Shown here in pieces: positions 1-64,000 of a stretch of DNA of 64,000 bases (the first letter of the stretch is position 1; each line of letters starts with the position of its first letter). Location of the stretch: assembly GCF_000217815.1 (NCBI RefSeq), contig NC_015707.1:434001-498000 (forward strand), in the 5' to 3' direction. The position numbers and the translations under genes are program-made. Origin of the DNA: Pseudothermotoga thermarum DSM 5069. GTDB taxonomy: Bacteria > Thermotogota > Thermotogae > Thermotogales > DSM-5069. The notes under the pieces were generated by a model. It worked only from the letters and a program-made list of their open reading frames with translations, did no database searches and was not told the origin of the DNA.

Positions 1-1120
1 GTTCAGCCATCAATTCTCCTTCTTCAAAAGTCAATTTCACCCTGATAAATTGTTCTCTGCCTTGAACTGATGGAATGTTCTTCTTAACCTTAACTTTTCC
101 ACACGGTTTTGGTAAGTATTCCTCTTCTCCTTCCATTTTTCTCAAGACAGGGATCAAAAACACATAAGCACTTACCGTGAACGAGACGGGGTTACCGGGA
201 AGTCCAAGGATTGGTTTTTCATCCACAAAACCAAATATGGTTGGCTTTCCAGGTTGAATCATGGCGCCATGGTAAACTACACCAGGTTTTCCAAGTTTTT
301 CAATTACCTTTGCCGTGATGTCCCTAACACCGATTGAACTTCCCCCAGAGATGACAACTGCGTCGTATTCGTTCAAGCATTGATTTAAAACTTTCGTTAG
401 TTCGGCTTCATCGTCCCTAACGTGAGCTACCCTTTTTGCCTCAAATCCAAACTGATTTTTTAACCAGCACACCAACGCGTAGGAGTTGCTGTCTCTAACT
501 TGTGTAACCTTTTTCACTTTGACAAATGGTTCAACGATTTCATCACCAGTCGACACAATGGCCACTTTTGGTTTTCGATAAACCAACAGTTTTTCTATCC
601 CGAGCGAATACAAAATATTCAAATACTTCGGTTGAATCCGTGTTCCTTTTCTCAAAACCACTTGACCTTTTTTGACGTCTTCATTGGCTTTTAACAGATT
701 TTCCCCCGGTGCAACCGATTTCATGATTTCAACCAGATTGCCAAACCTTTGTGTGTGTTCAACCATGACTACTGCGTCCGCTCCTTCGGGTACCATTCCA
801 CCCGTTGGAACCCAAGCTGCTTGAGCAGGCTTAAGTTTTTGCACAACTTCTTCCCCTATTTTCACTTCAAAAGCAAACTCAAGTAACGCAGGATTGTTCA
901 TCGAGGCACCTTTTGTATCATGTGAGTTTACAGCGTAACCATCAACGATGGATTTCTTAAAACCAGGAAGATCTTCTTCTGATATCAAATCTTGTGCCAA
1001 AACAAAGTTGACGGATTGTTCAACAAAAATCTCCAATGTGTCTGTTATGGGTTTAACCAAAGGAAGGTAATTTTGGTATATTTCTTCAACCGTGGCAAAT
1101 TTAAGTTTTTCTATTCTCAT
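1..1120 (-). CDS. moeA: Molybdopterin molybdenumtransferase MoeA (3' end outside window)
   Basis: MoeA inserts molybdate (or tungstate) into adenylylated molybdopterin, the last step of Moco/Wco synthesis in the cytoplasm. About 373 codons are visible and the stop lies beyond the left edge. Family signatures seen: DGYA (residues 60-63), the PTGG..PEGADAVV loop, SGGSSIG in the MPT-binding domain, QPGKP and GLPGNPVS. The ATG at 1120 overlaps the end of the moaB-like gene by 4 nt, so it is translationally coupled as the last visible gene of the minus-strand operon. A second MoeA-type gene lies two genes upstream. Thermotogales usually use tungsten enzymes, so the metal could be W; this is inference. 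Confidence 0.9.
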   Translation of the reverse strand, partial: MRIEKLKFATVEEIYQNYLPLVKPITDTLEIFVEQSVNFVLAQDLISEEDLPGFKKSIVDGYAVNSHDTKGASMNNPALLEFAFEVKIGEEVVQKLKPAQAAWVPTGGMVPEGADAVVMVEHTQRFGNLVEIMKSVAPGENLLKANEDVKKGQVVLRKGTRIQPKYLNILYSLGIEKLLVYRKPKVAIVSTGDEIVEPFVKVKKVTQVRDSNSYALVCWLKNQFGFEAKRVAHVRDDEAELTKVLNQCLNEYDAVVISGGSSIGVRDITAKVIEKLGKPGVVYHGAMIQPGKPTIFGFVDEKPILGLPGNPVSFTVSAYVFLIPVLRKMEGEEEYLPKPCGKVKVKKNIPSVQGREQFIRVKLTFEEGELMAE

Positions 1121-1617
1121 GTTTTTTTCACCAATTTATCGCAGTCTTCTGTTGAACCTTTAAGTTTTTCAACCGCGTGGGGTATAACGTGAAGCACAAC
1201 TTTAAGATTTTCCTCAACAGCATTTGGACTACCTGGAAGGTTTATGATCAAAGTTTTTCCCCTGGTTCCAACCACTGCTCTTGATAGCATCGCATACGGT
1301 GTTGCTTTGAGTGCTTCCAGCATCATCGCAATTTCAAATCCATACAATCGTTTTTCAATAACCTTCAAGGTGGCGTCGGGTGTAACGTCTCTTGGGCTGA
1401 TACCTGTACCACCGGTTGTAACAATCAAATCGTATCCTTCCTCACACAAAATGATGAGTTCCTTAACTATGAGTTCTTCCTCATCTGGCAAAATTTTATA
1501 GTAAGAAACACTTGCACCAATCGTTTTAAGGAGTTCTTCGACTTTGCCACCGCTTTGATCAATTCTTTCCCCTTTTGATGCTTTATCGCTCAAAGTCAAA
1601 ACAGCTGCTCTTATCAT
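1117..1617 (-). CDS. moaB: Molybdenum cofactor biosynthesis protein MoaB/Mog family
   Basis: 166 aa, the usual length for the MoaB/MogA family, which adenylylates molybdopterin before metal insertion by MoeA. The signature TTGGTGISPRDVTPD lies near residue 65 and the C-terminal LPGSPNAVEE motif is present. The ATG overlaps the stop of the upstream moeA-PBP gene as ATGA, and its own end overlaps moeA by 4 nt. Sitting between two MoeA-type genes makes a Moco/Wco role nearly certain. Whether it is called MoaB or Mog cannot be settled from the sequence alone. Confidence 0.9.
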   Translation of the reverse strand: MIRAAVLTLSDKASKGERIDQSGGKVEELLKTIGASVSYYKILPDEEELIVKELIILCEEGYDLIVTTGGTGISPRDVTPDATLKVIEKRLYGFEIAMMLEALKATPYAMLSRAVVGTRGKTLIINLPGSPNAVEENLKVVLHVIPHAVEKLKGSTEDCDKLVKKT

Positions 1618-3539
1618 GTTAGATCACCACTTTTAATAATTTTACTAATTTGTCCAAGATCATAACCCTTCAATTTCGAGGCAAAATCAAGAAAATCTTT
1701 GGAAGAAATAACATCTAAAAGCAGTTGAAACCTTTCATCGTGTAGAAACTCTGGTAAAAAGAGTAAGTCATATTCTTCCCAAAAAAGGGGTATAAAATCC
1801 AAGTTGAAAATCTCGGCTGCCAAGGCTATTCCAAGTCCAACGTCTGCAAAACCATTCTTTACCTTTAAAGCAACGCCAAGATGGGTGAACTCTTCATCTT
1901 GGTAACCTTCGATATGTGAAGGATCAATCCCAAGTTTTTGAAGATGGTAATCAAGAAGTATTCTTGTTCCAGAGGCTTTTTGCCTGTTTACAAACCTTAC
2001 ACCTTTTTTCGTCAAATCCAACAAAGATTTGATGTTTTTTGGGTTTCCTTTTTGGACGATGAGACCTTGACTGCGCTTTACGAATTTCATCAAAACGAAG
2101 TTTTCCAAGTATTTCTTCAGATAAGGTATGTTGTACTCCCCACTTTCAGCGTCTAAAAGGTGTATACCGGCAATATGTGCTTGCTTTTTTGCGATTGCTG
2201 CCAATCCTCCCATACTTCCAACGTTGCTTATGGACATTCCAATGGTGTAATCGTATTTTTTGACAAAATCCGCCAAAATCGAAATAATTGGATCGTTGCT
2301 TCCAACGAACAGTATGTTTTTGTCGATCTCTTCAAGCGACTTTGAGGTTTCCACCTGACACAATTCACCTTCTTCTACAATTTCAACACCGCGTGGAATA
2401 ACCACTTTTCCATCCATCTTTGTCAAAGGTTCCATCACAGCTGCTCCACGCTTTAAGGGGATGAAAAAGTACTTGTCAAGGACCTTTCCAACGCTGACGC
2501 GAATGATTTCGTCGTCTGAAATTGATGAAGAGATTCGTCTAGTACTTACAGCGTATATTCGTTCTGATTTAGGCAAAATGAGCTTGTATTTTCTCAATAC
2601 TATTGGTTTTACTATTTCTTCCAAAATTACGTAACACGATCCAGGATAACCGGGCAAGCCGATCAAAGGCTTTCCAGGATTAGTTTTCAAAACGGCAAGT
2701 ATTGTTGGTTTGCCGGGACGAATGTTTATTCCATGAACGATAACTTCGGCTAGATCTTCTGCAACTTGATATGAGTAATCAACTGTTCCAGCCGACGATC
2801 CTGCTCCCAAGAGAATCATGTCAAAATCGTGGGCTATATTTTGCACGATTTCTTTTATGATTGTTGGATCATCCGGAACTGGTGGCAGAACTTCTACGTC
2901 TACTCCAAGCATGGACAGGAAGTTTTTCACGATAACAGAGTTTGTCTCTGGAATGTGAAGATCATTTGTTATCTTTTCCGGCTCGACGATTTCTGTACCA
3001 GTCGGTATCATACAAGCCTTCATTTTCTTCACGACTTCAACCTCAAAAACTCCCACAGCCAAGAGCAATGCCAAATCTTGTGGTTTTAACAAGTGATACC
3101 TTGTGAAAATCATGTCTCCTTCACAAACGTCTTCTCCAATCATTCTGACGTTGTGATACGGTGGAACTGATTCGTAAATTTCAACGGTCTCTTCGTCTAC
3201 GATATTCACATCTTCTATCATGATAACTGCATCAAAACCCTCAGGCATTGGGTTACCTGTGTTGATGAAAACAAATTGGTCTTTTTTAAGCCTTTTTGGA
3301 TTTGCTTTAGTTGCGCCAACGGTGTGTTGGCTTTGAACGGCTATGCCATCCATGGCAGCGCTGATAAACATTGGGACACTTTTTCTCGCATAAACAGAGC
3401 CGGCAAGAACCCTGTTTAAAGCCAACCTCGTTGGGATTACTTCACTTTCAACTTTGAAAAATCCTGTTTCATCGAGCTTTTTTATGTACTTGTCCAAAGC
3501 CTCTGGAAGATCCAAACGGTGAAGGTATATCTTTCTCAT
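1614..3539 (-). CDS. MoeA-like protein fused to a periplasmic-binding-protein-type domain
   Basis: Two-part protein of 641 aa. Residues ~1-405 are MoeA-like: a MDGIAV motif in place of DGYA, PEGFDAVIMIEDV, GAGSSAGTVDY, RPGKP, GLPGYPGSCY. Residues ~430-635 resemble the LysR-substrate/PBP-like domain known in archaeal and some bacterial MoeA fusions, which is thought to bind molybdate or tungstate or a related ligand. An upstream TTG (3557) is open in frame, but GAGGT lies just before the ATG at 3539, which I prefer. It overlaps neighbours on both sides. The role is probably cofactor synthesis or metal discrimination; the C-terminal ligand is unknown. Confidence 0.85.
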   Translation of the reverse strand: MRKIYLHRLDLPEALDKYIKKLDETGFFKVESEVIPTRLALNRVLAGSVYARKSVPMFISAAMDGIAVQSQHTVGATKANPKRLKKDQFVFINTGNPMPEGFDAVIMIEDVNIVDEETVEIYESVPPYHNVRMIGEDVCEGDMIFTRYHLLKPQDLALLLAVGVFEVEVVKKMKACMIPTGTEIVEPEKITNDLHIPETNSVIVKNFLSMLGVDVEVLPPVPDDPTIIKEIVQNIAHDFDMILLGAGSSAGTVDYSYQVAEDLAEVIVHGINIRPGKPTILAVLKTNPGKPLIGLPGYPGSCYVILEEIVKPIVLRKYKLILPKSERIYAVSTRRISSSISDDEIIRVSVGKVLDKYFFIPLKRGAAVMEPLTKMDGKVVIPRGVEIVEEGELCQVETSKSLEEIDKNILFVGSNDPIISILADFVKKYDYTIGMSISNVGSMGGLAAIAKKQAHIAGIHLLDAESGEYNIPYLKKYLENFVLMKFVKRSQGLIVQKGNPKNIKSLLDLTKKGVRFVNRQKASGTRILLDYHLQKLGIDPSHIEGYQDEEFTHLGVALKVKNGFADVGLGIALAAEIFNLDFIPLFWEEYDLLFLPEFLHDERFQLLLDVISSKDFLDFASKLKGYDLGQISKIIKSGDLT

Positions 3540-3553
3540 AATACCTCGCCGCC

Positions 3554-5254
3554 TCAAGATTCTTTATGAAAGTACGCATTTATAACGTACTCTTGAACCA
3601 TTCTATGAGTGTTGAAGAACGATCCATTGATGGCTATCGCGTATTTCATCATCTGAATGAATTGATCACGGTGTTGATAATAAAGTGGAATAATCGTCTT
3701 TTCAAGTTTTTCATAAAGTGACTTTGCATGTTGTTCACTGGAAGCATTCTCCGAAAAGTCCCCTATCGCCCAACCTGTTATTCCCTCGATGCATCCTTCT
3801 ATCCACCAACCATCGAGTACGCTGAAGTTTGGGACCCCGTTCAAAGATGCTTTCATTCCACTCGTTCCGGAAGCTTCAAGTGGAGGTTGTGGTGTGTTAA
3901 GCCATATGTCGACCCCGCTCACCATCATTTTTGCCACTTTCATGTCATAGTTTGGAAGATAAACCATTGGGACATGTGATTTCAATTCTTGAATTGCAGT
4001 GAAAATCTTTTTGATAAGCTGTTTTCCTCCCTCATCCTTCGGATGCGCTTTGCCGGCATAGATGACCTGAATTTTTCCATCTTTTGAAGAAATTTCCTTT
4101 AGTCTTTCCAAATTGTACAGAAGCAAATCGGCTCTTTTGTAAGCCGTTGCACGTCTAGCAAAACCTATCGTCAAAACTTCTTCGTTCATTTCCACACCGG
4201 TTTGAGTTTTCACATACTCAAGCAAAGTTTTTTTGCATTTCATATGTGCATTCCAAATTTCTTCATTTGGTATTGACAAAGCGTACCTCAAGCTGAAATT
4301 GTCTGTTCTCCACATTGGTATGTATTTGTCGAACAATTCTTGAAATGGTTCAGAAACCCAAGTTTGTGCGTGAACACCGTTTGTGATTGAACTTATGTCG
4401 TATCCTGCGAACATCAATTTTGAGACTTCTCCGTGCTTTTTGGCCACCCCGTTTATATACCTACTCATGTTCAAAGCCAGGTAAGTCATATTCAAAGTGT
4501 TGTCGTAAACAACCTGAGGAAGTGAAAAAAGTTCATCCCTTGGACCTATGACTTTTCTGACAAGTTCAAGCGGAAATTTATCATGCCCGGCTGGAACAGG
4601 GGTATGAGTTGTAAAAACACATTTTTCTCGAACCGCTTTAAGGTGTGATTCCAAGATCATAGAACTTGAAGTTTTTCTAAGTTCTTCATCGATCAGTTCA
4701 AACGTGAGCAGTGCAGAATGTCCCTCGTTCATGTGAAATGTTTCAATTTCATCGTATCCGAGTGCTCTTAGAATTCTCACACCACCTATTCCCAAAACAA
4801 CTTCTTGGCAAAGCCTGTATTTTTGATCTCCACCGTACAAATAATCTGTTAGCTTTCTATCGTACTCGGAATTTTCTTCCAAATAAGTGTCCAAGAAATA
4901 CACAGGAACAACGTAACCTGTTACTCCAACCACGTCGTATCTCCATGCGGTAACACGCACCGATCTGCCCTCTATTCTCACGCTGACTTTGACGTCCTCT
5001 TTGGTTAAAAATTCCTCCACTGGCCAAGGATCAGGATGTTCAATCTGTTGGCCATCGTGTGTGAGTTCTTGTTTGAAATATCCATACCTGTTGAGCAAAG
5101 TTACCGCAACCATTGGTATTTCTAAGTCTGCGGCCGATTTTAAGGTATCACCAGCCAGTATTCCAAGTCCCCCACTGTAAGTATGCATTTTTTCGTTTAG
5201 ACCGATTTCCATAGAAAAATACGCTATTTTCCTCCGCTTAGGGTTGATCTTCAA
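3554..5254 (-). CDS. glgP: Alpha-glucan phosphorylase (GT35, short form)
   Basis: Phosphorolyses alpha-1,4-glucans (glycogen, maltodextrin) to glucose 1-phosphate with a PLP cofactor. The N-terminus has [20 protein letters not shown] typical of the glucan phosphorylase/glycogen synthase fold. The C-terminal third has [14 protein letters not shown], where the Lys is the expected PLP site, followed by LDGWW. At ~566 aa it belongs to the short TIGR02094-type group, not the ~820-aa maltodextrin phosphorylases. A GTG at 5284 is open in frame, but AGGGAGGTG followed 8 nt later by TTG (5254) marks the better start. It follows rsmD closely in the same operon; no functional link to the moe genes is evident. 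Confidence 0.88.
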
Positions 5255-5280
5255 AGTACATGCACCTCCCTGTTGCCTTA

Positions 5281-5817
5281 TCACTTTCTTCTTTCTAGGA
5301 TAACTACTTCGGAATCTCCGTAACGTTTTGACTTTAGAATTTCAAACTCAGTTGGCTTGTCGTAAGTTTCACGAAAGGCTTTTTCTATGACTATCAATGA
5401 ACCGACGTTTGGTTTTTCTGCAAGGATTTTTAAAAGCTCATCTACGTAACCGGCGTTGTACGGTGGATCGGCAAAGACTATGTCGAAATCTTTAGAACAA
5501 TTTTTCAAAAACACCTTAAAATCTGCTCTTACAGCTTCCAATTTTATCCCACAATTTTCGGCATTTTGTAAAGCAGTTTTTAAAGCCAACGGTGAAATGT
5601 CGACAACGGTGGCACTCTTGGCCCCTCTGCTGATCGCCTCAATTGAGACTACTGCACTACCGCAAAAAAGCTCCAAAAATGTTTTGTCTTTGACGTCGAT
5701 CATGTTGAAAATTGCCTGTCTAACCATTGATCCAGTGTACCTAGTCCTTGGATCTGGCACAGGTTTAACCAATCTTCCTTTTAGGAAACCTCCAGTTATC
5801 CTGAGAATAGACTTCAC
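5281..5817 (-). CDS. rsmD: 16S rRNA (guanine(966)-N(2))-methyltransferase RsmD
   Basis: 178 aa, the normal size for RsmD, which methylates N2 of a guanine near position 966 of 16S rRNA in the assembling 30S subunit using SAM. Class I Rossmann methyltransferase: SAM-binding [14 protein letters not shown] at residues 48-61, acidic VDIS after beta-2, and the catalytic DPPY at 117-120. The N-terminal [10 protein letters not shown] and [14 protein letters not shown] are RsmD-specific. It lies between the GH4 gene (7-bp gap) and glgP, probably only co-transcribed with them. Confidence 0.92.
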
Positions 5818-5823
5818 CAGCCT

Positions 5824-7074
5824 TCAGCTAAGATCTATAAATTTTTCGTTTGCTTTCAAAATATCGTCCAAAATCTTTGGAGCTTCTTGCCATCCCGGTC
5901 CAAGCGGATGCAAGAGCAAAGCTTTTAAGGCTTTTTTCCTTGATCTATACAGGTAAGCTTCGATTGTTAAGCGTTCGTACATTTTCACAATGTGGATCAA
6001 ACCAACCGCGAATTCGTCTGCTTCTCCCAAGCTTACAGGAAAAACTCTGTTTGCCTTGACATAGCAAGGTATCTCTAAAACATAATCGTTTGGTATATTT
6101 GTTACCGCACCGTTGTTTTTGGTGTTGACTATGTGAATAGTTCCAGCGTTCGTTGCCAGGTCCTTTATCAAATTTGCTGCAGCTGTTGAATACATGCTGC
6201 CTCCTCGGAGCATGAGTTGCTGCGGGATAGAATCCGAAGATTCGTAGAGTTTGAGTAGATCTTTTTCTATCTTCTCTACCTTTTTGGCGCGCGTTCCTTC
6301 TTTTTTCAGTTTTTCTACCATTTCTTTTTCAAACAAATAGTATCTCAAGTATGGACTTGGATAAAGCTCTAAGATTTCTATGAGATCAGCTGGAAAATCT
6401 CCTGGAACGTTCGCCAAATGCATCTTCAAAAGTTGGAAAATCTTTTGCGTCACATCTTCATTTTTTGCAAAGATTTTTTCCAAAAAGGTCAGATGGTTTA
6501 AACCATAGTATTTCACAAATAAATCCTCGATTTTACAGCCGATAAGTTCACTTAGGTTCTTCAAAAGATTTATTGGGATATTGCAAAGTCCAACGAACCT
6601 GTCGAACTTTAGATAGTTCAAAACAAATTCCGTGATGTGACCACTTGGATTGGTGAAGTTTATGACAAAAGCCTTGCTGTATTTTTCAACAAGTTCAATG
6701 TATTTCTCTATCAATGGAAAAGCTCTCAACGCGGCGGAAAATCCTCCAATCCCTGTTGTCTCTTGACCTATCAACCCATACTTCAAAGGTATTTCTTCGT
6801 CGTTTATTCTTGCAGAAAGCATTCCTGGTCTAAACTGAAATACGATATAATCTGCTCCATCAAAAGCCACCTTGGGATCAAAGGTTTTCTCGATTTTGAA
6901 CTTATCTTTTACCATCCTTTTGACGAATTCAAAAACCACGTTGAACTTTTCTTCGGCTTCCTTCACGTCTAAAAAGGTGACATTTTCAATTTTCACACAA
7001 TCGTTGATTTCCATCAATCCTTTCACCAACTCTGGGGTATAAGTGCTTCCACCTCCAACGACAGCTATTTTCAT
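5824..7074 (-). CDS. GH4 family glycosidase, 6-phospho-beta-glucosidase type (BglT-like)
   Basis: 416 aa, the length of the BglT-type branch of glycoside hydrolase family 4, which cleaves by an NAD+/Mn2+-dependent redox elimination. Seen: N-terminal Rossmann GGGSTYTPELVKG, NPSG (142-145), the metal-binding Cys in GLCN (C164) and His in YGLNHLTF (H194). GH4 substrates range over phosphorylated and free alpha- and beta-glycosides, so the exact sugar is uncertain. Its start overlaps the stop of a BadF-type sugar kinase by 4 nt, and a PIG-L deacetylase precedes that. The three together suggest catabolism of an amino-sugar disaccharide (see findings). Confidence 0.88.
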   Translation of the reverse strand: MKIAVVGGGSTYTPELVKGLMEINDCVKIENVTFLDVKEAEEKFNVVFEFVKRMVKDKFKIEKTFDPKVAFDGADYIVFQFRPGMLSARINDEEIPLKYGLIGQETTGIGGFSAALRAFPLIEKYIELVEKYSKAFVINFTNPSGHITEFVLNYLKFDRFVGLCNIPINLLKNLSELIGCKIEDLFVKYYGLNHLTFLEKIFAKNEDVTQKIFQLLKMHLANVPGDFPADLIEILELYPSPYLRYYLFEKEMVEKLKKEGTRAKKVEKIEKDLLKLYESSDSIPQQLMLRGGSMYSTAAANLIKDLATNAGTIHIVNTKNNGAVTNIPNDYVLEIPCYVKANRVFPVSLGEADEFAVGLIHIVKMYERLTIEAYLYRSRKKALKALLLHPLGPGWQEAPKILDDILKANEKFIDLS

Positions 7075-8036
7075 CTTATCGCCTCCAACTGTTTAACGAT
7101 TTTTTCCAGAACCATTTGATTTGGCTTGATCCCAGCTTTTTCAAAGGCTAAAAGAACCGATCCAAAAACAGGAGGATGTTTTGGGATTATCAGCTGGTAC
7201 TCATCACCAAGGACTGATTGAACCATTTTCAACAGTATTGGATCTGAGTTTTTGAAAAAGCTTCCTTCCAAAACCAATTTCACAGGTTTTGGAAAATTCA
7301 AATTTGATTTGAAGGCGTTCACAATTTTCACAATTTCTTGAACTATCTCTCCAAGTATTTTGAGAGCCACGTAATCGAACTGCTTTGCGGCTTCGAAAAG
7401 GGTTTTAATCAGTTCAACAACATATTCTTGAAGTTTTTGTGCGCCGCTTTCTTCATATTCGTGGTGCATTATATTCTCAATTGGTTCTTTTATTTTCTTC
7501 TCAAAGATGTCCACCATAATTGTTCTTTCGTCTCTACCATCCTTTGCTCTGACTATGGCCGAAGCAACCTTACCCGCTATCAGGTAAGATCCCAGTCTTT
7601 CCCCAAAAAATCCAGAGTAGCCTCCTATTCTAGCTATCTTCTTTCCGTCCGAAGCGTAGTTTATTCCACCTGTTCCGCAGCTTATCAATATCCCAATGTC
7701 ATCTAAAGTGCCGGATCGCAAGGCAACTCTGCCATCGTTGTCGAAATCGTAGTTCTTCAATCTCAATTCCTTCAAAATATCCTTCACTATTCTTATCTCG
7801 TATTCGTTGTCAGCTCCAGCAAATCCAAAGAAAGTGTAGGTAATGTCGTCTTTACTCAAGTTGCTTTTTTCCAAGACTTTGTTTAAACCGTCTTTGAGTA
7901 TCTCTATGGATTTTTGTACGCCTACTCCTTGATAATTGGCACCTTTTGTCTTTAGAAAACAAAGTACATCTCCATAAGCATTTACAAGTAGAAAATCAGT
8001 CTTCGTGCCACCGACATCTACACCAAGAAAGTACAA
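7071..8036 (-). CDS. BadF/BadG/BcrA/BcrD-type sugar kinase (N-acetylglucosamine kinase-like)
   Basis: 321 aa with the ASKHA fold: phosphate-1 loop DVGGTKTD (residues 7-14), the mid-protein glycine-rich ISCGTGGINYA and a GGYSGFFGERLGSYLIAGK stretch as in N-acetylglucosamine kinases. It should phosphorylate a hexose or amino sugar with ATP in the cytoplasm. Translationally coupled (ATGA) to the GH4 gene and 12 bp downstream of the PIG-L deacetylase. This kinase/GH4 arrangement is also known next to BglT in T. maritima. Exact substrate not determinable from sequence. Confidence 0.85.
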   Translation of the reverse strand: MYFLGVDVGGTKTDFLLVNAYGDVLCFLKTKGANYQGVGVQKSIEILKDGLNKVLEKSNLSKDDITYTFFGFAGADNEYEIRIVKDILKELRLKNYDFDNDGRVALRSGTLDDIGILISCGTGGINYASDGKKIARIGGYSGFFGERLGSYLIAGKVASAIVRAKDGRDERTIMVDIFEKKIKEPIENIMHHEYEESGAQKLQEYVVELIKTLFEAAKQFDYVALKILGEIVQEIVKIVNAFKSNLNFPKPVKLVLEGSFFKNSDPILLKMVQSVLGDEYQLIIPKHPPVFGSVLLAFEKAGIKPNQMVLEKIVKQLEAIR

Positions 8037-8048
8037 AGTCTTCCCCCC

Positions 8049-8801
8049 TTAAAGTTGTTCAACTTCAGGGAAAACGTGCAAGGCAATTGGTGGAAGAATC
8101 TTCAACGTTTCCACGGCGTGGTTAGTTTTGTAAATTTGGGAGCGAATGGTAAAATACGAAGCTATCATTTGCAAGGTACCTTCGTCGAACTGACTTCGAT
8201 GGCAAGATAGAGCCTTCATTTTCCTTTGAAAATCTTCTTCGGTTAATTCAAAAATCGTGTTGGGTTTTGATGAGTTGAAAAAGCCAATTATTTTAACGGT
8301 CTTTTCACAAGAACCACCAAGGATTTTCGGTAGCCTGTAGAAAAGAACTGCTTGAGCAGTCGCTAGACCACATTTTGTGTGATCTGGATGAGCTTCGTAA
8401 GGTAGGAAAGGATCCACCGTCAGTACTGCATCTGGTTTCTTTTCCCTTATAATTTCCACGATCTTTACTCTCACTTCTTCCACCGTGTAACTTCCAAGAT
8501 CCTCGAAATCCAGCCATATCAGCTCCGATACACCAAGAATTTTGGCAGCTTCCTCTTGCTCGCGTTTTCTTATGCTTGATAACTTGGAACCCATTATAGA
8601 TTCATCCAGGGTACCTGCGCTACCATCGGTAACTGTTACGTACGTTATTTTCGCTCCCATTTGCGTTAACTTTGCCACGATTCCTCCAATCGAAAGATCG
8701 ACGTCATCGGGATGGGGTTGAACACAAAGAATGTTTTTCATTTCGTCGAGTTTTGGCACTTTCAGAAATTCCTCAAAAATGTTTTGACCTTGGATTTTCA
8801 T
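8049..8801 (-). CDS. PIG-L (LmbE-like) family deacetylase
   Basis: About 250 aa. Zn-dependent N-deacetylases of this family act on GlcNAc moieties (GlcNAc-PI, bacillithiol precursors, diacetylchitobiose). Zn ligands are visible in QPHPDDVDLSIGG (HPDD at ~30-33) and AHPDHTKCG. Two ATG codons lie at 8804 and 8801, preceded by AGAGGTG; the longer open frame to 8831 lacks such a site. First gene of the minus-strand operon ahead of an amino-sugar-type kinase and GH4 glycosidase, so a role in deacetylating an imported GlcNAc oligosaccharide is plausible but inferred. Confidence 0.85.
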   Translation of the reverse strand: MKIQGQNIFEEFLKVPKLDEMKNILCVQPHPDDVDLSIGGIVAKLTQMGAKITYVTVTDGSAGTLDESIMGSKLSSIRKREQEEAAKILGVSELIWLDFEDLGSYTVEEVRVKIVEIIREKKPDAVLTVDPFLPYEAHPDHTKCGLATAQAVLFYRLPKILGGSCEKTVKIIGFFNSSKPNTIFELTEEDFQRKMKALSCHRSQFDEGTLQMIASYFTIRSQIYKTNHAVETLKILPPIALHVFPEVEQL

Positions 8802-8882
8802 CATTTCACACCTCTCTAATGTGTTTTTCACAATAAATTATGCCACGGGAGAGAAAATATAATATCGTCGGAGGATTGAAAG

Positions 8883-10643
8883 ATGTCTTTTGGATACACG
8901 ACTTTGTTTTTGACCATCAGTTTGGCAAAGACATTTGTGTTTTACGCGTTTTTGCCGAGGTTTTTTAATATCACAATGTTTGTAAGCACGGTATTTTGGT
9001 GCGTGCTTTTTTATTTGATCTTTTCGCACTTGTTGAAAGGAAAGGAATACGTACTTTATTGCATAATTTCCGTCGCCATCGTCGTTGACTTTCTTTATTT
9101 CAAAAACTTTGGCAATATGCCGTCTTTAAGGCACCTGAGTTTACTTCCACAACTTGGAAAGGTGCGCAGTAGTGTAAAACACTCTGTAGATTTTGCTTGC
9201 CTTTTCTTTTTGGCGGATTTAGCACCTTTGTGGTTCCTCGATCGAAGAAGATACAAAAAATTTGTGAAAAATTCCCCGCACATCATCCGAAAAGACCTTT
9301 TATTGTTGATCTTTATGTGCCTTGGTTTTGCATGGTTACCGTTGATCGTTGAAAAACCAAAGCCCAATCAAGTATTTGCAAGGTATGGATTGATCGCATA
9401 CCACTCTTACGATGTTGTATGGTCGATTTTTGGTAGAGATCAAAAATCTCTTGAACTAGTTATTTTTGAAAGATTTGAGCAAGGAAAACGCTATCGTGGT
9501 GTAGCGAAAGGAAAGAATTTGATTGTGATTCAGTTGGAATCTTTTCAAAGTTTTTTGATTGGTTTTCATTACAATGATCAAGAAGTTACCCCGAATTTGA
9601 ACAGAATTGTGAGTCAATCGATATATTTTGAGAATTATTACCAACAAGCAGGTTGTGGAAACACTGCGGATGCTGAATTTGTAAGTTTAACCTCCCTACA
9701 TGTACCTGGTAACGAAGTGGCATACGAAGTTTACGCTGACAAAACTTTAGAAGCTTTGCCTGCCATTTTAAGAAACCATGGATATGAAACAATTGCCTTC
9801 CATGGAAATACGGGTTGGTTTTGGAATAGGAAAAAGATATATCCCAACTTGGGTTTTGATAAGTTTTACTCGCTCGAAGAATTGAACAACGATGAAATCT
9901 TTGGGCTTGGATTAAGCGATTTATCGCTTTACAAGCAGGCGATAGAGATAATAAAGCGCTCTAATAAGCCTTTCTTTGCCTTTATCGTTACTCTTTCAAG
10001 TCATACACCATTTTTGATACCCGAACAATATAAAATGTTAACACTTGATCACAAGCACGAAGGAACAATCTTCGGCAATTATCTTCAATCTGTACATTAC
10101 GCCGATTACGCTTTAGGGTGGTTCATAGAAGAGCTGAAAAAAGAGGGAATTTACGAAAATTCGATCATAGTTTTGTACGGCGATCATGCAGGGATACAAC
10201 CGTTTGTTAAGGAAAATGCTGAGATTATGAAAGAGGTTCTCGGAAAAGAGTACGATTACGCCGAGGCATTTCGTGTCCCATTGGTTATACACATTCCTAA
10301 ACTATCGCTCAACCTTCGAGTACAAACCATCGGTGGTCAAGTTGATTTTTTACCTACAATGTTGAACCTGCTTGGAATTGATGCTGATCAATCAAAGATG
10401 GTAGGAAAAGATTTGTTGAACTGTTCGGAAAGTTTTGTCGCCCTCAGATACCAAGTTCCAGATGGTTCTTTCATCGATGAAAGAAGGTATTTCATGGTTT
10501 CACCAGATGGTTTCCTGCAAAACAGCTTTGCGTACGACAGGATTTTGGAAAAACCTCTTCCCTACTACGAATGCCTTGATGGATACAAAAAAGCGATTCA
10601 ACAAATAGAATTGTCAAGAGCGATTCTCAAGGAACATCGTTAA
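8883..10643 (+). CDS. LtaS-like phosphoglycerol transferase (membrane sulfatase-fold protein)
   Basis: 586 aa. Five likely membrane segments lie in residues 1-160, followed by an extracytoplasmic alkaline-phosphatase/sulfatase-fold domain (~212-560). Active-site pattern of the LtaS/OpgB family: Glu219 in VIQLES, Thr261 in GNTADAEF (nucleophile), His374 in SSHTPF, and Asp434/His435 in YGDHAG. Such enzymes move phosphoglycerol from phosphatidylglycerol onto a glycolipid or glucan outside the cell membrane. The acceptor here is unknown, because Thermotogae are diderm and not known for lipoteichoic acid. GGAGG precedes the ATG by 8 nt. Monocistronic, divergent from the PIG-L operon. Confidence 0.85.
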   Translation: MSFGYTTLFLTISLAKTFVFYAFLPRFFNITMFVSTVFWCVLFYLIFSHLLKGKEYVLYCIISVAIVVDFLYFKNFGNMPSLRHLSLLPQLGKVRSSVKHSVDFACLFFLADLAPLWFLDRRRYKKFVKNSPHIIRKDLLLLIFMCLGFAWLPLIVEKPKPNQVFARYGLIAYHSYDVVWSIFGRDQKSLELVIFERFEQGKRYRGVAKGKNLIVIQLESFQSFLIGFHYNDQEVTPNLNRIVSQSIYFENYYQQAGCGNTADAEFVSLTSLHVPGNEVAYEVYADKTLEALPAILRNHGYETIAFHGNTGWFWNRKKIYPNLGFDKFYSLEELNNDEIFGLGLSDLSLYKQAIEIIKRSNKPFFAFIVTLSSHTPFLIPEQYKMLTLDHKHEGTIFGNYLQSVHYADYALGWFIEELKKEGIYENSIIVLYGDHAGIQPFVKENAEIMKEVLGKEYDYAEAFRVPLVIHIPKLSLNLRVQTIGGQVDFLPTMLNLLGIDADQSKMVGKDLLNCSESFVALRYQVPDGSFIDERRYFMVSPDGFLQNSFAYDRILEKPLPYYECLDGYKKAIQQIELSRAILKEHR

Positions 10644-10652
10644 AATAATCGT

Positions 10653-11417
10653 TTAACTTTCATCACGACAAACAAACAACCGCATATGATTCCAAAATAT
10701 TAAGTACGCCGCTTGTACTCCAACCAGTTGAACGGTTAAACCACCAAATAAAGATCCAAAAAGTGGGCCAAATCCCATCAAAGTCATCCAGAAAAAGCTT
10801 TGTGCAATAGGAAGTTGCTCAGCTGATAAGTTCTCACGCATAATGTATATCGAAGAATAATAAATCACAATATAAGTCCAGCCATGAAGCATTTGGAAAA
10901 TCAACAAACTTGTAGTTGACCAGCTCAGTGAAACTAGAATCAACCTCAAGCTTACAACCAAAACACCCGAGGCAAAAAGCAATTTACTGGTTAAGGCTTT
11001 TCGAATTTTTTCAGCATACAGCAAAAACGGGATCTCACTGATTGCCATCAAGGAAAGTGAAAGACTAACTGTGGATATATCGTATCCCTTTTTGCTCGAC
11101 AACGCAGGAAGGAACACAAAGTTGAAATAATTGAATCCAACGGTAAGACCAACGATCAGGCAAAAAAGAAAGAAAGATTTTGGAAGTTTTGAAGAAATAG
11201 TTTTCTTAGGCGTGTGAATTTTCACTTCAAGTTGACCAGAAAGCGGATACAACAAGATCAAAAGGAAAGTCATCAGAGCAAATATCCAGAAAAAGCCGAT
11301 TTTGACAAGCCAGGAAGCCAGCAAAGCTGTTAGAGAATAGCCAATTGTACCCCAAATTCTAACCAAGCTGTAAGGAAATAACTTTTTTTGAGCAATTTCG
11401 ACAACTGAATATTCCTT
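10653..11417 (-). pseudogene. MFS transporter, C-terminal part (gene split by IS605-type element)
   Basis: This is the distal part of an MFS permease whose proximal part lies at 12706-13038. Reading across the junction after removing 11418-12705 gives a continuous frame (..IIPMTKEYSVVEIAQKK..VRIWGTIGYS), as in MFS_1-like sugar or drug transporters. The intact gene would encode ~365 aa with 12 membrane segments. The fragment alone holds about seven hydrophobic segments and no start near its 5' end with a ribosome site. Presumed non-functional. It ends convergent with the LtaS-like gene. Confidence 0.85.
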
Positions 11418-11461
11418 GACACTCCCAATCCCCTAAAGGGGATGGGATTCTTAGCAGCTCT

Positions 11462-11953
11462 TTAGGCTGCCTTCCATGGAACATTCGATGCTCCATGGCC
11501 ACAGAGGTGTGGGTTGTACCTCACACCCCTGACGGGTGCCAACTCCGCTACTACTTGGGATGTTCCTATCCCAAGATACCTTCCGTATATGTTCATCGCT
11601 CCTACTCCGTCCCTGTGATACTCAAACCCACAATTTTGGCACTTATAGTTGCGTCCCTTTGAATGATTTCTACTACCACATGCAGGACAGCTCTGGCTGG
11701 TATACTCTTCAGAAACCAATACCACATCTATTCCCATCAATTGAGCTTTATAAGTTAGCATGTCTATCATCTTTCTAAAACACCATTGATGGAGTTTCTG
11801 ATTTGCGCTGTCGTTTCCTTGAACTCGTTCCCGAATATTTGTAATATCTCCTACTGCAATGGTTCCAATCCCTTTCTGCAAACACATCCTTAGAAAGTTG
11901 CTGGTTATCTTATGTAGAATGTCCTTTATTCTTTGTCTTGTCCGTCTTAACAT
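11462..11953 (-). CDS. tnpB: TnpB (IS605 OrfB) C-terminal part, -1 frame
   Basis: 163 aa that continue TnpB in the -1 frame. Seen: DILHK helix, TIAVGDITNIRE (RuvC-II region), the zinc ribbon CPACG..CQNCG, and HRDGVGAMNI with the third RuvC Asp. The RuvC-II position has Gly-Asp where most TnpBs have Glu-Asp; a Glu pair sits just before the zinc ribbon (SEEYTSQSC). TnpB is an RNA-guided endonuclease that cuts empty donor sites. This half alone would lack the first RuvC Asp and is inactive unless joined to the N-terminal part. Confidence 0.82.
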   Translation of the reverse strand: MLRRTRQRIKDILHKITSNFLRMCLQKGIGTIAVGDITNIRERVQGNDSANQKLHQWCFRKMIDMLTYKAQLMGIDVVLVSEEYTSQSCPACGSRNHSKGRNYKCQNCGFEYHRDGVGAMNIYGRYLGIGTSQVVAELAPVRGVRYNPHLCGHGASNVPWKAA

Positions 11954-12609
11954 CTCTTTTTTGCCTTCACGAGTTTTCTGTATCTTTTAGACCCTTTCTT
12001 GCATCGGCTTAACATCTGTTGAAATTCTGCAAGTTTCTTGTTGCGGTACCTGATTAGGCTGTTCAGTATCCCACCGTGATAAGAAATAACTTCAGTGCCG
12101 TCGAAGCAAGTTATGGGATGGAGTATGCCTAAGTCAACAGCCATAACCTTTCCGTTTCGTGGTTTTCGTGCCACGTTCTTCACCTCTATCGCAAGGTGAA
12201 GATAATACCTGCCTTCTTCATAAACCAGCTTGGCTTGTCTAATTTTTGTATCAGTTGGTAGGGTGGTCTGTATTAAAATTGGTTCTTGATTGCTGCCCAT
12301 TGAGAGTCTTAAAGTCCCATCTTGTAAAAGTTTTATAACGGCATTGAAGTAACTATCAAGAGCCTGAAAGTACTGCTGGATTATAGCCTGTTTTGAATGG
12401 GTATGAACATTGATACTGCAAGCCCAGCGCAGAATGTATTTTTGTGCATTATTAGGAGAGAGCCAGAAACCTTTTTTGCGTTTTATCTTTTTAACCAACG
12501 ACATAGTTTTGTTATATATTCGTGCTGCAGTTTTGTTAAGTTCAGCACACAAATGATAAAGTTCTTTTGGAACAGGAACTTTGTATGTTCTGACTACATA
12601 TCTTGACAT
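11947..12609 (-). CDS. tnpB: TnpB (IS605 OrfB) N-terminal part, 0 frame
   Basis: 220 aa covering the helix-turn-helix/WED-like N-terminus and first RuvC segment: LNKTAARIYNKTM near residue 30, MAVDLGI with the first catalytic Asp near 178, and ITCFDG after it. The frame stops at TAA (11947) right after KLVKAKKRC. The downstream frame continues as MLRRTRQRIKDILHK, which homologous TnpBs have directly after the AKK. The switch occurs at A_AAA_AAG (see findings), so either a 1-nt indel or -1 frameshifting explains the split. Confidence 0.85.
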   Translation of the reverse strand: MSRYVVRTYKVPVPKELYHLCAELNKTAARIYNKTMSLVKKIKRKKGFWLSPNNAQKYILRWACSINVHTHSKQAIIQQYFQALDSYFNAVIKLLQDGTLRLSMGSNQEPILIQTTLPTDTKIRQAKLVYEEGRYYLHLAIEVKNVARKPRNGKVMAVDLGILHPITCFDGTEVISYHGGILNSLIRYRNKKLAEFQQMLSRCKKGSKRYRKLVKAKKRC

Positions 12610-12705
12610 TCTTCAATATACCTCCTGATAGTTTTCTCTTCAAGCAAACGACAAGCCCCTTACCCATTCCCCTAAAGGAGAAGGGCTTGCGGGGCATTGC
12701 TTTTT

Positions 12706-13038
12706 TGTCATCGGTATTATGGCCCCGAAGAAAAAGGAAAAGCATGCCATCGCTGTAAACTTCCACGCGAATCCATTAACAAGGAAAAGAATCCAATACA
12801 TTGAAGCTGCCATCAAAGAGAAAACTTTTACCAATTTTGCTGGAGTAATTTTTGCTGCAAGCCGAAAATATATAAAATTTCCATACACGGAAGTGATTGG
12901 CGTTAGAGCCATTAAAATACCTACTTGAAATGGGGAAAATCCAACGATTGTAAAGTATTGGCTCAACAAAGCTGAACAAGCAACAGCCGCAAAAGCAACG
13001 GCTTCAATCAAAGCAATCAACGCCAAGATGACCACCAC
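12706..13038 (-). pseudogene. MFS transporter, N-terminal part (gene split by IS605-type element)
   Basis: 111 codons encode the first 3-4 membrane segments of an MFS permease and the FFFGAIIPMT stretch. After this the frame runs into the insertion element and stops at 12640. The GTG at 13038 is the likely start. Together with 10653-11417 it rebuilds one ~365-aa transporter. Divergent from the flavodoxin-like gene, with ~50 bp between starts. Base composition matches its neighbours. Confidence 0.83.
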
Positions 13039-13089
13039 TTTTTTCTTCGGCTAACGATTAGTGTACAATCAAAATTGTAGGATTAGGTT

Positions 13090-13569
13090 ATGAAAATCCT
13101 AATAGTTTATGACACTTATGCTGGAACAACTGAAAAGTGCGCACAAATACTAAGTCAAAAAATTAAAGGCGAAGAAATTCAGCTTGTGAAAATTCGAAAA
13201 AATGATGAGGTTGATCTTGAAAATTACAATGTCGTTTTGATAAGTAGTTACGTTTACGCTGGGAAGGTCAGTGGTAAAATTTCAAAATTTTGTAAGAAGA
13301 ATCTAGAAAATCTTCTTGACAAAAAGGTGGGTATTTTTCTCTGCATGCTTGACGATTCTAAAAACCTTGAAAAGTATCTTAGAAGCAATTTTGACGATAA
13401 ACTTCTGCGGCGTGCCATTGTAAAAGGGTGCTTTGGCAGCGAGTTAAACTACGAAAGAATGAATCCAATAGTTAGATTTATCATAAAGCAAATTGTGAAA
13501 AAAGCGCAGCCTGAAGTAGGGCTGCGCTTAAATGAGATCGAAAAATTTGTTGAAAGGCTAAACTCTTGA
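13090..13569 (+). CDS. Flavodoxin-domain protein
   Basis: 159 aa with an FMN-binding flavodoxin fold of the flavodoxin_5/HemG-like type: phosphate loop VYDTYAGTTEKCA (7-19), SSYVYAGKVSGKI after beta-3, and KKVGIFLCML in beta-4. It would carry electrons or bind FMN in the cytoplasm; a protoporphyrinogen oxidase role cannot be claimed from this alone. AGG precedes the ATG at 13090. Its 3' end overlaps the convergent small gene at 13558-13569 by 12 nt. Confidence 0.78.
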   Translation: MKILIVYDTYAGTTEKCAQILSQKIKGEEIQLVKIRKNDEVDLENYNVVLISSYVYAGKVSGKISKFCKKNLENLLDKKVGIFLCMLDDSKNLEKYLRSNFDDKLLRRAIVKGCFGSELNYERMNPIVRFIIKQIVKKAQPEVGLRLNEIEKFVERLNS

Positions 13570-13740
13570 TTTTTTCTCTGCTTTTTTGGTTGTTTCTTTG
13601 GCTTGGGAAGTGTTTGAACCATAAATTACTTTCGTTTGATTTTTGGCAGCTTGTAGCTGCCTTTCTTTTTCTGCTTTTTCAAGTTTTCCTTTGTAGAGGA
13701 ACTTGATTGCCATCATTTCAATTATTCCGTGGTTATCCAT
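13558..13740 (-). CDS. Small basic protein, unknown function
   Basis: 60 aa, Lys/Glu-rich with a likely amphipathic helix in residues 10-35. No family recognised. Support for being real: GGGGG six nt before the ATG, and a strong promoter 80-110 bp upstream (TTGACA, 17-bp spacer, TAATAT at 13820-13848). The ORF ends inside the flavodoxin gene on the other strand by 12 nt. Confidence 0.55.
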   Translation of the reverse strand: MDNHGIIEMMAIKFLYKGKLEKAEKERQLQAAKNQTKVIYGSNTSQAKETTKKAEKKSRV

Positions 13741-13819
13741 GCGTATCCCCCTTTCTCTTGGTTTTGCTTTCGATAGGTATTTCTCTTTACTTTAAAAATT
13801 TTTAGGTCTTTCTGAGAAA

Positions 13820-13848
13820 ATATTAAAATATGGTTTGATATTTGTCAA
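13820..13848 (-). promoter_or_regulatory. Sigma-70-type promoter for small gene 13558-13740
   Basis: TTGACA at 13843-13848 and TAATAT at 13820-13825 on the minus strand with a 17-bp spacer. It overlaps a weaker plus-strand promoter for the 13.9-14.2 kb transcript, so the two could compete. Confidence 0.65.
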
Positions 13849-13865
13849 GTAACTTTTTTTATAAT
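13835..13865 (+). promoter_or_regulatory. Putative promoter for 13.87-14.20 kb transcript
   Basis: TTGATA (13835-13840), 19-bp spacer, TATAAT (13860-13865). The -10 is a consensus match; the spacer is 1-2 bp long. The transcript would end at the strong terminator at 14170-14206. Confidence 0.5.
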
Positions 13866-13907
13866 CGTGGCCTTACACCTTATATTTCAAATAAGTTGAG
13901 GGTATAT

Positions 13908-14117
13908 ATGAGGATTTTTGATATACTGTGGAAATATTTTGAAGGTGGGAGCCACAGGAGAAAAGACGAACAAACGGATATGAAGAACTTGCAAGATGTT
14001 TTAACTATCAACAAAATAGAAAAACTGTTTGAACGAAAACGTTCGGCGGGGCTGATTGAGGTCAAGTTGCTTGCCTTGCTTTCACTAGTGATGAGAACGT
14101 TGTTTTTCTTGTCATAA
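13908..14117 (+). CDS. Small ORF of 69 aa, uncertain or decayed
   Basis: ATG with GAGGG seven nt upstream. Encodes a charged N-terminal half (MRIFDILWKYFEGGSHRRKDE) and a short hydrophobic end. The next frame continues with protein-like sequence (LAFTSDENVVFLVISLSKEID) up to ~14165, so a longer gene broken by a small indel near 14060 is possible. No family recognised. The rest of 13741-14196 holds only the promoters and a terminator. Confidence 0.35.
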   Translation: MRIFDILWKYFEGGSHRRKDEQTDMKNLQDVLTINKIEKLFERKRSAGLIEVKLLALLSLVMRTLFFLS

Positions 14118-14169
14118 GTTTGTCAAAGGAAATCGACAAGGAATGTTTTTTTTTGGTTGGTATCTCACA

Positions 14170-14206
14170 AATGAAGACTGGCTGGGTTGCCAGTCTTCAT
14201 TTTTTG
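14170..14206 (+). terminator. Rho-independent terminator
   Basis: Perfect stem ATGAAGACTGGC/GCCAGTCTTCAT with a TGGGTT loop, followed by TTTTT. It ends a plus-strand transcript and lies next to the 3' end of the convergent adenosine-specific kinase gene. Confidence 0.85.
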
Positions 14207-14682
14207 TACTTTGTGACATTTCTGAGAAAGTTTCTTCGCCATTCTTTGTCTTTTTCTTCTTCAACACCTTTGACGGCAAAACCATCGACTACCCCAACAA
14301 CTCCCCTTCCTTGCTCAGTTTTGACGACGATGACTTGAAGTGGGTTTGCAGTAGCAGCAAAGATTCTGCAAACTTCTTGGACATTTTTAATTTGATTTAA
14401 AACGTTGATGGGATAACCGTTCTTGATAACTATCACAAAAAGATGCCCTGCACCTATCTTTTGTGCGTTTTCAATTGCCACTTTTGTTAACTCCTCGTCG
14501 TTACCTTCGTACCTCACCAAACACGGTCCACTCGCTTCGTTGAAAGCTATCCCAAATTTCAAGTTTGGATTCGTGGTGACCAAAACTTCGTAAAGGTCCT
14601 CAATGGTTTTGATAAAGTGGGAATGACCGATTATAACGTTCGCACCCTCTGGAATGTTCACTTGAACAATTTCAAATTCCAC
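14197..14682 (-). CDS. Adenosine-specific kinase family protein
   Basis: 161 aa, full length for the small adenosine-specific kinase family (PF04008) known from archaea and Thermotogae: [25 protein letters not shown] near residue 10, [36 protein letters not shown], and [21 protein letters not shown]. Members bind AMP/adenosine. GGGGGTG precedes the ATG. It is divergent from the purine operon and its riboswitch, which fits a purine salvage role, though it lies upstream of the aptamer on the other strand and is not controlled by it. Confidence 0.88.
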
Positions 14683-14790
14683 ATTTTCACCCCCTGTAAT
14701 AATTATGTCATAAAATTTTACATCACATACCCGGATTTTCGTGTAAGATTAAAGTGTAAAAATGAATATCCCTCCCACGTTGGGAGAATG

Positions 14791-14861
14791 CTCTTGTATA
14801 ATTCCGAGAATATGGCTCGGAAGTCTCTACCGGACAGCCGTAAACTGTCCTGGCTACAAGG
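14791..14861 (+). ncRNA. Purine (guanine-type) riboswitch aptamer
   Basis: Three-way junction matching the purine riboswitch: P1 CTCTTGTA/TACAAGGG, P2 CCGAG/CTCGG with AATATGG loop, J2/3 AAGTCTCTACC, P3 GGACAG/CTGTCC with CCGTAAA loop. The nucleotide just before the 3' strand of P1 is C, which predicts guanine rather than adenine. J3/1 is TGGC, one nt longer than the usual GAC. It lies 80 bp ahead of purE and should switch off the whole pur operon when guanine or hypoxanthine is plentiful. Confidence 0.93.
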
Positions 14862-14879
14862 GCGTAATTTTTTTACATG

Positions 14880-14915
14880 AAAAAATCGGTAGAGACAGGG
14901 CTACCGATTTTTCTT
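14880..14915 (+). terminator. Riboswitch-controlled terminator of the pur operon
   Basis: Stem AAAAATCGGTAG/CTACCGATTTTT with an 8-nt loop and trailing T-rich tract. The left arm plus loop (CGGTAGAGAC, 14887-14896) is perfectly complementary to GTCTCTACCG (14823-14832) inside the aptamer core, so aptamer folding and antiterminator formation exclude each other. Ligand binding should therefore free the terminator (OFF switch). Confidence 0.88.
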
Positions 14916-14940
14916 TATTGTTAAAAAGTGAGGGAAAGTG

Positions 14941-15426
14941 ATGAAAATAGCCGTTGTGGTTGGCAGCGAAGATGATTTGAAGGCTTTACAGGAGGCTTTT
15001 GATATTTTAAAAGACTTTTCTGTCGCCTACGACGTTTTTGTTCTCCCTGCACACAAGGCTACGCAAGAAATCTTTGAACTTGCAAAAAATGTTGAAGCAA
15101 ACGGCTATGAGGTGGTCATAGTTGCTGCCGGCACGTTGGCTTACTTGCCCGCGCTTGTGGCTGCAAACACCTCTTTACCAGTCATAGGTGTACCAATTGC
15201 ATCCTTTTCCTTAAGTGGTCTGAACGTGCTTTTCTCGGCATCTCAAATGCCTCCCGAAATTCCCGTTGCAACCGTGGCGATAAACAATGTCAAGAACGCC
15301 GCCTTACTTGCGGTAGAAATTTTGGCTTTGAAAGATCAACATCTGAGAGCAAAACTTCTACAATACCGAGACGAGATGAAAAAGAGTGTCCTTGAAAAGA
15401 ACAAGGAGTTGTTTGAAAAGGAGTGA
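14941..15426 (+). CDS. purE: PurE-type phosphoribosylaminoimidazole carboxylase (divergent)
   Basis: 161 aa. Carboxylation step of purine synthesis (AIR/N5-CAIR to CAIR). PurE features: VVGSEDDL (P-loop region), PAHKAT in place of SAHRTP, LPVIGVP, ASQMPPEIPVATVAINNVKNAALLA. The usual GAGGAAHLPG is AAGTLAYLPA. His-Lys rather than His-Arg is seen in class II AIR carboxylases such as PAICS, and no purK is in this operon, so direct CO2 use is possible. GAGGG precedes ATG 14941; a GTG three nt upstream is the alternative. First gene after the riboswitch. Confidence 0.85.
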   Translation: MKIAVVVGSEDDLKALQEAFDILKDFSVAYDVFVLPAHKATQEIFELAKNVEANGYEVVIVAAGTLAYLPALVAANTSLPVIGVPIASFSLSGLNVLFSASQMPPEIPVATVAINNVKNAALLAVEILALKDQHLRAKLLQYRDEMKKSVLEKNKELFEKE

Positions 15427-15431
15427 TTTAG

Positions 15432-16139
15432 GTGAAAAAGATGCTCATCTATGAGGGGAAAGCCAAAAGAGTTTATTCTACCGACGACGAAAATCTTTTG
15501 ATCATTGAGTACAAAGACGAAGCAACTGCTTTTGACGGGAAAAAACGTGGAATAATACCAAACAAGGGTATTCTGAACAACAAAATATCCGCCATATTAT
15601 TCGAATATTTGCAAGCAAATGGCGTTAAAACTCATTTTGTAAAGCTGCTTTCAGACAGAGAACAGCTTGTCAAAAGAGTAAAAATAATACCCATTGAGGT
15701 TATCGTGAGAAACATAGCTGCAGGTAGTCTTTCAAAAAGGTTGGGATTACCCGAGGGAATGGAACTCAAACACACAGTCTTGGAGTTTTGCTACAAAAAC
15801 GACGAGTTAGGTGATCCGATGATAAACCACTATCACGCTGTGGCGATGGAACTGGCAACTTGGCAGGAACTGAACGAAATCGAACAGATTGCATTGAAGG
15901 TCAACGAGCTTCTCAAGAAGCTTTTTGCAGAAAAGAACATAATTCTTGTGGATTTCAAACTCGAGTTCGGTAAACACAACGGGGAAATACTTCTTGCAGA
16001 TGAGATTTCACCTGATACTTGCAGGTTCTGGGACGCTTTGACAAAGGAAAAGCTTGACAAAGACAGATTCAGAAGAGATCTTGGGAACGTTGAAGAAGCT
16101 TATTGGGAAATCTACAACCGATTGACTAAGGGGGTATAA
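15432..16139 (+). CDS. purC: SAICAR synthetase PurC
   Basis: 235 aa, typical for bacterial PurC, which joins aspartate to CAIR using ATP. Seen: YEGKAKRVY at the N-terminus, [46 protein letters not shown] and [14 protein letters not shown] start at 15432, five nt after purE. Second gene of the pur operon. Confidence 0.96.
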
Positions 16140-16140
16140 C

Positions 16141-16395
16141 GTGTACAAGGCAAAGTTGCATATCAAATTCAAAGAAGGTGTGCTTGATCCACAGGGAAAT
16201 GCGGTGAAAAACGCGTTGAAAAATTTAGGTTTTGTGAATGTCAACTCGGTGAGGATCGGGAAATTGGTGGAAATCGAGCTTGATTGCGACAATGTTGATC
16301 AAGCAAAAGAAGAGCTTAAATCGATGTGTGACAAGCTTTTGGCAAACCCTGTCACGGAAAGTTATGAGATCGTGAGCTTGGAGGAGATCAAATGA
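16141..16395 (+). CDS. purS: FGAM synthase subunit PurS
   Basis: 84 aa. Small structural subunit that, with PurQ and PurL, forms the three-part formylglycinamidine ribonucleotide synthase. The sequence shows [25 protein letters not shown] and the YEIVSLEE ending typical of PurS. GTG start. Its end overlaps purQ by 4 nt (ATGA), which fits the need for matched subunit amounts. Confidence 0.95.
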
Positions 16396-17090
16396 GGTGC
16401 GCGGTGGTGGTTTTTCCTGGTTCCAACTGCGACGCCGATGCTTTTCATGTTGCAAAATATGTACTTGGTTTTGACACGCAATACGTTTTTCACAAGGAAT
16501 CTTTCCACCCTGACGATTTTGATTTGATCATCCTTCCAGGTGGATTTTCCTACGGAGATTACTTGCGCCCAGGTGCAATAGCCAGGTTTTCACCCGTTAT
16601 GAACAGCGTTGTGCAAGCGGCAAAAAACGGTTGTTTTGTGCTCGGCATTTGCAACGGATTTCAAATCTTAACCGAAGCAGGTCTTCTAAAAGGTGTTCTG
16701 CTGAGAAATAAAGATCTTCGTTTCCATTGTCACGACGTTTATTTAAGAGTTGAAAGAAACGACACACCTTTCACGTGTTTGTACAAACAAGGTGAAGTTG
16801 TCAGAATGAGTATTGCACACGGCGAAGGAAATTACTATGTGGATGATCTTTCTTCCATCTTGGACAAGGTGGTTTTTAGATACTGCGATAAGTATGGAAG
16901 GATAACGCAAGAAGCCAATCCAAACGGCTCGGTTTTGAACATAGCTGGTGTGATCAACGATTCCATGAATGTGTTGGGATTGATGCCGCATCCTGAAAGA
17001 TGCGCTGAGGAAATTCTAGGATCAACCGATGGTAGGAAACTTTTTGAATCTTTGGCATACTACCTTGAACGGAGGAAGGTAAGGTGTTGA
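16392..17090 (+). CDS. purQ: FGAM synthase glutaminase subunit PurQ
   Basis: 232 aa class I glutamine amidotransferase that feeds ammonia to PurL. N-terminal [28 protein letters not shown], nucleophile Cys in GICNGFQIL, and the His/Glu pair in [10 protein letters not shown]. Overlaps purS (4 nt) and purL (7 nt). Confidence 0.97.
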
Positions 17091-19270
17091 AGTATCGTGA
17101 ACTTGGTTTAAATGATGAGGAATACAAAAAAATCTGTCAAGATCTTGGAAGAGAACCGAACGACGTGGAACTTGGCATGTATTCTGTCACGTGGTCCGAA
17201 CACTGCAGTTATAAACATTCAAAACCTCTGTTGAAACTTTTTCCAACCTCAGGTAAACATGTGGTCCAAGGGCCTGGAGAAAATGCGGGAGCTGTGGACA
17301 TAGGAGATGGGCTGGTTGTCGTTTTCAAAATGGAAAGTCACAACCATCCATCGGCTGTCGAGCCTTTCCAAGGAGCTGCAACAGGAGTTGGAGGAATAGT
17401 AAGAGATGTCTTGGCGATGGGAGCTAGGCCAATTGCTTTGCTTGATTCTTTGAGGTTTGGTGATATAAGAAAGCCAAATGTCAAATACCTTTTCAACGGT
17501 GTGGTTGGTGGAATATCCTTCTATGGAAACTGTATAGGAGTTCCAACCGTCGCTGGGGAGATATACTTCAACAGTTGTTACGATGACAATCCTTTGGTCA
17601 ACGTCATGTGCGTCGGAATAGCGCGAAGAGAAGAACTGAAGTTCTCAAGGACTGGTAAAACTGGTGCAAGGGTTCTTTTGGTCGGAGCTTTGACTGGAAG
17701 GGATGGAATTCACGGCGCAAGTTTTGCTTCTCAAGAACTCGACGAAGAGTCTCATAGCAAAAGGCCATCGGTTCAAGTTGGAGATCCCTTTATGGAAAAA
17801 CTTCTCATAGAAGCATGTCTTGAAGCATGCAAAGTCGATGGAGTACTTGCTGTTCAAGATCTTGGAGCAGCAGGTTTGACTTCAGCGTGCTCCGAAGTTG
17901 CCGCAAAGTCCAACAAGGGAATAGTAATAGATTTAAGCAAGGTTCCAAGAAGGGAAGCCAATATGAGCACTTACGAAGTGGTTCTTTCCGAATCTCAAGA
18001 AAGGATGCTTTTAATCGTTGAAGAAAAAGCTTTGCAAAAGGTAAAGGAAATCTTTGAAAAATGGGATCTTGTGTTTTCCGAAATTGGTTATCTGACAGAC
18101 GATGGATTTTTCACCGTTTACGAGGGTTCAGAGTTGGTTGCAAGAGTGCCAGTTAAATCTTTGACGGAAGGTGTTCCGATAGTTTACATCGGGCCAAAGG
18201 AACGAAGGTTGAACGTTGAAGAACCAAATCCTCCTGAGCCTTTGAACGTTCAAGACATTTTCATAAAGCTTCTTTCAAGTGAAAACATTGCAAGCAAGCG
18301 TTTTGTCTTCGAACAGTATGACCATAGGGTGGGAATAAACACCGTTGTTCTTCCAGGTGGAGATGCTGCTGTTTTGAGAATAAAGGGTACGAACAAAGGT
18401 ATAGCCGTCAGCGTTGATTGTAATTCTTTGTATTGTTATGTAGATCCATACGAAGGTGGAAAAATAGCCGTTGCAGAAGCTGCAAGGAACGTCGTTGTGA
18501 CTGGCGCAAAACCTCTAGGAATAACCGATTGTCTTAACTTTGCTAACCCCGACGATCCGGAAGTTTATTGGGAATTGAAAAGATGCATAGAGGGAATGGC
18601 CGAAGCAGCAAAGGTGCTTGAAATACCTATAGTCAGTGGAAATGTGAGCCTTTACAACGAAAGTTTGAAAAATCGAATATATCCAACCCCTACCGTTGGA
18701 ATCGTTGGGTTGATTGAGGATATAAGCAAAAGATGTTCAGCTGATTTTAAAAGCGAGAACGATTTAGTGGTGCTTTTAGGTTTTCACAGCGATCGATTCA
18801 CTGCTTCGGAATATTTAAGGCTTATTCACAACGTTGAAATTGCACCTAGTCCAACCTTGGATCTAGAGTTTGAAAAAAGGCTTCAGAAAGTTTGTTTGCT
18901 GGCTATTAAAGAGGGATTGCTAAGTTCTGCGCACGACGTTTCTGAAGGTGGTTTAGCGATAGCACTTGCAGAAAGTAGTATCCTTGGCGGCTTTGGGGTG
19001 GAGTGCGATTTGTTCACCAACGTAAGAAAAGACGTAGTTTTATTCAGTGAGACTCAATCTAGGATTGTTGTAAGTTTACCAGAGAAGAACTTTGAAAGGT
19101 TGAAAAAACTTTGTGAGACTTTCAAGGTACCTTGCACAATTTTAGGAAAGATCAAAGGTGAAAGGTTTGTCATAAAAATCAACGGAAATAAGGTCATAGA
19201 CGTTCCTTTAGACGAAATCATAGATCTTTACATGAATTCCCTTGAGAGGAAGTTAAATTATGAAGCTTAA
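17084..19270 (+). CDS. purL: FGAM synthase catalytic subunit PurL (small type)
   Basis: 728 aa, the size of the small PurL that requires PurS and PurQ. Seen: [11 protein letters not shown] near residue 35, [42 protein letters not shown], and [17 protein letters not shown], all standard ATP/FGAR site motifs. TTG start at 17084 inside the end of purQ. Its end overlaps purF. Confidence 0.97.
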
Positions 19271-20657
19271 GGAAGCCTGCGGTGTATTTGGAATATATTC
19301 TTTTGACTTTGATCGGGACATTGCCCGTACGGTTTACTACGCTCTGTTTGCGCTGCAGCACCGTGGACAAGAAAGTGCGGGCATAGCGGTGAGCAATGGG
19401 AAAAGCATTAAGTGTCATAAAGGTCTTGGATTAGCTTTTGAAGTTTTTAAGGAGGAAGATTTGGTAAAACTATCAGGAAAGATTGCCATAGGTCACGTTA
19501 GATATTCAACAACTGGTTCCAACACCTTCGCCAACGCCCAGCCTATAGTCGTTCAATGTATAGCTGGGGAACTTGCAATTGCCCACAACGGAAACATAGT
19601 CAACGCAGATGAAATAAGGTATGAGCTAGAGGAAAAGGGAGTCTTTTTCCAAACGACAACTGACAGCGAAGTGATTGCGGCGATATTGTCACAAGGTTAT
19701 TCAAAATCTTTAGAGCAAAGAATCAAAGATAGTTTTACCCTGCTGAAAGGCGCGTATTCTTTGGTGATAATGACAAACGACAAACTGATAGCCGTCAGAG
19801 ATCCAAATGGTTTTAGGCCGCTTTGCTTGGGTAAATACAACAATTCATACGTTGTTGCTTCAGAAAGCATAGCACTCGATTCAATCGGGGCTCAGTTTTT
19901 AAGGGACATCGAACCTGGGGAAATCTTGGTTATAGACAGTGCTGGTTTGAGATCCGAAAAACTTCCAACTACCTCGAGAAAATCTTTGTGTGTTTTCGAA
20001 TACGTGTATTTTGCAAGACCAGACAGCGTGATAGAAGGAATAAGTGTTTACATGGCTCGCTACAGAATGGGAGTTGAGTTGGCAAAAGAGTACCCCGTTG
20101 AAGCAGATCTTGTTGTTGGCGTACCAGATTCCGGGACAGTTGCTGCAATTGGTTATTCGGATTATTCGAAAATACCAAACGGATTAGGTTTGATCAAAAA
20201 CAGATACATTGCAAGAACCTTCATTCAACCATCCCAAAAAATGAGAAGTCTCGGCGTAAAACTCAAGCTAAGTCCGCTTAGAGAAATTGTAAAAGATCGC
20301 AGAATTGTTTTGGTCGACGATTCGATAGTTCGAGGCACGACCATGCATCAGATTGTCAAAATGTTGAAAGATGCTGGCGCAAGAGAAGTTCACGTTCGAA
20401 TAAGTTCCCCACCGGTTAGGTACAGTTGTTATTTTGGAATCGATACACCAACCAGAAAAGAATTAGTGGCTTCTCAGATGAGTGTAGAGGAAATAAGAAA
20501 ACTGATTGAAGCAGAGTCTTTGGGTTATCTTTCCATCGAAGGTTTGGTGAAGGCAGTTGGATTGAATGAAGGACAACTTTGCCTTGCTTGTTTCAACGGC
20601 AATTATCCGTTGGACGTGCCAAAAGAGGGTAGAAAGTATCTTTTTGAAAAGCGTTGA
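19260..20657 (+). CDS. purF: Amidophosphoribosyltransferase PurF
   Basis: 465 aa. First committed step: PRPP plus Gln to phosphoribosylamine. The N-terminus [11 protein letters not shown] implies removal of a six-residue propeptide to expose the catalytic Cys7. PRPP loop [12 protein letters not shown] is present. Cys residues in [25 protein letters not shown] and CLACF match the four ligands of the B. subtilis-type [4Fe-4S] cluster, so this is the oxygen-sensitive form, suited to an anaerobe. Overlaps purL by 11 nt. Confidence 0.97.
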
Positions 20658-20671
20658 AGGGGTGATTGTAA

Positions 20672-21682
20672 TTGAGAACCTACAAAGAAGCCGGTGTTGA
20701 TATCGATGCGGCTGATAGGGCTGTGGAGATGATAAAAGAGCTTGCAAAGAAAACCTTTGACAAAAACGTAATAGGTGAAATAGGAAGTTTTGCGGGATTT
20801 TATAAACTTCGAGGTTACAAAAATCCAGTACTTGTTTCCGGTGCAGATGGAGTTGGAACCAAGCTCAAAATAGCCTTCATGTTGGACAAACACGATACGG
20901 TTGGCATAGACTGTGTGGCGATGTGCGTCAACGATGTGCTTGTTCACGGTGCATTCCCGCTGTTTTTCTTAGACTACATAGCCACAGGAAAGTTGGTTCC
21001 TGAAAAAATAGCACAAATTGTGAAAGGCATAGTCGATGGATGCATGGAAGCCGAGTGTGTTCTAATCGGCGGTGAGACGGCACAAATGCCGGATTTTTAT
21101 AAGGAAGACGAGTACGATTTAGCAGGTTTTGCAGTAGGTGTGGTGGAAGAGGAAATGTTGATAGACGGCTCAAAAATAAAAGAAAAAGATGTAGTCATTG
21201 GCATAGCCTCAAGTGGTCTTCACAGCAACGGATTTTCCCTCGCAAGAAAGGTTTTGCTTGGTAAGTACAAAATCGATGAATATTTTGAAGAACTTGGGAA
21301 AACACTGGGTGAAGAGTTGCTGACCCCAACAAAGATTTACGTGAAAGTCATCAAACAGCTTGATCTAAATAAAATAAACGGCATGGCTCACATAACTGGC
21401 GGAGGACTTTTGGAAAACCTTCCAAGAATTTTGTCAAAAGGTTTGCAAATAATCATAAGGAAAGATTCTTGGGAATGTCCACCTATTTTCAAATTGATTC
21501 AAAAAACTGGGCAAATTGAAGAATGTGAAATGTTTAGGACCTTCAACATGGGGATTGGTTTTACGATCGTGGTTAGACCAGAAGACGCCGATGACTTTGT
21601 CAGAAGAATAAACGCGCTTGGACATCGTGCCTTTATCATAGGGGAAGTTCAAAAGGGCGAAAGAGGTGTTGTGATTGAGTAA
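20672..21682 (+). CDS. purM: AIR synthetase PurM
   Basis: 336 aa. Closes the imidazole ring: FGAM to AIR with ATP. TTG start with GGGGTGAT upstream. Motifs: [73 protein letters not shown], and [11 protein letters not shown]. Overlaps purN by 8 nt. Confidence 0.97.
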
Positions 21683-22310
21683 ACCGCTTTGCCTTGGAGT
21701 ACTTGTCTCAGGTCAAGGTACAAACCTTCAAGCCATCATCGACGCATGTGAAAGGAAGGAGATCAATGCCTACGTTGGAGTAGTCATAAGCAACAAACCG
21801 AACGCCTACGCCCTCCAAAGGGCAAAAAAGCACGGTATACCAAACTATGTGATTTTGAGAAAAGATTATCCAAGCCAGCTTGAATATGAAAAAGCGATGG
21901 TTGAAATACTCAAAGCGCATGAGGTCGAGCTTGTTGTGCTCGCTGGTTTTATGAAGATCTTATCGTCGTACTTCATCGAGTGTTTCAGAAACAGGATAAT
22001 AAACATTCACCCTTCGCTAATACCAGCTTTCTGTGGCAAAGGTTTTTACGGAATGAAAGTTCACGAAGCAGTTATAGAGTACGGCGTAAAGGTCACCGGG
22101 GCAACCGTGCACTTTGTGGATGAAAACGTTGACGCTGGCCCCATAATCCTTCAAGAACCAGTTTTTGTCGATCAAAACGATACGCCTGAGACTTTGGCGC
22201 AAAAAGTTCACGAAGTTGAACATAAGCTTTTGGTGAAAGCGATAAAGCTTTTGAGTGAAAACAAAGTAGAGATAGTTGGAAGAAGAGTGATCATAAAAGA
22301 GGGGGAGTGA
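21675..22310 (+). CDS. purN: GAR transformylase PurN
   Basis: 211 aa. Transfers formyl from 10-formyl-THF to GAR. Catalytic Asn/His in [11 protein letters not shown] and Asp in [25 protein letters not shown] near the N-terminus binds the phosphate. TTG start overlapping purM. No formate-dependent PurT is in the window. Confidence 0.96.
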
Positions 22311-22317
22311 TTTTAAG

Positions 22318-23841
22318 GTGGTAAAGAGAGCTTTGATCTCAGTTTACGATAAAACAAGCCTTTTGGATTTTGCCAAATTCCTTTTCGAGCAAAACGTTGA
22401 GATAATCAGCTCCGGTGGAACGGCGAGGTTCTTGAAGGAAAATGGTATACCTGTGAAAACCGTTGAAGAGATAACCGGCTTTCCGGAAATTTTGGAAGGA
22501 AGGGTTAAAACACTTCATCCCAAAATCCATGGGGCCATTTTGGCTGACAGATCAAAGCCGCTTCATCTTCAACAGCTTGAACAATTAGGTATAGAAACGA
22601 TAGACATGGTTGTTGTCAACCTTTATCCTTTCGAAAAAATGTACATCGCAAATGCTTCAGACGAAGAAATGATTGAGAACATAGACATAGGTGGTCCAAC
22701 TTTAATTAGAGCTGCGGCGAAAAATTACAAAAACGTAGCTATCGTTTGTGATCCAAAGGACTATCCAATCGTTGTTGATGAAATCAAGCAATACGGTGAA
22801 GTGAGACTTGAAACGAGGTTAAAACTTGCCCAAAAAGCTTTCGAATTGACTTCTTATTACGATTCAATCGTGGCTAGGTACTTCCGAGATAAAACAAAAG
22901 AAATTTTCCCAGAGTTTTTAACGCTGGGCTTCAAACTTCACCAAACCTTAAGGTATGGTGAAAATCCACATCAAATGGCGGCTGCTTACGTCGATCTCAG
23001 GTATGAAGGAACGATAATGGATACCACACAGCTTTGGGGTAAAGAACTTTCTTTCAACAACATAGCCGATGCAGATGCGGCTTTGAGTATCGTTAAAGAA
23101 TTCACCCAGCCCTGCGCGGTGGGTGTAAAGCATACCAATCCGTGTGGTGTGGCATGCGGGGAAACTTTGTTGGAGGCTTTTGAAAAGATGTACGAAGCTG
23201 ATCCAATATCCATCTTTGGTGGTATAGTGGCTTTAAACAGAACAGTTGACGAAAAAACGGCCGAAAAGATGTCTCAGATCTTTCTTGAGGTTGTAATAGC
23301 ACCGGATTACGATCCGAAAGCTTTGGAAATTTTGATGAAAAAGAAAAATTTGAGAATACTTAAAGTGAAAATCGATAGATTGAACCAAAATGAGCTTGAT
23401 TTAAGAAAAGTCTCGGGTGGACTACTTGTTCAAACACCAGATTCAACAGATTACAACGAACTGAGGTGTGTGACGAAAAGAGAACCAACGCCACAAGAAT
23501 TGGAAGATCTTCTCTTCGCATGGAAGGTCGTCAAACACGTGAAATCAAACGCCATCGTCTTGGCAAAGAATCTTGCCACAGTTGGAATAGGAGCTGGGCA
23601 GGTCAACAGACTCTGGCCAACTGAACACTGTGTGAGAATAGCAGGTCCAAAGGCAAACGGCGCGGTTTTGGCTTCCGACGCCTTCTTTCCATTTCCAGAT
23701 GCCGTCGAAGTTGCGGCGAAAGCAGGAGTTACCGCGATAATCCAACCGGGTGGATCGATTCGAGATGAAGAAGTTATCAAAGTGGCAAATGAATACAACA
23801 TCGCCATGATTTTCACCGGAACAAGGCATTTTAAACACTGA
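22318..23841 (+). CDS. purH: Bifunctional AICAR transformylase/IMP cyclohydrolase PurH
   Basis: 507 aa, full length for the two-domain enzyme that performs the last two steps to IMP. IMP cyclohydrolase (~1-190): [39 protein letters not shown]. Transformylase (~200-507): [33 protein letters not shown], and the C-terminal [11 protein letters not shown] start after GGGGGAG. Confidence 0.97.
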
Positions 23842-23856
23842 GGTTGGTGATGATCG

Positions 23857-25101
23857 ATGAAAATTTTGGTCGTTGGCAGCGGTGGAAGGGAACATGCAAT
23901 CGCTTGGAAGATATTGAATGACAATCCAAACTTTGAGCTTTACTGTATAGGAACTAACGCTGGTATAAGTGAAATAGCAAAATGTGTTGAGCTAAAGACC
24001 ATCGAAGAAATAGCTGATTTCGCACAGCAGTCTAAGATAGATTTCACGGTGGTTGGACCTGAAGCTTTTCTTGCCCAAGGTATTGTCGATGAATTTTCAA
24101 AGAGAGGCCTAAAGATTTTTGGACCTAACAAGAAAGCAGCTCAGCTTGAATCCAGCAAGGTATTTGCCAAACAATTTATGTTGAAATACGGTATTCCAAC
24201 GGCGGATTTTGCGGTTTTCGATGACCCAAACGAAGCAACAAGATTTGTGGAAAAGAAAGATGAACCTTTGGTAATCAAAGCCGATGGACTTGCCGCTGGG
24301 AAGGGAACTTTTGTTGCAAAAACAAAACAAGAAGCTTTAAACGCCATAGATTTGTTGATGAGAAAGAAAATCTTTAAAGAAGCTGGCGCGAAGATTGTGG
24401 TGGAAAAATTTCTCGAAGGCAAAGAAGTTTCAGCTTTGGCTTTTTGTGATGGTCAAACTGTTGTACCTATGCCAGGTTGTATGGATTACAAACGTGCTTA
24501 CGACAACGATCAAGGACCAAACACTGGTGGAATGGGTTGTGTTTCTCCTGTCTCACATTATGACAAGCAGATGCAGCATATGACCTATAAACTTGTCTTT
24601 GAAAGAACGTTGGAAGGTCTGCAAAAAGAGGGTATAGACTATCGCGGAGTCATTTACGCAGGTTTGATGATAACAAAGCAGGGTCCTTTTGTTTTGGAGT
24701 ACAACTGTCGATTCGGTGATCCAGAAACTCAAGTTTTGATGTTGCTTTTGAAGTCAAACCTTCTTGAAATCCTTCAAGCCACCGTTGAAAGACAGCTTTC
24801 AAGGATGAAAGTAGATTGGTTCGGTAAAGCGGGCATTTGTGTTGTCTTGGCCAGCGGGGGTTATCCTGAAAACTACGAAATAGGGTACGAAATAAAAGGT
24901 TTAGAAGAGTGTAAAGCGATAGTATTTCACGCCGGAACAAAAAAGGTTAATGGAAAATGCGTTACCAACGGTGGTAGGGTTTTGAACGTTTGTGCCGTTG
25001 GCGAAACCGTTGCTCATGCTCGTGAAATTGTTTATAGAGAGATCAAGAAAATTCACTTTGAAAAAATGCACTACAGAACTGATATTGGTTTGAACGTTTG
25101 A
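23857..25101 (+). CDS. purD: GAR synthetase PurD
   Basis: 414 aa ATP-grasp ligase joining glycine to phosphoribosylamine. Seen: VVGSGGREHAIAWK at the N-terminus, VVGPEAFLAQGIVDEF, KADGLAAGKG, EYNCRFGDPETQVL and the NGGRVLNVCAVG end. Last gene of the ten-gene pur operon; convergent with the channel pseudogene. Confidence 0.97.
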   Translation: MKILVVGSGGREHAIAWKILNDNPNFELYCIGTNAGISEIAKCVELKTIEEIADFAQQSKIDFTVVGPEAFLAQGIVDEFSKRGLKIFGPNKKAAQLESSKVFAKQFMLKYGIPTADFAVFDDPNEATRFVEKKDEPLVIKADGLAAGKGTFVAKTKQEALNAIDLLMRKKIFKEAGAKIVVEKFLEGKEVSALAFCDGQTVVPMPGCMDYKRAYDNDQGPNTGGMGCVSPVSHYDKQMQHMTYKLVFERTLEGLQKEGIDYRGVIYAGLMITKQGPFVLEYNCRFGDPETQVLMLLLKSNLLEILQATVERQLSRMKVDWFGKAGICVVLASGGYPENYEIGYEIKGLEECKAIVFHAGTKKVNGKCVTNGGRVLNVCAVGETVAHAREIVYREIKKIHFEKMHYRTDIGLNV

Positions 25102-25114
25102 TTTTCGCAAAGTT

Positions 25115-25765
25115 TTAATCTTTGTTCGGCGGATAATCGATTTTCTTTCCACAGTGTGGGCAAATAATACCTTCCCTGGATTTCTTTTTCCTTCTAAGCT
25201 CTTCAACAAATCCTGCCGCAAGTATTCCAGCCGGCAAAGAGAACAAACCTATTCCAAGCAGGGCAATTACCGCTGCAAGAAAACGGCCAAAAAGCGTGAC
25301 AGGATACACATCCCCGTAACCAACGGTTGTGAGTGTGACTATAGCCCACCACATGGCTGCCGGTATGCTTGAGAAAGTATCAGGCTGAGCTGCATTTTCG
25401 ATGCAATACATCGATTTACCTATAGTTTGAAGTGCTTCTGAATATCTTCCCAGCTTCAAAATTCTAAAAATTCTTCAAACCACAGACCTGTTGTATTTTT
25501 CATCAACTGTACAGCTCCAAAGTCTTAGAACATATTCAGCCGTGAACACGATCATGGAGAAGACTTCAAACCAGCGGAAAAGGAAAAAATGCCTGTTTCG
25601 CAGGCTTTCCACAGTTTCAAGTATCACAGCCAAGGTGTTTAAGCTTATCAAGGTTATCATGAATTTGTCAAATGCATCAAGAAAGATCATGTCCTGATTG
25701 TCAATCGAAACAGCTTCAACTATTTCATAAACACGCTCTTTAATGGTTTTCTTCATAAAAATCAC
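25115..25765 (-). pseudogene. Decayed voltage-gated-type potassium channel gene
   Basis: One reading frame with an in-frame TGA (~25475) joins two pieces of a 6-TM K+ channel. The upstream piece (96 codons) has S1 and S2 (FMITLISLNTLAVIL, EVFSMIVFTAEYVLRLW). The downstream piece has the end of S4 (RIFRILKLGRYSEALQ), the pore helix and filter TVGYGD, S6 and a tail with CPHCG. S3 and most of S4, and the S5 helix between IGK and SMYCIEN, appear to be missing by comparison with KvAP/VIC-type channels, so there are likely two internal deletions plus a stop. The intact filter is a relic, though a short product from an internal start cannot be excluded. Confidence 0.75.
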
Positions 25766-25788
25766 CTCGGTGTGTTAAACCAGCAAAA

Positions 25789-26514
25789 TCAAAATATTGC
25801 GTTTTCACCAAAAACTTTTTGAAATTCATCTAAAACCTCAAAAAACTTTTCTTCTTTCAACCACTCTTCCCATCCCATCTTTTTATACACATCTTTCACA
25901 AGCCATGGATAGTTGAGTTTATCAAGTGTTACAGTATCAACAAGTTTTGCGAGTTTTTCTGCCAATCTTTTGGCGTTCATGGGCAAGACTGGCCCAACGA
26001 AAACTCCAACTTTTATGTCGTGTTGTTTTAAAATCTCAACCGCTTTTATCCTTTCTTCGATCGAACTTGCGCCAGGTTCAAGGATTCTTCTAACTTGATC
26101 TGAATCCGTCGTGATCGTGATGACAACCTCTGCATCTTTCAAAAGATCTAGATCTCTCAAAATCAACGTGGATTTAGTCATTATTCTAACATTGCGCCAG
26201 TGTAATTTCAGTATTTCAAGAACCTTTCTTGTTATTCCATACTTTTTTTCAGCATGTTGATAGGGATCGCAAATACTCGATAAAAAGAATCTTCCAAAAG
26301 CTTTTGGAAGATCTTTTTCCAAAATTTGTGGAAGATTAATCTTAACCCACACATCTTTTCCCCATCTTCCACCAGTTTGCTTGAAAGGACCGATGAATTG
26401 AGCATAACAATATCTACAGGCATGAGAACAACCAACGTACGGATTTACAACGTACTGGGCTATTGGAATCTTGGTTTTGCTAAAAGCCTGTTTACAAGTT
26501 GTTTCGTATATCAA
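25789..26514 (-). CDS. Radical SAM protein, spore photoproduct lyase-like (SPL) family
   Basis: 241 aa. The [4Fe-4S]/SAM motif is GCSHACRYCYA (Cys-x3-Cys-x2-Cys near residue 30), preceded by VNPYVGC as in the SPL/Rv2578c-like group. Other landmarks: SSICDPYQHAEKKYGITRKVLEIL and GPVLPMNAKRLAEKLAKL. It is shorter than true spore photoproduct lyases (~340 aa), and this is a non-spore-former, so the substrate is unknown. TTG start. Lies 10 bp downstream of the lipoprotein gene. Confidence 0.8.
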   Translation of the reverse strand: MIYETTCKQAFSKTKIPIAQYVVNPYVGCSHACRYCYAQFIGPFKQTGGRWGKDVWVKINLPQILEKDLPKAFGRFFLSSICDPYQHAEKKYGITRKVLEILKLHWRNVRIMTKSTLILRDLDLLKDAEVVITITTDSDQVRRILEPGASSIEERIKAVEILKQHDIKVGVFVGPVLPMNAKRLAEKLAKLVDTVTLDKLNYPWLVKDVYKKMGWEEWLKEEKFFEVLDEFQKVFGENAIF

Positions 26515-26524
26515 CTTTCACCAC

Positions 26525-28309
26525 TCAATCAAAGCATACCAAAAGACAATCGGCGTTGAAAGTCAATTCCTGCTTGAAGGTCAGGTTTCCATTTGAAATA
26601 TCGTAGATTATAAGTTTGTCACCCGTGGCAACAAGAAGTTTTTCATCAAAAATTGTCATAGCGTAAATTTTTCCACTCATGTCCAAATTGCTTATCCATT
26701 TGAAATTCTCAAGATCGAGCACGCTTAATTTTTTATCGTAGCCTGCTATGTACGCATAACGTCCATCGGTGATTATTGAGGCAACATCAGTTGATGAATA
26801 TGCAACTTCTCCAACATAGTCCAGCGCAGAACCATTCCAGTTGTAGATTTTTATCCACTGGCGGCTTTTGCACACAAAAACATATGAAAGCGAAGCAAAG
26901 ATGTAGGAAGGACCGTCCAAATTGGTTGGTTCACAAATTTGATCTAAATCGTCGACGGATAAAACCAACAGTTCGTTGTTATTGGTCAACACGTAGATAT
27001 TTTCCGCAGCACTAATGCTTTTGATGCCTGTTAAATCTTTGCGAATATAACTGCCAGAGTTCAAGTTTAATTTGTAAATTCTTGAGGAAGATTGAACGAA
27101 CACAAATTGATCGACAAAAAAGGCGTTGTTGCAGATTGAATCTTCATTTATCGAATAATATTCAGAAAATTTACTCAAAGTTGTTGAGTCGTATTTTTCA
27201 ATCATTATTTTTGGTTGTCCAGATAGAACAACAAACAAATAATTACCAAGGCTACCGATTTTTCTCACCGACAATGGATCAGTGGAGATGGACGTTGAGC
27301 CATCTGTATCCAACATTCCGTTTTTGTCGTATTTCAATCTGTAGATCTTTCTTTCCTTTGTAAGTACAAAAACTCTTTTCGTGTCTCTAACTATCGTCAC
27401 AGGCTCGGAAAAACCGCTGTGAAGGCCTGTCGAAGTTTTGGCATTAACGACGTATGTGTAACTTTCACCTTCAACAACGTTTACATCTATATGTTCGCAT
27501 TCGGTGATAGGATCTTTGTTCAACTTCAGCCAAAGATCCCCTTCTTTTCTGTAAACATCATAGCAGGCAGCACCAGTGACGGTTTTCCAGCTTATCTTTA
27601 TCCCCTCATCCAAGTTAAAAGCCTCGACGTCCGATACTGTTGGAAGCTTTTCAACTATTGCTTCGATTGTTACACCTCCAAAATCATCTATCAAAACTTT
27701 GAACCGGTTGACCCTACCAGGTTGTATCTCCAAACCATAAGGACCTTTTGTTAAGGCTGTTTCACCTTCCGATAGCAAATTCAACGACAAATTCCAAACG
27801 GCGCTCTTCAAATTTGAAAATTCAAAAGTCGCCGAACCATTTGTCAAAACTTTTTTGTTTGAGAAGGAAGATTCACCGCACTCTAAAAGAATCTCAACTT
27901 CATTCATCAAATTGGAAGTGGTTTGAACTTCTAAAGAAAGATCTCCAGGTGTAAGAGATAAAACTATGGTAACTTCAGAAACTTGGTTTTTCTTGATGGT
28001 TGCTTGATCAGTTCCCTGATAGATTACAAAACCATTCTTATCCATCAACTTTATCGAAATATTCCACAATCCTTCTTCAACACCTTGTACTACGATTTCA
28101 CCTTTATCAAGTTCAAAATACCTTTCGACTTTCCTAGAGAGTTTTGTCAAGGTCAAGATACCGCTGACTGGTTCCTCAGATGGAATTGCTTTGATGTGTG
28201 GAAAAACAAATCTTATCACAAGAGTACTTGTGGTGGAAGTATCAAGGATCAAAAAACAACCGTTGAGCAGTAGCACACTTAAAGCCACCAAAATGGCTAG
28301 CTTCTTCAA
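26525..28309 (-). CDS. Secreted lipoprotein with fibronectin type III domain, unknown function
   Basis: 594 aa from a TTG at 28309 that follows GGGGGTGT; the open frame extends upstream to 28378 without a ribosome site. Signal peptide MKKLAILVALSVLLLNGC is followed by a lipobox Cys at ~18. Residues ~30-215 look like beta-sandwich repeats; ~225-315 form an FN3-like domain (ISWKTVTGAACYDVYRKEG). From ~320 to the end there are repeated beta-blade-like segments (FVLTKERKIYRLKYD, IYVLTNNNELLVL, AYIAGYDKKLSVLDL), suggesting a beta-propeller. Probably an envelope-anchored binding protein; the ligand is unknown. Confidence 0.72.
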   Translation of the reverse strand: MKKLAILVALSVLLLNGCFLILDTSTTSTLVIRFVFPHIKAIPSEEPVSGILTLTKLSRKVERYFELDKGEIVVQGVEEGLWNISIKLMDKNGFVIYQGTDQATIKKNQVSEVTIVLSLTPGDLSLEVQTTSNLMNEVEILLECGESSFSNKKVLTNGSATFEFSNLKSAVWNLSLNLLSEGETALTKGPYGLEIQPGRVNRFKVLIDDFGGVTIEAIVEKLPTVSDVEAFNLDEGIKISWKTVTGAACYDVYRKEGDLWLKLNKDPITECEHIDVNVVEGESYTYVVNAKTSTGLHSGFSEPVTIVRDTKRVFVLTKERKIYRLKYDKNGMLDTDGSTSISTDPLSVRKIGSLGNYLFVVLSGQPKIMIEKYDSTTLSKFSEYYSINEDSICNNAFFVDQFVFVQSSSRIYKLNLNSGSYIRKDLTGIKSISAAENIYVLTNNNELLVLSVDDLDQICEPTNLDGPSYIFASLSYVFVCKSRQWIKIYNWNGSALDYVGEVAYSSTDVASIITDGRYAYIAGYDKKLSVLDLENFKWISNLDMSGKIYAMTIFDEKLLVATGDKLIIYDISNGNLTFKQELTFNADCLLVCFD

Positions 28310-28406
28310 GCTACACACCCCCACGGCGTTTGGAAGTATTTTTAGAGCAAAAACTATTTTCATTCTAGCAAAAATCAATGTTAAAATTCAACAAGGAGGT
28401 GGTAAA

Positions 28407-29306
28407 TTGATAGCAATCGTTGGAAGCGCAAATGTGGATCTTGTTGTCAAAGTAAAAGATTTTACGAAGCCTGGAGAAACCCAAGTTTGCCTTTCTTTTG
28501 AACGGTTCAGCGGAGGAAAAGGTGCCAACCAAGCAGTGACTTGCAAAAAAATGGGTGCTGATGTCTACTTTCTAACCTGTACTGGTAACGATTCAAATGG
28601 CCAGTTCGTCAGAGAGAAACTTTTAGAAGTTGGTTTGAAAGAAGGGATTCAAATTGTCGATGCAACCAATGGTTTTGCTTTGATAGAACTCACAGTTGAT
28701 GGAAGAAACAGGATAATAATCTATCCTGGATCTTACGGTCTGCTTACACCGGACGTTCTTTTTCAACATACCGAAGAGCTTTTGAGATGTGGTATTTTGC
28801 TTTTGCAAAATGAAATTCCTTTTGAAACAACCTATCACGCTGCTAAACTTTTCAAGGAAAATGGTAAAACCGTGATTTTTGATCCAGCTCCTGCTCATGG
28901 TGTGGACAAAGGTATTTTTCGATACGTCGATATAGTCACACCGAACGAGGTGGAAGGACAAATTTTAACCGGTGAAAAAGAAAAAGAGAAGATTGTGGAA
29001 AAGCTTCTTGAACTTGGCTGTAAAAATGTTCTTTTAAAACTTGGTGAAAAAGGTTGTTTGTTGGTCGGTGAACTTGGACGGTTTGAAATACCAGCCTTTA
29101 AAGTTCAGGCTGTGGACACAACGGCAGCAGGAGATGTTTTCAATGGGGCTTTCGCTGCAGAATTTGAGCGCAGTAAAGATGTGAAAAGAGCACTTATTTA
29201 CGCTTCGGCTGCAGCTGCAATCAGCGTCACAAGGATGGGCGCTCAAAGTTCCATACCAACACATCAAGAAGTGATGGATTTTTTGGCAAAAGGAGGTATA
29301 TCATGA
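28407..29306 (+). CDS. rbsK: Ribokinase (PfkB family carbohydrate kinase)
   Basis: 299 aa from TTG 28407, which is preceded by AAGGAGGTG; a longer open frame to 28191 has no such site and would overlap the divergent lipoprotein gene. PfkB signatures: GSANVDLVVKV at the start, RFSGGKGANQAVTCKKMGA, and DTTAAGDVFNGAFAAEF with the catalytic Asp. It phosphorylates ribose or a related pentose with ATP. Overlaps the downstream TIM-barrel gene by 4 nt (ATGA), so the two products probably act on one pathway. Confidence 0.88.
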   Translation: MIAIVGSANVDLVVKVKDFTKPGETQVCLSFERFSGGKGANQAVTCKKMGADVYFLTCTGNDSNGQFVREKLLEVGLKEGIQIVDATNGFALIELTVDGRNRIIIYPGSYGLLTPDVLFQHTEELLRCGILLLQNEIPFETTYHAAKLFKENGKTVIFDPAPAHGVDKGIFRYVDIVTPNEVEGQILTGEKEKEKIVEKLLELGCKNVLLKLGEKGCLLVGELGRFEIPAFKVQAVDTTAAGDVFNGAFAAEFERSKDVKRALIYASAAAAISVTRMGAQSSIPTHQEVMDFLAKGGIS

Positions 29307-30292
29307 AATTCGGTATAAGTTATTTCGGAAACAGGATGCCGTGGTATGTAAAGGAAGATTTGCTCAATCTAAAAGCCGCTGGTTTTCAAACGATTGTTCA
29401 TACCTACAGTGAAAACGATTTTCAGTTTTACAGAGAAACGATGAAACAGATAGCTCAAATCAGCAAAGATCTTGGTTTCGAAATCTGGGCAGATCCCTGG
29501 GGTTGGGGTGGGATCTTCGGAGGAGAAGCTTTCAGCGGGTTTCTTCAAAGGAACATGGACGAAGCTCAAGTTGGAAACGATGGGAAAAGGAAAGGTTCTG
29601 TCTGCTTCCGTTCAGAAAAGTTCAAAGACTACATGAAACGGTGGATAGACGCAGTTAAGGAAGCAGGATTTGATGCAATATTTTGGGATGAACCTCACTT
29701 TTATATACCTTACCCATACAGCAATTTTCCAACTGAATGGACTTGCAGATGCGAAAAGTGTAAAGAAGCTTTCAAAAGCAAATACAATTATGAGATGCCC
29801 GAAGTTTATAACCAAGATGTGTCAGATTTTCGCCATGAAACAGCCTTTCAGTTTTTCGCCGAAATGAGTTCATATGCAAAAGAGAAAGGCTTGAAGAACG
29901 TCATCTGTTTCTTGCCAAAGGAGACGGATTTGTTTGGAATAAAAGACTTCGAAAGTTTGGCAAAGCTTGAGACAATTGACGATATAGGTACCGATCCATA
30001 CTGGATGGCTTTCAACCTGCCTATGGAACCTTTTGTCAGCGAGACATCAAAAAGAATCAAAGAACTTTCCGAAAAATACAACAAAGCCCGCCATATCTGG
30101 ATACAAGGTTTTAGAGTCCCGAAAGGTAGGGAAGAGGAACTGAAGGAAGGTTTTCAAATCATCAAGTCTTTTGGCATACAACACGTTCTTTTCTGGGGAG
30201 TGTATGCTTGCAAGCACATGAGCCATATTGCTCCAGAGGATCCAGACAAAACTTGGGAAGAGATTTTGAGTATAGTGTCTCAGAACAAGTGA
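29303..30292 (+). CDS. Putative glycoside hydrolase-like TIM-barrel protein
   Basis: 329 aa, no signal peptide. The N-terminus (MKFGISYFGNRMPWYVKEDL), ADPWGWGGIFGGEAFSG and AIFWDEPHFY (acidic pair at a strand end near 135) look like a (beta/alpha)8 hydrolase. CRCEKCKEAF recalls the Cys cluster of GH42-like barrels. I cannot assign a CAZy family. Translationally coupled to the ribokinase. It might release or rearrange a ribose-containing sugar; this is inference from context only. Confidence 0.6.
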   Translation: MKFGISYFGNRMPWYVKEDLLNLKAAGFQTIVHTYSENDFQFYRETMKQIAQISKDLGFEIWADPWGWGGIFGGEAFSGFLQRNMDEAQVGNDGKRKGSVCFRSEKFKDYMKRWIDAVKEAGFDAIFWDEPHFYIPYPYSNFPTEWTCRCEKCKEAFKSKYNYEMPEVYNQDVSDFRHETAFQFFAEMSSYAKEKGLKNVICFLPKETDLFGIKDFESLAKLETIDDIGTDPYWMAFNLPMEPFVSETSKRIKELSEKYNKARHIWIQGFRVPKGREEELKEGFQIIKSFGIQHVLFWGVYACKHMSHIAPEDPDKTWEEILSIVSQNK

Positions 30293-30297
30293 GATGA

Positions 30298-30332
30298 AAG
30301 AGCCGCAAAATCACGATTGCGGCTCTTGGTTT
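30298..30332 (+). terminator. Bidirectional terminator
   Basis: Stem AGAGCCGCAA/TTGCGGCTCT with an 8-nt loop and TTTTT on the plus side. It separates the plus-strand ribokinase pair from the convergent ABC transporter operon. Confidence 0.8.
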
Positions 30333-30341
30333 TTAACGGCT

Positions 30342-31040
30342 CTAAAAAATCTTTGAACTTGCATTCGGTCCTGGTGTTTTATCGTAGCATTCTATCAGCC
30401 AGAACCTGTAGGCGTACTTGTACCTTTCGAGCTTGACGGAGGGACTTTTCGGTACGTGGAAAAGATCGTGTACCGCCACGACGTACTTGTAGAAAGGATC
30501 ATTGTTTTCAACAAGCTCTGCAACCACATTGAACATAACGCTGTAACCACTCATTTGATCGTAAAACAAAAGAGTTGCCCTTGGATCTTTTAGAATGTTT
30601 TCATAGGTTTTTTTGTAGTACATCTCTATACTTGAAAGAAATCTTCTATCGAAATTATCTGGATTGCTGTAAAGATCTATCAGAAATTGCACTCTTTCTC
30701 TGAAAGTTTCGTTAACGCCTACTTGTCTTGCTTTTTCTATCAATTCAATTGCCCTTTCTGCAAGTGGTTCAAGAAGATGTGATTTCGGAACCAATCCAAG
30801 TCCTTTGATACAAGAGTTGATCTCAAAATCTCCTGCAACATTCTTAGTTGACATAACTACGGTGTGAGGAGAAAAGTTCGGCACGCCTTTTTCTTCTCCG
30901 ACGAATATTTTAAGGCTCTTCAACCTGGTGTTCAGCTGCCAGTTGAAGAACGTGTTGTCAAGCTGTTTTGGCTCGTACTGGAGAACTTGTCCGTCAACCT
31001 CGAAAATAAGCTTTCCATTCTCAAACTTGATCATCTTCAT
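30342..31040 (-). CDS. Hypothetical protein in ABC transporter operon
   Basis: 232 aa, no signal peptide or membrane segments, no family recognised. N-terminal third is beta-rich (IKFENGKLIFEVDGQVLQYE), the middle is helical (AERAIELIEKARQVGV) and the C-terminus is rich in Tyr/Phe. The ATG overlaps the dppC-like stop by 4 nt, so it is made together with the importer and may handle its substrate. Confidence 0.65.
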   Translation of the reverse strand: MKMIKFENGKLIFEVDGQVLQYEPKQLDNTFFNWQLNTRLKSLKIFVGEEKGVPNFSPHTVVMSTKNVAGDFEINSCIKGLGLVPKSHLLEPLAERAIELIEKARQVGVNETFRERVQFLIDLYSNPDNFDRRFLSSIEMYYKKTYENILKDPRATLLFYDQMSGYSVMFNVVAELVENNDPFYKYVVAVHDLFHVPKSPSVKLERYKYAYRFWLIECYDKTPGPNASSKIF

Positions 31041-31897
31041 TCCTCCCTTTCCATCAACCTTGGGTTGAAAATTTTCTCAGCAGCTATTCCTATCGACATT
31101 ATCGAGAAAGCCGTTAGAAACACGGCAAGACCTGGAAAGACGATCCACCACCAAGCGCCAAGTAGTATCGCATTGTAAGTTCTTGCAAAATTGAGCATCT
31201 TGCCCCAGGAAACCAGTTTTGGATCTCCAAAACCAAGGAATGCGAGACCAGCCTCTGCAAGGATAGAACCAGCAGCGGTGAAAGAAGCGTTGACAAACAA
31301 AACAGGATAAGCTGACGGAAGCAAATGCTTGAATATTATGTACCATCTTGAAGCTCCACTTACCTTTGCCGATTCAACGTAACCTCGTCTTTTCTCGGCG
31401 AGCATCACAGCTCTCACAACCCTTGAGATACCAGCCCAACCGAAGATCACCATGATAAAAGCAAGAACAAAGAAGCTGCTTCCAACGTAAGTCAGGATCA
31501 TTATCATTATGGGTAAGCCAGGAAGAACCATCACAAAATCGACAATTCTCATCAAGATCATATCGATGCTTCTGCCAAAACCAGCCGCGAGGGCACCAAC
31601 CAAAGCACCTAAGATTGTTACACCGACTGCCGTCATCGCACCGATGCTGAGCGACACGCGTGCACCGTAGATAATCTGACTTAGAATATCTACTCCAAAA
31701 CCATCTGTGCCGAGAAGATGTTCTTTGCAAGGAGCTGTCAAGGGAAAGCCTCTCTGTGTAATATCGTAAGGATTGTATGGAGCGATGAATGGAGCAAAAA
31801 TCGCGAAAATTGTAAACACACTCAGAATGCCTATACCAACCTTTGCCTCAAAAGAACGAAAGATTTGATGGAAAAATCTCTTTTTCTTCTTCTTCAT
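31037..31897 (-). CDS. ABC transporter permease, DppC/OppC family
   Basis: 286 aa, about six membrane segments. N-terminal PFIAPYNPYDITQRGFPLTAP..HLLGTDGFGVDILSQIIYGAR is the OppC/DppC N-terminal domain. The ATPase-contact loop is EAKRRGYVESAKVSGASRWYII-like at ~165-185. Pairs with the upstream DppB-type permease (4-nt overlap). In Thermotogales such family 5 systems often carry oligosaccharides rather than peptides. No ATPase genes are in this operon. Confidence 0.9.
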   Translation of the reverse strand: MKKKKKRFFHQIFRSFEAKVGIGILSVFTIFAIFAPFIAPYNPYDITQRGFPLTAPCKEHLLGTDGFGVDILSQIIYGARVSLSIGAMTAVGVTILGALVGALAAGFGRSIDMILMRIVDFVMVLPGLPIMIMILTYVGSSFFVLAFIMVIFGWAGISRVVRAVMLAEKRRGYVESAKVSGASRWYIIFKHLLPSAYPVLFVNASFTAAGSILAEAGLAFLGFGDPKLVSWGKMLNFARTYNAILLGAWWWIVFPGLAVFLTAFSIMSIGIAAEKIFNPRLMEREE

Positions 31898-32856
31898 TCA
31901 AATCTCACCCTTGGATCAAAAGTGGCTTGAAGCAAATCTGCAAAAAAGTTTGCAAGAATCGTTGTAATTATCGTGATGATGACAGTTGCCTGAAGAAGTG
32001 GATAATCTGAATTTCTCGATGCTTCAAGAACCAAAAGTCCCATGCCTTTCCAGGAGAACACAGTTTCGATGAGAACAGCTCCGCCAATCATACCGGCTAT
32101 GCGAAGCGTAAGCATTGAGAACAAGGGGCCAATCACCACTCTCAAGATATGTCTTCTTCTTATCTGCGATTCTTTCAACCCTTTAGCCTTAGCTGTTTGT
32201 ATGAAATCTTCCTTCAGAACTGTCACGACCATGTTTCTCACATAGATTGCAAAACCAGGAACGCTAATTGTGAACAGAGTTAACCAAGGTAACGCTGCAT
32301 GGTGAAGAAGACTTAAAAACTTTTGCAGTCCAGTAGTTCTTGGATCAAACATGCCCTGAAGAGGAAAGATGCCCAGATAATAAGATAGCAGCATCACTAG
32401 CAACAAGGCAAACCAGAACGTAGGTACCGAATGAAGAGCGAATGCGAAATACCTTGTCAGTCTGTCGGCAAACTTTCCTCTGTTGCAACCTATGTAAACA
32501 CCTATCCAGAGCGACGCAAGCATGCTCAAAATCGTTGGAACCGCGGTCAGAGTCAAAGTCCACGGAAGCCTTTCGAGAACAACCGAGACAACCGGACGGT
32601 TGTAGGTGTACGATATGCCTAAGTTTCCTTTGATCGCCTCTTTCAGAAACATCAAGTACTGAATGATCACAGGTTTGTCCAATCCAAAGGCAGCTTTGAT
32701 TTCTTGCTTTACTTCTTCCGGTATCCTTGGATCTCCGTAGAAACGCTCTGCCGGATTTCCCGGCAGAGCTCTGATGAGAATAAAGCTAACAGTTATCGCA
32801 AGAAAAATGGTTATAAAGGTCAATATCATTCTACACACAAAGTAGGACAGGCTCAA
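31894..32856 (-). CDS. ABC transporter permease, DppB/OppB family
   Basis: 320 aa, six membrane segments. Seen: ILIRALPGNPAERFYGDPRIPEEV near the start, GLDKPVIIQYLMFLKEAIKGNLGISY, and the EDFIQTAKAKGLKESQI coupling loop. Second gene of the operon, nine bp after the binding-protein gene. Confidence 0.92.
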   Translation of the reverse strand: MSLSYFVCRMILTFITIFLAITVSFILIRALPGNPAERFYGDPRIPEEVKQEIKAAFGLDKPVIIQYLMFLKEAIKGNLGISYTYNRPVVSVVLERLPWTLTLTAVPTILSMLASLWIGVYIGCNRGKFADRLTRYFAFALHSVPTFWFALLLVMLLSYYLGIFPLQGMFDPRTTGLQKFLSLLHHAALPWLTLFTISVPGFAIYVRNMVVTVLKEDFIQTAKAKGLKESQIRRRHILRVVIGPLFSMLTLRIAGMIGGAVLIETVFSWKGMGLLVLEASRNSDYPLLQATVIITIITTILANFFADLLQATFDPRVRFE

Positions 32857-32864
32857 CTAATCTC

Positions 32865-34397
32865 TCACCTCTTTGGCTTGAGGTTTATCAACGTTTGGCT
32901 GTTCATAACTCCTTCAAATTCGGAAACAACCCATCCATCGAAATTCTTGGTGGAATAAGCCTCAAGATTCGATGGAATGCATATTGGAACAACTGGAACA
33001 ACTTCTTTGAGAAAGCTCTGCAGTTTCTTAAAGGCTTCAACTCTCTCTTGATCTGTGAAAGCCATCCAGATTGAATCCAACAATTGATCCAGCTCAGCTA
33101 TGTTGACACCGCCATAGTTGAAACCGACGACCTGTCCATTTTGAATGAGTCCTCTTGAAGAATGAAGATGATAGTAAATCATCTCTGGATTGGTTCCCAG
33201 TGCATATGCAGTCAAAGCCATATCGAAGTCGGCTTTCTTAAGCTTTGTCGTTAACCCTTCAGGTCCTTGAACGTCAAGCTCAACGTTGATACCTATGTTC
33301 TTCAGGGACTGTTTAATGTATTCGCCAATTTCGTTTGCCTGCTTATCTGTGCTAACAAGTAGTCTTAACGTTTTCTTGTCGTATTTTACTTTTGAAATTA
33401 ACTCGGTAGCTTTTGACAGATTTTGAGACACAGTGCCAACTTCACTGTCAAAAACCGCTCTTGCCTTTGGCGGTATTACTCCAAGTGAAGCCGGTTCAGC
33501 AAAACCCATAAACACGCGGTTGATTATTGAGTTATAGTCAATTGCCGCTTGAATTGCCTTTCTGAAGTTAACATCGTTCATAGGTTCTTTTCTGTGATTG
33601 AACAAAAGAACGTATACGCTGTTTCCCTGAGTTCTTGCTATCTTGACATCAGGATACTTCTTCGAATCACCGAGAATTTGCCTTACGATCATCGGATCTA
33701 AATCCCAGTAAAGATAATCGTAATCGCCTTTGGCAAGCCCCAAAAATCCCATGGTCTCGTCCTGCACATTGTGGAAAATTATTCCTTCTATATGTTTTGG
33801 AGCTTCAGGATGATCACGATTTGAATCCAAAGTTACACTCTGAAGAGTCATACTTGAAAACTTTAGGATACCCGAGCCAATAGGGTTGGTGGTATTCGGA
33901 AATTCCAGTGGTTTTTCTATCTGTTCCCATATTGCCTTCGGTATTATCGGTATTGCCACCGGGGCAAAGGAGAACATGGAAATGTTCATTGTTCTGAACC
34001 TCAGCTTTACGGTCCTTTCATCAACCTTTTCTGCCCCCGTGAAGAAAGCAAGAATCGGACCAAGAGGAAGTCTTTTCTGAAGGATGTAGTTGAACGAGAA
34101 AACAACGTCATCGGCGGTAACAGGTGTACCATCGTGGAATTTTCGCTGTGCGAGTTTCAACGTTATGCTGTTGTCGTCCATATCCACTTCCCAGCTTTCT
34201 GCAAGTCGTCCAGTTAAGTTACCTTCACGTTGGGTCAGAAGAGTCTCGTAGAGATATCCAACTACGATCCTTTCAGTTGAAGACTTAACCAAGAATGGAT
34301 TCATCGTACGAACGTCCCCGAGAACTGCAACATTCAAGTATGCACTAAACGAGATAGCTGCAAGGACGAGTAACGAAACGAGCATCAACTTTTTCAT
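32865..34397 (-). CDS. ABC transporter substrate-binding protein, family 5
   Basis: 510 aa. Cleavable signal peptide (KKLMLVSLLVLAAISFSAYL) with no lipobox Cys, so a free periplasmic protein, as is usual in Thermotoga. SBP_bac_5 features: GYLYETLLTQREGNLTGRLAESWEV, KFHDGTPVTADDVVFSFNYIL, DPMIVRQIL, and FRKAIQAAIDYNSIINRVF. Ligand not predictable; oligosaccharide or peptide. First gene of the operon, with GGGGGG before the ATG and a promoter at 34432-34460. Confidence 0.92.
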   Translation of the reverse strand: MKKLMLVSLLVLAAISFSAYLNVAVLGDVRTMNPFLVKSSTERIVVGYLYETLLTQREGNLTGRLAESWEVDMDDNSITLKLAQRKFHDGTPVTADDVVFSFNYILQKRLPLGPILAFFTGAEKVDERTVKLRFRTMNISMFSFAPVAIPIIPKAIWEQIEKPLEFPNTTNPIGSGILKFSSMTLQSVTLDSNRDHPEAPKHIEGIIFHNVQDETMGFLGLAKGDYDYLYWDLDPMIVRQILGDSKKYPDVKIARTQGNSVYVLLFNHRKEPMNDVNFRKAIQAAIDYNSIINRVFMGFAEPASLGVIPPKARAVFDSEVGTVSQNLSKATELISKVKYDKKTLRLLVSTDKQANEIGEYIKQSLKNIGINVELDVQGPEGLTTKLKKADFDMALTAYALGTNPEMIYYHLHSSRGLIQNGQVVGFNYGGVNIAELDQLLDSIWMAFTDQERVEAFKKLQSFLKEVVPVVPICIPSNLEAYSTKNFDGWVVSEFEGVMNSQTLINLKPKR

Positions 34398-34431
34398 TAG
34401 AACACCCCCCTTGAAAGATGTGCTTGACTAT

Positions 34432-34460
34432 ATTGTATCGCCTTGAAAGTTTTACCGCAA
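34432..34460 (-). promoter_or_regulatory. Promoter of the family 5 ABC importer operon
   Basis: TTGCGG (34455-34460), 17-bp spacer, TACAAT (34432-34437) on the minus strand, ~35 bp ahead of the binding-protein start. A second weaker pair (TTGAAC-N17-TATTCA) lies farther upstream. Confidence 0.5.
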
Positions 34461-34640
34461 GAAATTGAATACAATTTTTCTTGAATTAGTTCAACATATG
34501 TGGCGGAAAAATACAAAGGATCAAATGACATTTAAACTTTGATAACCCTTCTTTCCTCTCCACTCCACATTCTTCAAGGCAAACGTTTTGAAAAAGTCAA
34601 AAACAGTTGTAGTCGAAGAATAGACACCTATTATCCAAAC

Positions 34641-34672
34641 AAAAAGCGGCAGGATTTACCTGCCGCTTTTTA
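34641..34672 (-). terminator. Rho-independent terminator
   Basis: Perfect stem AAAAGCGGCAGG/CCTGCCGCTTTT with a short loop, symmetrical T/A tracts. Lies just after the end of the interrupted secreted-protein gene. The remaining stretch 34461-34640 holds nothing I recognise. Confidence 0.8.
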
Positions 34673-34802
34673 ACCGTCCTTCGTAGTTTAACCTGGAACG
34701 TCGTACCAGTAAGTGGCATAGAAACCAAACGGTATTTCATCCCACCAAGTGATGCCCGCTATAGCTCTTTTGTTATATTGTTTTTGCACAATAGGTTGAG
34801 TA

Positions 34803-34809
34803 AATACAT
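34803..34809. repeat. Target-site duplication, left copy
   Basis: AATACAT directly next to the inverted repeat of the IS; identical to 35542-35548. Confidence 0.85.
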
Positions 34810-35541
34810 GGACCTGTCAACTTAAGAAGGAAAACTGCACTAATAGAAGAAATGGAAATAGCCACTTCACTATGTCCTCATCCCTCCTCTTGTACCATAA
34901 CTTGTTCCTGTTGAAACGCCTCAGCCTGTACCTCGTTATCCCTATCACGCTCTCAACAAGACTCCTCTCCCCAAACCTCTCATGCTCGTGTTCCCAATAT
35001 CCCATATTCTCTTCGCTCGCTTCCCAGTACCATGGCCCTTTGTCCGTTATTATCCTCAACTTACCTGTCACTCTCTTCTTCACCATCTTCATCACCAAGC
35101 TCGCTTTGTCCTTCTCTCGCGTTTTGCTGACCAACGCATAGATCACTTTCTTCCTCTTAACCTCAAACGCTATCCATACATACCAGCAGTAACCGTTTAT
35201 GTTCACCTTCATCTCGTCTACAGCTACTACTGCATTGCCTTCTATCTTCTCAGCAAATATCTCTTCTTTCATTCTTGCCCACCATTTCCTCAAGGCTTCA
35301 TGACTGACTCCAATTATGGCTGCTGCCTTCCTTAATGCAAGTCCATAAAAGTACAAAACCAATGCAGATACTTTCGCCTCATGTGGAACTCTTTGTCTTT
35401 GAAAAAGGTTTGGTATAATTTGGTATAGGTACTCGGTGATATTTGTTGTTGTAACTTTCATCTTTACGGGAACCTCCTTTCGGTGAGAAGAGTTGGTTCC
35501 CGTTTATTTTATCGTATTTCCCGGCTTAAGTTGACACCTCC
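34810..35541 (-). mobile_element. 732-bp insertion sequence with DDE transposase (IS6-like)
   Basis: Terminal inverted repeats GGACCTGTCAACTTAAG (34810-34826) and GGAGGTGTCAACTTAAG (35525-35541 read inward) differ at 2 of 17 positions and continue with a similar GGnAAA. Flanked by a perfect 7-bp duplication AATACAT. One intact transposase gene fills it. IS6 elements usually make 8-bp duplications, so the family label is tentative. The clean ends and intact ORF suggest a recent insertion. Confidence 0.88.
34817..35461 (-). CDS. DDE transposase, IS6-like
   Basis: 214 aa. Helix-turn-helix region with GLALRKAAAIIGVSHEALRKWW (~40-62). Catalytic triad candidates are Asp in VDEMKVNINGYCWYVW (~90), Asp in ITDKGPWYW (~148) and Glu in SLVESVIGITRYRLRRF (~180), matching the spacing of short IS6/IS240-type enzymes. 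Intact within a complete IS, so probably active. C-terminus runs almost to the inverted repeat. Confidence 0.83.
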   Translation of the reverse strand: MKVTTTNITEYLYQIIPNLFQRQRVPHEAKVSALVLYFYGLALRKAAAIIGVSHEALRKWWARMKEEIFAEKIEGNAVVAVDEMKVNINGYCWYVWIAFEVKRKKVIYALVSKTREKDKASLVMKMVKKRVTGKLRIITDKGPWYWEASEENMGYWEHEHERFGERSLVESVIGITRYRLRRFNRNKLWYKRRDEDIVKWLFPFLLLVQFSFLS

Positions 35542-35548
35542 AATACAT
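35542..35548. repeat. Target-site duplication, right copy
   Basis: AATACAT, identical to 34803-34809, flanking the IS. Confidence 0.85.
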
Positions 35549-36064
35549 AGCCGTCGAACCTTTGATCGTCTTTAGTATCGTTTGGTGTTCTTGCAAAATC
35601 AACAAGAAATACTATTCGATGACCAAGATTGCTGTTTTTACCAGTATACCCAGGTCCTGTCATCCCCATGATGTTATCCTGAGGATTTTTAAGTATCACG
35701 TAGGTCAAATCGTACCTGTTGCGGTCAGAATCTTCGATGTAGCCTTTTCCTCCTCTGAACAAAACCAACGTGCCTTCCCAACCGTCCCAGTAGATTTTCC
35801 ACACAGAACCGTATTGACCGATGACATCTTGTTCCTTGATTGTCGTCAAAAGCTGTGGAGTGAACGGTATGTTGACAGCTGGCTTAAGCGGTTGAACTTG
35901 TGCAAGCAGAAGGCCGCTCAGTGCAAGAACTGCAACGAATATTAACTTTTTCTTGCTCATCACCTCTTATAAGCAAGATGATTCATTATAAAACCCAAGT
36001 TATTAGAAAAAAGTTAAAACTAAAATTTGTACGAAGTTGGTAGAATCTTTTTGGGAGGTTAGCA

Positions 36065-37447
36065 TTGCGAATGGAACAAGTTACAAAAGGAGTCCAGCTG
36101 CTTCTTGGAGATCCAAAGAAGGCCTTGATAAAGCTTTCTTTACCAATGATGACGGCAATGTTTGTCCAAGCCCTTTACAACTTGGTTGACAGCATCTGGG
36201 TGGCGGGGCTTGGACCTTCGGCGCTTGCTTCAATAGGCGTATTTTTCCCGATTTTTATGGTCATAGTTTCCATTGCCACAGGTATATCGGTAGGTGCAAG
36301 TGCAGTTATATCTCAGCAGATTGGAAGGAGGGATAAACCAAAAGCCGATGAAGCTGCCACACATTCACTTTTGTTTGCGTTGATTCTTGGTGTTACAATG
36401 ACTGTTGTTTTTCTTTTGCTGATAGGAAACATTCTCAAGATTCTCAACTTGAGCACAGAAGTTTACAAACTTTCGGTAGCTTACGCAAGGATTGTGCTTT
36501 CTGGAACTATTTTGCTTATGTTCAACAATGTCGCGAATGGAATTCTTCGTGGCGAAGGTGACACAAAAAGAGTCATGTATGCGATAACGTTTGGTTCAGT
36601 TTTAAATATCGGGCTTGATCCAATCTTCATATACATTTTAAAACTTGGTGTAGCCGGAGCCGCTTTGGCAACCGTTTTATCCATATTTTCTTCAAGCCTT
36701 TTGATAATCTACTGGATGTTCTTGAAGAAAAGAACATTCGTAACAATATCTTTCAGAAATTTCAAATACAACGGTAAGATTGTTGGTGAAATTTTGAGGA
36801 TAGGTATACCTTCATCACTTGCACAACTTACGATGTCGATTGTCAACTTTGTGCTGAACGTTTTTGTGGTAAAGGTTGCGGGAGATTTTGGAATGGCTGT
36901 TTTCACCGCTGCTTGGCGACTGATAGATTTTGCAAGGATTCCACTTATAGGAATTGCATCGGCAGTTACATCAGTCGTTGGGGCCGCTTATGGCGCAAAG
37001 GACGGGCAGAAATTGAACGAGGCACACTTATTTTCGATAAAATTTGGGGAACTAATTGGCGTGGGGGTCTTGGTTTTGATCGTTCTGTTTGCACCGCAGC
37101 TTGCATTGTTGTTTACTTACACCAAGGAAGGTTCTCTGATCTTCAACGACCTAGTCTTGTCAATGAGAGTTTTGAGCTTGTTTTTGCCTGGCATTCCATT
37201 TGGGATGTTCACATCTTCTGTGTTTCAAGGGGTGGGTCAAGCTGGAAAAAGTTTGGTTGTAACAATCCTCAGAACAGTTGTGATGCAAGTCATCTTTTGC
37301 TGGCTTTTTGCATTCGCTCTTGATCTTGGACTTGTTGGGGTTTGGTTTGGAATAGTCTGTGGTAACGCGATTGGTTCAGCCATAACTTTTGTTTGGGGAA
37401 GGAATGTCGTGAAAAATCTCATGAAAGCTTTTCAATCTGCGGTATAA
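36065..37447 (+). CDS. MATE family efflux transporter
   Basis: 460 aa with 12 predicted membrane segments in two six-helix halves. MATE landmarks: LIKLSLPMMTAMFVQALYNLVDSIWVAGLG at the N-terminus, ISVGASAVISQQIGRRDKPKADEAA after TM2, and the second-half equivalent GIASAVTSVVGAAYGAKDGQKLNEA. Exports cationic drugs or metabolites using Na+ or H+. TTG start at 36065 after GGGAGG; the ATG two codons on is also possible. Single gene between the IS-interrupted gene and the nad operon. Confidence 0.92.
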   Translation: MRMEQVTKGVQLLLGDPKKALIKLSLPMMTAMFVQALYNLVDSIWVAGLGPSALASIGVFFPIFMVIVSIATGISVGASAVISQQIGRRDKPKADEAATHSLLFALILGVTMTVVFLLLIGNILKILNLSTEVYKLSVAYARIVLSGTILLMFNNVANGILRGEGDTKRVMYAITFGSVLNIGLDPIFIYILKLGVAGAALATVLSIFSSSLLIIYWMFLKKRTFVTISFRNFKYNGKIVGEILRIGIPSSLAQLTMSIVNFVLNVFVVKVAGDFGMAVFTAAWRLIDFARIPLIGIASAVTSVVGAAYGAKDGQKLNEAHLFSIKFGELIGVGVLVLIVLFAPQLALLFTYTKEGSLIFNDLVLSMRVLSLFLPGIPFGMFTSSVFQGVGQAGKSLVVTILRTVVMQVIFCWLFAFALDLGLVGVWFGIVCGNAIGSAITFVWGRNVVKNLMKAFQSAV

Positions 37448-37467
37448 AGTACTTAAATCGGTAGTAC

Positions 37468-37496
37468 TTGATAGCAAAAAGTTTTCAGATTATTAT
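37468..37496 (+). promoter_or_regulatory. Promoter of the nadX-nadA-nadC operon
   Basis: TTGATA (37468-37473), 17-bp spacer, TATTAT (37491-37496), 18 bp before the ATG, so the 5' leader would be very short. AGTACTT occurs twice at the -35 region (37448 and 37463), a possible operator half-site pair. Confidence 0.55.
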
Positions 37497-37514
37497 TTTC
37501 CTTGGGGTGAGCAG

Positions 37515-38255
37515 ATGAAAGGTTGTAAGGTTTTTTTCATCGGCGGAGGCAATATAGCACACATAGTTTTGGGGGAGTTAAAAGATCTTATTGAAAAGGC
37601 ATACTATTTTGACGTGAAGGAAACGGGGTTAAACGCCGTTAAAATAGAACCTTTTTGCGTACCGGATGACGCGGATATTGTTGTCGAATGTGCCAGCGTA
37701 GATGCCGTAAAAAAATACGCGTTTGATGTTTTGAAATCTGAAAAGGACTTCTACATAATGAGCTCAGGGGCATTCGCAGACGAAGACTTTTTGAAAGAAT
37801 TTTTGAGAAAGCTTCAGGACAGTCGCTGCAGAGTTTTTATTCCTTCAGGAGCCATAGGTGGGCTTGACATTGTTAATGCTGTCAAGGATAAAATCTTTGA
37901 AGTCACACTTGTTCTGCGGAAACCACCAAAGGCTTTTGGGATAGAGGTAAACTTTGAGACTTTGATTTTCGAAGGAAATGCTTGCGAAGCGATAAAAAGA
38001 TTTCCACAAAATGTGAACGTCGCTGTGACGCTCTTGCTTGCCATTGGTAATTTGGAGAAATTAAAAGTGAAGATAATAGCTGACCCAAGTTTGAAGATGA
38101 ACAAACATGAGATATTCGTTGATTCGTCAGTTGGAAAGTATCACATTATCCATGAAAATCTTCCATCTCCCAACCCAAAAACCAGTTATTTGGCCCCATT
38201 ATCGCTTGTGGCAAGTCTTAGAAAAAGGTATCAAAAATTTATTGTGGGAGGATAA
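37515..38255 (+). CDS. nadX: L-aspartate dehydrogenase NadX
   Basis: 246 aa. Oxidises L-aspartate to iminoaspartate with NAD(P)+, replacing the oxygen-dependent NadB in anaerobes. Rossmann GGGNIAHIVLGEL at the start, VVECASVDAVKKYAFDVL, FIPSGAIGGLDIVNAVKDK and FPQNVNVAVTLLLA match the T. maritima enzyme. Followed after 9 bp by nadA and then nadC, the full de novo route to nicotinate mononucleotide. Confidence 0.93.
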   Translation: MKGCKVFFIGGGNIAHIVLGELKDLIEKAYYFDVKETGLNAVKIEPFCVPDDADIVVECASVDAVKKYAFDVLKSEKDFYIMSSGAFADEDFLKEFLRKLQDSRCRVFIPSGAIGGLDIVNAVKDKIFEVTLVLRKPPKAFGIEVNFETLIFEGNACEAIKRFPQNVNVAVTLLLAIGNLEKLKVKIIADPSLKMNKHEIFVDSSVGKYHIIHENLPSPNPKTSYLAPLSLVASLRKRYQKFIVGG

Positions 38256-38264
38256 CTTTGAGCA

Positions 38265-39176
38265 ATGATAAACATATCAATTGAGGATATCAAGAAATTG
38301 GCCAAAGAGAAGGGTTACGTTGTTTTGGCTCACAATTATCAGTTATATGATCTTCAACAAATAGCAGATTTTGTAGGAGATTCGCTTCAGCTCGCACAAA
38401 TGGCAAGGAAAATTGAGATGGATAAAATACTTTTTTTAGGCGTTGACTTTATGGCGGAAATGGTAAAAGCTTTAAACATCGATAAGAAGGTTATTGTCCC
38501 GGTTAGAACCGCCACTTGTCCTATGGCTAACTCTTTGGAGCCAGAAATGATATTGGAAGCTAAGAAAAAATATGGTGCACCTTTTGTCATCTATGTAAAC
38601 AGCACACTTGAAGCAAAACAATATGCCGATTATTTATGTACATCTGCAAATGCCGTTGAAGTGGTTTCCAAGATAGATTCAGACGTCATACTGTTTGGCC
38701 CAGATAAGAATTTGGCAAATTACGTTGCTGAAAAAACTGGCAAAAAGGTTATCCCAGTCCCTGGAGAAACAGGTTATTGTTATGTGCACAATTACGTTAC
38801 TCTGCAGCAAGTTTTGAGGTTGAAAAATCTTTACCCAAAGGCAAAGGTGGTCGTTCATCCTGAAGTCCCCAAAGATGTGAGGACTATTGCAGATTACGTT
38901 GGAAGTACGTCTCAGATGGAAAAGTTTGTTGCCTTGGATGAATCCAAGGAATTCATAATTGTCACCGAAAAAGGCATGGTGGACAGGTTAAAAGCTCTGT
39001 ATCCCAACAAGAAATTCTATGGCGTAAATTCAATGCTTTGCTACAACATGAAAAAGAACAATCTCAAGAACGTTTATAAAGCTTTGCAAAACGATCAGTT
39101 TGAAATAAACGTTGAAAAAACGCAGGCCGAAAAACTTTCTTATTTGGTTCAAAAAATGCTCGAAATGAGCCGGTGA
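38265..39176 (+). CDS. nadA: Quinolinate synthase NadA
   Basis: 303 aa. Condenses iminoaspartate with DHAP to quinolinate on a [4Fe-4S] cluster. The three cluster Cys are C85 (TATCPMAN), C172 (GETGYCYVHN) and C259 (NSMLCYNM). LAHNYQ near residue 22 and VHPEVP are conserved substrate-site segments. Short (A-type) NadA as in Thermotoga and Pyrococcus. The last nucleotides lie 4 bp from nadC. Confidence 0.96.
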   Translation: MINISIEDIKKLAKEKGYVVLAHNYQLYDLQQIADFVGDSLQLAQMARKIEMDKILFLGVDFMAEMVKALNIDKKVIVPVRTATCPMANSLEPEMILEAKKKYGAPFVIYVNSTLEAKQYADYLCTSANAVEVVSKIDSDVILFGPDKNLANYVAEKTGKKVIPVPGETGYCYVHNYVTLQQVLRLKNLYPKAKVVVHPEVPKDVRTIADYVGSTSQMEKFVALDESKEFIIVTEKGMVDRLKALYPNKKFYGVNSMLCYNMKKNNLKNVYKALQNDQFEINVEKTQAEKLSYLVQKMLEMSR

Positions 39177-39180
39177 AAGT

Positions 39181-40020
39181 ATGTACGGTGAATTGATCGA
39201 TGAACTTTGTAAATGGATAGCAAAAGATGAAAATTTTTTCGATCCAGCTTCCTATCCATTGAAAAATAAGGTCGCTAAAGCAGAGATATTGCTCAAAGAA
39301 GACAATGTCGTCGTTTCTGGGATAGAGATAATAGAACTGCTTTCCAAGAAATTTTGCTTAGAGACACTTTTCAAAGTGAGGGATGGTCAACTTACAAGTA
39401 GTGGTGTTGTAGGTAACATCAAAGGTTGTGCATATGATTTGCTTGTTTGTGAGCGCACTTTTTTGAATATCCTTTCTATTATGTCGGCGACAGCGACCAG
39501 AACTTACCAACTTGTTCAAAAGATTAGAAAACTTGGTTACAACACGAAAATAGCTGCGACTAGAAAAGTTCTGCCTTTTGTTGGAGAGTTGCAAAAGTTG
39601 GCTGTTATCCATGGTGGTGGTGACAGCCACAGATGGAATCTTTTTGAAACGATCATGATAAAAGACAACCATAAAAAACTTTATGGTTCAATTTCCAAAG
39701 CCGTGGAAGAGATAAGAAAACTTGTTTCATTCACCAAAAAGATTGAAGTAGAAGTTGAAGCTGAGGAAGAACTGGAAGAAGCCATAGAATCTGAGGTTGA
39801 TATAATCATGCTTGACAACTTTCCTCCTGAAAAGGTCAAAGAGCTTGCCAGAAGGATAAAATCCAGAAATCCTAAGATTTTGGTTGAAGCATCCGGTGGT
39901 ATAAATGAAGAAACTGTGGAAGAATACCTTTGCCCTGACCTGGATGTTATATCGATTGGAAGATTAACCAGCGAGATCAGGTACGTTGACTTTTCCCTTG
40001 AAGTTGTAGATTCTTTGTGA
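39181..40020 (+). CDS. nadC: Nicotinate-nucleotide pyrophosphorylase NadC
   Basis: 279 aa. Converts quinolinate and PRPP to nicotinate mononucleotide, CO2 and PPi. Seen: ERTFLNILSIMSATATRT, ATRKVLPF, IHGGGDSHRWNLFETIMIKDNH, EVEVEAEEELEEAIESEVDIIMLDNF and EASGGINEETVEEY. Closes the nadXAC operon. Confidence 0.96.
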   Translation: MYGELIDELCKWIAKDENFFDPASYPLKNKVAKAEILLKEDNVVVSGIEIIELLSKKFCLETLFKVRDGQLTSSGVVGNIKGCAYDLLVCERTFLNILSIMSATATRTYQLVQKIRKLGYNTKIAATRKVLPFVGELQKLAVIHGGGDSHRWNLFETIMIKDNHKKLYGSISKAVEEIRKLVSFTKKIEVEVEAEEELEEAIESEVDIIMLDNFPPEKVKELARRIKSRNPKILVEASGGINEETVEEYLCPDLDVISIGRLTSEIRYVDFSLEVVDSL

Positions 40021-40067
40021 AATACTTTTTTTGCAGTTTTATCCTTTTCGTTATCATGGACATCAGC

Positions 40068-40096
40068 TTGACTAATTACAAGTTTTTTGTTAATAT
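40068..40096 (+). promoter_or_regulatory. Promoter of the MFS gene
   Basis: TTGACT (40068-40073), 17-bp spacer, TAATAT (40091-40096). The ~85-nt leader contains a small hairpin CTTCCC/GGGAAG near 40145-40165, before AAAGGAAGG and the ATG. Confidence 0.65.
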
Positions 40097-40188
40097 TACT
40101 ATTGGTCTTTTTTGCCCCCTTTCTTAATTTGCTCAGATTTTTTGACTTCCCAACCCCTGGGAAGGCACTCTAAAGGAAGGTTTTAATT

Positions 40189-41433
40189 ATGCGAATCACT
40201 AAAAAAGATTACAGTTGGAATTTTTTTGTCAATTCCATGGATATGATCTTTTTCAACCTCGGTATGGCTATGGCATCAATCTCCACCGTGCTGCCTGTTT
40301 ACATTAAAAACTTGGGTGCCAGCAATTTCGAGGTTGGTTTGATACCAGCTATAGCAAGTCTGGGATGGGGTTTACCGGCTTTGCTGGGAGCCAAGATTGC
40401 AGAAGAATACGCAGTAAAGCGTGATTTAATAGTTCGCGTCGCATTCTTTGAAAGGCTTCCATACCTTTTCATAGCTTTGATCAGCTTTTTCCTTGCGAAC
40501 ACAAATCCAAGACTTTCTTTGTATTTGGTAATTAGCTTGCTTGCAGTTTCAATGTTTTCGATGGGGTTTTCGACGCCTTCTTGGGTGAGAATGATAGAGA
40601 AGGTCATAGATCGAAACAAGCGTGGGGCAGTTTTGGCGATTGGGACAGGGGTGGGGGCAGTGGCAGGAGCAGCAGGTGCTGCTTTTGTTAGACATTTGTT
40701 GCAAAATCACGGTTTTCCAAACGGTTTTGGATACAGCTTCTTGTGCGCTTGGATCTTTTTTTCGATTTCCCACATTTTTTTATCCCTTAACAGAGAAATA
40801 CCGGATAGAACAGTTAACGGGGAAAACTTTCAGATACGAAATTATTTTGCATCGATAAAGACCAGACTTAGGAATAAAAATTATAGAAATTACTTGATAG
40901 AGAGAACTATAACGTTTTTTGGTATCAGCGTCAACAGTTTTGCGGTGATTTATCTTGGCAAAAAACTTTCACTGGATGATTATAGGGTTGCGGAATTCAC
41001 GGCTTTGTTGCTGATTTCACAGGCTATTTCGGCCTTTTTGCTTGGCTTTTTGGGAGATAAACTTGGACACAAATTCAGTTTGATCGTGGGTAAAATTGCT
41101 CAACTTTTTGCCCTTTTTATCTTGTTAATCTGTGATAGTTTGTCAAAAGCTTATTTTGTTTTTCTGCTTTTTGGGGTGGAATACAGTTCGGCGGACGTTA
41201 ACGGTTTGGCCTTAACTATGGATTTGCTTTCAAGGAAAAGAAAAAAGGAGCTTTACATTGGGATTCAAAACTTCATTCTTTCACTTGTTTCCTTCACGGC
41301 TCCTTTAATAATCGGTCTTTTGATAGACCAATTCGATTACTCCTTTGCCTTTATCTTGGCATCGGTTTTTGGCTTAGTTTCATTGGTGTTTTTGACGGTT
41401 TTCATAACTGATCCTAGAAAGGAATCTAACTAA
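40189..41433 (+). CDS. MFS transporter
   Basis: 414 aa, 12 predicted membrane segments. First half: NLGMAMASISTVLPVYIKNLGASNFEVGLIPAIASLGWGLP; loop 2-3 LLGAKIAEEYAVKRDLIV; second half: LLISQAISAFLLGFLGDKLGHKFSLIVGK. Substrate unknown. It lies between the nad operon and the trp leader, with its own promoter. Confidence 0.87.
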   Translation: MRITKKDYSWNFFVNSMDMIFFNLGMAMASISTVLPVYIKNLGASNFEVGLIPAIASLGWGLPALLGAKIAEEYAVKRDLIVRVAFFERLPYLFIALISFFLANTNPRLSLYLVISLLAVSMFSMGFSTPSWVRMIEKVIDRNKRGAVLAIGTGVGAVAGAAGAAFVRHLLQNHGFPNGFGYSFLCAWIFFSISHIFLSLNREIPDRTVNGENFQIRNYFASIKTRLRNKNYRNYLIERTITFFGISVNSFAVIYLGKKLSLDDYRVAEFTALLLISQAISAFLLGFLGDKLGHKFSLIVGKIAQLFALFILLICDSLSKAYFVFLLFGVEYSSADVNGLALTMDLLSRKRKKELYIGIQNFILSLVSFTAPLIIGLLIDQFDYSFAFILASVFGLVSLVFLTVFITDPRKESN

Positions 41434-41462
41434 GCTTTTCGATATTCAAATTTTTCATAGGC

Positions 41463-41491
41463 TTGACAGCTTATTTTTCTCGTTGTAAAAT
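41463..41491 (+). promoter_or_regulatory. trp operon promoter
   Basis: Consensus TTGACA (41463-41468), 17-bp spacer, TAAAAT (41486-41491). Transcription should start near 41498, ~25 nt ahead of the leader peptide. Confidence 0.8.
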
Positions 41492-41522
41492 ATGTCAAAC
41501 AAAATTCGGGGGTTTCGATGCC

Positions 41523-41645
41523 TTGAATAGTCTTGATAGTTTTGACAGATCAAATAGTTTCTTTGATGTTGTTTGTGTAAACTGGTGGTGGCTTTGGGGG
41601 ATGCCCTCCTTGAAGGGTTCCCCTAAAGCCACGTTGATCTTGTAA
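41523..41645 (+). CDS. trpL: trp leader peptide
   Basis: A ~40-codon frame starting at TTG (41523; GGGGG about 11 nt upstream) and ending at TAA 41643-41645. It carries Trp-Trp-Trp-Leu-Trp at 41583-41597. The open frame extends up to 41463, but that start lies inside the promoter. The start codon is the weak point; the Trp run, its place 1 nt before attenuator segment A, and the terminator downstream are strong support. Confidence 0.78.
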   Translation: MNSLDSFDRSNSFFDVVCVNWWWLWGMPSLKGSPKATLIL

Positions 41646-41708
41646 AAAGCTTTAGGGGACTTCGTAAAAAAGGAGGGCATCCCAGAAAAGGGATGCCCTC
41701 CTTTTTTT
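41598..41708 (+). promoter_or_regulatory. trp operon attenuator (antiterminator/terminator switch)
   Basis: Segments: A GGGATGCCCTCCTT (41598-41611), B TTCCCCTAAAGC (41618-41629), C GCTTTAGGGGA (41649-41659), D AAGGAGGGCATCCC (41670-41683), E identical to A (41690-41703) followed by T7. A:D pairs perfectly over 14 bp and encloses B:C; D:E is the terminator. A ribosome held at the first Trp codons leaves A free to trap D, so the operon is read; translation through to the TAA covers A and lets D:E form. Confidence 0.88.
41670..41708 (+). terminator. trp attenuator terminator
   Basis: AAGGAGGGCATCCC/GGGATGCCCTCCTT with a 6-nt AGAAAA loop, then TTTTT. 50 bp before trpE. Confidence 0.9.
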
Positions 41709-41757
41709 GTAAGGCGTGGATGATCTGTGAAAACTTGTAAGTCGAGGTGTTGGTGTT

Positions 41758-43083
41758 ATGTTGAAACTGAGCGGTTTAGAAATCAACTTACCATCATTTA
41801 AATCCTGTTACATTGAAAATTGTGATGTTGCAAATATCGATTTTGATCGTTTGAATACTGAATTTTTCTTCTTCGAATCATCCAAGTTAAAGGCTTTGTG
41901 TATGGACAAATTACTTCGTGTCCTGGTTTTTCAAGACAGGATAGAAATTAGTAGTCAAGAGAAGAAAAAAGTCATTCACGATGATCCACTATCAATTTTT
42001 GACCAGATTTTGGATTTTTTGATAGAAAAAAATGCCTTTGTTGTATGTCAGTTCAACTACGACGCAGTGAATTTGCTTGAGGACATTTATTCAACTGATG
42101 AACCATGCATAATCGTTGATCTTTATGGGAAAAACCTTTTGTTTGACAAAACCTCTGGTTTGTGTGAGTTTATAACGCTTGAAAGGGTGAAAGAAACTGA
42201 TTTTTTGAAATTAGAAAAGTATTCTGAAAGTGTTTCAAAGTGCAAAAGTAAGGTGATTTATGCTACGCCAAAGGATTACTACATAGATATCGTCAAACAA
42301 GCAAAAGAAGATATCAGAAACGGCGAAATCTTTCAAATTGTTCTTTCTCAAATAGTTTTGGTCGAAAGTGATATATCCACCAGCCAATTGTTTTACCAGA
42401 TGAGAAAGATAAATCCCTCAGAATACAGCATTGTGATAAACGAGAACAACAGACAAGTTATATGCTTCTCTCCTGAGACACTTTTGACGAAGAAGGGCAA
42501 CATCGTAAAAACCTTTCCCATAGCCGGAACTTACCGAATAAAACCTCAGGATGATGTCGAGCAAAAAAAGCTGGAAATTTTGACTGACAAGAAGGAGATG
42601 AGTGAACACGTCATGCTCGTAGATTTGGCAAGAAATGATCTTGGAAGAATATCCAAACCTGGAAGCGTAAAAGTTGAAGAATATCTGAAGATAAAGCAAC
42701 TTTACAACCTCATACACGTGTATTCGGTTGTCTGTGGAGAGCTTGAGGAAAAAAGTATTACAAAGGTTATACTTTCTACCTTTCCAGCAGGTACGCTCAC
42801 CGGTGCACCAAAGGTTAGAGCAATGCAATTGATTGAAAAATACGAAAAGCAAAGAAGAGGCCTTTATGGTGGGGCGATTGGTTACATCTTCAAAGACGAG
42901 TTTGACTTAGCGATAGCGATAAGGATGGCTATTAAAAACAAGGAAAACAACGTTTTTCGGCTTCAAAGTGGTGCAGGAATTGTGAACTTATCAATACCGG
43001 AAAACGAATATCAAGAATGCCTGACAAAGCTAAGGGCATTCTTCACCGTGATGGGGGTGAACGAGGATGATATTGCTCATTGA
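41758..43083 (+). CDS. trpE: Anthranilate synthase component I TrpE
   Basis: 441 aa. Makes anthranilate from chorismate with ammonia delivered by TrpG. An FFESSK segment near residue 38 corresponds to the LLES-type Trp feedback site. Catalytic half: NGEIFQIVLSQ, FSPETLL, PIAGTYRI, EHVMLVDLARNDLGRI, LIHVYSVVCGEL, and PAGTLTGAPKVRAM. Ends overlapping trpG by 17 nt. First structural gene of the attenuated trpEGDCFBA operon. Confidence 0.97.
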   Translation: MLKLSGLEINLPSFKSCYIENCDVANIDFDRLNTEFFFFESSKLKALCMDKLLRVLVFQDRIEISSQEKKKVIHDDPLSIFDQILDFLIEKNAFVVCQFNYDAVNLLEDIYSTDEPCIIVDLYGKNLLFDKTSGLCEFITLERVKETDFLKLEKYSESVSKCKSKVIYATPKDYYIDIVKQAKEDIRNGEIFQIVLSQIVLVESDISTSQLFYQMRKINPSEYSIVINENNRQVICFSPETLLTKKGNIVKTFPIAGTYRIKPQDDVEQKKLEILTDKKEMSEHVMLVDLARNDLGRISKPGSVKVEEYLKIKQLYNLIHVYSVVCGELEEKSITKVILSTFPAGTLTGAPKVRAMQLIEKYEKQRRGLYGGAIGYIFKDEFDLAIAIRMAIKNKENNVFRLQSGAGIVNLSIPENEYQECLTKLRAFFTVMGVNEDDIAH

Positions 43084-43678
43084 CAACTACGATTCGTTTA
43101 CTTTCAATCTTTATCAAATGATTGCCGTCAAAACGAAGGTGGTTGTGTTCAGAAACGACAAAATTTCAATTGACACAATAAGAAAACTTAAACCATCTGG
43201 TATAGTGATCTCACCTGGTCCAGGTAGTCCAAAAGACGCGGGAATAAGCAAGGAGGTTGTTCAGAATTTTGCTGGAATCATTCCAATTCTTGGTGTATGC
43301 CTTGGTCATCAAGTCATTGGAGAGTGCTTCGACGGCAAAATTGTTCACGCAAAAGAGATTTACCATGGCATGAAGTCGCAAATCAGGTTGTTAGAAGCTG
43401 GCAAGAAAAGTCGTTTGTTCAAATCGGTTCCTGAAACATTTTCTGCAGGTCGATACCACTCACTTGTTGTTGAGAAATCTGCTTCTTTGAAGAAACTCAA
43501 GATTGCCGCAGTCAGTGAAGATGAGGAAATAATGGCTCTTGTGAACGACAAACTCAAAATCTACGGAATACAGTTTCACCCAGAGTCAATACTCACCACA
43601 GTTGGCGAAACGATCATTGATAATTTTCTCGAAATTTGTTACGAGGGGGTAAAGATGCATGCTCACCGAAGCGCTTGA
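43067..43678 (+). CDS. trpG: Anthranilate synthase component II (glutaminase) TrpG
   Basis: 203 aa class I amidotransferase. [15 protein letters not shown] at the start, [10 protein letters not shown], nucleophile Cys in [11 protein letters not shown], and His/Glu in QFHPESILT. In T. maritima this domain is fused to TrpD; here the two are separate, with frames overlapping by 20 nt. Confidence 0.96.
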
Positions 43679-44669
43679 AGCGGTGACAAACAGGAAGAAT
43701 CTTGATTACGAATCTGTGAGACGAATTATAGATACTATCCTGGACCAAGAACTAGATGAGATAAAATTTGGTGCTTTTCTTGCGGCTTTAAAAACAAAAG
43801 GTGAAACCGTGGATGAAATTCTTGCCTTCATAGATGCCTTTTACGAAAAAGCCCGAAAACTTAACTATCATCATCCTTTAACTGTTGATACCTGTGGAAC
43901 CGGTGGGGATGGAAAGGGTACTTTCAACATTTCAACCGCTTCGGCGATTGTTTTAAGCTGTTTTGATGTTAAAGTTGCAAAACATGGAAACAGAAGTGTT
44001 ACAAGCCAATCCGGTTCTGCCGATGTTCTGGAAAAACTTGGCATCGACATATTTGCCGATGAAGAAAGAATTTTGGAAGGCCTTGAGAAACACAACTTTG
44101 CCTTCTTGTTCGCACCACTTTATCATCCGGCGATGAAAAAGGTGGCTAACCTTAGGAAAGCACTTGGGATAAGAACAGTTTTCAACATCCTTGGTCCACT
44201 TCTGAATCCCGTTTCGTTGAACTATCAAATTGTTGGAACATTCAGTTTTGAGGTTCAAGACAAGGTGGCGGCAATATTGAGAGGAAGAAGAAAAAGGGCT
44301 GCTGTTGTGCATAGCTTCGATGGTTTAGACGAAGTTTCCGTTTGCCAAAAAACAAGGGTATTGGAGGTGGTAAACGATGAGATAAAAGAGTATAACCTTG
44401 ATCCAAAGGATTTTGGGATCAACTTTGAGATCGAAGCTATCAAAGGTTCTACGCCAGAGGAAAATGCAAAGATTCTTTTGAAAATCTTTGAAAAAGAAAA
44501 GTCACCGTACTTTTGGGCGGTCGTGTTGAACTGTGGACTGGCTTTGTACATTTGCGAACTGGCAAGAGATGTTCAAGAGGGAATAAGCCTTGCCTCAAAA
44601 ATGATCGAAACTGGAAAAGCTAAATCAAAGCTCAAAGACCTTTTGACATTCTACAAACCAAGAGGGTGA
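43659..44669 (+). CDS. trpD: Anthranilate phosphoribosyltransferase TrpD
   Basis: 336 aa. Adds phosphoribose from PRPP to anthranilate. Glycine-rich PRPP site [62 protein letters not shown], and SFDGLDEVS. Overlaps trpG; 6 bp to trpC. Confidence 0.97.
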
Positions 44670-44675
44670 AGAACG

Positions 44676-45452
44676 ATGAGTGTTCTGGCGAAAATCTTGA
44701 AACACAAAAGGCAGGAAGTGGAAAAGTTCAAACAACTTCTACCAATTATCGAGATCGAGAAAATTGCATTTGAAAAAGCAAGTAACGATTTTGGGCAAAA
44801 CAAATTCAAGGAAATTTACAAAAGAGAGAAGTTCTACGTGATTGGTGAGATAAAAAGATCGTCTCCTTCGGAGGGTGTTATCAACGATAAGGTGGATGTA
44901 AAAAACTTGGCAAAGACCTACGAGACTTTGGGATTTTTCGCCGTTTCAGTGTTAACTGACCACAAGTTTTTCAACGGTTCGGAGGAAGATTTGATTCAAA
45001 TCAAGCAGACTGTTTCTATACCGGTTCTTCGAAAGGAGTTCATAATCGATCTATGGCAGGTTTACCAAACCAAACTTTTGAATGCTGATGCGGCATTACT
45101 CATTACAAAGGCACTTTCCGATGATGAGCTGTCGAGGTACATAAGAACCTTTGAATTTCTCAACATTGTGCCGCTGGTTGAGGTTGAAAATGAAAGTGAG
45201 ATCGAAAAAGCTTTGAAGGCAGGAGCAAAGGTAATAGGCATAAACAACAGAAATTTGAACGACTTGACTGTCGATGTGAGAAAAACTGAGAGGTTGTTGA
45301 AGTATATCCCAAAGGAAATAGTTGTGATAAGCGAAAGTGGTATCAAAACGAAACAAGATTTTCGTTACATAAGATCACTTGGTGTCGATGGGTGTTTGAT
45401 AGGCACGGCTTTCATGAGATCGTGTAACCCACTTGACATAGTGGGTGAATGA
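44676..45452 (+). CDS. trpC: Indole-3-glycerol phosphate synthase TrpC
   Basis: 258 aa (beta/alpha)8 enzyme. Catalytic Lys/Glu motifs VIGEIKRSSPSEGVI (Glu and Lys near 52-54), LTDHKFFNGSEEDL, PVLRKEFIIDLWQVYQ, GINNRNLNDLTVD, and SESGIKT. Overlaps the start region of trpF. Confidence 0.96.
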   Translation: MSVLAKILKHKRQEVEKFKQLLPIIEIEKIAFEKASNDFGQNKFKEIYKREKFYVIGEIKRSSPSEGVINDKVDVKNLAKTYETLGFFAVSVLTDHKFFNGSEEDLIQIKQTVSIPVLRKEFIIDLWQVYQTKLLNADAALLITKALSDDELSRYIRTFEFLNIVPLVEVENESEIEKALKAGAKVIGINNRNLNDLTVDVRKTERLLKYIPKEIVVISESGIKTKQDFRYIRSLGVDGCLIGTAFMRSCNPLDIVGE

Positions 45453-45453
45453 T

Positions 45454-46062
45454 ATGTTGGTGAAATTCTGTGGGCTAAAGCGCATTGAAGATATCCAAAT
45501 GTGTAACAAACTTTTTCCGGATATGATCGGCTTAATCTTTGCAGAAAGTCCAAGAAAAGTGGATGTAGAACTTGCAGAAAAAATTCTTAAAGTTAAAGGT
45601 AATTTTATAAAAGCCGTTGGGGTATTTAAAAACCAAAGTGTGTTTGATGTTCTAAAAATCGCCAAACGTTTGGGTTTGGATTTTGTGCAACTACATGGTG
45701 AAGAGGACCTTGAATACGTGAAATTTTTAAGGCAAGAAGGTGTAAGCGTCATCAAAGCTGTGGAGATAAGTTCTGAGGAAGATTTGAGAAAGGCCGAAAA
45801 ATACGTGAATTTGGTAAACTTTGTACTTCTTGACAGACCAAAAGGTAGCGATTTGGACATAACACAAATAGCCAAACTTGCGAAGTTTCCTTACATTATC
45901 GCCGGCGGAATAACTTTGGAAAATTTGGACAAATTTTTGGCTTTGAGCCCTGTGGGAATAGACATCAGTTCCGGTATAGAAACCAACGGCCTAAAAGATT
46001 ATAAGAAAATGAAAGGCATAATTGAGCGCGTAAAACCTTTGAGAAATGGGGGATTAGGATGA
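45454..46062 (+). CDS. trpF: Phosphoribosylanthranilate isomerase TrpF
   Basis: About 202 aa from ATG 45454 ([15 protein letters not shown]), with a GTG at 45445 as alternative. Catalytic Cys in KFCGLK, general acid Asp in LLDRPKGSD, plus [12 protein letters not shown] and [14 protein letters not shown]. The following [15 protein letters not shown] is the usual phosphate-binding end. Overlaps trpB by 4 nt. Confidence 0.94.
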
Positions 46063-47237
46063 ACAGGTACTTTGGAAGATTTGGTGGTATGTACGCACCT
46101 GAAACGTTGATGCCAGCACTTTTGGAAATCGAAAAACAGTTCTGCGAACTTATAAACAGAGAGGATTTTCTAAACGAGTACAATTATTATCTCAAATACT
46201 ATGTTGGTAGACCTTCTCCGCTTTATTACGCGAAAAACTTAAGCAACTATCTCAACGTAAAGATCTACCTAAAAAGGGAAGATTTGAACCACACTGGAGC
46301 TCACAAAATCAACAATTGCATTGGACAAGCTTTACTTGCAAAGTACATGAAAAAAACTAGATTGATTGCTGAAACCGGTGCAGGACAACATGGTGTTGCA
46401 ACCGCTACAGTCGCTGCACTGTTCGGTATGGAGTGTGAGATATTCATGGGTGAGGAAGATGCAAAAAGACAATTTCACAACGTTCAAAGGATGAAGATGC
46501 TTGGAAGCAAGGTGCGAATCGTCAGCAAGGGAAGTAAAACTTTGAAGGATGCCATAAACGAAGCGATGCGCGATTGGAGCGAAACTTTTGAGTACACTTT
46601 CTACGTCTTTGGTACGGCGGCTGGGCCACATCCGTTTCCAACGATAGTGAAATACTTTCAAAGTGTAGTTGGAAGAGAGGCAAAACAACAAATACTTGAA
46701 TTGGAAGGAAGGCTTCCCGACTATGTATTTGCCTGTGTTGGAGGAGGATCGAATGCGATAGGAATTTTTTCCGCGTTCATAGATGATCCGCAGGTGAAAC
46801 TCGTCGGAGTTGAGGGGGCGGGTGAAGGAGTTGAAACAAAGAGAACTGCCGCCACTCTTTGCAGTGGTTCTGTTGGGATTTTACATGGAGCAAAAACGTA
46901 CGTTCTACAGGATGAAGAAGGACAAATTCAGATTACCCATTCCATTTCAGCTGGTCTTGACTATCCTGGAGTTGGACCTGAGCACGCTTATTTAAAAGAG
47001 ATTGGGAGAGTTGAATACGTTGGGATTCGTGATGAAGAAGCGGTAGAAGCCTTCCTGCTTTTAACAAGGTTGGAGGGAATAATTCCTGCACTTGAAAGTA
47101 GTCATGCTTTAGCGGAAGTCATAAAAAGAGCTAAGGCGGGATTTTTTAAACCTTCAGATGTTGTGATTGTCAATTTGTCTGGAAGAGGGGATAAAGATAT
47201 TAACACTGTACTTAAGTGGAAAGGTGATGAAGTATGA
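46059..47237 (+). CDS. trpB: Tryptophan synthase beta chain TrpB
   Basis: 392 aa, the TrpB1 type. PLP Lys in [13 protein letters not shown] (near residue 82), [35 protein letters not shown], the phosphate-binding [20 protein letters not shown], and NLSGRGDKD. Forms the alpha2-beta2 complex with the next gene product; 4-nt overlaps on both sides. Confidence 0.98.
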
Positions 47238-48001
47238 ACTTGATAGAGGAAAAATTTGACCAACTTAAAGAAAAAGGCGAAAAAGCGTTCATCGGTTATG
47301 TCACGTTTGGCTATCCATCGTTCGTTGAAACGTTGGATTTCATAAACATTGTTTATTCTTACGTTGACATTTTGGAAATAGGTTTTCCATTCTCAGATCC
47401 AATAGCAGATGGCGAGATAATTCAAAAAGCATCGGTTAAAGCTCTTTCAGAAGGTGTCAAGTTGAACGACCTTTTCAGAAGCTTAGGTCACATCAAGAAA
47501 GATAAACCGATCGTGTTGATGTTGTATGCCAACCTTGTTCACAGAATGGGCGAGGATAACTTTTACAAACTTTGTGAGTTGAACGGAGTTGATGGAATAA
47601 TAATTCCGGATGTACCTTATGAGGAGAGTTTTCAATTCAGGCAAGCTGCTGACAAGCATCATGTAGTTTACATAGATCTTGTTTCTGTATCTTCTCTTGA
47701 AAGGGCAAAAACGATAGCAATCAAAAGTCAAGGTTTTCTTTACTGCGTATCGAGAAAAGGTGTAACAGGCTTTAAAGGAGAGATGGATGACAAACTTCAC
47801 ATTTTTCTTAAGGAGCTCAGGAAAGTTACAACCACTCCGTTGGTGGTTGGTTTTGGTATTAAAAATACAAACGATGTTTTGAAGATCAAAGACCTTGTTG
47901 ACGGAGTTGTCATCGGAAGCGCAATAATTGCGAAAATGGATGAGGGTAAAGAACAGCTTGAGAATTTCTTAAAGGAAATTAGGTATGTTTTGAAAAATTG
48001 A
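47234..48001 (+). CDS. trpA: Tryptophan synthase alpha chain TrpA
   Basis: 255 aa (beta/alpha)8 enzyme that cleaves indole-glycerol phosphate. Catalytic Glu in [19 protein letters not shown] and Asp in [15 protein letters not shown]; phosphate loop [13 protein letters not shown] and GVVIGSAII. Last gene of the trp operon. Confidence 0.97.
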
Positions 48002-48002
48002 C

Positions 48003-48027
48003 AGGGGGAGTTAAAGTCCCCCCTTCT
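48003..48027. terminator. Terminator between convergent trp and aro operons
   Basis: Short stem GGGGGA/TCCCCC with a GTTAAAG loop, followed by CTTCTT. The T-tract is weak, but its place between two convergent operons supports the call. Confidence 0.55.
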
Positions 48028-49881
48028 TCATCCTTCAAGCGAGAAAGCATCAAGTTTGGAAATCTCATCAAATCTTCCAACGATTCTATAGAAAGTAGTT
48101 AGCTGCCTCAACTCTTTAATATCTTCGTCGCTCAAGTTGGCTTCTACCTCGGTGAAGAACACGTAATCACCTGGAAGTATCTTTGAGGGCCGTGATTCAA
48201 GTTTTCTCAAGTTAAATCCTTTAGCGTAAAAGATATCGAGAACTTTCTTCAAAGCACCTGGCTTGTTTTCAACTGCGAAAAAGAGTGAAGTTATCTTTCC
48301 TACAGTGTTTCCTGTTCTTTTTCTTATCAAATAAAATCGGGTGATGTTTCTTTCCTGAAGGTCTTGAATGCCCTTTCTCAACACTTGCAATTTGTTGAGT
48401 TTGGCTGCATTCTCCGACATGATGGCTGCCGAAAAATCGTCAAGCACTTTTGCCGCATCGCTTGTGGAAGAAGTATACCTTATCTCAGCGTGAGGAAGGT
48501 AGTTGGTTATGAAATTCATGCACTGACTCACCGCCTGTGGATGTGAATATATGTACTTTATGTTTTTAAAATCAATTGGTTTCTTTGCTACAAGACAGTG
48601 ATTCACCTCAAGTTTTGTTTCACCAAATACTTCAACATCGTGAAGCATCAGCGCATCGAGGGTTGGAATAACCGTTCCACCAATCGTGTTTTCTATCGGT
48701 ACAATTCCATAATCTGCTTCTTTATTTTCAACGGCTTTCATCACTTCTTCAACGTTTGTGTAGTATTTGAGCGGCAGTCTTGATCCAACAAGTTTCACCG
48801 CAACTTCATCGCTAAAGCTACCTTTCGGTCCAATCAAAGCAATTGTCTTTTTTATACCAAACAGAGAATATTCCTCAGCCTTTGTGACATCCATTATCTG
48901 ACGAAATATTTTCTCAACTTCCCAAGAGTTCAACTTGGTTTTGCGAGCAATTTTTGCAAGTTTTTCTTCTTCTACCTCTGTATTTTCTATTGTTTCCTGT
49001 AGTTCCATTTTCTTAATAGCTATCTTTTTTGCAATTTCAACTCTTTTCTCAATCAACCTTAGAATAACTTCGTCTATAACGCTTATCGCATACCTCATCT
49101 CCTGCAAATTTGAATAATCCTCGTTCAGTTTTGAAAGTTCAAGCATTAAACCGCTAAAAGCGGAATCATTCAATTTGTTTCTTAAATCGAGAAATATCTT
49201 TTCAAACATTGTCTTGTCCTCAAAGGCTTTGTTGAATTCAAGTATTTTTTCCACAAACTGCTTTCTGTGTTCTTCCGCGTTTTTCTGAATCAGATGGTAC
49301 ATTTCCCAATTTTCTTTCAAAACTCTTGCAGCCAGTTTTGCCAAAGCTTTGTAAATTCTGGTCGAAAAACCCATATCCTCGTAAACGCTGGCAAAACAAA
49401 GCAAAAGGAAATGACTTATTCCCTGTATCTTCGCCATCTGCTTGTCATGTTCCTCGCAGGAAAGCTTGGTTATCAAAGCTCCTTCTTTTTTAAACTCTTC
49501 AATTATTTGCCATGCTTCCTCTCTCTGCGATTCTTCTACGATTATCAAGTGCGATAGAGATACATTGGCCTCATCACCAAACAAAGGATGAACACTGAGA
49601 AAATCAAAACCGCTTTCTTTGAACAAAGGCACGGAAAAGCCTTTCACCGAGGCAACATCCACCAAGAGCGGGTTCTTTCTCGTATCCTTTTTGATGTGTT
49701 CAAGCGCTTTTTTTATTTGTCCCATCGGTGTACAAACAAAAATCACATCGAAATCTGAGATATCTTCAACTTCGTTTTTTGAAGGATCAACGTCAAAACC
49801 TTTCACAAAGTACTGACGTTGGATAAAAAAATCTTTGAAAAAAGATCCCATTTTTCCAACACCGTAGATCAAGATTTTCAT
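48028..49881 (-). CDS. Trifunctional prephenate dehydrogenase-chorismate mutase-prephenate dehydratase
   Basis: 617 aa with four parts. Residues 1-260 are TyrA-like: Rossmann IYGVGKMGSFF, FVCTPMGQI, SVHPLFGDE, QGISHFLLLCF. Residues ~262-350 are an AroQ-type chorismate mutase helix bundle: RYAISVIDEVILRLIEKRVEIAKKIA. Residues ~352-530 are prephenate dehydratase: IALIGPKGSFSDEVAV, DYGIVPIENTIGGTV, YIYSHPQAVSQC, RNITRFYLI. Residues ~535-610 are ACT: FAVENKPGALKKVLDIF and LESRPSK, the Phe-binding motif. It can supply both the Tyr and Phe branches. Last gene of the aro operon, starting after AGGAGG. Confidence 0.93.
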   Translation of the reverse strand: MKILIYGVGKMGSFFKDFFIQRQYFVKGFDVDPSKNEVEDISDFDVIFVCTPMGQIKKALEHIKKDTRKNPLLVDVASVKGFSVPLFKESGFDFLSVHPLFGDEANVSLSHLIIVEESQREEAWQIIEEFKKEGALITKLSCEEHDKQMAKIQGISHFLLLCFASVYEDMGFSTRIYKALAKLAARVLKENWEMYHLIQKNAEEHRKQFVEKILEFNKAFEDKTMFEKIFLDLRNKLNDSAFSGLMLELSKLNEDYSNLQEMRYAISVIDEVILRLIEKRVEIAKKIAIKKMELQETIENTEVEEEKLAKIARKTKLNSWEVEKIFRQIMDVTKAEEYSLFGIKKTIALIGPKGSFSDEVAVKLVGSRLPLKYYTNVEEVMKAVENKEADYGIVPIENTIGGTVIPTLDALMLHDVEVFGETKLEVNHCLVAKKPIDFKNIKYIYSHPQAVSQCMNFITNYLPHAEIRYTSSTSDAAKVLDDFSAAIMSENAAKLNKLQVLRKGIQDLQERNITRFYLIRKRTGNTVGKITSLFFAVENKPGALKKVLDIFYAKGFNLRKLESRPSKILPGDYVFFTEVEANLSDEDIKELRQLTTFYRIVGRFDEISKLDAFSLEG

Positions 49882-49908
49882 GCAACAAACCTCCTGGAGG
49901 CTTTTGAT

Positions 49909-50346
49909 TTAGCCAAGCTTTTTCCGATCCACAAGATAATCGATGGCATAAAGGTATCCAAGATATCCAAGGCCACTTATAACTCCATCCACAACCGGGC
50001 TTATCACCGACTTGTGTCGAAATTTTTCTCTTTTGAATATGTTTGAAATGTGGACTTCAACCGTGGGAAGGTTAACGGCACTCAAAGCATCCCTTATCGC
50101 TATGCTGTAATGGGTATAAGCGCCTGGATTTATGACTATACCGTCAGCCCATTCCCTCGCGCGATGAATTTCGTCGATGATATCGCCTTCTGAAGAATAT
50201 TGAACAATCTTCACAGTTACATTTCTTTGTCTTGCCCTTTCTTGTATCATTTGGTTGATCTCTTCAAGAGTTGTTCTTCCATAAACATGAGGTTCCCTGA
50301 TGCCCAACAAGTTCAAATTCGGTCCATGGATCACCAATATGTTCAT
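49909..50346 (-). CDS. aroQ: 3-dehydroquinate dehydratase, type II, AroQ
   Basis: 145 aa, the normal size of the dodecameric type II enzyme. HGPNLNLLGIREPHVYGRTTLEEI, QYSSEGDIIDEIHRA, NPGAYTHYSIAIRDAL (catalytic His), and EVHISNIFKREKFRHKSVISP. Third step of the shikimate pathway. ATGA overlap with aroKB. Confidence 0.97.
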   Translation of the reverse strand: MNILVIHGPNLNLLGIREPHVYGRTTLEEINQMIQERARQRNVTVKIVQYSSEGDIIDEIHRAREWADGIVINPGAYTHYSIAIRDALSAVNLPTVEVHISNIFKREKFRHKSVISPVVDGVISGLGYLGYLYAIDYLVDRKKLG

Positions 50347-51989
50347 GATAAAACTCCCTCCATTTGCTCGATCAAATTCTTTACTTCAGAAGGGTCACAT
50401 TCAATTACCCTGACATCCCCTATTTTAAAAGGTATGGTAAATCTCAATTTCCCACGAGCAGCTTTTTTGTCGAATTTCATGTATTTCAAAAGATCTCTTA
50501 CGCTCGATAGCTCTATTTGTCTTGGAGAGGTCGGAAGCCCAAGGGAGTTCAAAACATTCTCTATACGATCTTTTGTTGAAAGATCGGCATACCCCATCAA
50601 GTGTGAAAGCATTGTTTCTAAAACAAGGCCAACTGAGACTGCCTTTGCGTGGCTTATTTGGTAATTCAAACAAGCTTCTATTGCATGACCAAAGGTATGT
50701 CCTAAGTTCAACACCATTCTAAGTCCTAAGTCCTTTTCATCCTGTTCTACGATTTTCCCTTTCAATTTTACGCAGAAAGAAACCACGTCAAAAACCACTT
50801 TTGGATCTCTTTCAAGGATTTTTGAAACGTTTTGAGCCAAATAGTTGAAAAACTTTTTTCCATCGATTACGGCTGATTTAACGACTTCCGCCAACCCTTC
50901 GGTGAAAATTTCATTGGGTAATATTTCCAAAAACTTTGTGTCTGTCACCACAAAACTCGGTTGATGGAAGGACCCAAGAAAATTCTTTTTCTCTCCATAG
51001 TTAACTGCAACCTTTCCTCCTATGCTCGAATCAACTTGGGCAAGCATTGTCGTGGGGACATAAATCCATTTTATCCCTCTCATGTATATGGCAGCCGCAA
51101 AGCCTGTCACATCCCCTATTACTCCACCGCCAACGGCGACAACAAACGACTCTCGATCCAAGCCAAATTTTGCAAATTCATCTATTATCTTAAACAAAGT
51201 TTCCGGTGATTTTCTCTCTTCACTGTCCTCTATCAATATCACGTATGACTCGATCCCTTCTTTGTTCAATTCTTCTACCATTTTCTTTGCAATGATTTGG
51301 TTCAAAAGAGGGTTGGTTACAACCGCAACTTTTGAAGGCATTCTTTTTTTCAAAAAGTCGATCACGGAATCTTTTGTTATGTTGTATCCTATTCTAACGT
51401 TATAACTTGTGGTTTGAGTTTTTACAGTTATGATTTCCCCTTCAATGTCTAAATTTCTTTCCTCCAATCCGTAGCTTTCCAGTTTTCTAGCAATTTCCCG
51501 TGCTATTTTCTCGGGTTGCAAGCTCGCATCCACAGTGATATCGGCTATTTGTCTGTAAATCGGTTCTCGTTGTTTTTGAAGAACTTCAAGTTTGTTCCTC
51601 TTTTCAGATGTATTTGCAGAATTGAGAAGAGGTCTTGATGAATCATTCTCAAGTCGTGCCACAAGAATGTCTATCGGAGCATTGAGGAAAACCACTACAC
51701 AATTCTTTTTCAAAAGATCAACGTTTTCATTCTTCGTGACGGCACCTGCCCCAATGGATATCACGACATTTTGAAGCTTGCAAACTTTTTCCACCATCTG
51801 TTTCTCAAATTGCCTAAAACCTTCCTCACCGTAAATTTGGAATATCTTTGGAATATCCATAGAGGTTGTATCTTCAACTAGTTGATCTGTATCGATGAAA
51901 AACCATCCCAGTTTTTCCGCAAGAATTTTTCCAACAGTTGTCTTTCCGCTACCGGATAAACCGCACAAAACTACGCTTTTTTTCACCAC
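50343..51989 (-). CDS. aroKB: Fused shikimate kinase/3-dehydroquinate synthase AroKB
   Basis: 548 aa. Residues 1-~165 are shikimate kinase (Walker A GLSGSGKTT at 10-18, FIDTDQLVE, FRQFEKQMVEKV). Residues ~185-545 are 3-dehydroquinate synthase (VAVGGGVIGDVTGFAAAIYMRGI, PTTMLAQVDSSIGGKVAVNYGEKKN, GLAEVVKSAVI, LNLGHTFGHAIE). The same fusion is known in Thermotoga; the two steps are not consecutive in the pathway. GTG start overlapping aroC. Confidence 0.96.
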   Translation of the reverse strand: MVKKSVVLCGLSGSGKTTVGKILAEKLGWFFIDTDQLVEDTTSMDIPKIFQIYGEEGFRQFEKQMVEKVCKLQNVVISIGAGAVTKNENVDLLKKNCVVVFLNAPIDILVARLENDSSRPLLNSANTSEKRNKLEVLQKQREPIYRQIADITVDASLQPEKIAREIARKLESYGLEERNLDIEGEIITVKTQTTSYNVRIGYNITKDSVIDFLKKRMPSKVAVVTNPLLNQIIAKKMVEELNKEGIESYVILIEDSEERKSPETLFKIIDEFAKFGLDRESFVVAVGGGVIGDVTGFAAAIYMRGIKWIYVPTTMLAQVDSSIGGKVAVNYGEKKNFLGSFHQPSFVVTDTKFLEILPNEIFTEGLAEVVKSAVIDGKKFFNYLAQNVSKILERDPKVVFDVVSFCVKLKGKIVEQDEKDLGLRMVLNLGHTFGHAIEACLNYQISHAKAVSVGLVLETMLSHLMGYADLSTKDRIENVLNSLGLPTSPRQIELSSVRDLLKYMKFDKKAARGKLRFTIPFKIGDVRVIECDPSEVKNLIEQMEGVLS

Positions 51990-53071
51990 CTATCTCCTCC
52001 TTTAACTTCCAAAAGTGCATCGGCAAGAACAAGAGCAACCATAGCTTCTGCTACAACCGCTGCCGATCCAACTGCGCAAACGTCGGATCGTTCAACATGT
52101 GCAGGGCATGGTTGATCGTTTCTAACGTCTATCGACGGTAAAGGATTTGCCAACGTCGGTATGGGTTTCATAGCTGCTCTGATGAAAATGATTTCTCCAT
52201 TGCTGATTCCCCCCTCAATTCCTCCAGCCTTGTTGGTTGGTCGTTTTGGCTTTTGAATTGGGTCGTGTGCTTCACTTCCAAAAAGTTTTGCAAGTTGAAA
52301 TCCAAGCCCAATTTCGACTCCCTTCACCCCGGGTATACTCATTATGGATGCGGCCAGACGTGCATCCAACCTTCTGTCCCAGTGAACATGGCTCCCCAAT
52401 CCTACAGGTACTCCAACAACTGCAACTTCAAAAATTCCTCCCAAGGTATCTCCCTTTTCTTTTGCTTGATCAATCAGTTTTTTCATCCTTTCTGAATCTT
52501 CCAAATTTGGGCATCGAACCTCCGAAAGTTCTGCAAGTTGAAAAAGTTTTTCAACAACGTCTACTTTGCTCATGCGTTCTTCAATTGGTGGAAGGTTTGC
52601 CTCTATTTCTCCTATACTCACAACCCAGCTGAAAATTTTTATCCCTTCTTTTTGAAGAAGTTTTTTGGCAAAGTATCCGCATGCGACTCTCGCTGCAGTT
52701 TCTCTAGCGCTTGCTCTTTCTGCAATCGGGCGGCAATCTTCAAAACCATATTTGATCATGCCAGGAAAATCGGCATGTCCCGGTCTTGGTGCGTATATGG
52801 GGACGTATTTACCCTTCCAGTTTTCGTAATCCTTGTTTGGGATTAAAACGCATATCGGGGCGCCCGTGGTTTTACCGTTCAGAACACCTGAAACAATTGA
52901 AAAATCATCTTTCTCTATGTTTGCCCTCGCTCCTCTTCCGTATCCTTTTCTTCTTCGAGAAAGTTCCTTTGAAAGTTCTTCTTCGTTTACTTCAATACCA
53001 GCTGGCATACCTTCCAGGATGACGACCAATCCTTGGCCATGTGATTCACCCGCGGTCAAAAACCTCAACAT
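51983..53071 (-). CDS. aroC: Chorismate synthase AroC
   Basis: About 362 aa from ATG 53071 (MLRFLTAGESHGQ); the open frame reaches 53083. Makes chorismate from EPSP with reduced FMN. Seen: TAGESHGQGLVVILEG, RRRKGYGRGAR, RPGHADFPGMIKYG, RASARETAARVACG, GGIEGGISNGE. The start overlaps the aroE stop (ATGTTGA). Confidence 0.96.
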   Translation of the reverse strand: MLRFLTAGESHGQGLVVILEGMPAGIEVNEEELSKELSRRRKGYGRGARANIEKDDFSIVSGVLNGKTTGAPICVLIPNKDYENWKGKYVPIYAPRPGHADFPGMIKYGFEDCRPIAERASARETAARVACGYFAKKLLQKEGIKIFSWVVSIGEIEANLPPIEERMSKVDVVEKLFQLAELSEVRCPNLEDSERMKKLIDQAKEKGDTLGGIFEVAVVGVPVGLGSHVHWDRRLDARLAASIMSIPGVKGVEIGLGFQLAKLFGSEAHDPIQKPKRPTNKAGGIEGGISNGEIIFIRAAMKPIPTLANPLPSIDVRNDQPCPAHVERSDVCAVGSAAVVAEAMVALVLADALLEVKGGDRW

Positions 53072-53931
53072 TCCAACCACCAACTTCCTATTCTTTCTTT
53101 CAAAGAATCTATCATTTCCTCAACAGGACATTTGCGGTTTGTGAAAATCTCAAAAGCGTAAGCACCTTGCCACACAAGTATCTCAATCCCGCTTATCGTT
53201 GTATAACCAAGCCCTTTTGCTCTTGAATACAATAGTGTTGGTTTTTCACTGTAGGAATAATCACAAAAAACTTTCCCTCTGCCATTTTCTGAAAAGCAAC
53301 CTTCAAGCAAAGCCGCCGCTCCTTCGGGCAAACAGTTGATCACAATTTCGACTTGCTTTAAAATATCGATTATTTGTTTCTCATCAAGATTCAAGATCTC
53401 AAAATTCGATTTTGGAAAAAGTTTGGCGAAGTGATCAACAAGTTCCTGTGCTCTTTGTAAGGTTCTGTTTGCCACAAAGATGTGTTTTGCCCCAAGGAGT
53501 AAAATCGATGCAACCGCAGCTGAAGCCGCACCACCGGCTCCAAGAATCAGAGCAGAATTAATTGAATTTCTTTTACGAATCCTAAGCGCTTTTATCAAAG
53601 CTGGCCCATCGGTGTTGTAACCAAAAGCTTTGATTGAAACCATTTTTTTGAACACAACAGTGTTGACAGCTTGACAAATTTTAGCAAAAGGACTTTTCAC
53701 ATCGCAAAGCTCAAAAACTTTGTTTTTGTGGGGAATGGTGACATTGAATCCCACCATTTGTCCAGCTGCTTCTTTGAAAAATTCGCTCAAACACTCTGGG
53801 GGAACAGGGATGGCTTCGTATTTCCAATCAAATCCAATGGTTTTCAAAGCTGCGTTTTGAATTATCGGAGAAAAAGTTTTTTCCAAAGGCCAACCTATTA
53901 CGGCTAATTCTGGTAATTTTTTGCTTTTCAT
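53065..53931 (-). CDS. aroE: Shikimate dehydrogenase AroE
   Basis: 288 aa NADP-dependent enzyme reducing 3-dehydroshikimate. VIGWPLEKTFSPIIQN binds shikimate; GFNVTIPHKNKVFELCD carries the catalytic Lys; GAGGAASAAVASILLLG and FVANRTLQRAQELV bind NADP; VWQGAYAFEIFTN is the usual C-terminal motif. Confidence 0.96.
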   Translation of the reverse strand: MKSKKLPELAVIGWPLEKTFSPIIQNAALKTIGFDWKYEAIPVPPECLSEFFKEAAGQMVGFNVTIPHKNKVFELCDVKSPFAKICQAVNTVVFKKMVSIKAFGYNTDGPALIKALRIRKRNSINSALILGAGGAASAAVASILLLGAKHIFVANRTLQRAQELVDHFAKLFPKSNFEILNLDEKQIIDILKQVEIVINCLPEGAAALLEGCFSENGRGKVFCDYSYSEKPTLLYSRAKGLGYTTISGIEILVWQGAYAFEIFTNRKCPVEEMIDSLKERIGSWWLEC

Positions 53932-53943
53932 GTTAGATCACCT

Positions 53944-55236
53944 TCAAATTTGCTTGCAAACACTTTTGAGCATTTGAAAGAAGTTTGGGAAAGAGATGGC
54001 CACACAGTCTGCATTTTTGATCTTTGACCTACCATCGATTGAGATCGCGGCTACCGCCATCGCCATGGCTATTCTGTGATCGTTAAAACTGTCCAATTCC
54101 GCCGGTTTCAGCGGTTTGCCACCTGTTATCACAAAACCATCTTCAAGTTCTTCAACTTCTGCTCCAAGATTTCTCAAATTGTAAACTATAGCCTTTATCC
54201 TGTCGCTTTCTTTTACACGAAGTTCTTTCGCATCTTTTACCACACTTTGGCCTTCGGCAAACGTACAAGCCACGGCAATTATGGGGATTTCATCTATAAG
54301 TCTTGGAACAATCTCTCTTTCGATGGTTATTCCCCTAAGTCTTCCACCTTTAATCAATATGTCTGCAACTTTTTCTCCACCCCAGATTCTTTCATCCATT
54401 ATCTTTATGTCACATCCCATTTGCTTTAGTATGTCTATGATTCCAGTTCTTGTTGGATTTATCCCAACGTCGCGTATAAGCAGTTGTGACCCTTCGTTTA
54501 TCGCTGCAGCAACCATAAAGAAGGCAGCTGATGAGATATCTCCAGGAACTGTTATTTGTGAAGCCGAAAGTTTTTCAGCCGGTGTGATTTTTACAAAACC
54601 ATCACCCATAACTACGTTTGCTCCAAAATGTTTGAGCATGATTTCGGTGTGATCACGTGTTTTTGGTTTTTCATAAATTACAGTCTCTCCATCTGCATAC
54701 AAACCGGCAAAGAGCAAAGCCGATTTCACCTGAGCACTGGCAACGGGTAAGCTATAAGAAATCCCTTTGAGCTGACCACCTCGAACAATCAGTGGTGCGT
54801 AATTTCCGTCGTCTTTTCCTTCGATTTTCGCTCCCATCATTCTCAGCGGTTGAACAACCCTTTTCATTGGTCTTTTTGAAAGAGATTCGTCCCCAGTCAA
54901 CACCGCTTCAAAATTTTGTCCCGCAAGGATACCTAAAAGTAATCTCATCGTGGTGCCAGAATTTCCTGCGTAAAGCTCTGTTTCGGGTTTTTTCAAACCT
55001 CTCAAACCTTTTCCTTTCACGATAACTGTATCTTGATCTTTGAACTCGATTTCCACTCCCATTTTCCTAAAGCAATCCACCGTTCTCAAGCAATCATCCG
55101 CAAAAAGAAACTTCCTTACAACAGTTGTACCTTCCGCTATAGAACCGATCATGATACTTCGGTGCGATATAGACTTATCCGGTGGCGGAATTATTTGACC
55201 ATCAACTCTTACTTTTCCCTCTACGAAGATATCCAC
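53944..55236 (-). CDS. aroA: EPSP synthase AroA
   Basis: 430 aa from GTG 55236, which follows AGGGAGG by 8-9 nt; the open frame reaches back to 55317 inside aroF. Adds PEP to shikimate 3-phosphate. PPDKSISHRSIMIGSIAEGTT, ELYAGNSGTTMRLLLGILAGQ, MKRVVQPLRMMGA, LPVASAQVKSALLFAGLYADG, PGDISSAAFFMVAA, and KESDRIKAI all match the family. The N-terminal PDKSISHR and NSGTTMR resemble class II-like thermophile enzymes; glyphosate response is not predicted. Confidence 0.96.
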   Translation of the reverse strand: MDIFVEGKVRVDGQIIPPPDKSISHRSIMIGSIAEGTTVVRKFLFADDCLRTVDCFRKMGVEIEFKDQDTVIVKGKGLRGLKKPETELYAGNSGTTMRLLLGILAGQNFEAVLTGDESLSKRPMKRVVQPLRMMGAKIEGKDDGNYAPLIVRGGQLKGISYSLPVASAQVKSALLFAGLYADGETVIYEKPKTRDHTEIMLKHFGANVVMGDGFVKITPAEKLSASQITVPGDISSAAFFMVAAAINEGSQLLIRDVGINPTRTGIIDILKQMGCDIKIMDERIWGGEKVADILIKGGRLRGITIEREIVPRLIDEIPIIAVACTFAEGQSVVKDAKELRVKESDRIKAIVYNLRNLGAEVEELEDGFVITGGKPLKPAELDSFNDHRIAMAMAVAAISIDGRSKIKNADCVAISFPNFFQMLKSVCKQI

Positions 55237-55249
55237 CTTCGAACCCTCC

Positions 55250-56263
55250 CTAGAATTTCCTACCAACTGCAGGTGCAATTTTTTTGAGATCTTCACAGAG
55301 CTTTGCGAACTGTTCAAAATTCAAGGACTGCGGGCCGTCGGACAAAGCTTTTTCAGGCTCAGGGTGAACCTCGATCAAAATCCCATCGGCACCAGCGGCA
55401 AGGGCAGCTTTGCTCATCGGCGGCACAAGTTTCGAACTCCCTGTCCCATGGCTTGGATCAACTATAACCGGAAGATGACTTATTTGTTTGACAAGGGCAA
55501 CTGCGCTCAGATCCAAGGTATTTCTGGTTTTTTGCTCAAAAGTTCTTATGCCTCTTTCGCAGAGGATAACTTGAAAGTTTCCCTCGTTCATTATGTAATC
55601 AGCAGCAGCAAGCCATTCATCGATCGTTGCAGCGACACCTCTTTTTAAAAGTACAGGTTTCCCCGATCTACCTACAGCTTTAAGCAGTTCAAAGTTCTGC
55701 ATGTTTCTGGCTCCGATTTGAAGGATATCGGCATATTCGGAAACCAAGTTCACGTGTTCTGGGCTCATCACTTCTGTGACGATGAGCAAACCGTATTTCT
55801 CACGTACCTCAGCCAAGATTTTGAGCCCTTCTAAACCTAACCCTTGGAAGGAATACGGTGACGTTCTTGGTTTGAACGCACCGCCTCTGAAGATTTTTAT
55901 GCCACAGCTTTTTACAAATTCCGCTGTTTTGAAAGTTTGTTCTCTGCTTTCCACGGCACATGGTCCTGCCATCACAACGAATTCTTCTTTACCTATTTCA
56001 ACATCTCCAACTTTGACCACTGTAGGCTTTGGGTTGAAAAGTCTGCTTGAAAGCTTGTAAGGGTCAGTCACATAAACTACCTTTTCTACCCCTTCCATCA
56101 CTTCGATAGCTTTACCGTTCAGCTTGCGCCGATCACCTATTACACCTATGATGATCACCTCCTCTCCTTCTGAAAGATGAACTTTTAGCCCCGCTTCTTC
56201 AACCGTTTTGCAAACTTTTTTGATACTCTCTTCACTTGCGTCCTTTCGCATCACTATGACCAA
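55250..56263 (-). CDS. aroF: DAHP synthase (type I-beta with N-terminal regulatory domain) AroF
   Basis: 337 aa. Entry enzyme: PEP plus erythrose 4-phosphate to DAHP. Residues 1-~70 form the ferredoxin/ACT-like domain that in T. maritima binds Phe/Tyr for feedback control. The barrel holds [56 protein letters not shown] and [12 protein letters not shown] start 56263 after AAAGGAGGGG. First gene of the aro operon, 35 bp after the attenuator. Confidence 0.97.
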
Positions 56264-56298
56264 TCGAACCCCTCCTTTGCCAGTTTGTTTAATTGCTT

Positions 56299-56336
56299 AA
56301 AAAAAAGAGGGCATCCTTTTTTGGATGCCCTCTTCC
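56299..56336 (-). terminator. aro attenuator terminator
   Basis: Minus strand: GGAAGAGGGCATCC, AAAAAA loop, GGATGCCCTCTT, then T8. Lies between the leader peptide and aroF. Confidence 0.92.
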
Positions 56337-56403
56337 TTTTACTTGGATTCCCCTACGCCTATTTGGCAACAGGTTTTAGGGGAACCCCGGAAGAGGGCAT
56401 TCC
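56299..56403 (-). promoter_or_regulatory. aro operon attenuator (pan-aromatic)
   Basis: Minus-strand segments: A GGAATGCCCTCTTCC (56403-56389), B TTCCCCTA (56386-56379), C TAGGGGAA (56355-56348), D GGAAGAGGGCATCC (56336-56323), E GGATGCCCTCTT (56316-56305) with T-tract. A:D (14 bp, one bulge) encloses B:C and excludes terminator D:E. The aromatic codon run ends 5 nt before A, so a ribosome held early in the run leaves A free to trap D (operon on). Additional pairing CTACGCCTAT/ATAGGCGTAG joins the codon run to segment C's flank. Confidence 0.88.
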
Positions 56404-56475
56404 CCTAAACCAATAGGCGTAGAAGAATTTCTTCGTTTGATTAACGATTAAACCTATTATACTTTTCAACATCAT
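56359..56475 (-). CDS. aro leader peptide with FFYAYWF run
   Basis: 38-40 codons from ATG 56475 or 56472 (TTG 56469 also possible; AAAGG upstream) to TAG 56359. It holds Phe-Phe-Tyr-Ala-Tyr-Trp-Phe at 56427-56407: three Phe, two Tyr, one Trp in seven codons. The peptide goes on RGMPSSGVPLKPVAK, similar to the trp leader's GMPSLKGSPK because both encode attenuator segment A. Translation would sense all three aromatic amino acids. Starts ~20 nt after the predicted transcription start. Confidence 0.85.
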   Translation of the reverse strand: MMLKSIIGLIVNQTKKFFYAYWFRGMPSSGVPLKPVAK

Positions 56476-56502
56476 CAACCTTTCGATGGTTGATTTTTAT
56501 AA

Positions 56503-56531
56503 AAAATACCAAATAATATTTGATTTGTCAA
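56503..56531 (-). promoter_or_regulatory. aro operon promoter
   Basis: Consensus TTGACA (56526-56531), 17-bp spacer, TATTTT (56503-56508) on the minus strand. The -35 lies about 10 bp from the end of the inverted-repeat element at 56541-56810. Confidence 0.75.
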
Positions 56532-56540
56532 GTTTGTAAG

Positions 56541-56810
56541 GAGTGTGTTCGAAAAATCAGGAATACACTTATTGTCCCATCAATCAAAGTGTTTCAAACA
56601 AGCCTCGACAAAGAAACGCTCTTCTAATAAACGCCAACAAAAATATTACTTCACCCATATCCTCAATAAGTCGCAGCAAATTCTTAATCATCTTCACGGA
56701 TAATCTTTTGAGTGAATATCTTCTCCTCATACAGAGTCTTCTTCGGTGAAGTGTTTTTAAGGATTATATCTTATTTTTGGAACAAGCAAGCACTTTTTTC
56801 GAACACACTC
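56541..56810. repeat. 270-bp element bounded by 16-bp perfect inverted repeats
   Basis: GAGTGTGTTCGAAAAA at 56541-56556 is repeated in inverse at 56795-56810. The 10-bp flanks AGTTTGTAAG and AGTTTGAAAT match at 8 of 10 positions, like an aged target duplication. It has one small minus-strand ORF (56584-56730, 48 aa, basic, starting MRRRYSLKRLSVKMI) of no known family. Most likely a MITE or a deleted IS. No other gene is seen in 56532-57006. Confidence 0.65.
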
Positions 56811-56947
56811 AGTTTGAAATTGTGTCTTCAAGCGAATGCTTTTTTTGGAGAACACAGTGGTTTTGTTCAAATCGAAAAATGAATGTGGCACTTTGAAACA
56901 CTTTTTTCATTTTCAAATGATCATGATGAAAACCATTCTTTATGAGC

Positions 56948-56976
56948 TTGTTTCGCATTGCTGATATACATATACT
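56948..56976 (+). promoter_or_regulatory. Promoter of the ArsB/NhaD-type transporter gene
   Basis: TTGTTT (56948-56953), 17-bp spacer, TATACT (56971-56976), then AGGAGG and a GTG start at 57007. The rest of 56811-56947 shows nothing recognisable. Confidence 0.6.
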
Positions 56977-57006
56977 GTAAACACGTCCATCCTAGGAGGA
57001 ACAGCT

Positions 57007-58338
57007 GTGTCACTGATCATAGCGCTGAATCTGTTTTTTGCAACGATCTTTCTCGTGACGAGGGAAACGAAGCTAAGGTTTCGCAATAAAGAAATCGTCC
57101 TTGACTATGCCAGAGTTTCAATCCTCGTGCTAATTTTGCTCATTATATCTGGCATAGCCTCCATTTCAACCGTGAAAAATGCGTTGATGCCTCAGTTTAA
57201 CATAGTGCCATGGCAAATACTCATCATCTTCTTCGGCTCAGCCTATGTTTGTACTTCTCTTGATATGTCCGGTGTTCTAAAGTACTTTGCCTACAAACTT
57301 GTCTTAGCAAGTAAAGAGAACGGCGTAAGGCTTTATTTCAACCTTGTCTTTCTCACAGCGATCATGACGATATTCACATCGAATGACATAGTTACTCTCA
57401 CTTTGACTCCGATCGTTGCCTACATAGCAAGGTATTCCGGTATAAACCCAATACCTTTTTTGATATCCATATTCTTCGCATCGAACACGTGGAGTATGAT
57501 CTTTTACATCGGCAATCCAACAAATGTGATAGTAGCCCAAGCCTATTCGTTGAGATTCTTTGAATACGCAAAATACATGCTTCTCCCAACTCTTGTTGCT
57601 GGAATCGTTTCAACCTTGATGTTCTTTCTGATTTACAGAAAGCAAATACCTCAAGCAGTTTCCCTCGCACAGTTAGAAGATCCAAAAGAAGACATTGTGA
57701 ACAAATATTACTCGATCCTAAACGTAGTTGTTTTTGCGATCTTCTTCGGCTTCTTAGCCTTTGGAGATCTTTTCAACCTTGAACTTTGGAAAACGATTCT
57801 GGTGTTCTGCGGGATATACGCCGTGTTGAACTTGATCTTTTCCAGCAGCTTTGCAAGTGATTCGAAAGATAAGTTCACTGCAAACTTTTCTTTCTTCTTT
57901 GAAACTTTCAAACGTGTTCCTTGGAAAATACTCCCATTGGTTTTGGTATTCTTCGTCTTTGTGTACATCTTCAATTTGTACGGACTTACGAGGTACGTTG
58001 GAAATTTGATCAATTTCAAAAATCAAGCGCTTGGTACAGTTTTAATGGCTTTGATAACTTCTTTTGCCGCAAATTTGATGATCAACCAACCGATGACGAT
58101 TCTTTTCGCAAACGCCATGAAGGTTGCGGGCATAGAGAATTTGAAATACGCATACGCTTTGGTGATAGGTTCAAACCTCGGTGGGAACATAACTTTGATG
58201 GGAGCTTTGGCTGGTCTTATGTGGTCCAGAATCTTAGCCTATTATGGGATAAAAATGGACAACAAGACCTTCGTGAAAAACACCTTGCCAGTCGTTTTGG
58301 TGACGATAGTTGCTTCATCTTTGGCTTTGCTTTTCTGA
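57007..58338 (+). CDS. ArsB/NhaD-type ion transporter (IT superfamily)
   Basis: 443 aa, 10-12 predicted membrane segments. Signature segments of the IT superfamily: FTSNDIVTLTLTPIVAYIA (~120-138) and NTWSMIFYIGNPTNVIVA (~160-178), with a second-half repeat AANLMINQPMTILFANA and GSNLGGNITLMGALAGLMW. Could export arsenite, Na+ or a dicarboxylate; not resolvable here. GTG start after AGGAGG. Convergent with the MutS-like pair. Confidence 0.85.
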   Translation: MSLIIALNLFFATIFLVTRETKLRFRNKEIVLDYARVSILVLILLIISGIASISTVKNALMPQFNIVPWQILIIFFGSAYVCTSLDMSGVLKYFAYKLVLASKENGVRLYFNLVFLTAIMTIFTSNDIVTLTLTPIVAYIARYSGINPIPFLISIFFASNTWSMIFYIGNPTNVIVAQAYSLRFFEYAKYMLLPTLVAGIVSTLMFFLIYRKQIPQAVSLAQLEDPKEDIVNKYYSILNVVVFAIFFGFLAFGDLFNLELWKTILVFCGIYAVLNLIFSSSFASDSKDKFTANFSFFFETFKRVPWKILPLVLVFFVFVYIFNLYGLTRYVGNLINFKNQALGTVLMALITSFAANLMINQPMTILFANAMKVAGIENLKYAYALVIGSNLGGNITLMGALAGLMWSRILAYYGIKMDNKTFVKNTLPVVLVTIVASSLALLF

Positions 58339-58339
58339 G

Positions 58340-59830
58340 TCACCTTGAATTAATTAGCACCTTGCTGGAAAATATCTTTCGATATAAATTCATACCATGG
58401 GCAGTTTCGGCAGGTTTTCCAGAAATCATTCTAAAGGTTCTTTCGCCGGAATCAAGGCGTTCTGCCATCAGAAATTGAGCACTCTCATCATCAATGAACG
58501 CTTTGACAAATGGATAAAGAAGTGTGACAGAGAAAGCTTCGACATCGTTGTCGATCAAAGCCTTTGTGATTTGTCGGCAAATCTCTGAACCTTCCCGTTC
58601 GTTCGTTGCCAAGAAGGATTCATTGAACAAAACAACCGAGAAAGGTTCTATACGGTTTGCGATTTCGTTCATCCTGGATAGTTCCTCATCGAGTCTTCCG
58701 CTCTTCATCGTTCTATCTTCCTCTTTCTTGAAATGAGTGTATATACCCTTTCGAATTGGAACCGCAAAAGACTCAGCTCCAACAAACATGCCGCACTGAG
58801 CCATCAATTGTGCTTGTCCAATGCTTCTTAGAAAGGTCGTTTTACCGCCTTGGTTTGCACCAGAAATTATATAGAGTTTCTTATTTCTTGCTTCAAAATC
58901 GTTTCCGACAACTTTGCTGTTTTTAACCAACGCAAGACCGACATCGTAAAGACCTTTCCACGAGCGATCCCAGCTATCCATCGGAAGTATTTCAGGAAAA
59001 CAAATCGGCATGTTCAATGCTTTCAGTTTATCAGCTATGTTTAAACAGCCAACGTAGAACGCCAGTTCGTGCCTAAGCACGTTGAAAAAAGCCTGCAAGT
59101 GTTCCGCAGCTTGAGCCAGTGCATTGGCAGGCTGGTTTATAGCCCTTGCACGTCGTTTTTCCAAATCCATAGCACCGGCATCGTCCCGTGGTGCTATTGT
59201 ATAAGATGGTGCAAACATCCATTTCAAAAGATAACCTCTGTCTTTCTTTTTCCTTCGCATCACATATTGGACACCTTGTAGATAGTTGCCAAGTTTTGCA
59301 CTTACCAAAATACCTTCTTCACTGAGTTCATCCAAGAGTGAACGAACTTTGTGAAAGTAATCGTCATCCAACTCTTTCTGAATCATTGTCAACAGATTTC
59401 GAAATCCATCAGATTGAAAAGTTTGTATTGTGCTGTCGGCGATTTTTCTCAATCTCATCAGCATGTCGATGTATATTTTCAAAAGTCCAACTGCATTCGA
59501 ATAAACTGCAGACAGATAAACCGATCCAAGCCAGTACCACGACTCTCTTCGCCGTTGCTCCGTTTCTACGGTTATCCTGTATAGTTCCCTGACCGAATCA
59601 GAGTTTTTCAAAGCATCTTTGAGGTTTTCCTGTCTGTAGAGTATTTCTTCCTTACAGGACAACGGATTGAAAAAAGCTGTGGAACAGACTTTGTAGATTA
59701 TTTCATCTCCTTGAGCCATGGTTGAAAGGATTTGTTCCAACCCAAGATCTGAGATGAGAATTTCTTTACCATAACAAGGCTTAGATTCTGCATCGAAATC
59801 TTTGTCAGGAAACATGAGGTGAACTTTCAT
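58340..59830 (-). CDS. MutS-like ATPase (second of a paralogous pair)
   Basis: 496 aa. Has the MutS core and ATPase region but no N-terminal mismatch-binding domain. Walker A ISGANQGGKTTFLRSIGQAQLMAQCG (~318-343), Walker B-like PFSVVLFNESFLATNEREG and a signature LDEELSRM. DNA-repair MutS has DE after the Walker B strand; here NES is seen. The start (ATG 59830) overlaps the first gene by 26 nt, so the pair is probably made together, maybe as a heterodimer. Under the fluoride riboswitch at 61441-61488. Confidence 0.82.
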   Translation of the reverse strand: MKVHLMFPDKDFDAESKPCYGKEILISDLGLEQILSTMAQGDEIIYKVCSTAFFNPLSCKEEILYRQENLKDALKNSDSVRELYRITVETEQRRRESWYWLGSVYLSAVYSNAVGLLKIYIDMLMRLRKIADSTIQTFQSDGFRNLLTMIQKELDDDYFHKVRSLLDELSEEGILVSAKLGNYLQGVQYVMRRKKKDRGYLLKWMFAPSYTIAPRDDAGAMDLEKRRARAINQPANALAQAAEHLQAFFNVLRHELAFYVGCLNIADKLKALNMPICFPEILPMDSWDRSWKGLYDVGLALVKNSKVVGNDFEARNKKLYIISGANQGGKTTFLRSIGQAQLMAQCGMFVGAESFAVPIRKGIYTHFKKEEDRTMKSGRLDEELSRMNEIANRIEPFSVVLFNESFLATNEREGSEICRQITKALIDNDVEAFSVTLLYPFVKAFIDDESAQFLMAERLDSGERTFRMISGKPAETAHGMNLYRKIFSSKVLINSR

Positions 59831-61371
59831 GTCTCTTCAACCTCCTGGAGAGCTTCTCATAAGTCAGTCCGTATTTTTCCGCTATGTGGATGGCATAGGC
59901 AAGACCATCCGGTGGTTTTCTGAGAATTTTGTAGGTTCTTTGAGAAGGATCATCATCTCTGACGGTTGCAACCATGCTGACGACTTCAGAAGAACGTGTT
60001 GCAAGTTCGTCGAGAAAGGTAACAACAACGGCGATTGATCCTATATATAGAATATGATCCATCATCAATTCACCCAAGGCTAATGCATCCGAAAGTGTTG
60101 TCGAAGTGAATATTTCATTGATCACCACGATGCTTTTGCTTGTAGCTTTTTCAAGAATTTCACGCAATCTCAAAAGTTCATCTTGCAACCTTCCGGTGAG
60201 ATTTGAAACATCCTCTTCCCTTGGAAAATGTGTGAATAGGTTGTCAAAAAGATACAACTTCGCATCCGTTCCGGGCACACAAACGCCGATTGACATAAGC
60301 CAGTGTATTTGCCCAAAGGCTCTGGCAAAGGTTGTTTTGCCTCCCTGGTTTGGTCCAGTGATCACTATTATTCTTTCAGGATAATTCAAGACAAAATCGT
60401 TAGGAACAGTGCTATCAACCTTTGAAAATGCGAGTGCAAGATCAAAAACGTCATAACCGTACAGATGTTCTGTTGATTCAGAAACCTTTGGATAACAAAA
60501 CGGCAAGCCAGCGTCTTTTAAAGGCTGAATGAGATCAAGCCAGGAAAGGTAGAACTGAATTTCCCTTGCAAATCTTGTGATAGCAGGATCTGGAAAGTTT
60601 AGATACTTTTCACAGAAATCGTATAGGCTTGAAAAGACTTCTTTGTAGAGCTTTGACAGCATCTCTAACACCGCAGCTTCAACGTGTGCAGCAGCCGGAT
60701 TCTCAGTCAGCTTTTGCCGGTAATCCTTCACATCCCCTTGTCTGAACCTCTCAAAAAGCGCTAGAATCTGATTCGATAAGTCTGATTCGCCTTCATACTT
60801 TCTAACCCGAATCGTTCCGTTTTTTATGAACATACAGTATTCTACCTTTGAAAAATCCTTTCGAAGCTTCTGGACATATTCTAAGAGTCCATTGAAAAGC
60901 TCAGAGTTGGTGTAGCAAAACAAATATTCCGCAAAAGCTTTAAGTCCCTGTGATTTCAAGCTTCTTTTTGTCAGGTAATCGGTTAGGTTCAACACTTCCT
61001 TGCAGTAAGTTTCAGCGCAATCAAGCATATATCCACGGGGTCAAATAATTGTTTTCGTAGCTTTCTTCTGAACTAAGAGCTTTTCTGATCTCTGCCATCC
61101 GCTTATCCAATCTGTACATTTCTTCGGAAAAGCTTCCCAAAACCTTACGCAGCTGATTGTCTTCAAGTTCCCGCATGATCTCCTGTCTGTAAACAATCAA
61201 ACTTGGATCTTGCAAATTCGTGTAGAAAAACCGTTGCAAATCAAACTCCCTTTTTCTTCTTATGATCGGTTCGAAGATCTTGTCCAAGTTCAAATCTTTA
61301 AAACACTCTGGTTCTGTCTTATTTACAAGCATCTCCTGTTCTTTATTTTGAAAAAGTATGCTGTAAAACAT
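59805..61371 (-). pseudogene. MutS-like ATPase (first of pair), frameshifted in a C4 run
   Basis: Frame 1 runs from ATG 61371 (MFYSILFQNKEQEML) to LTPWIYA-stop at 61021; frame 2 resumes as RGYMLDCAETYCKEVLN and runs to 59805. Removing one C from CCCC (61037-61040, minus strand) gives LTRGYMLDC and a ~521-aa protein with Walker A TGPNQGGKTTFARAFGQIHW and Walker B VVINEIFTSTT. Either a real 1-nt insertion or an assembly error. The 3' part has an ATG at 61028 that could be used by itself. A TTTCACC/GGTGAAA hairpin covers the ribosome site of ATG 61371. Confidence 0.8.
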
Positions 61372-61407
61372 CGTTTCACCACCTTGGTGAAAATGCTTTA
61401 TAAAAGA

Positions 61408-61449
61408 AAAAACTCCTACAAGTGTGCGCTGAGCGCAACCTGTAGGAGT
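61408..61449 (-). terminator. Terminator of the fluoride riboswitch
   Basis: Minus strand: ACTCCTACAGGTTGCGC/GCGCACACTTGTAGGAGT, then TTTTTT. Its 5' arm (ACTCCTACAGG) is shared with the 3' end of the aptamer, so aptamer folding with fluoride prevents termination (ON switch). Confidence 0.9.
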
Positions 61450-61488
61450 CATCAGCCTCATGGCTATTAAAGGCGGACTCCATCGCCC
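61441..61488 (-). ncRNA. Fluoride riboswitch (crcB motif)
   Basis: Minus strand reads GGGCGATGGAGTCCGCC, TTTAATAGCC, ATGA, GGCTGATGACTCCTA. It has the conserved GGCGATGG..CGCC stem-loop, the AA linker, GCC/GGC stem, TGATGACTCC and the pseudoknot partner, closely matching the T. petrophila aptamer. It sits directly ahead of the MutS-like pair. No crcB/fluc or CLC-F exporter gene is seen in the window. Confidence 0.93.
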
Positions 61489-61878
61489 AAATTAATTTTA
61501 CCATAAACGGTTAGGCCTGATCTTTCTTCAGATCAACCAACGCTCTGCAATTGCCAATTCAGCAAGGCGAGTACATCCTATGTTGCTTTCTTCTTAACAA
61601 AGCGTAAAGACCTACGGCAACGTTCAAATCTTGGCATTTGCCTTGAGTTGGCTTTATTCGATCAACTCGAACTCGGCAATTCATCCTGTCAATCCTCAGA
61701 TGTTAAATTTTTCCACTCTGTATACTGTATTGACGGACTGCAGTCAATGGAAGATAGACCAAAGGATCCTTTGGTCGGTTTTGCCGTGCCGTTTTGCAGG
61801 AATACTATATCCTTAAATAAATAAAAAGACTGCGGTCTCAAACTTGAAATAATGCATGCAAGCCGTTGATCTTTTCTC
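61489..61878 (+). other. Unassigned stretch with a long open frame
   Basis: Plus frame is open from ~61507 to a TAA ending at 61821 (about 104 codons) but has no early ATG or ribosome site, and is unusually rich in Cys, Ser, Gln. It includes KRKDLRQRSNLGICLELALF and DGLQSMEDRPKDPLVGFAVP. The minus strand also has a 70-codon ORF (61689-61901). Could be a gene relic, a dispersed repeat or a structured RNA. No promoter or terminator was found with confidence. Confidence 0.4.
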
Positions 61879-62985
61879 TCACTCTTCACGGTGATATTCA
61901 CGTTTCACATACTCTACAACGATATCTCCCATTTCCTCGGTTGAAACCAATTTCTTGGCGGATGGGTTGTTCAGATAAAGATCCTTTGTCATGAATCCAT
62001 CTGCTATGACTTTTTCGACGGCATCTTCTATAGCATTCGCTTCTTTTTCAAGTCTTAAAGAATATCTCAAAAGCAATGCCACAGAAAGAATAGTACCAAG
62101 CGGATTTGCAATGTTCATCCCCGCTATATCCGGCGCAGAACCGTGTATTGGTTCGTACAAACCTTTTAAGCCTTCACCAAGGCTTGCGGAAGGTAACATC
62201 CCAATTGAGCCTGTTATAACCGCTGCTTCGTCGCTCAGAATGTCTCCAAAGGTGTTTTCGGTGAGTATCACGTCAAACTGAGCAGGATTTTTCACAAGCT
62301 GCATCGCACAGTTATCCACGTACATGTGTTCCAAAGTTATATCTGGATAACGGCTTGCAACTTTTTGAACAACTTCTCGCCAAAGCCTAGAAGTTTCCAA
62401 AACATTTGCTTTGTCAACGGATGTGACCTTTTTCTTTCTGTTTCTTGCAAGTTCAAAGGCAACCTTTGCTATTCTTTCTATTTCTTCGTACGTGTAATAC
62501 ATCGTGTCGACGGCGTAGACTTTGCCGTTTTCTTCAAACCTTCCTTTTGGTTTTCCAAAGTAAAGTCCCCCTGTCAATTCGCGAACGATGACCAAATCAA
62601 CTCCTTTTAGTAAATTTTCTTTCAATGGTGAACTGAAAGCCAAGTTCGGATAAAACTTCACCGGTCGAATGTTTGCAAACAGCTTCAAACCTTCTCGAAG
62701 TTTCAAAAGAGCTTTTTCAGGTCTCATATGAGAGGGTAAATCATCCCACTTTGGTCCTCCAACTGCCCCAAGCAAAATTGCATCTGCCTTTTGGCACAAT
62801 TCCCAAGTTTCGTCCGGTAGCGGTACCCCCTTTTCATCCAAAGCTGCTCCTCCGATCAAACCAAATTGTATTTCAAAACCGTGATGGAAAAGCTTTCCAA
62901 TTGTCTCTAACACCTTCACACCTTGTTTCACAACTTCCGGTCCTATTCCATCCCCAGGCAAAACCGCTATTTTGAAACCACTCAT
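61879..62985 (-). CDS. leuB: 3-isopropylmalate dehydrogenase LeuB
   Basis: 368 aa. NAD-dependent oxidative decarboxylation in leucine synthesis. [87 protein letters not shown], and [21 protein letters not shown]. The ATG overlaps leuD by 4 nt. Confidence 0.97.
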
Positions 62986-63488
62986 TTTATCTCACCTCTA
63001 GCCTTTGCCATGGCGAAGTTCAAAAGTCCTCCCCTTTTTATGATTTCCTGGATCAAAAGAGGGAAAGGTTTAATCTTAAAGACCTCACCGGTTGTTGCAT
63101 TTTCCACTAGTCCATTTGATAGATCAACTTTCACCCAATCTCCTTCGTTTATTTTTTCAACTGCTTCAGGAAGTTCAACTATCGCAAGCCCTATGTTTAT
63201 GGCATTTCTGTAGAATATCCTTGCAAAGGATTTTGCTATTATGCACTTTACGCCGGAAGCTTTGATGGCTATTGGAGCATGTTCCCTTGATGAACCGCAC
63301 CCGAAATTTTCACCAACCACGAGTATTGTTTTTTCTTTAACTTTGACTTTGAAATCTGGATCAAGATCCTCCATACAATGGCGGGCAAGCTCAGTTGGAT
63401 CAGTTGTGTTTAAATACCTGGCGGGAATTATCACGTCGGTGTCTATGTTGTCGCCATACTTCAAAGTTTTTCCTTCGTAGATCGTCAT
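62982..63488 (-). CDS. leuD: 3-isopropylmalate dehydratase small subunit LeuD
   Basis: 168 aa from ATG 63488, preceded by GGAGGTG; the open frame runs upstream to 63671 only as a shadow of leuC. Short archaeal/thermophile type: [61 protein letters not shown]. Forms the isomerase with LeuC. Confidence 0.96.
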
Positions 63489-64000
63489 TCTTTCACCTCC
63501 ACTTCCCACGGCGCAGCGATTCTTCCAAGGATTGCTGAGGCTGCTGCAACAGCAGGGTTTGCAAGGTATACTTCGCTTTTGGGATGCCCCATTCTTCCGA
63601 CGAAGTTTCTGTTGGTTGTGCTTAAAGCTTTTTCTCCTTCGGCAAGCACTCCAAGGTGTCCTCCAAGACATGGTCCACAGCTGGGTGGTGTGATTGTGGC
63701 ACCGGCTTCCAGAAAGATTTCTATCAAACCCTCTTTCAAAGCTTGAAGGTAGATCTCGGGTGTGGCTGGGGTTATTATGAGCCTCAAGTTGGGATTGACC
63801 TTGTGACCCTTTAAAATTTTTGCCGCGATTCTCAAATCCTCAAGTCTTCCGTTGGTGCAAGAGCCTATGTAAACTTGATCTAGCGTTATGTTTTTGCTTG
63901 CAGCTTCCGAAACTGGATAAACGTTGCTGGGTAAATGTGGAAATGCAACCATCGGTTCGAGTTTCGAGACGTCCCACTCGTAAACTTCTTTGTAATTTGC
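63485..64000 (-). CDS. leuC: 3-isopropylmalate dehydratase large subunit LeuC (5' part outside window)
   Basis: The last ~171 codons are visible; the frame is open through the right edge. Cluster ligands: Cys in [13 protein letters not shown] and the CGPCLGG pair in [13 protein letters not shown]. Ends [34 protein letters not shown], the usual LeuC/aconitase tail. Stop overlaps leuD by 4 nt; gene order leuC-D-B. Confidence 0.96.

Follow-up and report, generated by a model that had tools for sequence, protein, structure and literature searches.

The aro operon of the window (the whole 64-kb stretch of DNA analysed, from a heat-loving bacterium whose genome forms a single contig of 2,039,943 bases) is preceded by what we interpret as a ribosome-mediated transcription attenuator responding to aromatic amino acids, and we put the probability of this core mechanism at roughly 0.87. 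Leader and attenuator lie ahead of aroF on the minus strand (56475..56299). We observe a short leader ORF, competing helices, a set of aromatic codons placed where the switch boundary falls, and conservation of these features in relatives and paralogues; the most informative evidence comes from two sister copies, one ahead of trpE and one ahead of an ABC transporter.

A leader ORF with a run of aromatic codons ahead of the aro operon

The operon is made up as follows.

55250..56263, minus strand: aroF (DAHP synthase), first gene of the operon
53944..55317, minus strand: aroA (EPSP synthase)
53065..53931, minus strand: aroE (shikimate dehydrogenase)
51983..53083, minus strand: aroC (chorismate synthase)
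50343..51989, minus strand: aroK-aroB fusion
49909..50346, minus strand: aroQ (type II dehydroquinase)
48028..49881, minus strand: fusion of prephenate dehydrogenase (weak), chorismate mutase, prephenate dehydratase and ACT

This gene content agrees with an earlier note on this DNA, which described an operon running from DAHP synthase to a TyrA-mutase-PheA fusion, except that the TyrA (prephenate dehydrogenase) part is a weak match of 38.6 bits. The neighbouring trp operon, on the plus strand, converges with the aro operon (41523..56475), and the two form a complete aromatic-amino-acid island. Elsewhere in the window, a fluoride riboswitch (RF01734; 61436..61496, minus strand; 50.4 bits, above gathering) is located just upstream of a small ORF (61461..61021).

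Upstream of aroF, the following elements were recognised.

56503..56531, minus strand: predicted sigma-70 promoter, TTGACA and TATTTT spaced by 17 nt, the latter preceded by TG (consensus match only)
56359..56475, minus strand: leader peptide ORF MMLKSIIGLIVNQTKKFFYAYWFRGMPSSGVPLKPVAK, ending in a stop codon, with SD-like GAAAGG at 56484..56479 (ORF reading)
56407..56427, minus strand: aromatic sensor codons TTC TTC TAC GCC TAT TGG TTT, FFYAYWF (sequence reading)

Counted from the first ATG (56475), the leader ORF comprises 38 codons; the second ATG, at a better distance from GAAAGG, would give 37. Across both strands of the window, it is the sole short ORF with at least six aromatic codons in seven that include Phe, Tyr and Trp (1 observed versus 0.05 expected from shuffles). 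At looser thresholds (4/7 or 5/7), aromatic ORFs show no clear enrichment over chance in this AT-rich window, so we rely on position, structure and orthologues instead. A short leader ORF carrying codons for the end products of its operon is thus found at aroF, as in ribosome-mediated attenuators of the trpL/pheL type. The promoter had been described as directly visible; a consensus match is present, but matches of such quality occur at about chance frequency in the window (3 found versus 2.0 expected), so this plausible promoter does not by itself establish the transcription start.

Mutually exclusive helices in the leader RNA

The FFYAYWF leader and the A-to-E attenuator proposed ahead of aroF are all present on the minus strand, and the 201-nt leader region folds far better than its shuffles (z = -9.0).

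56400..56427, minus strand: segment A, which overlaps the sensor codons and FRG and supplies the 5′ strand of the protector hairpin (folding)
56389..56400, minus strand: segment B, ATGCCCTCTTCC, 5′ strand of the antiterminator, directly past the sensor codons and within the protector hairpin loop (folding, duplex energy, covariation)
56348..56384, minus strand: segment C, TTCCCCTAAA...CCAAATAGGCGTAGGGGAA, 3′ strand of the protector hairpin (folding)
56323..56336, minus strand: segment D, GGAAGAGGGCATCC, common to antiterminator (B:D) and terminator (D:E) (folding, duplex energy, covariation)
56299..56316, minus strand: segment E, GGATGCCCTCTT plus U-tract, 3′ arm of the intrinsic terminator (sequence, folding)

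Pairing of C with A keeps B in a loop, and the GGGGAATCC end of C can alternatively pair with GGGGTTCCCC within the antiterminator. The B:D duplex reaches -25.6 kcal/mol, a value equalled by none of 300 shuffles, and the strong terminator spans 56336..56305, followed by the U-tract to 56299 on the minus strand. Terminator and antiterminator are mutually exclusive by computation, as in trpL/pheL-type attenuators. Across the related elements described below, 93.5% of cells in the B:D helix are paired versus 55-58% when the strands are slid, and 35 cells have changed on both sides. At equilibrium and with no ribosome present, a transcript extending to D favours the antiterminator (0.86), indicating that termination requires coupled translation or early A:C folding.

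Ribosome position and the proposed mechanism

To model the effect of the ribosome, we blocked the RNA as far as 13 nt beyond the start of the A-site codon, disallowed pairing across the ribosome and read out the sequestration of D just before E is made. D was sequestered with the A site on any codon of FFYAYW and freed within 1-3 codons past the run; this switch was obtained at each temperature tried (37, 55, 70 and 77 °C) and for each footprint (10, 13 and 16 nt). Under the assumptions of this model, the stall position sets which helix forms, as expected of a trpL/pheL-type attenuator. As with every attenuator of this design, a ribosome halted farther upstream would leave B free too.

Among 17 genus representatives, aromatic residues occupy 0.66 of the eight codons before the RNA-defined boundary versus 0.09 elsewhere, with the same direction in 17/17; the boundary was derived from folding, with the peptide left out of the derivation. 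Some of this enrichment is unavoidable since the leaders were picked by their aromatic run, and the informative part is where the run stops, namely at the boundary, with a median offset of one codon. Most aro leaders from other genera gave the ribosome-position switch as well, among them those of the Thermotoga-type loci, whose terminators were set by hand for these folds. Leaders of the FSWINAY type showed no clear switch in the blocking model (drop of 0.05-0.13 in the three tested), and two Thermotogota leaders had a late boundary.

We propose that, when charged Phe-, Tyr- or Trp-tRNA is scarce, the ribosome would stall in FFYAYWF and prevent segment A from closing the A:C hairpin, leaving B free. 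Free B would then pair with D, with C self-folded inside the helix, as computed folding of the stalled state indicates; no D:E terminator would form, and the aro operon would be transcribed. With aromatic tRNAs charged, the ribosome would pass B toward the stop codon and B would be covered or back in the A:C hairpin; a ribosome at the stop codon itself does not directly cover B, and there the model relies on blocked pairing across the ribosome. With B unavailable, D:E would form and transcription would end before aroF. For this scheme, we infer the transcription start, leader translation, stalling and the direction of the response.

Sister copies ahead of trpE and a TrpX-like ABC transporter

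The first sister copy belongs to the neighbouring trp operon; neither of the two copies figures in the earlier note.

41523..41645, plus strand: sister leader ahead of trpE, ...VNWWWLWGMPSLKGSPKATLIL followed by a stop codon, with a TTG start (ORF reading, folding)
41583..41597, plus strand: sensor codons WWWLW (ORF reading)
41672..41708, plus strand: trpE attenuator terminator (folding)

The WWWLW sensor matches the product of its own operon, and in the blocking folds release occurs within it. The 5′ arm of the trpE terminator can alternatively pair with GGATGCCCTCC at about 41599..41610. The aro and trp attenuators have closely similar stems, and the two copies are 73% identical (E 3e-9; alignment score 112 versus at most 41 for shuffles). 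A molybdenum riboswitch candidate on the trp terminator scored 26.6 bits, short of the 36 needed, and was not accepted as a member.

The third copy lies outside the window, at genome positions 1961962..1962092, ahead of genes for a substrate-binding protein, a permease and an ATPase. It is 90% identical to the aro copy over 129 nt (E 2.8e-45), and its leader, MGVTNLGKFFMLVNTATFSYAYWFRGTPSSGIPLRFTAN followed by a stop codon, carries the sensor run FSYAYWF. The pattern F-[SA]-Y-A-Y-W-W-F-R-G-x-P-S-S is kept in nine relatives of the family, which are all those with a transporter match. These nine leaders have unlike N-terminal halves, a variable non-aromatic position, synonymous changes and a whole-codon W indel, and the transporter leaders of more distant genera read FAYYWWF, FAYAYWF or YFYFWYW.

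The substrate-binding protein matches Pfam ABC_sub_bind at 255.5 bits and scores 239.3 bits with the TrpX model (NCBIfam NF041285), below its cut-off of 390. Its nearest solved relatives are 3LKV, 6HNI and 3LFT, which in the TrpX/CD0873/VC_1101 family bind Phe, Tyr and Trp, respectively (PMC6816091). At the specificity positions given in that work, it has Asp for the Glu of the Tyr binder and Tyr for the Gln of the Trp binder. Judged from these residues and relatives, the transporter likely carries aromatic amino acids, with hints that the ligand is Tyr. The trpX of Streptococcus suis is reported to be under a T-box (PMC9382623), in contrast to the leader-peptide attenuator found here.

Aromatic leaders at aroF across Thermotogota

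At the threshold used, 58 of 103 Thermotogota genomes had an aroF match, and the survey covered 56 aroF loci with usable upstream DNA. Leaders with an aromatic run were found at 42 of these, in several aroF lineages, and no leader was seen at the other 14, mostly in genomes with a shorter aroF match. Tyr occurs in 42/42 leaders, Trp in about 32, Phe in about 32 and all three in about 30. The runs include YYYFWF (Thermotoga-type), YYWYF, FYYWYF, YYYWF and YYYYYWF (Petrotoga-type), FWFYY, YNFWYY, YWYY and NYWWFYYY, the two labels denoting what we take to be the corresponding genera. Aromatic codons are kept while others vary, the pattern that the earlier note had proposed to look for, both across the phylum and in the nine transporter orthologues. 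Some relatives have leaders with Tyr only among the aromatics (YYYYYC, YAYYYYY), so three-way sensing is not universal. Many genomes with an aromatic aroF leader have a Trp-only leader at trpE (NWWWHL, TWWWHL).

Two leaders sit upstream of an apparent pair of aroH (chorismate mutase type) and aroF; at these loci aroH, not aroF, would be first in the regulated operon. The Thermotoga-type loci apparently have one extra alternating helix, with the stop codon within its first strand; in simulation, a stalled ribosome would let helix 1:2 form, whereupon strand 3 is free and can block the terminator.

Upstream of Desulfobacterota/Myxococcota-type aroF (4 loci), we also saw short ORFs in which a long run consists of Phe only (FFFFFFF, FFFFCFF). 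Several Clostridia (6 loci) carry short ORFs with mixed Phe/Tyr runs upstream of aroF, such as GFYFYGYYFFEP and EYFFYFFNFFF, and these are possibly independent leaders.

Alternative explanations

That the aro leader senses all three of Phe, Tyr and Trp is a reading we hold tentatively, at somewhat under even odds. Nearly as credible is an attenuator that senses mainly one aromatic amino acid, with the remaining aromatic codons incidental or tuning: all 42 leaders have Tyr, but about ten lack Phe and about ten lack Trp, the Trp codons lie nearest the switch point, and AroR of Corynebacterium glutamicum holds Phe-Tyr-Phe and responds to Phe only (PMC11802643). AroR thus has a Tyr codon yet no Tyr response, meaning that codons in a run do not prove sensing. 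Set against a single sensor, all three residues fall within 11 codons in about 30 of the 42 leaders, in an order that differs by lineage; all codons of the run behave alike in the blocking folds; and Trp is kept in the aro leader despite a separate Trp-only trpE leader in the same genome.

A plain terminator or an RNA-only switch (riboswitch or T-box) with an untranslated short ORF would account for two exclusive states without a ribosome, but we regard it as highly improbable: the covariance model of the T-box (RF00230) found none in the whole genome, the element has no Rfam match above gathering, and conservation of the aromatic codons follows the class of amino acid and not the nucleotides, with whole-codon indels. 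Phe_leader (RF01859) was among the models scored and was not accepted, at 31.7 bits versus a gathering threshold of 55 (E 0.061). Convergence of the aro, trp and transporter attenuators on GC-rich stems, in place of duplication, is likewise very unlikely. Other genera have aro leaders with the same layout and unrelated stem sequences, showing that the layout itself can recur; within this one genome, however, the identities of 90% over 129 nt (aro versus transporter) and 73% (aro versus trp) and the score far above shuffles argue for duplication.

Relation to known attenuators

Neshat 2014 is reportedly the study behind the aroR leader of C. glutamicum aroF. That leader, with its Phe-Tyr-Phe codons (PMC11802643, PMC4046766), resembles ours as a leader-peptide attenuator with mixed aromatic codons before a DAHP synthase operon, but belongs to another, unrelated phylum, and neither a Trp codon in the run nor sister copies on trp and transporter genes are reported for it (PMC11802643, PMC4046766). 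The ilvGMEDA leader of Escherichia coli, with 15 branched-chain residues among 32 (PMC6123439), likewise reads several related amino acids (three) of a branched pathway, although these are branched-chain instead of aromatic and the host is gammaproteobacterial. The idea that a multi-amino-acid leader would be exceptional is therefore not upheld, as both ilvL (PMC6123439) and aroR (PMC11802643, PMC4046766) were already known. With the enterobacterial trpL and pheL, the aro element shares the logic of stall, antiterminator and terminator; trpL and pheL differ in reading one amino acid each, the aro antiterminator strand lies within the leader ORF and the protector hairpin loop, and the Thermotoga-type relatives appear to have a further alternating helix.

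In the open literature, we found no description of attenuation of aromatic genes in Thermotoga or in Thermotogota at large, and an earlier mention in Lopatovskaya 2010, said to be a broad comparative survey of attenuators, is possible. The word "maritima" is absent from PMC1173090, which tabulates attenuators predicted upstream of tyrA operons (Table 7). Judged by the open literature, two things are new: mixed Phe/Tyr/Trp leaders throughout the phylum, and a set of three sister attenuators in one genome with sensors matched to their operons.

Origin and meaning of the shared switch

The trp and aro island is absent from the other ten genomes of the family, in which no aroF, aroC or trpE was recognisable, and the nine relatives with the transporter leader all lack the shikimate pathway. 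In a quick tree only, the aroF of the window groups with that of Thermosediminibacter (Bacillota; support 99), away from the two other Thermotogota aroF lineages, and Thermosediminibacter also provides its best match outside Thermotogota (73%). Upstream of the Thermosediminibacter aroF, a terminator is present and no aromatic leader was seen. The AroC of the window shows up to 55% identity to outside genomes versus at most 47% to Thermotogota. Since aroF groups with a Bacillota gene, the aro operon was probably acquired and then came under a duplicate of the transporter's attenuator, already present in the family; loss of the aro and trp genes in all relatives is an alternative that retains some probability.

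Extending the acquisition reading, we tentatively suggest, with slightly less than an even chance of being right, that a pan-aromatic OR-gate attenuator (Phe/Tyr/Trp) may have behaved as a movable module. It would have served first on an importer in a lineage unable to make aromatics, been copied to the acquired shikimate operon, and given rise to a recoded Trp-only copy on trp.

If these readings are true, one genome would hold three sister attenuators, set apart chiefly by their sensor codons and the operons served. Such a set would be a natural experiment on how the choice of codons determines the specificity of an attenuator, and on whether each amino acid is sensed by a mixed leader. The range of classical attenuation at aromatic genes would extend across Thermotogota, and a newly acquired pathway would have been brought under existing regulation through a copied RNA switch.
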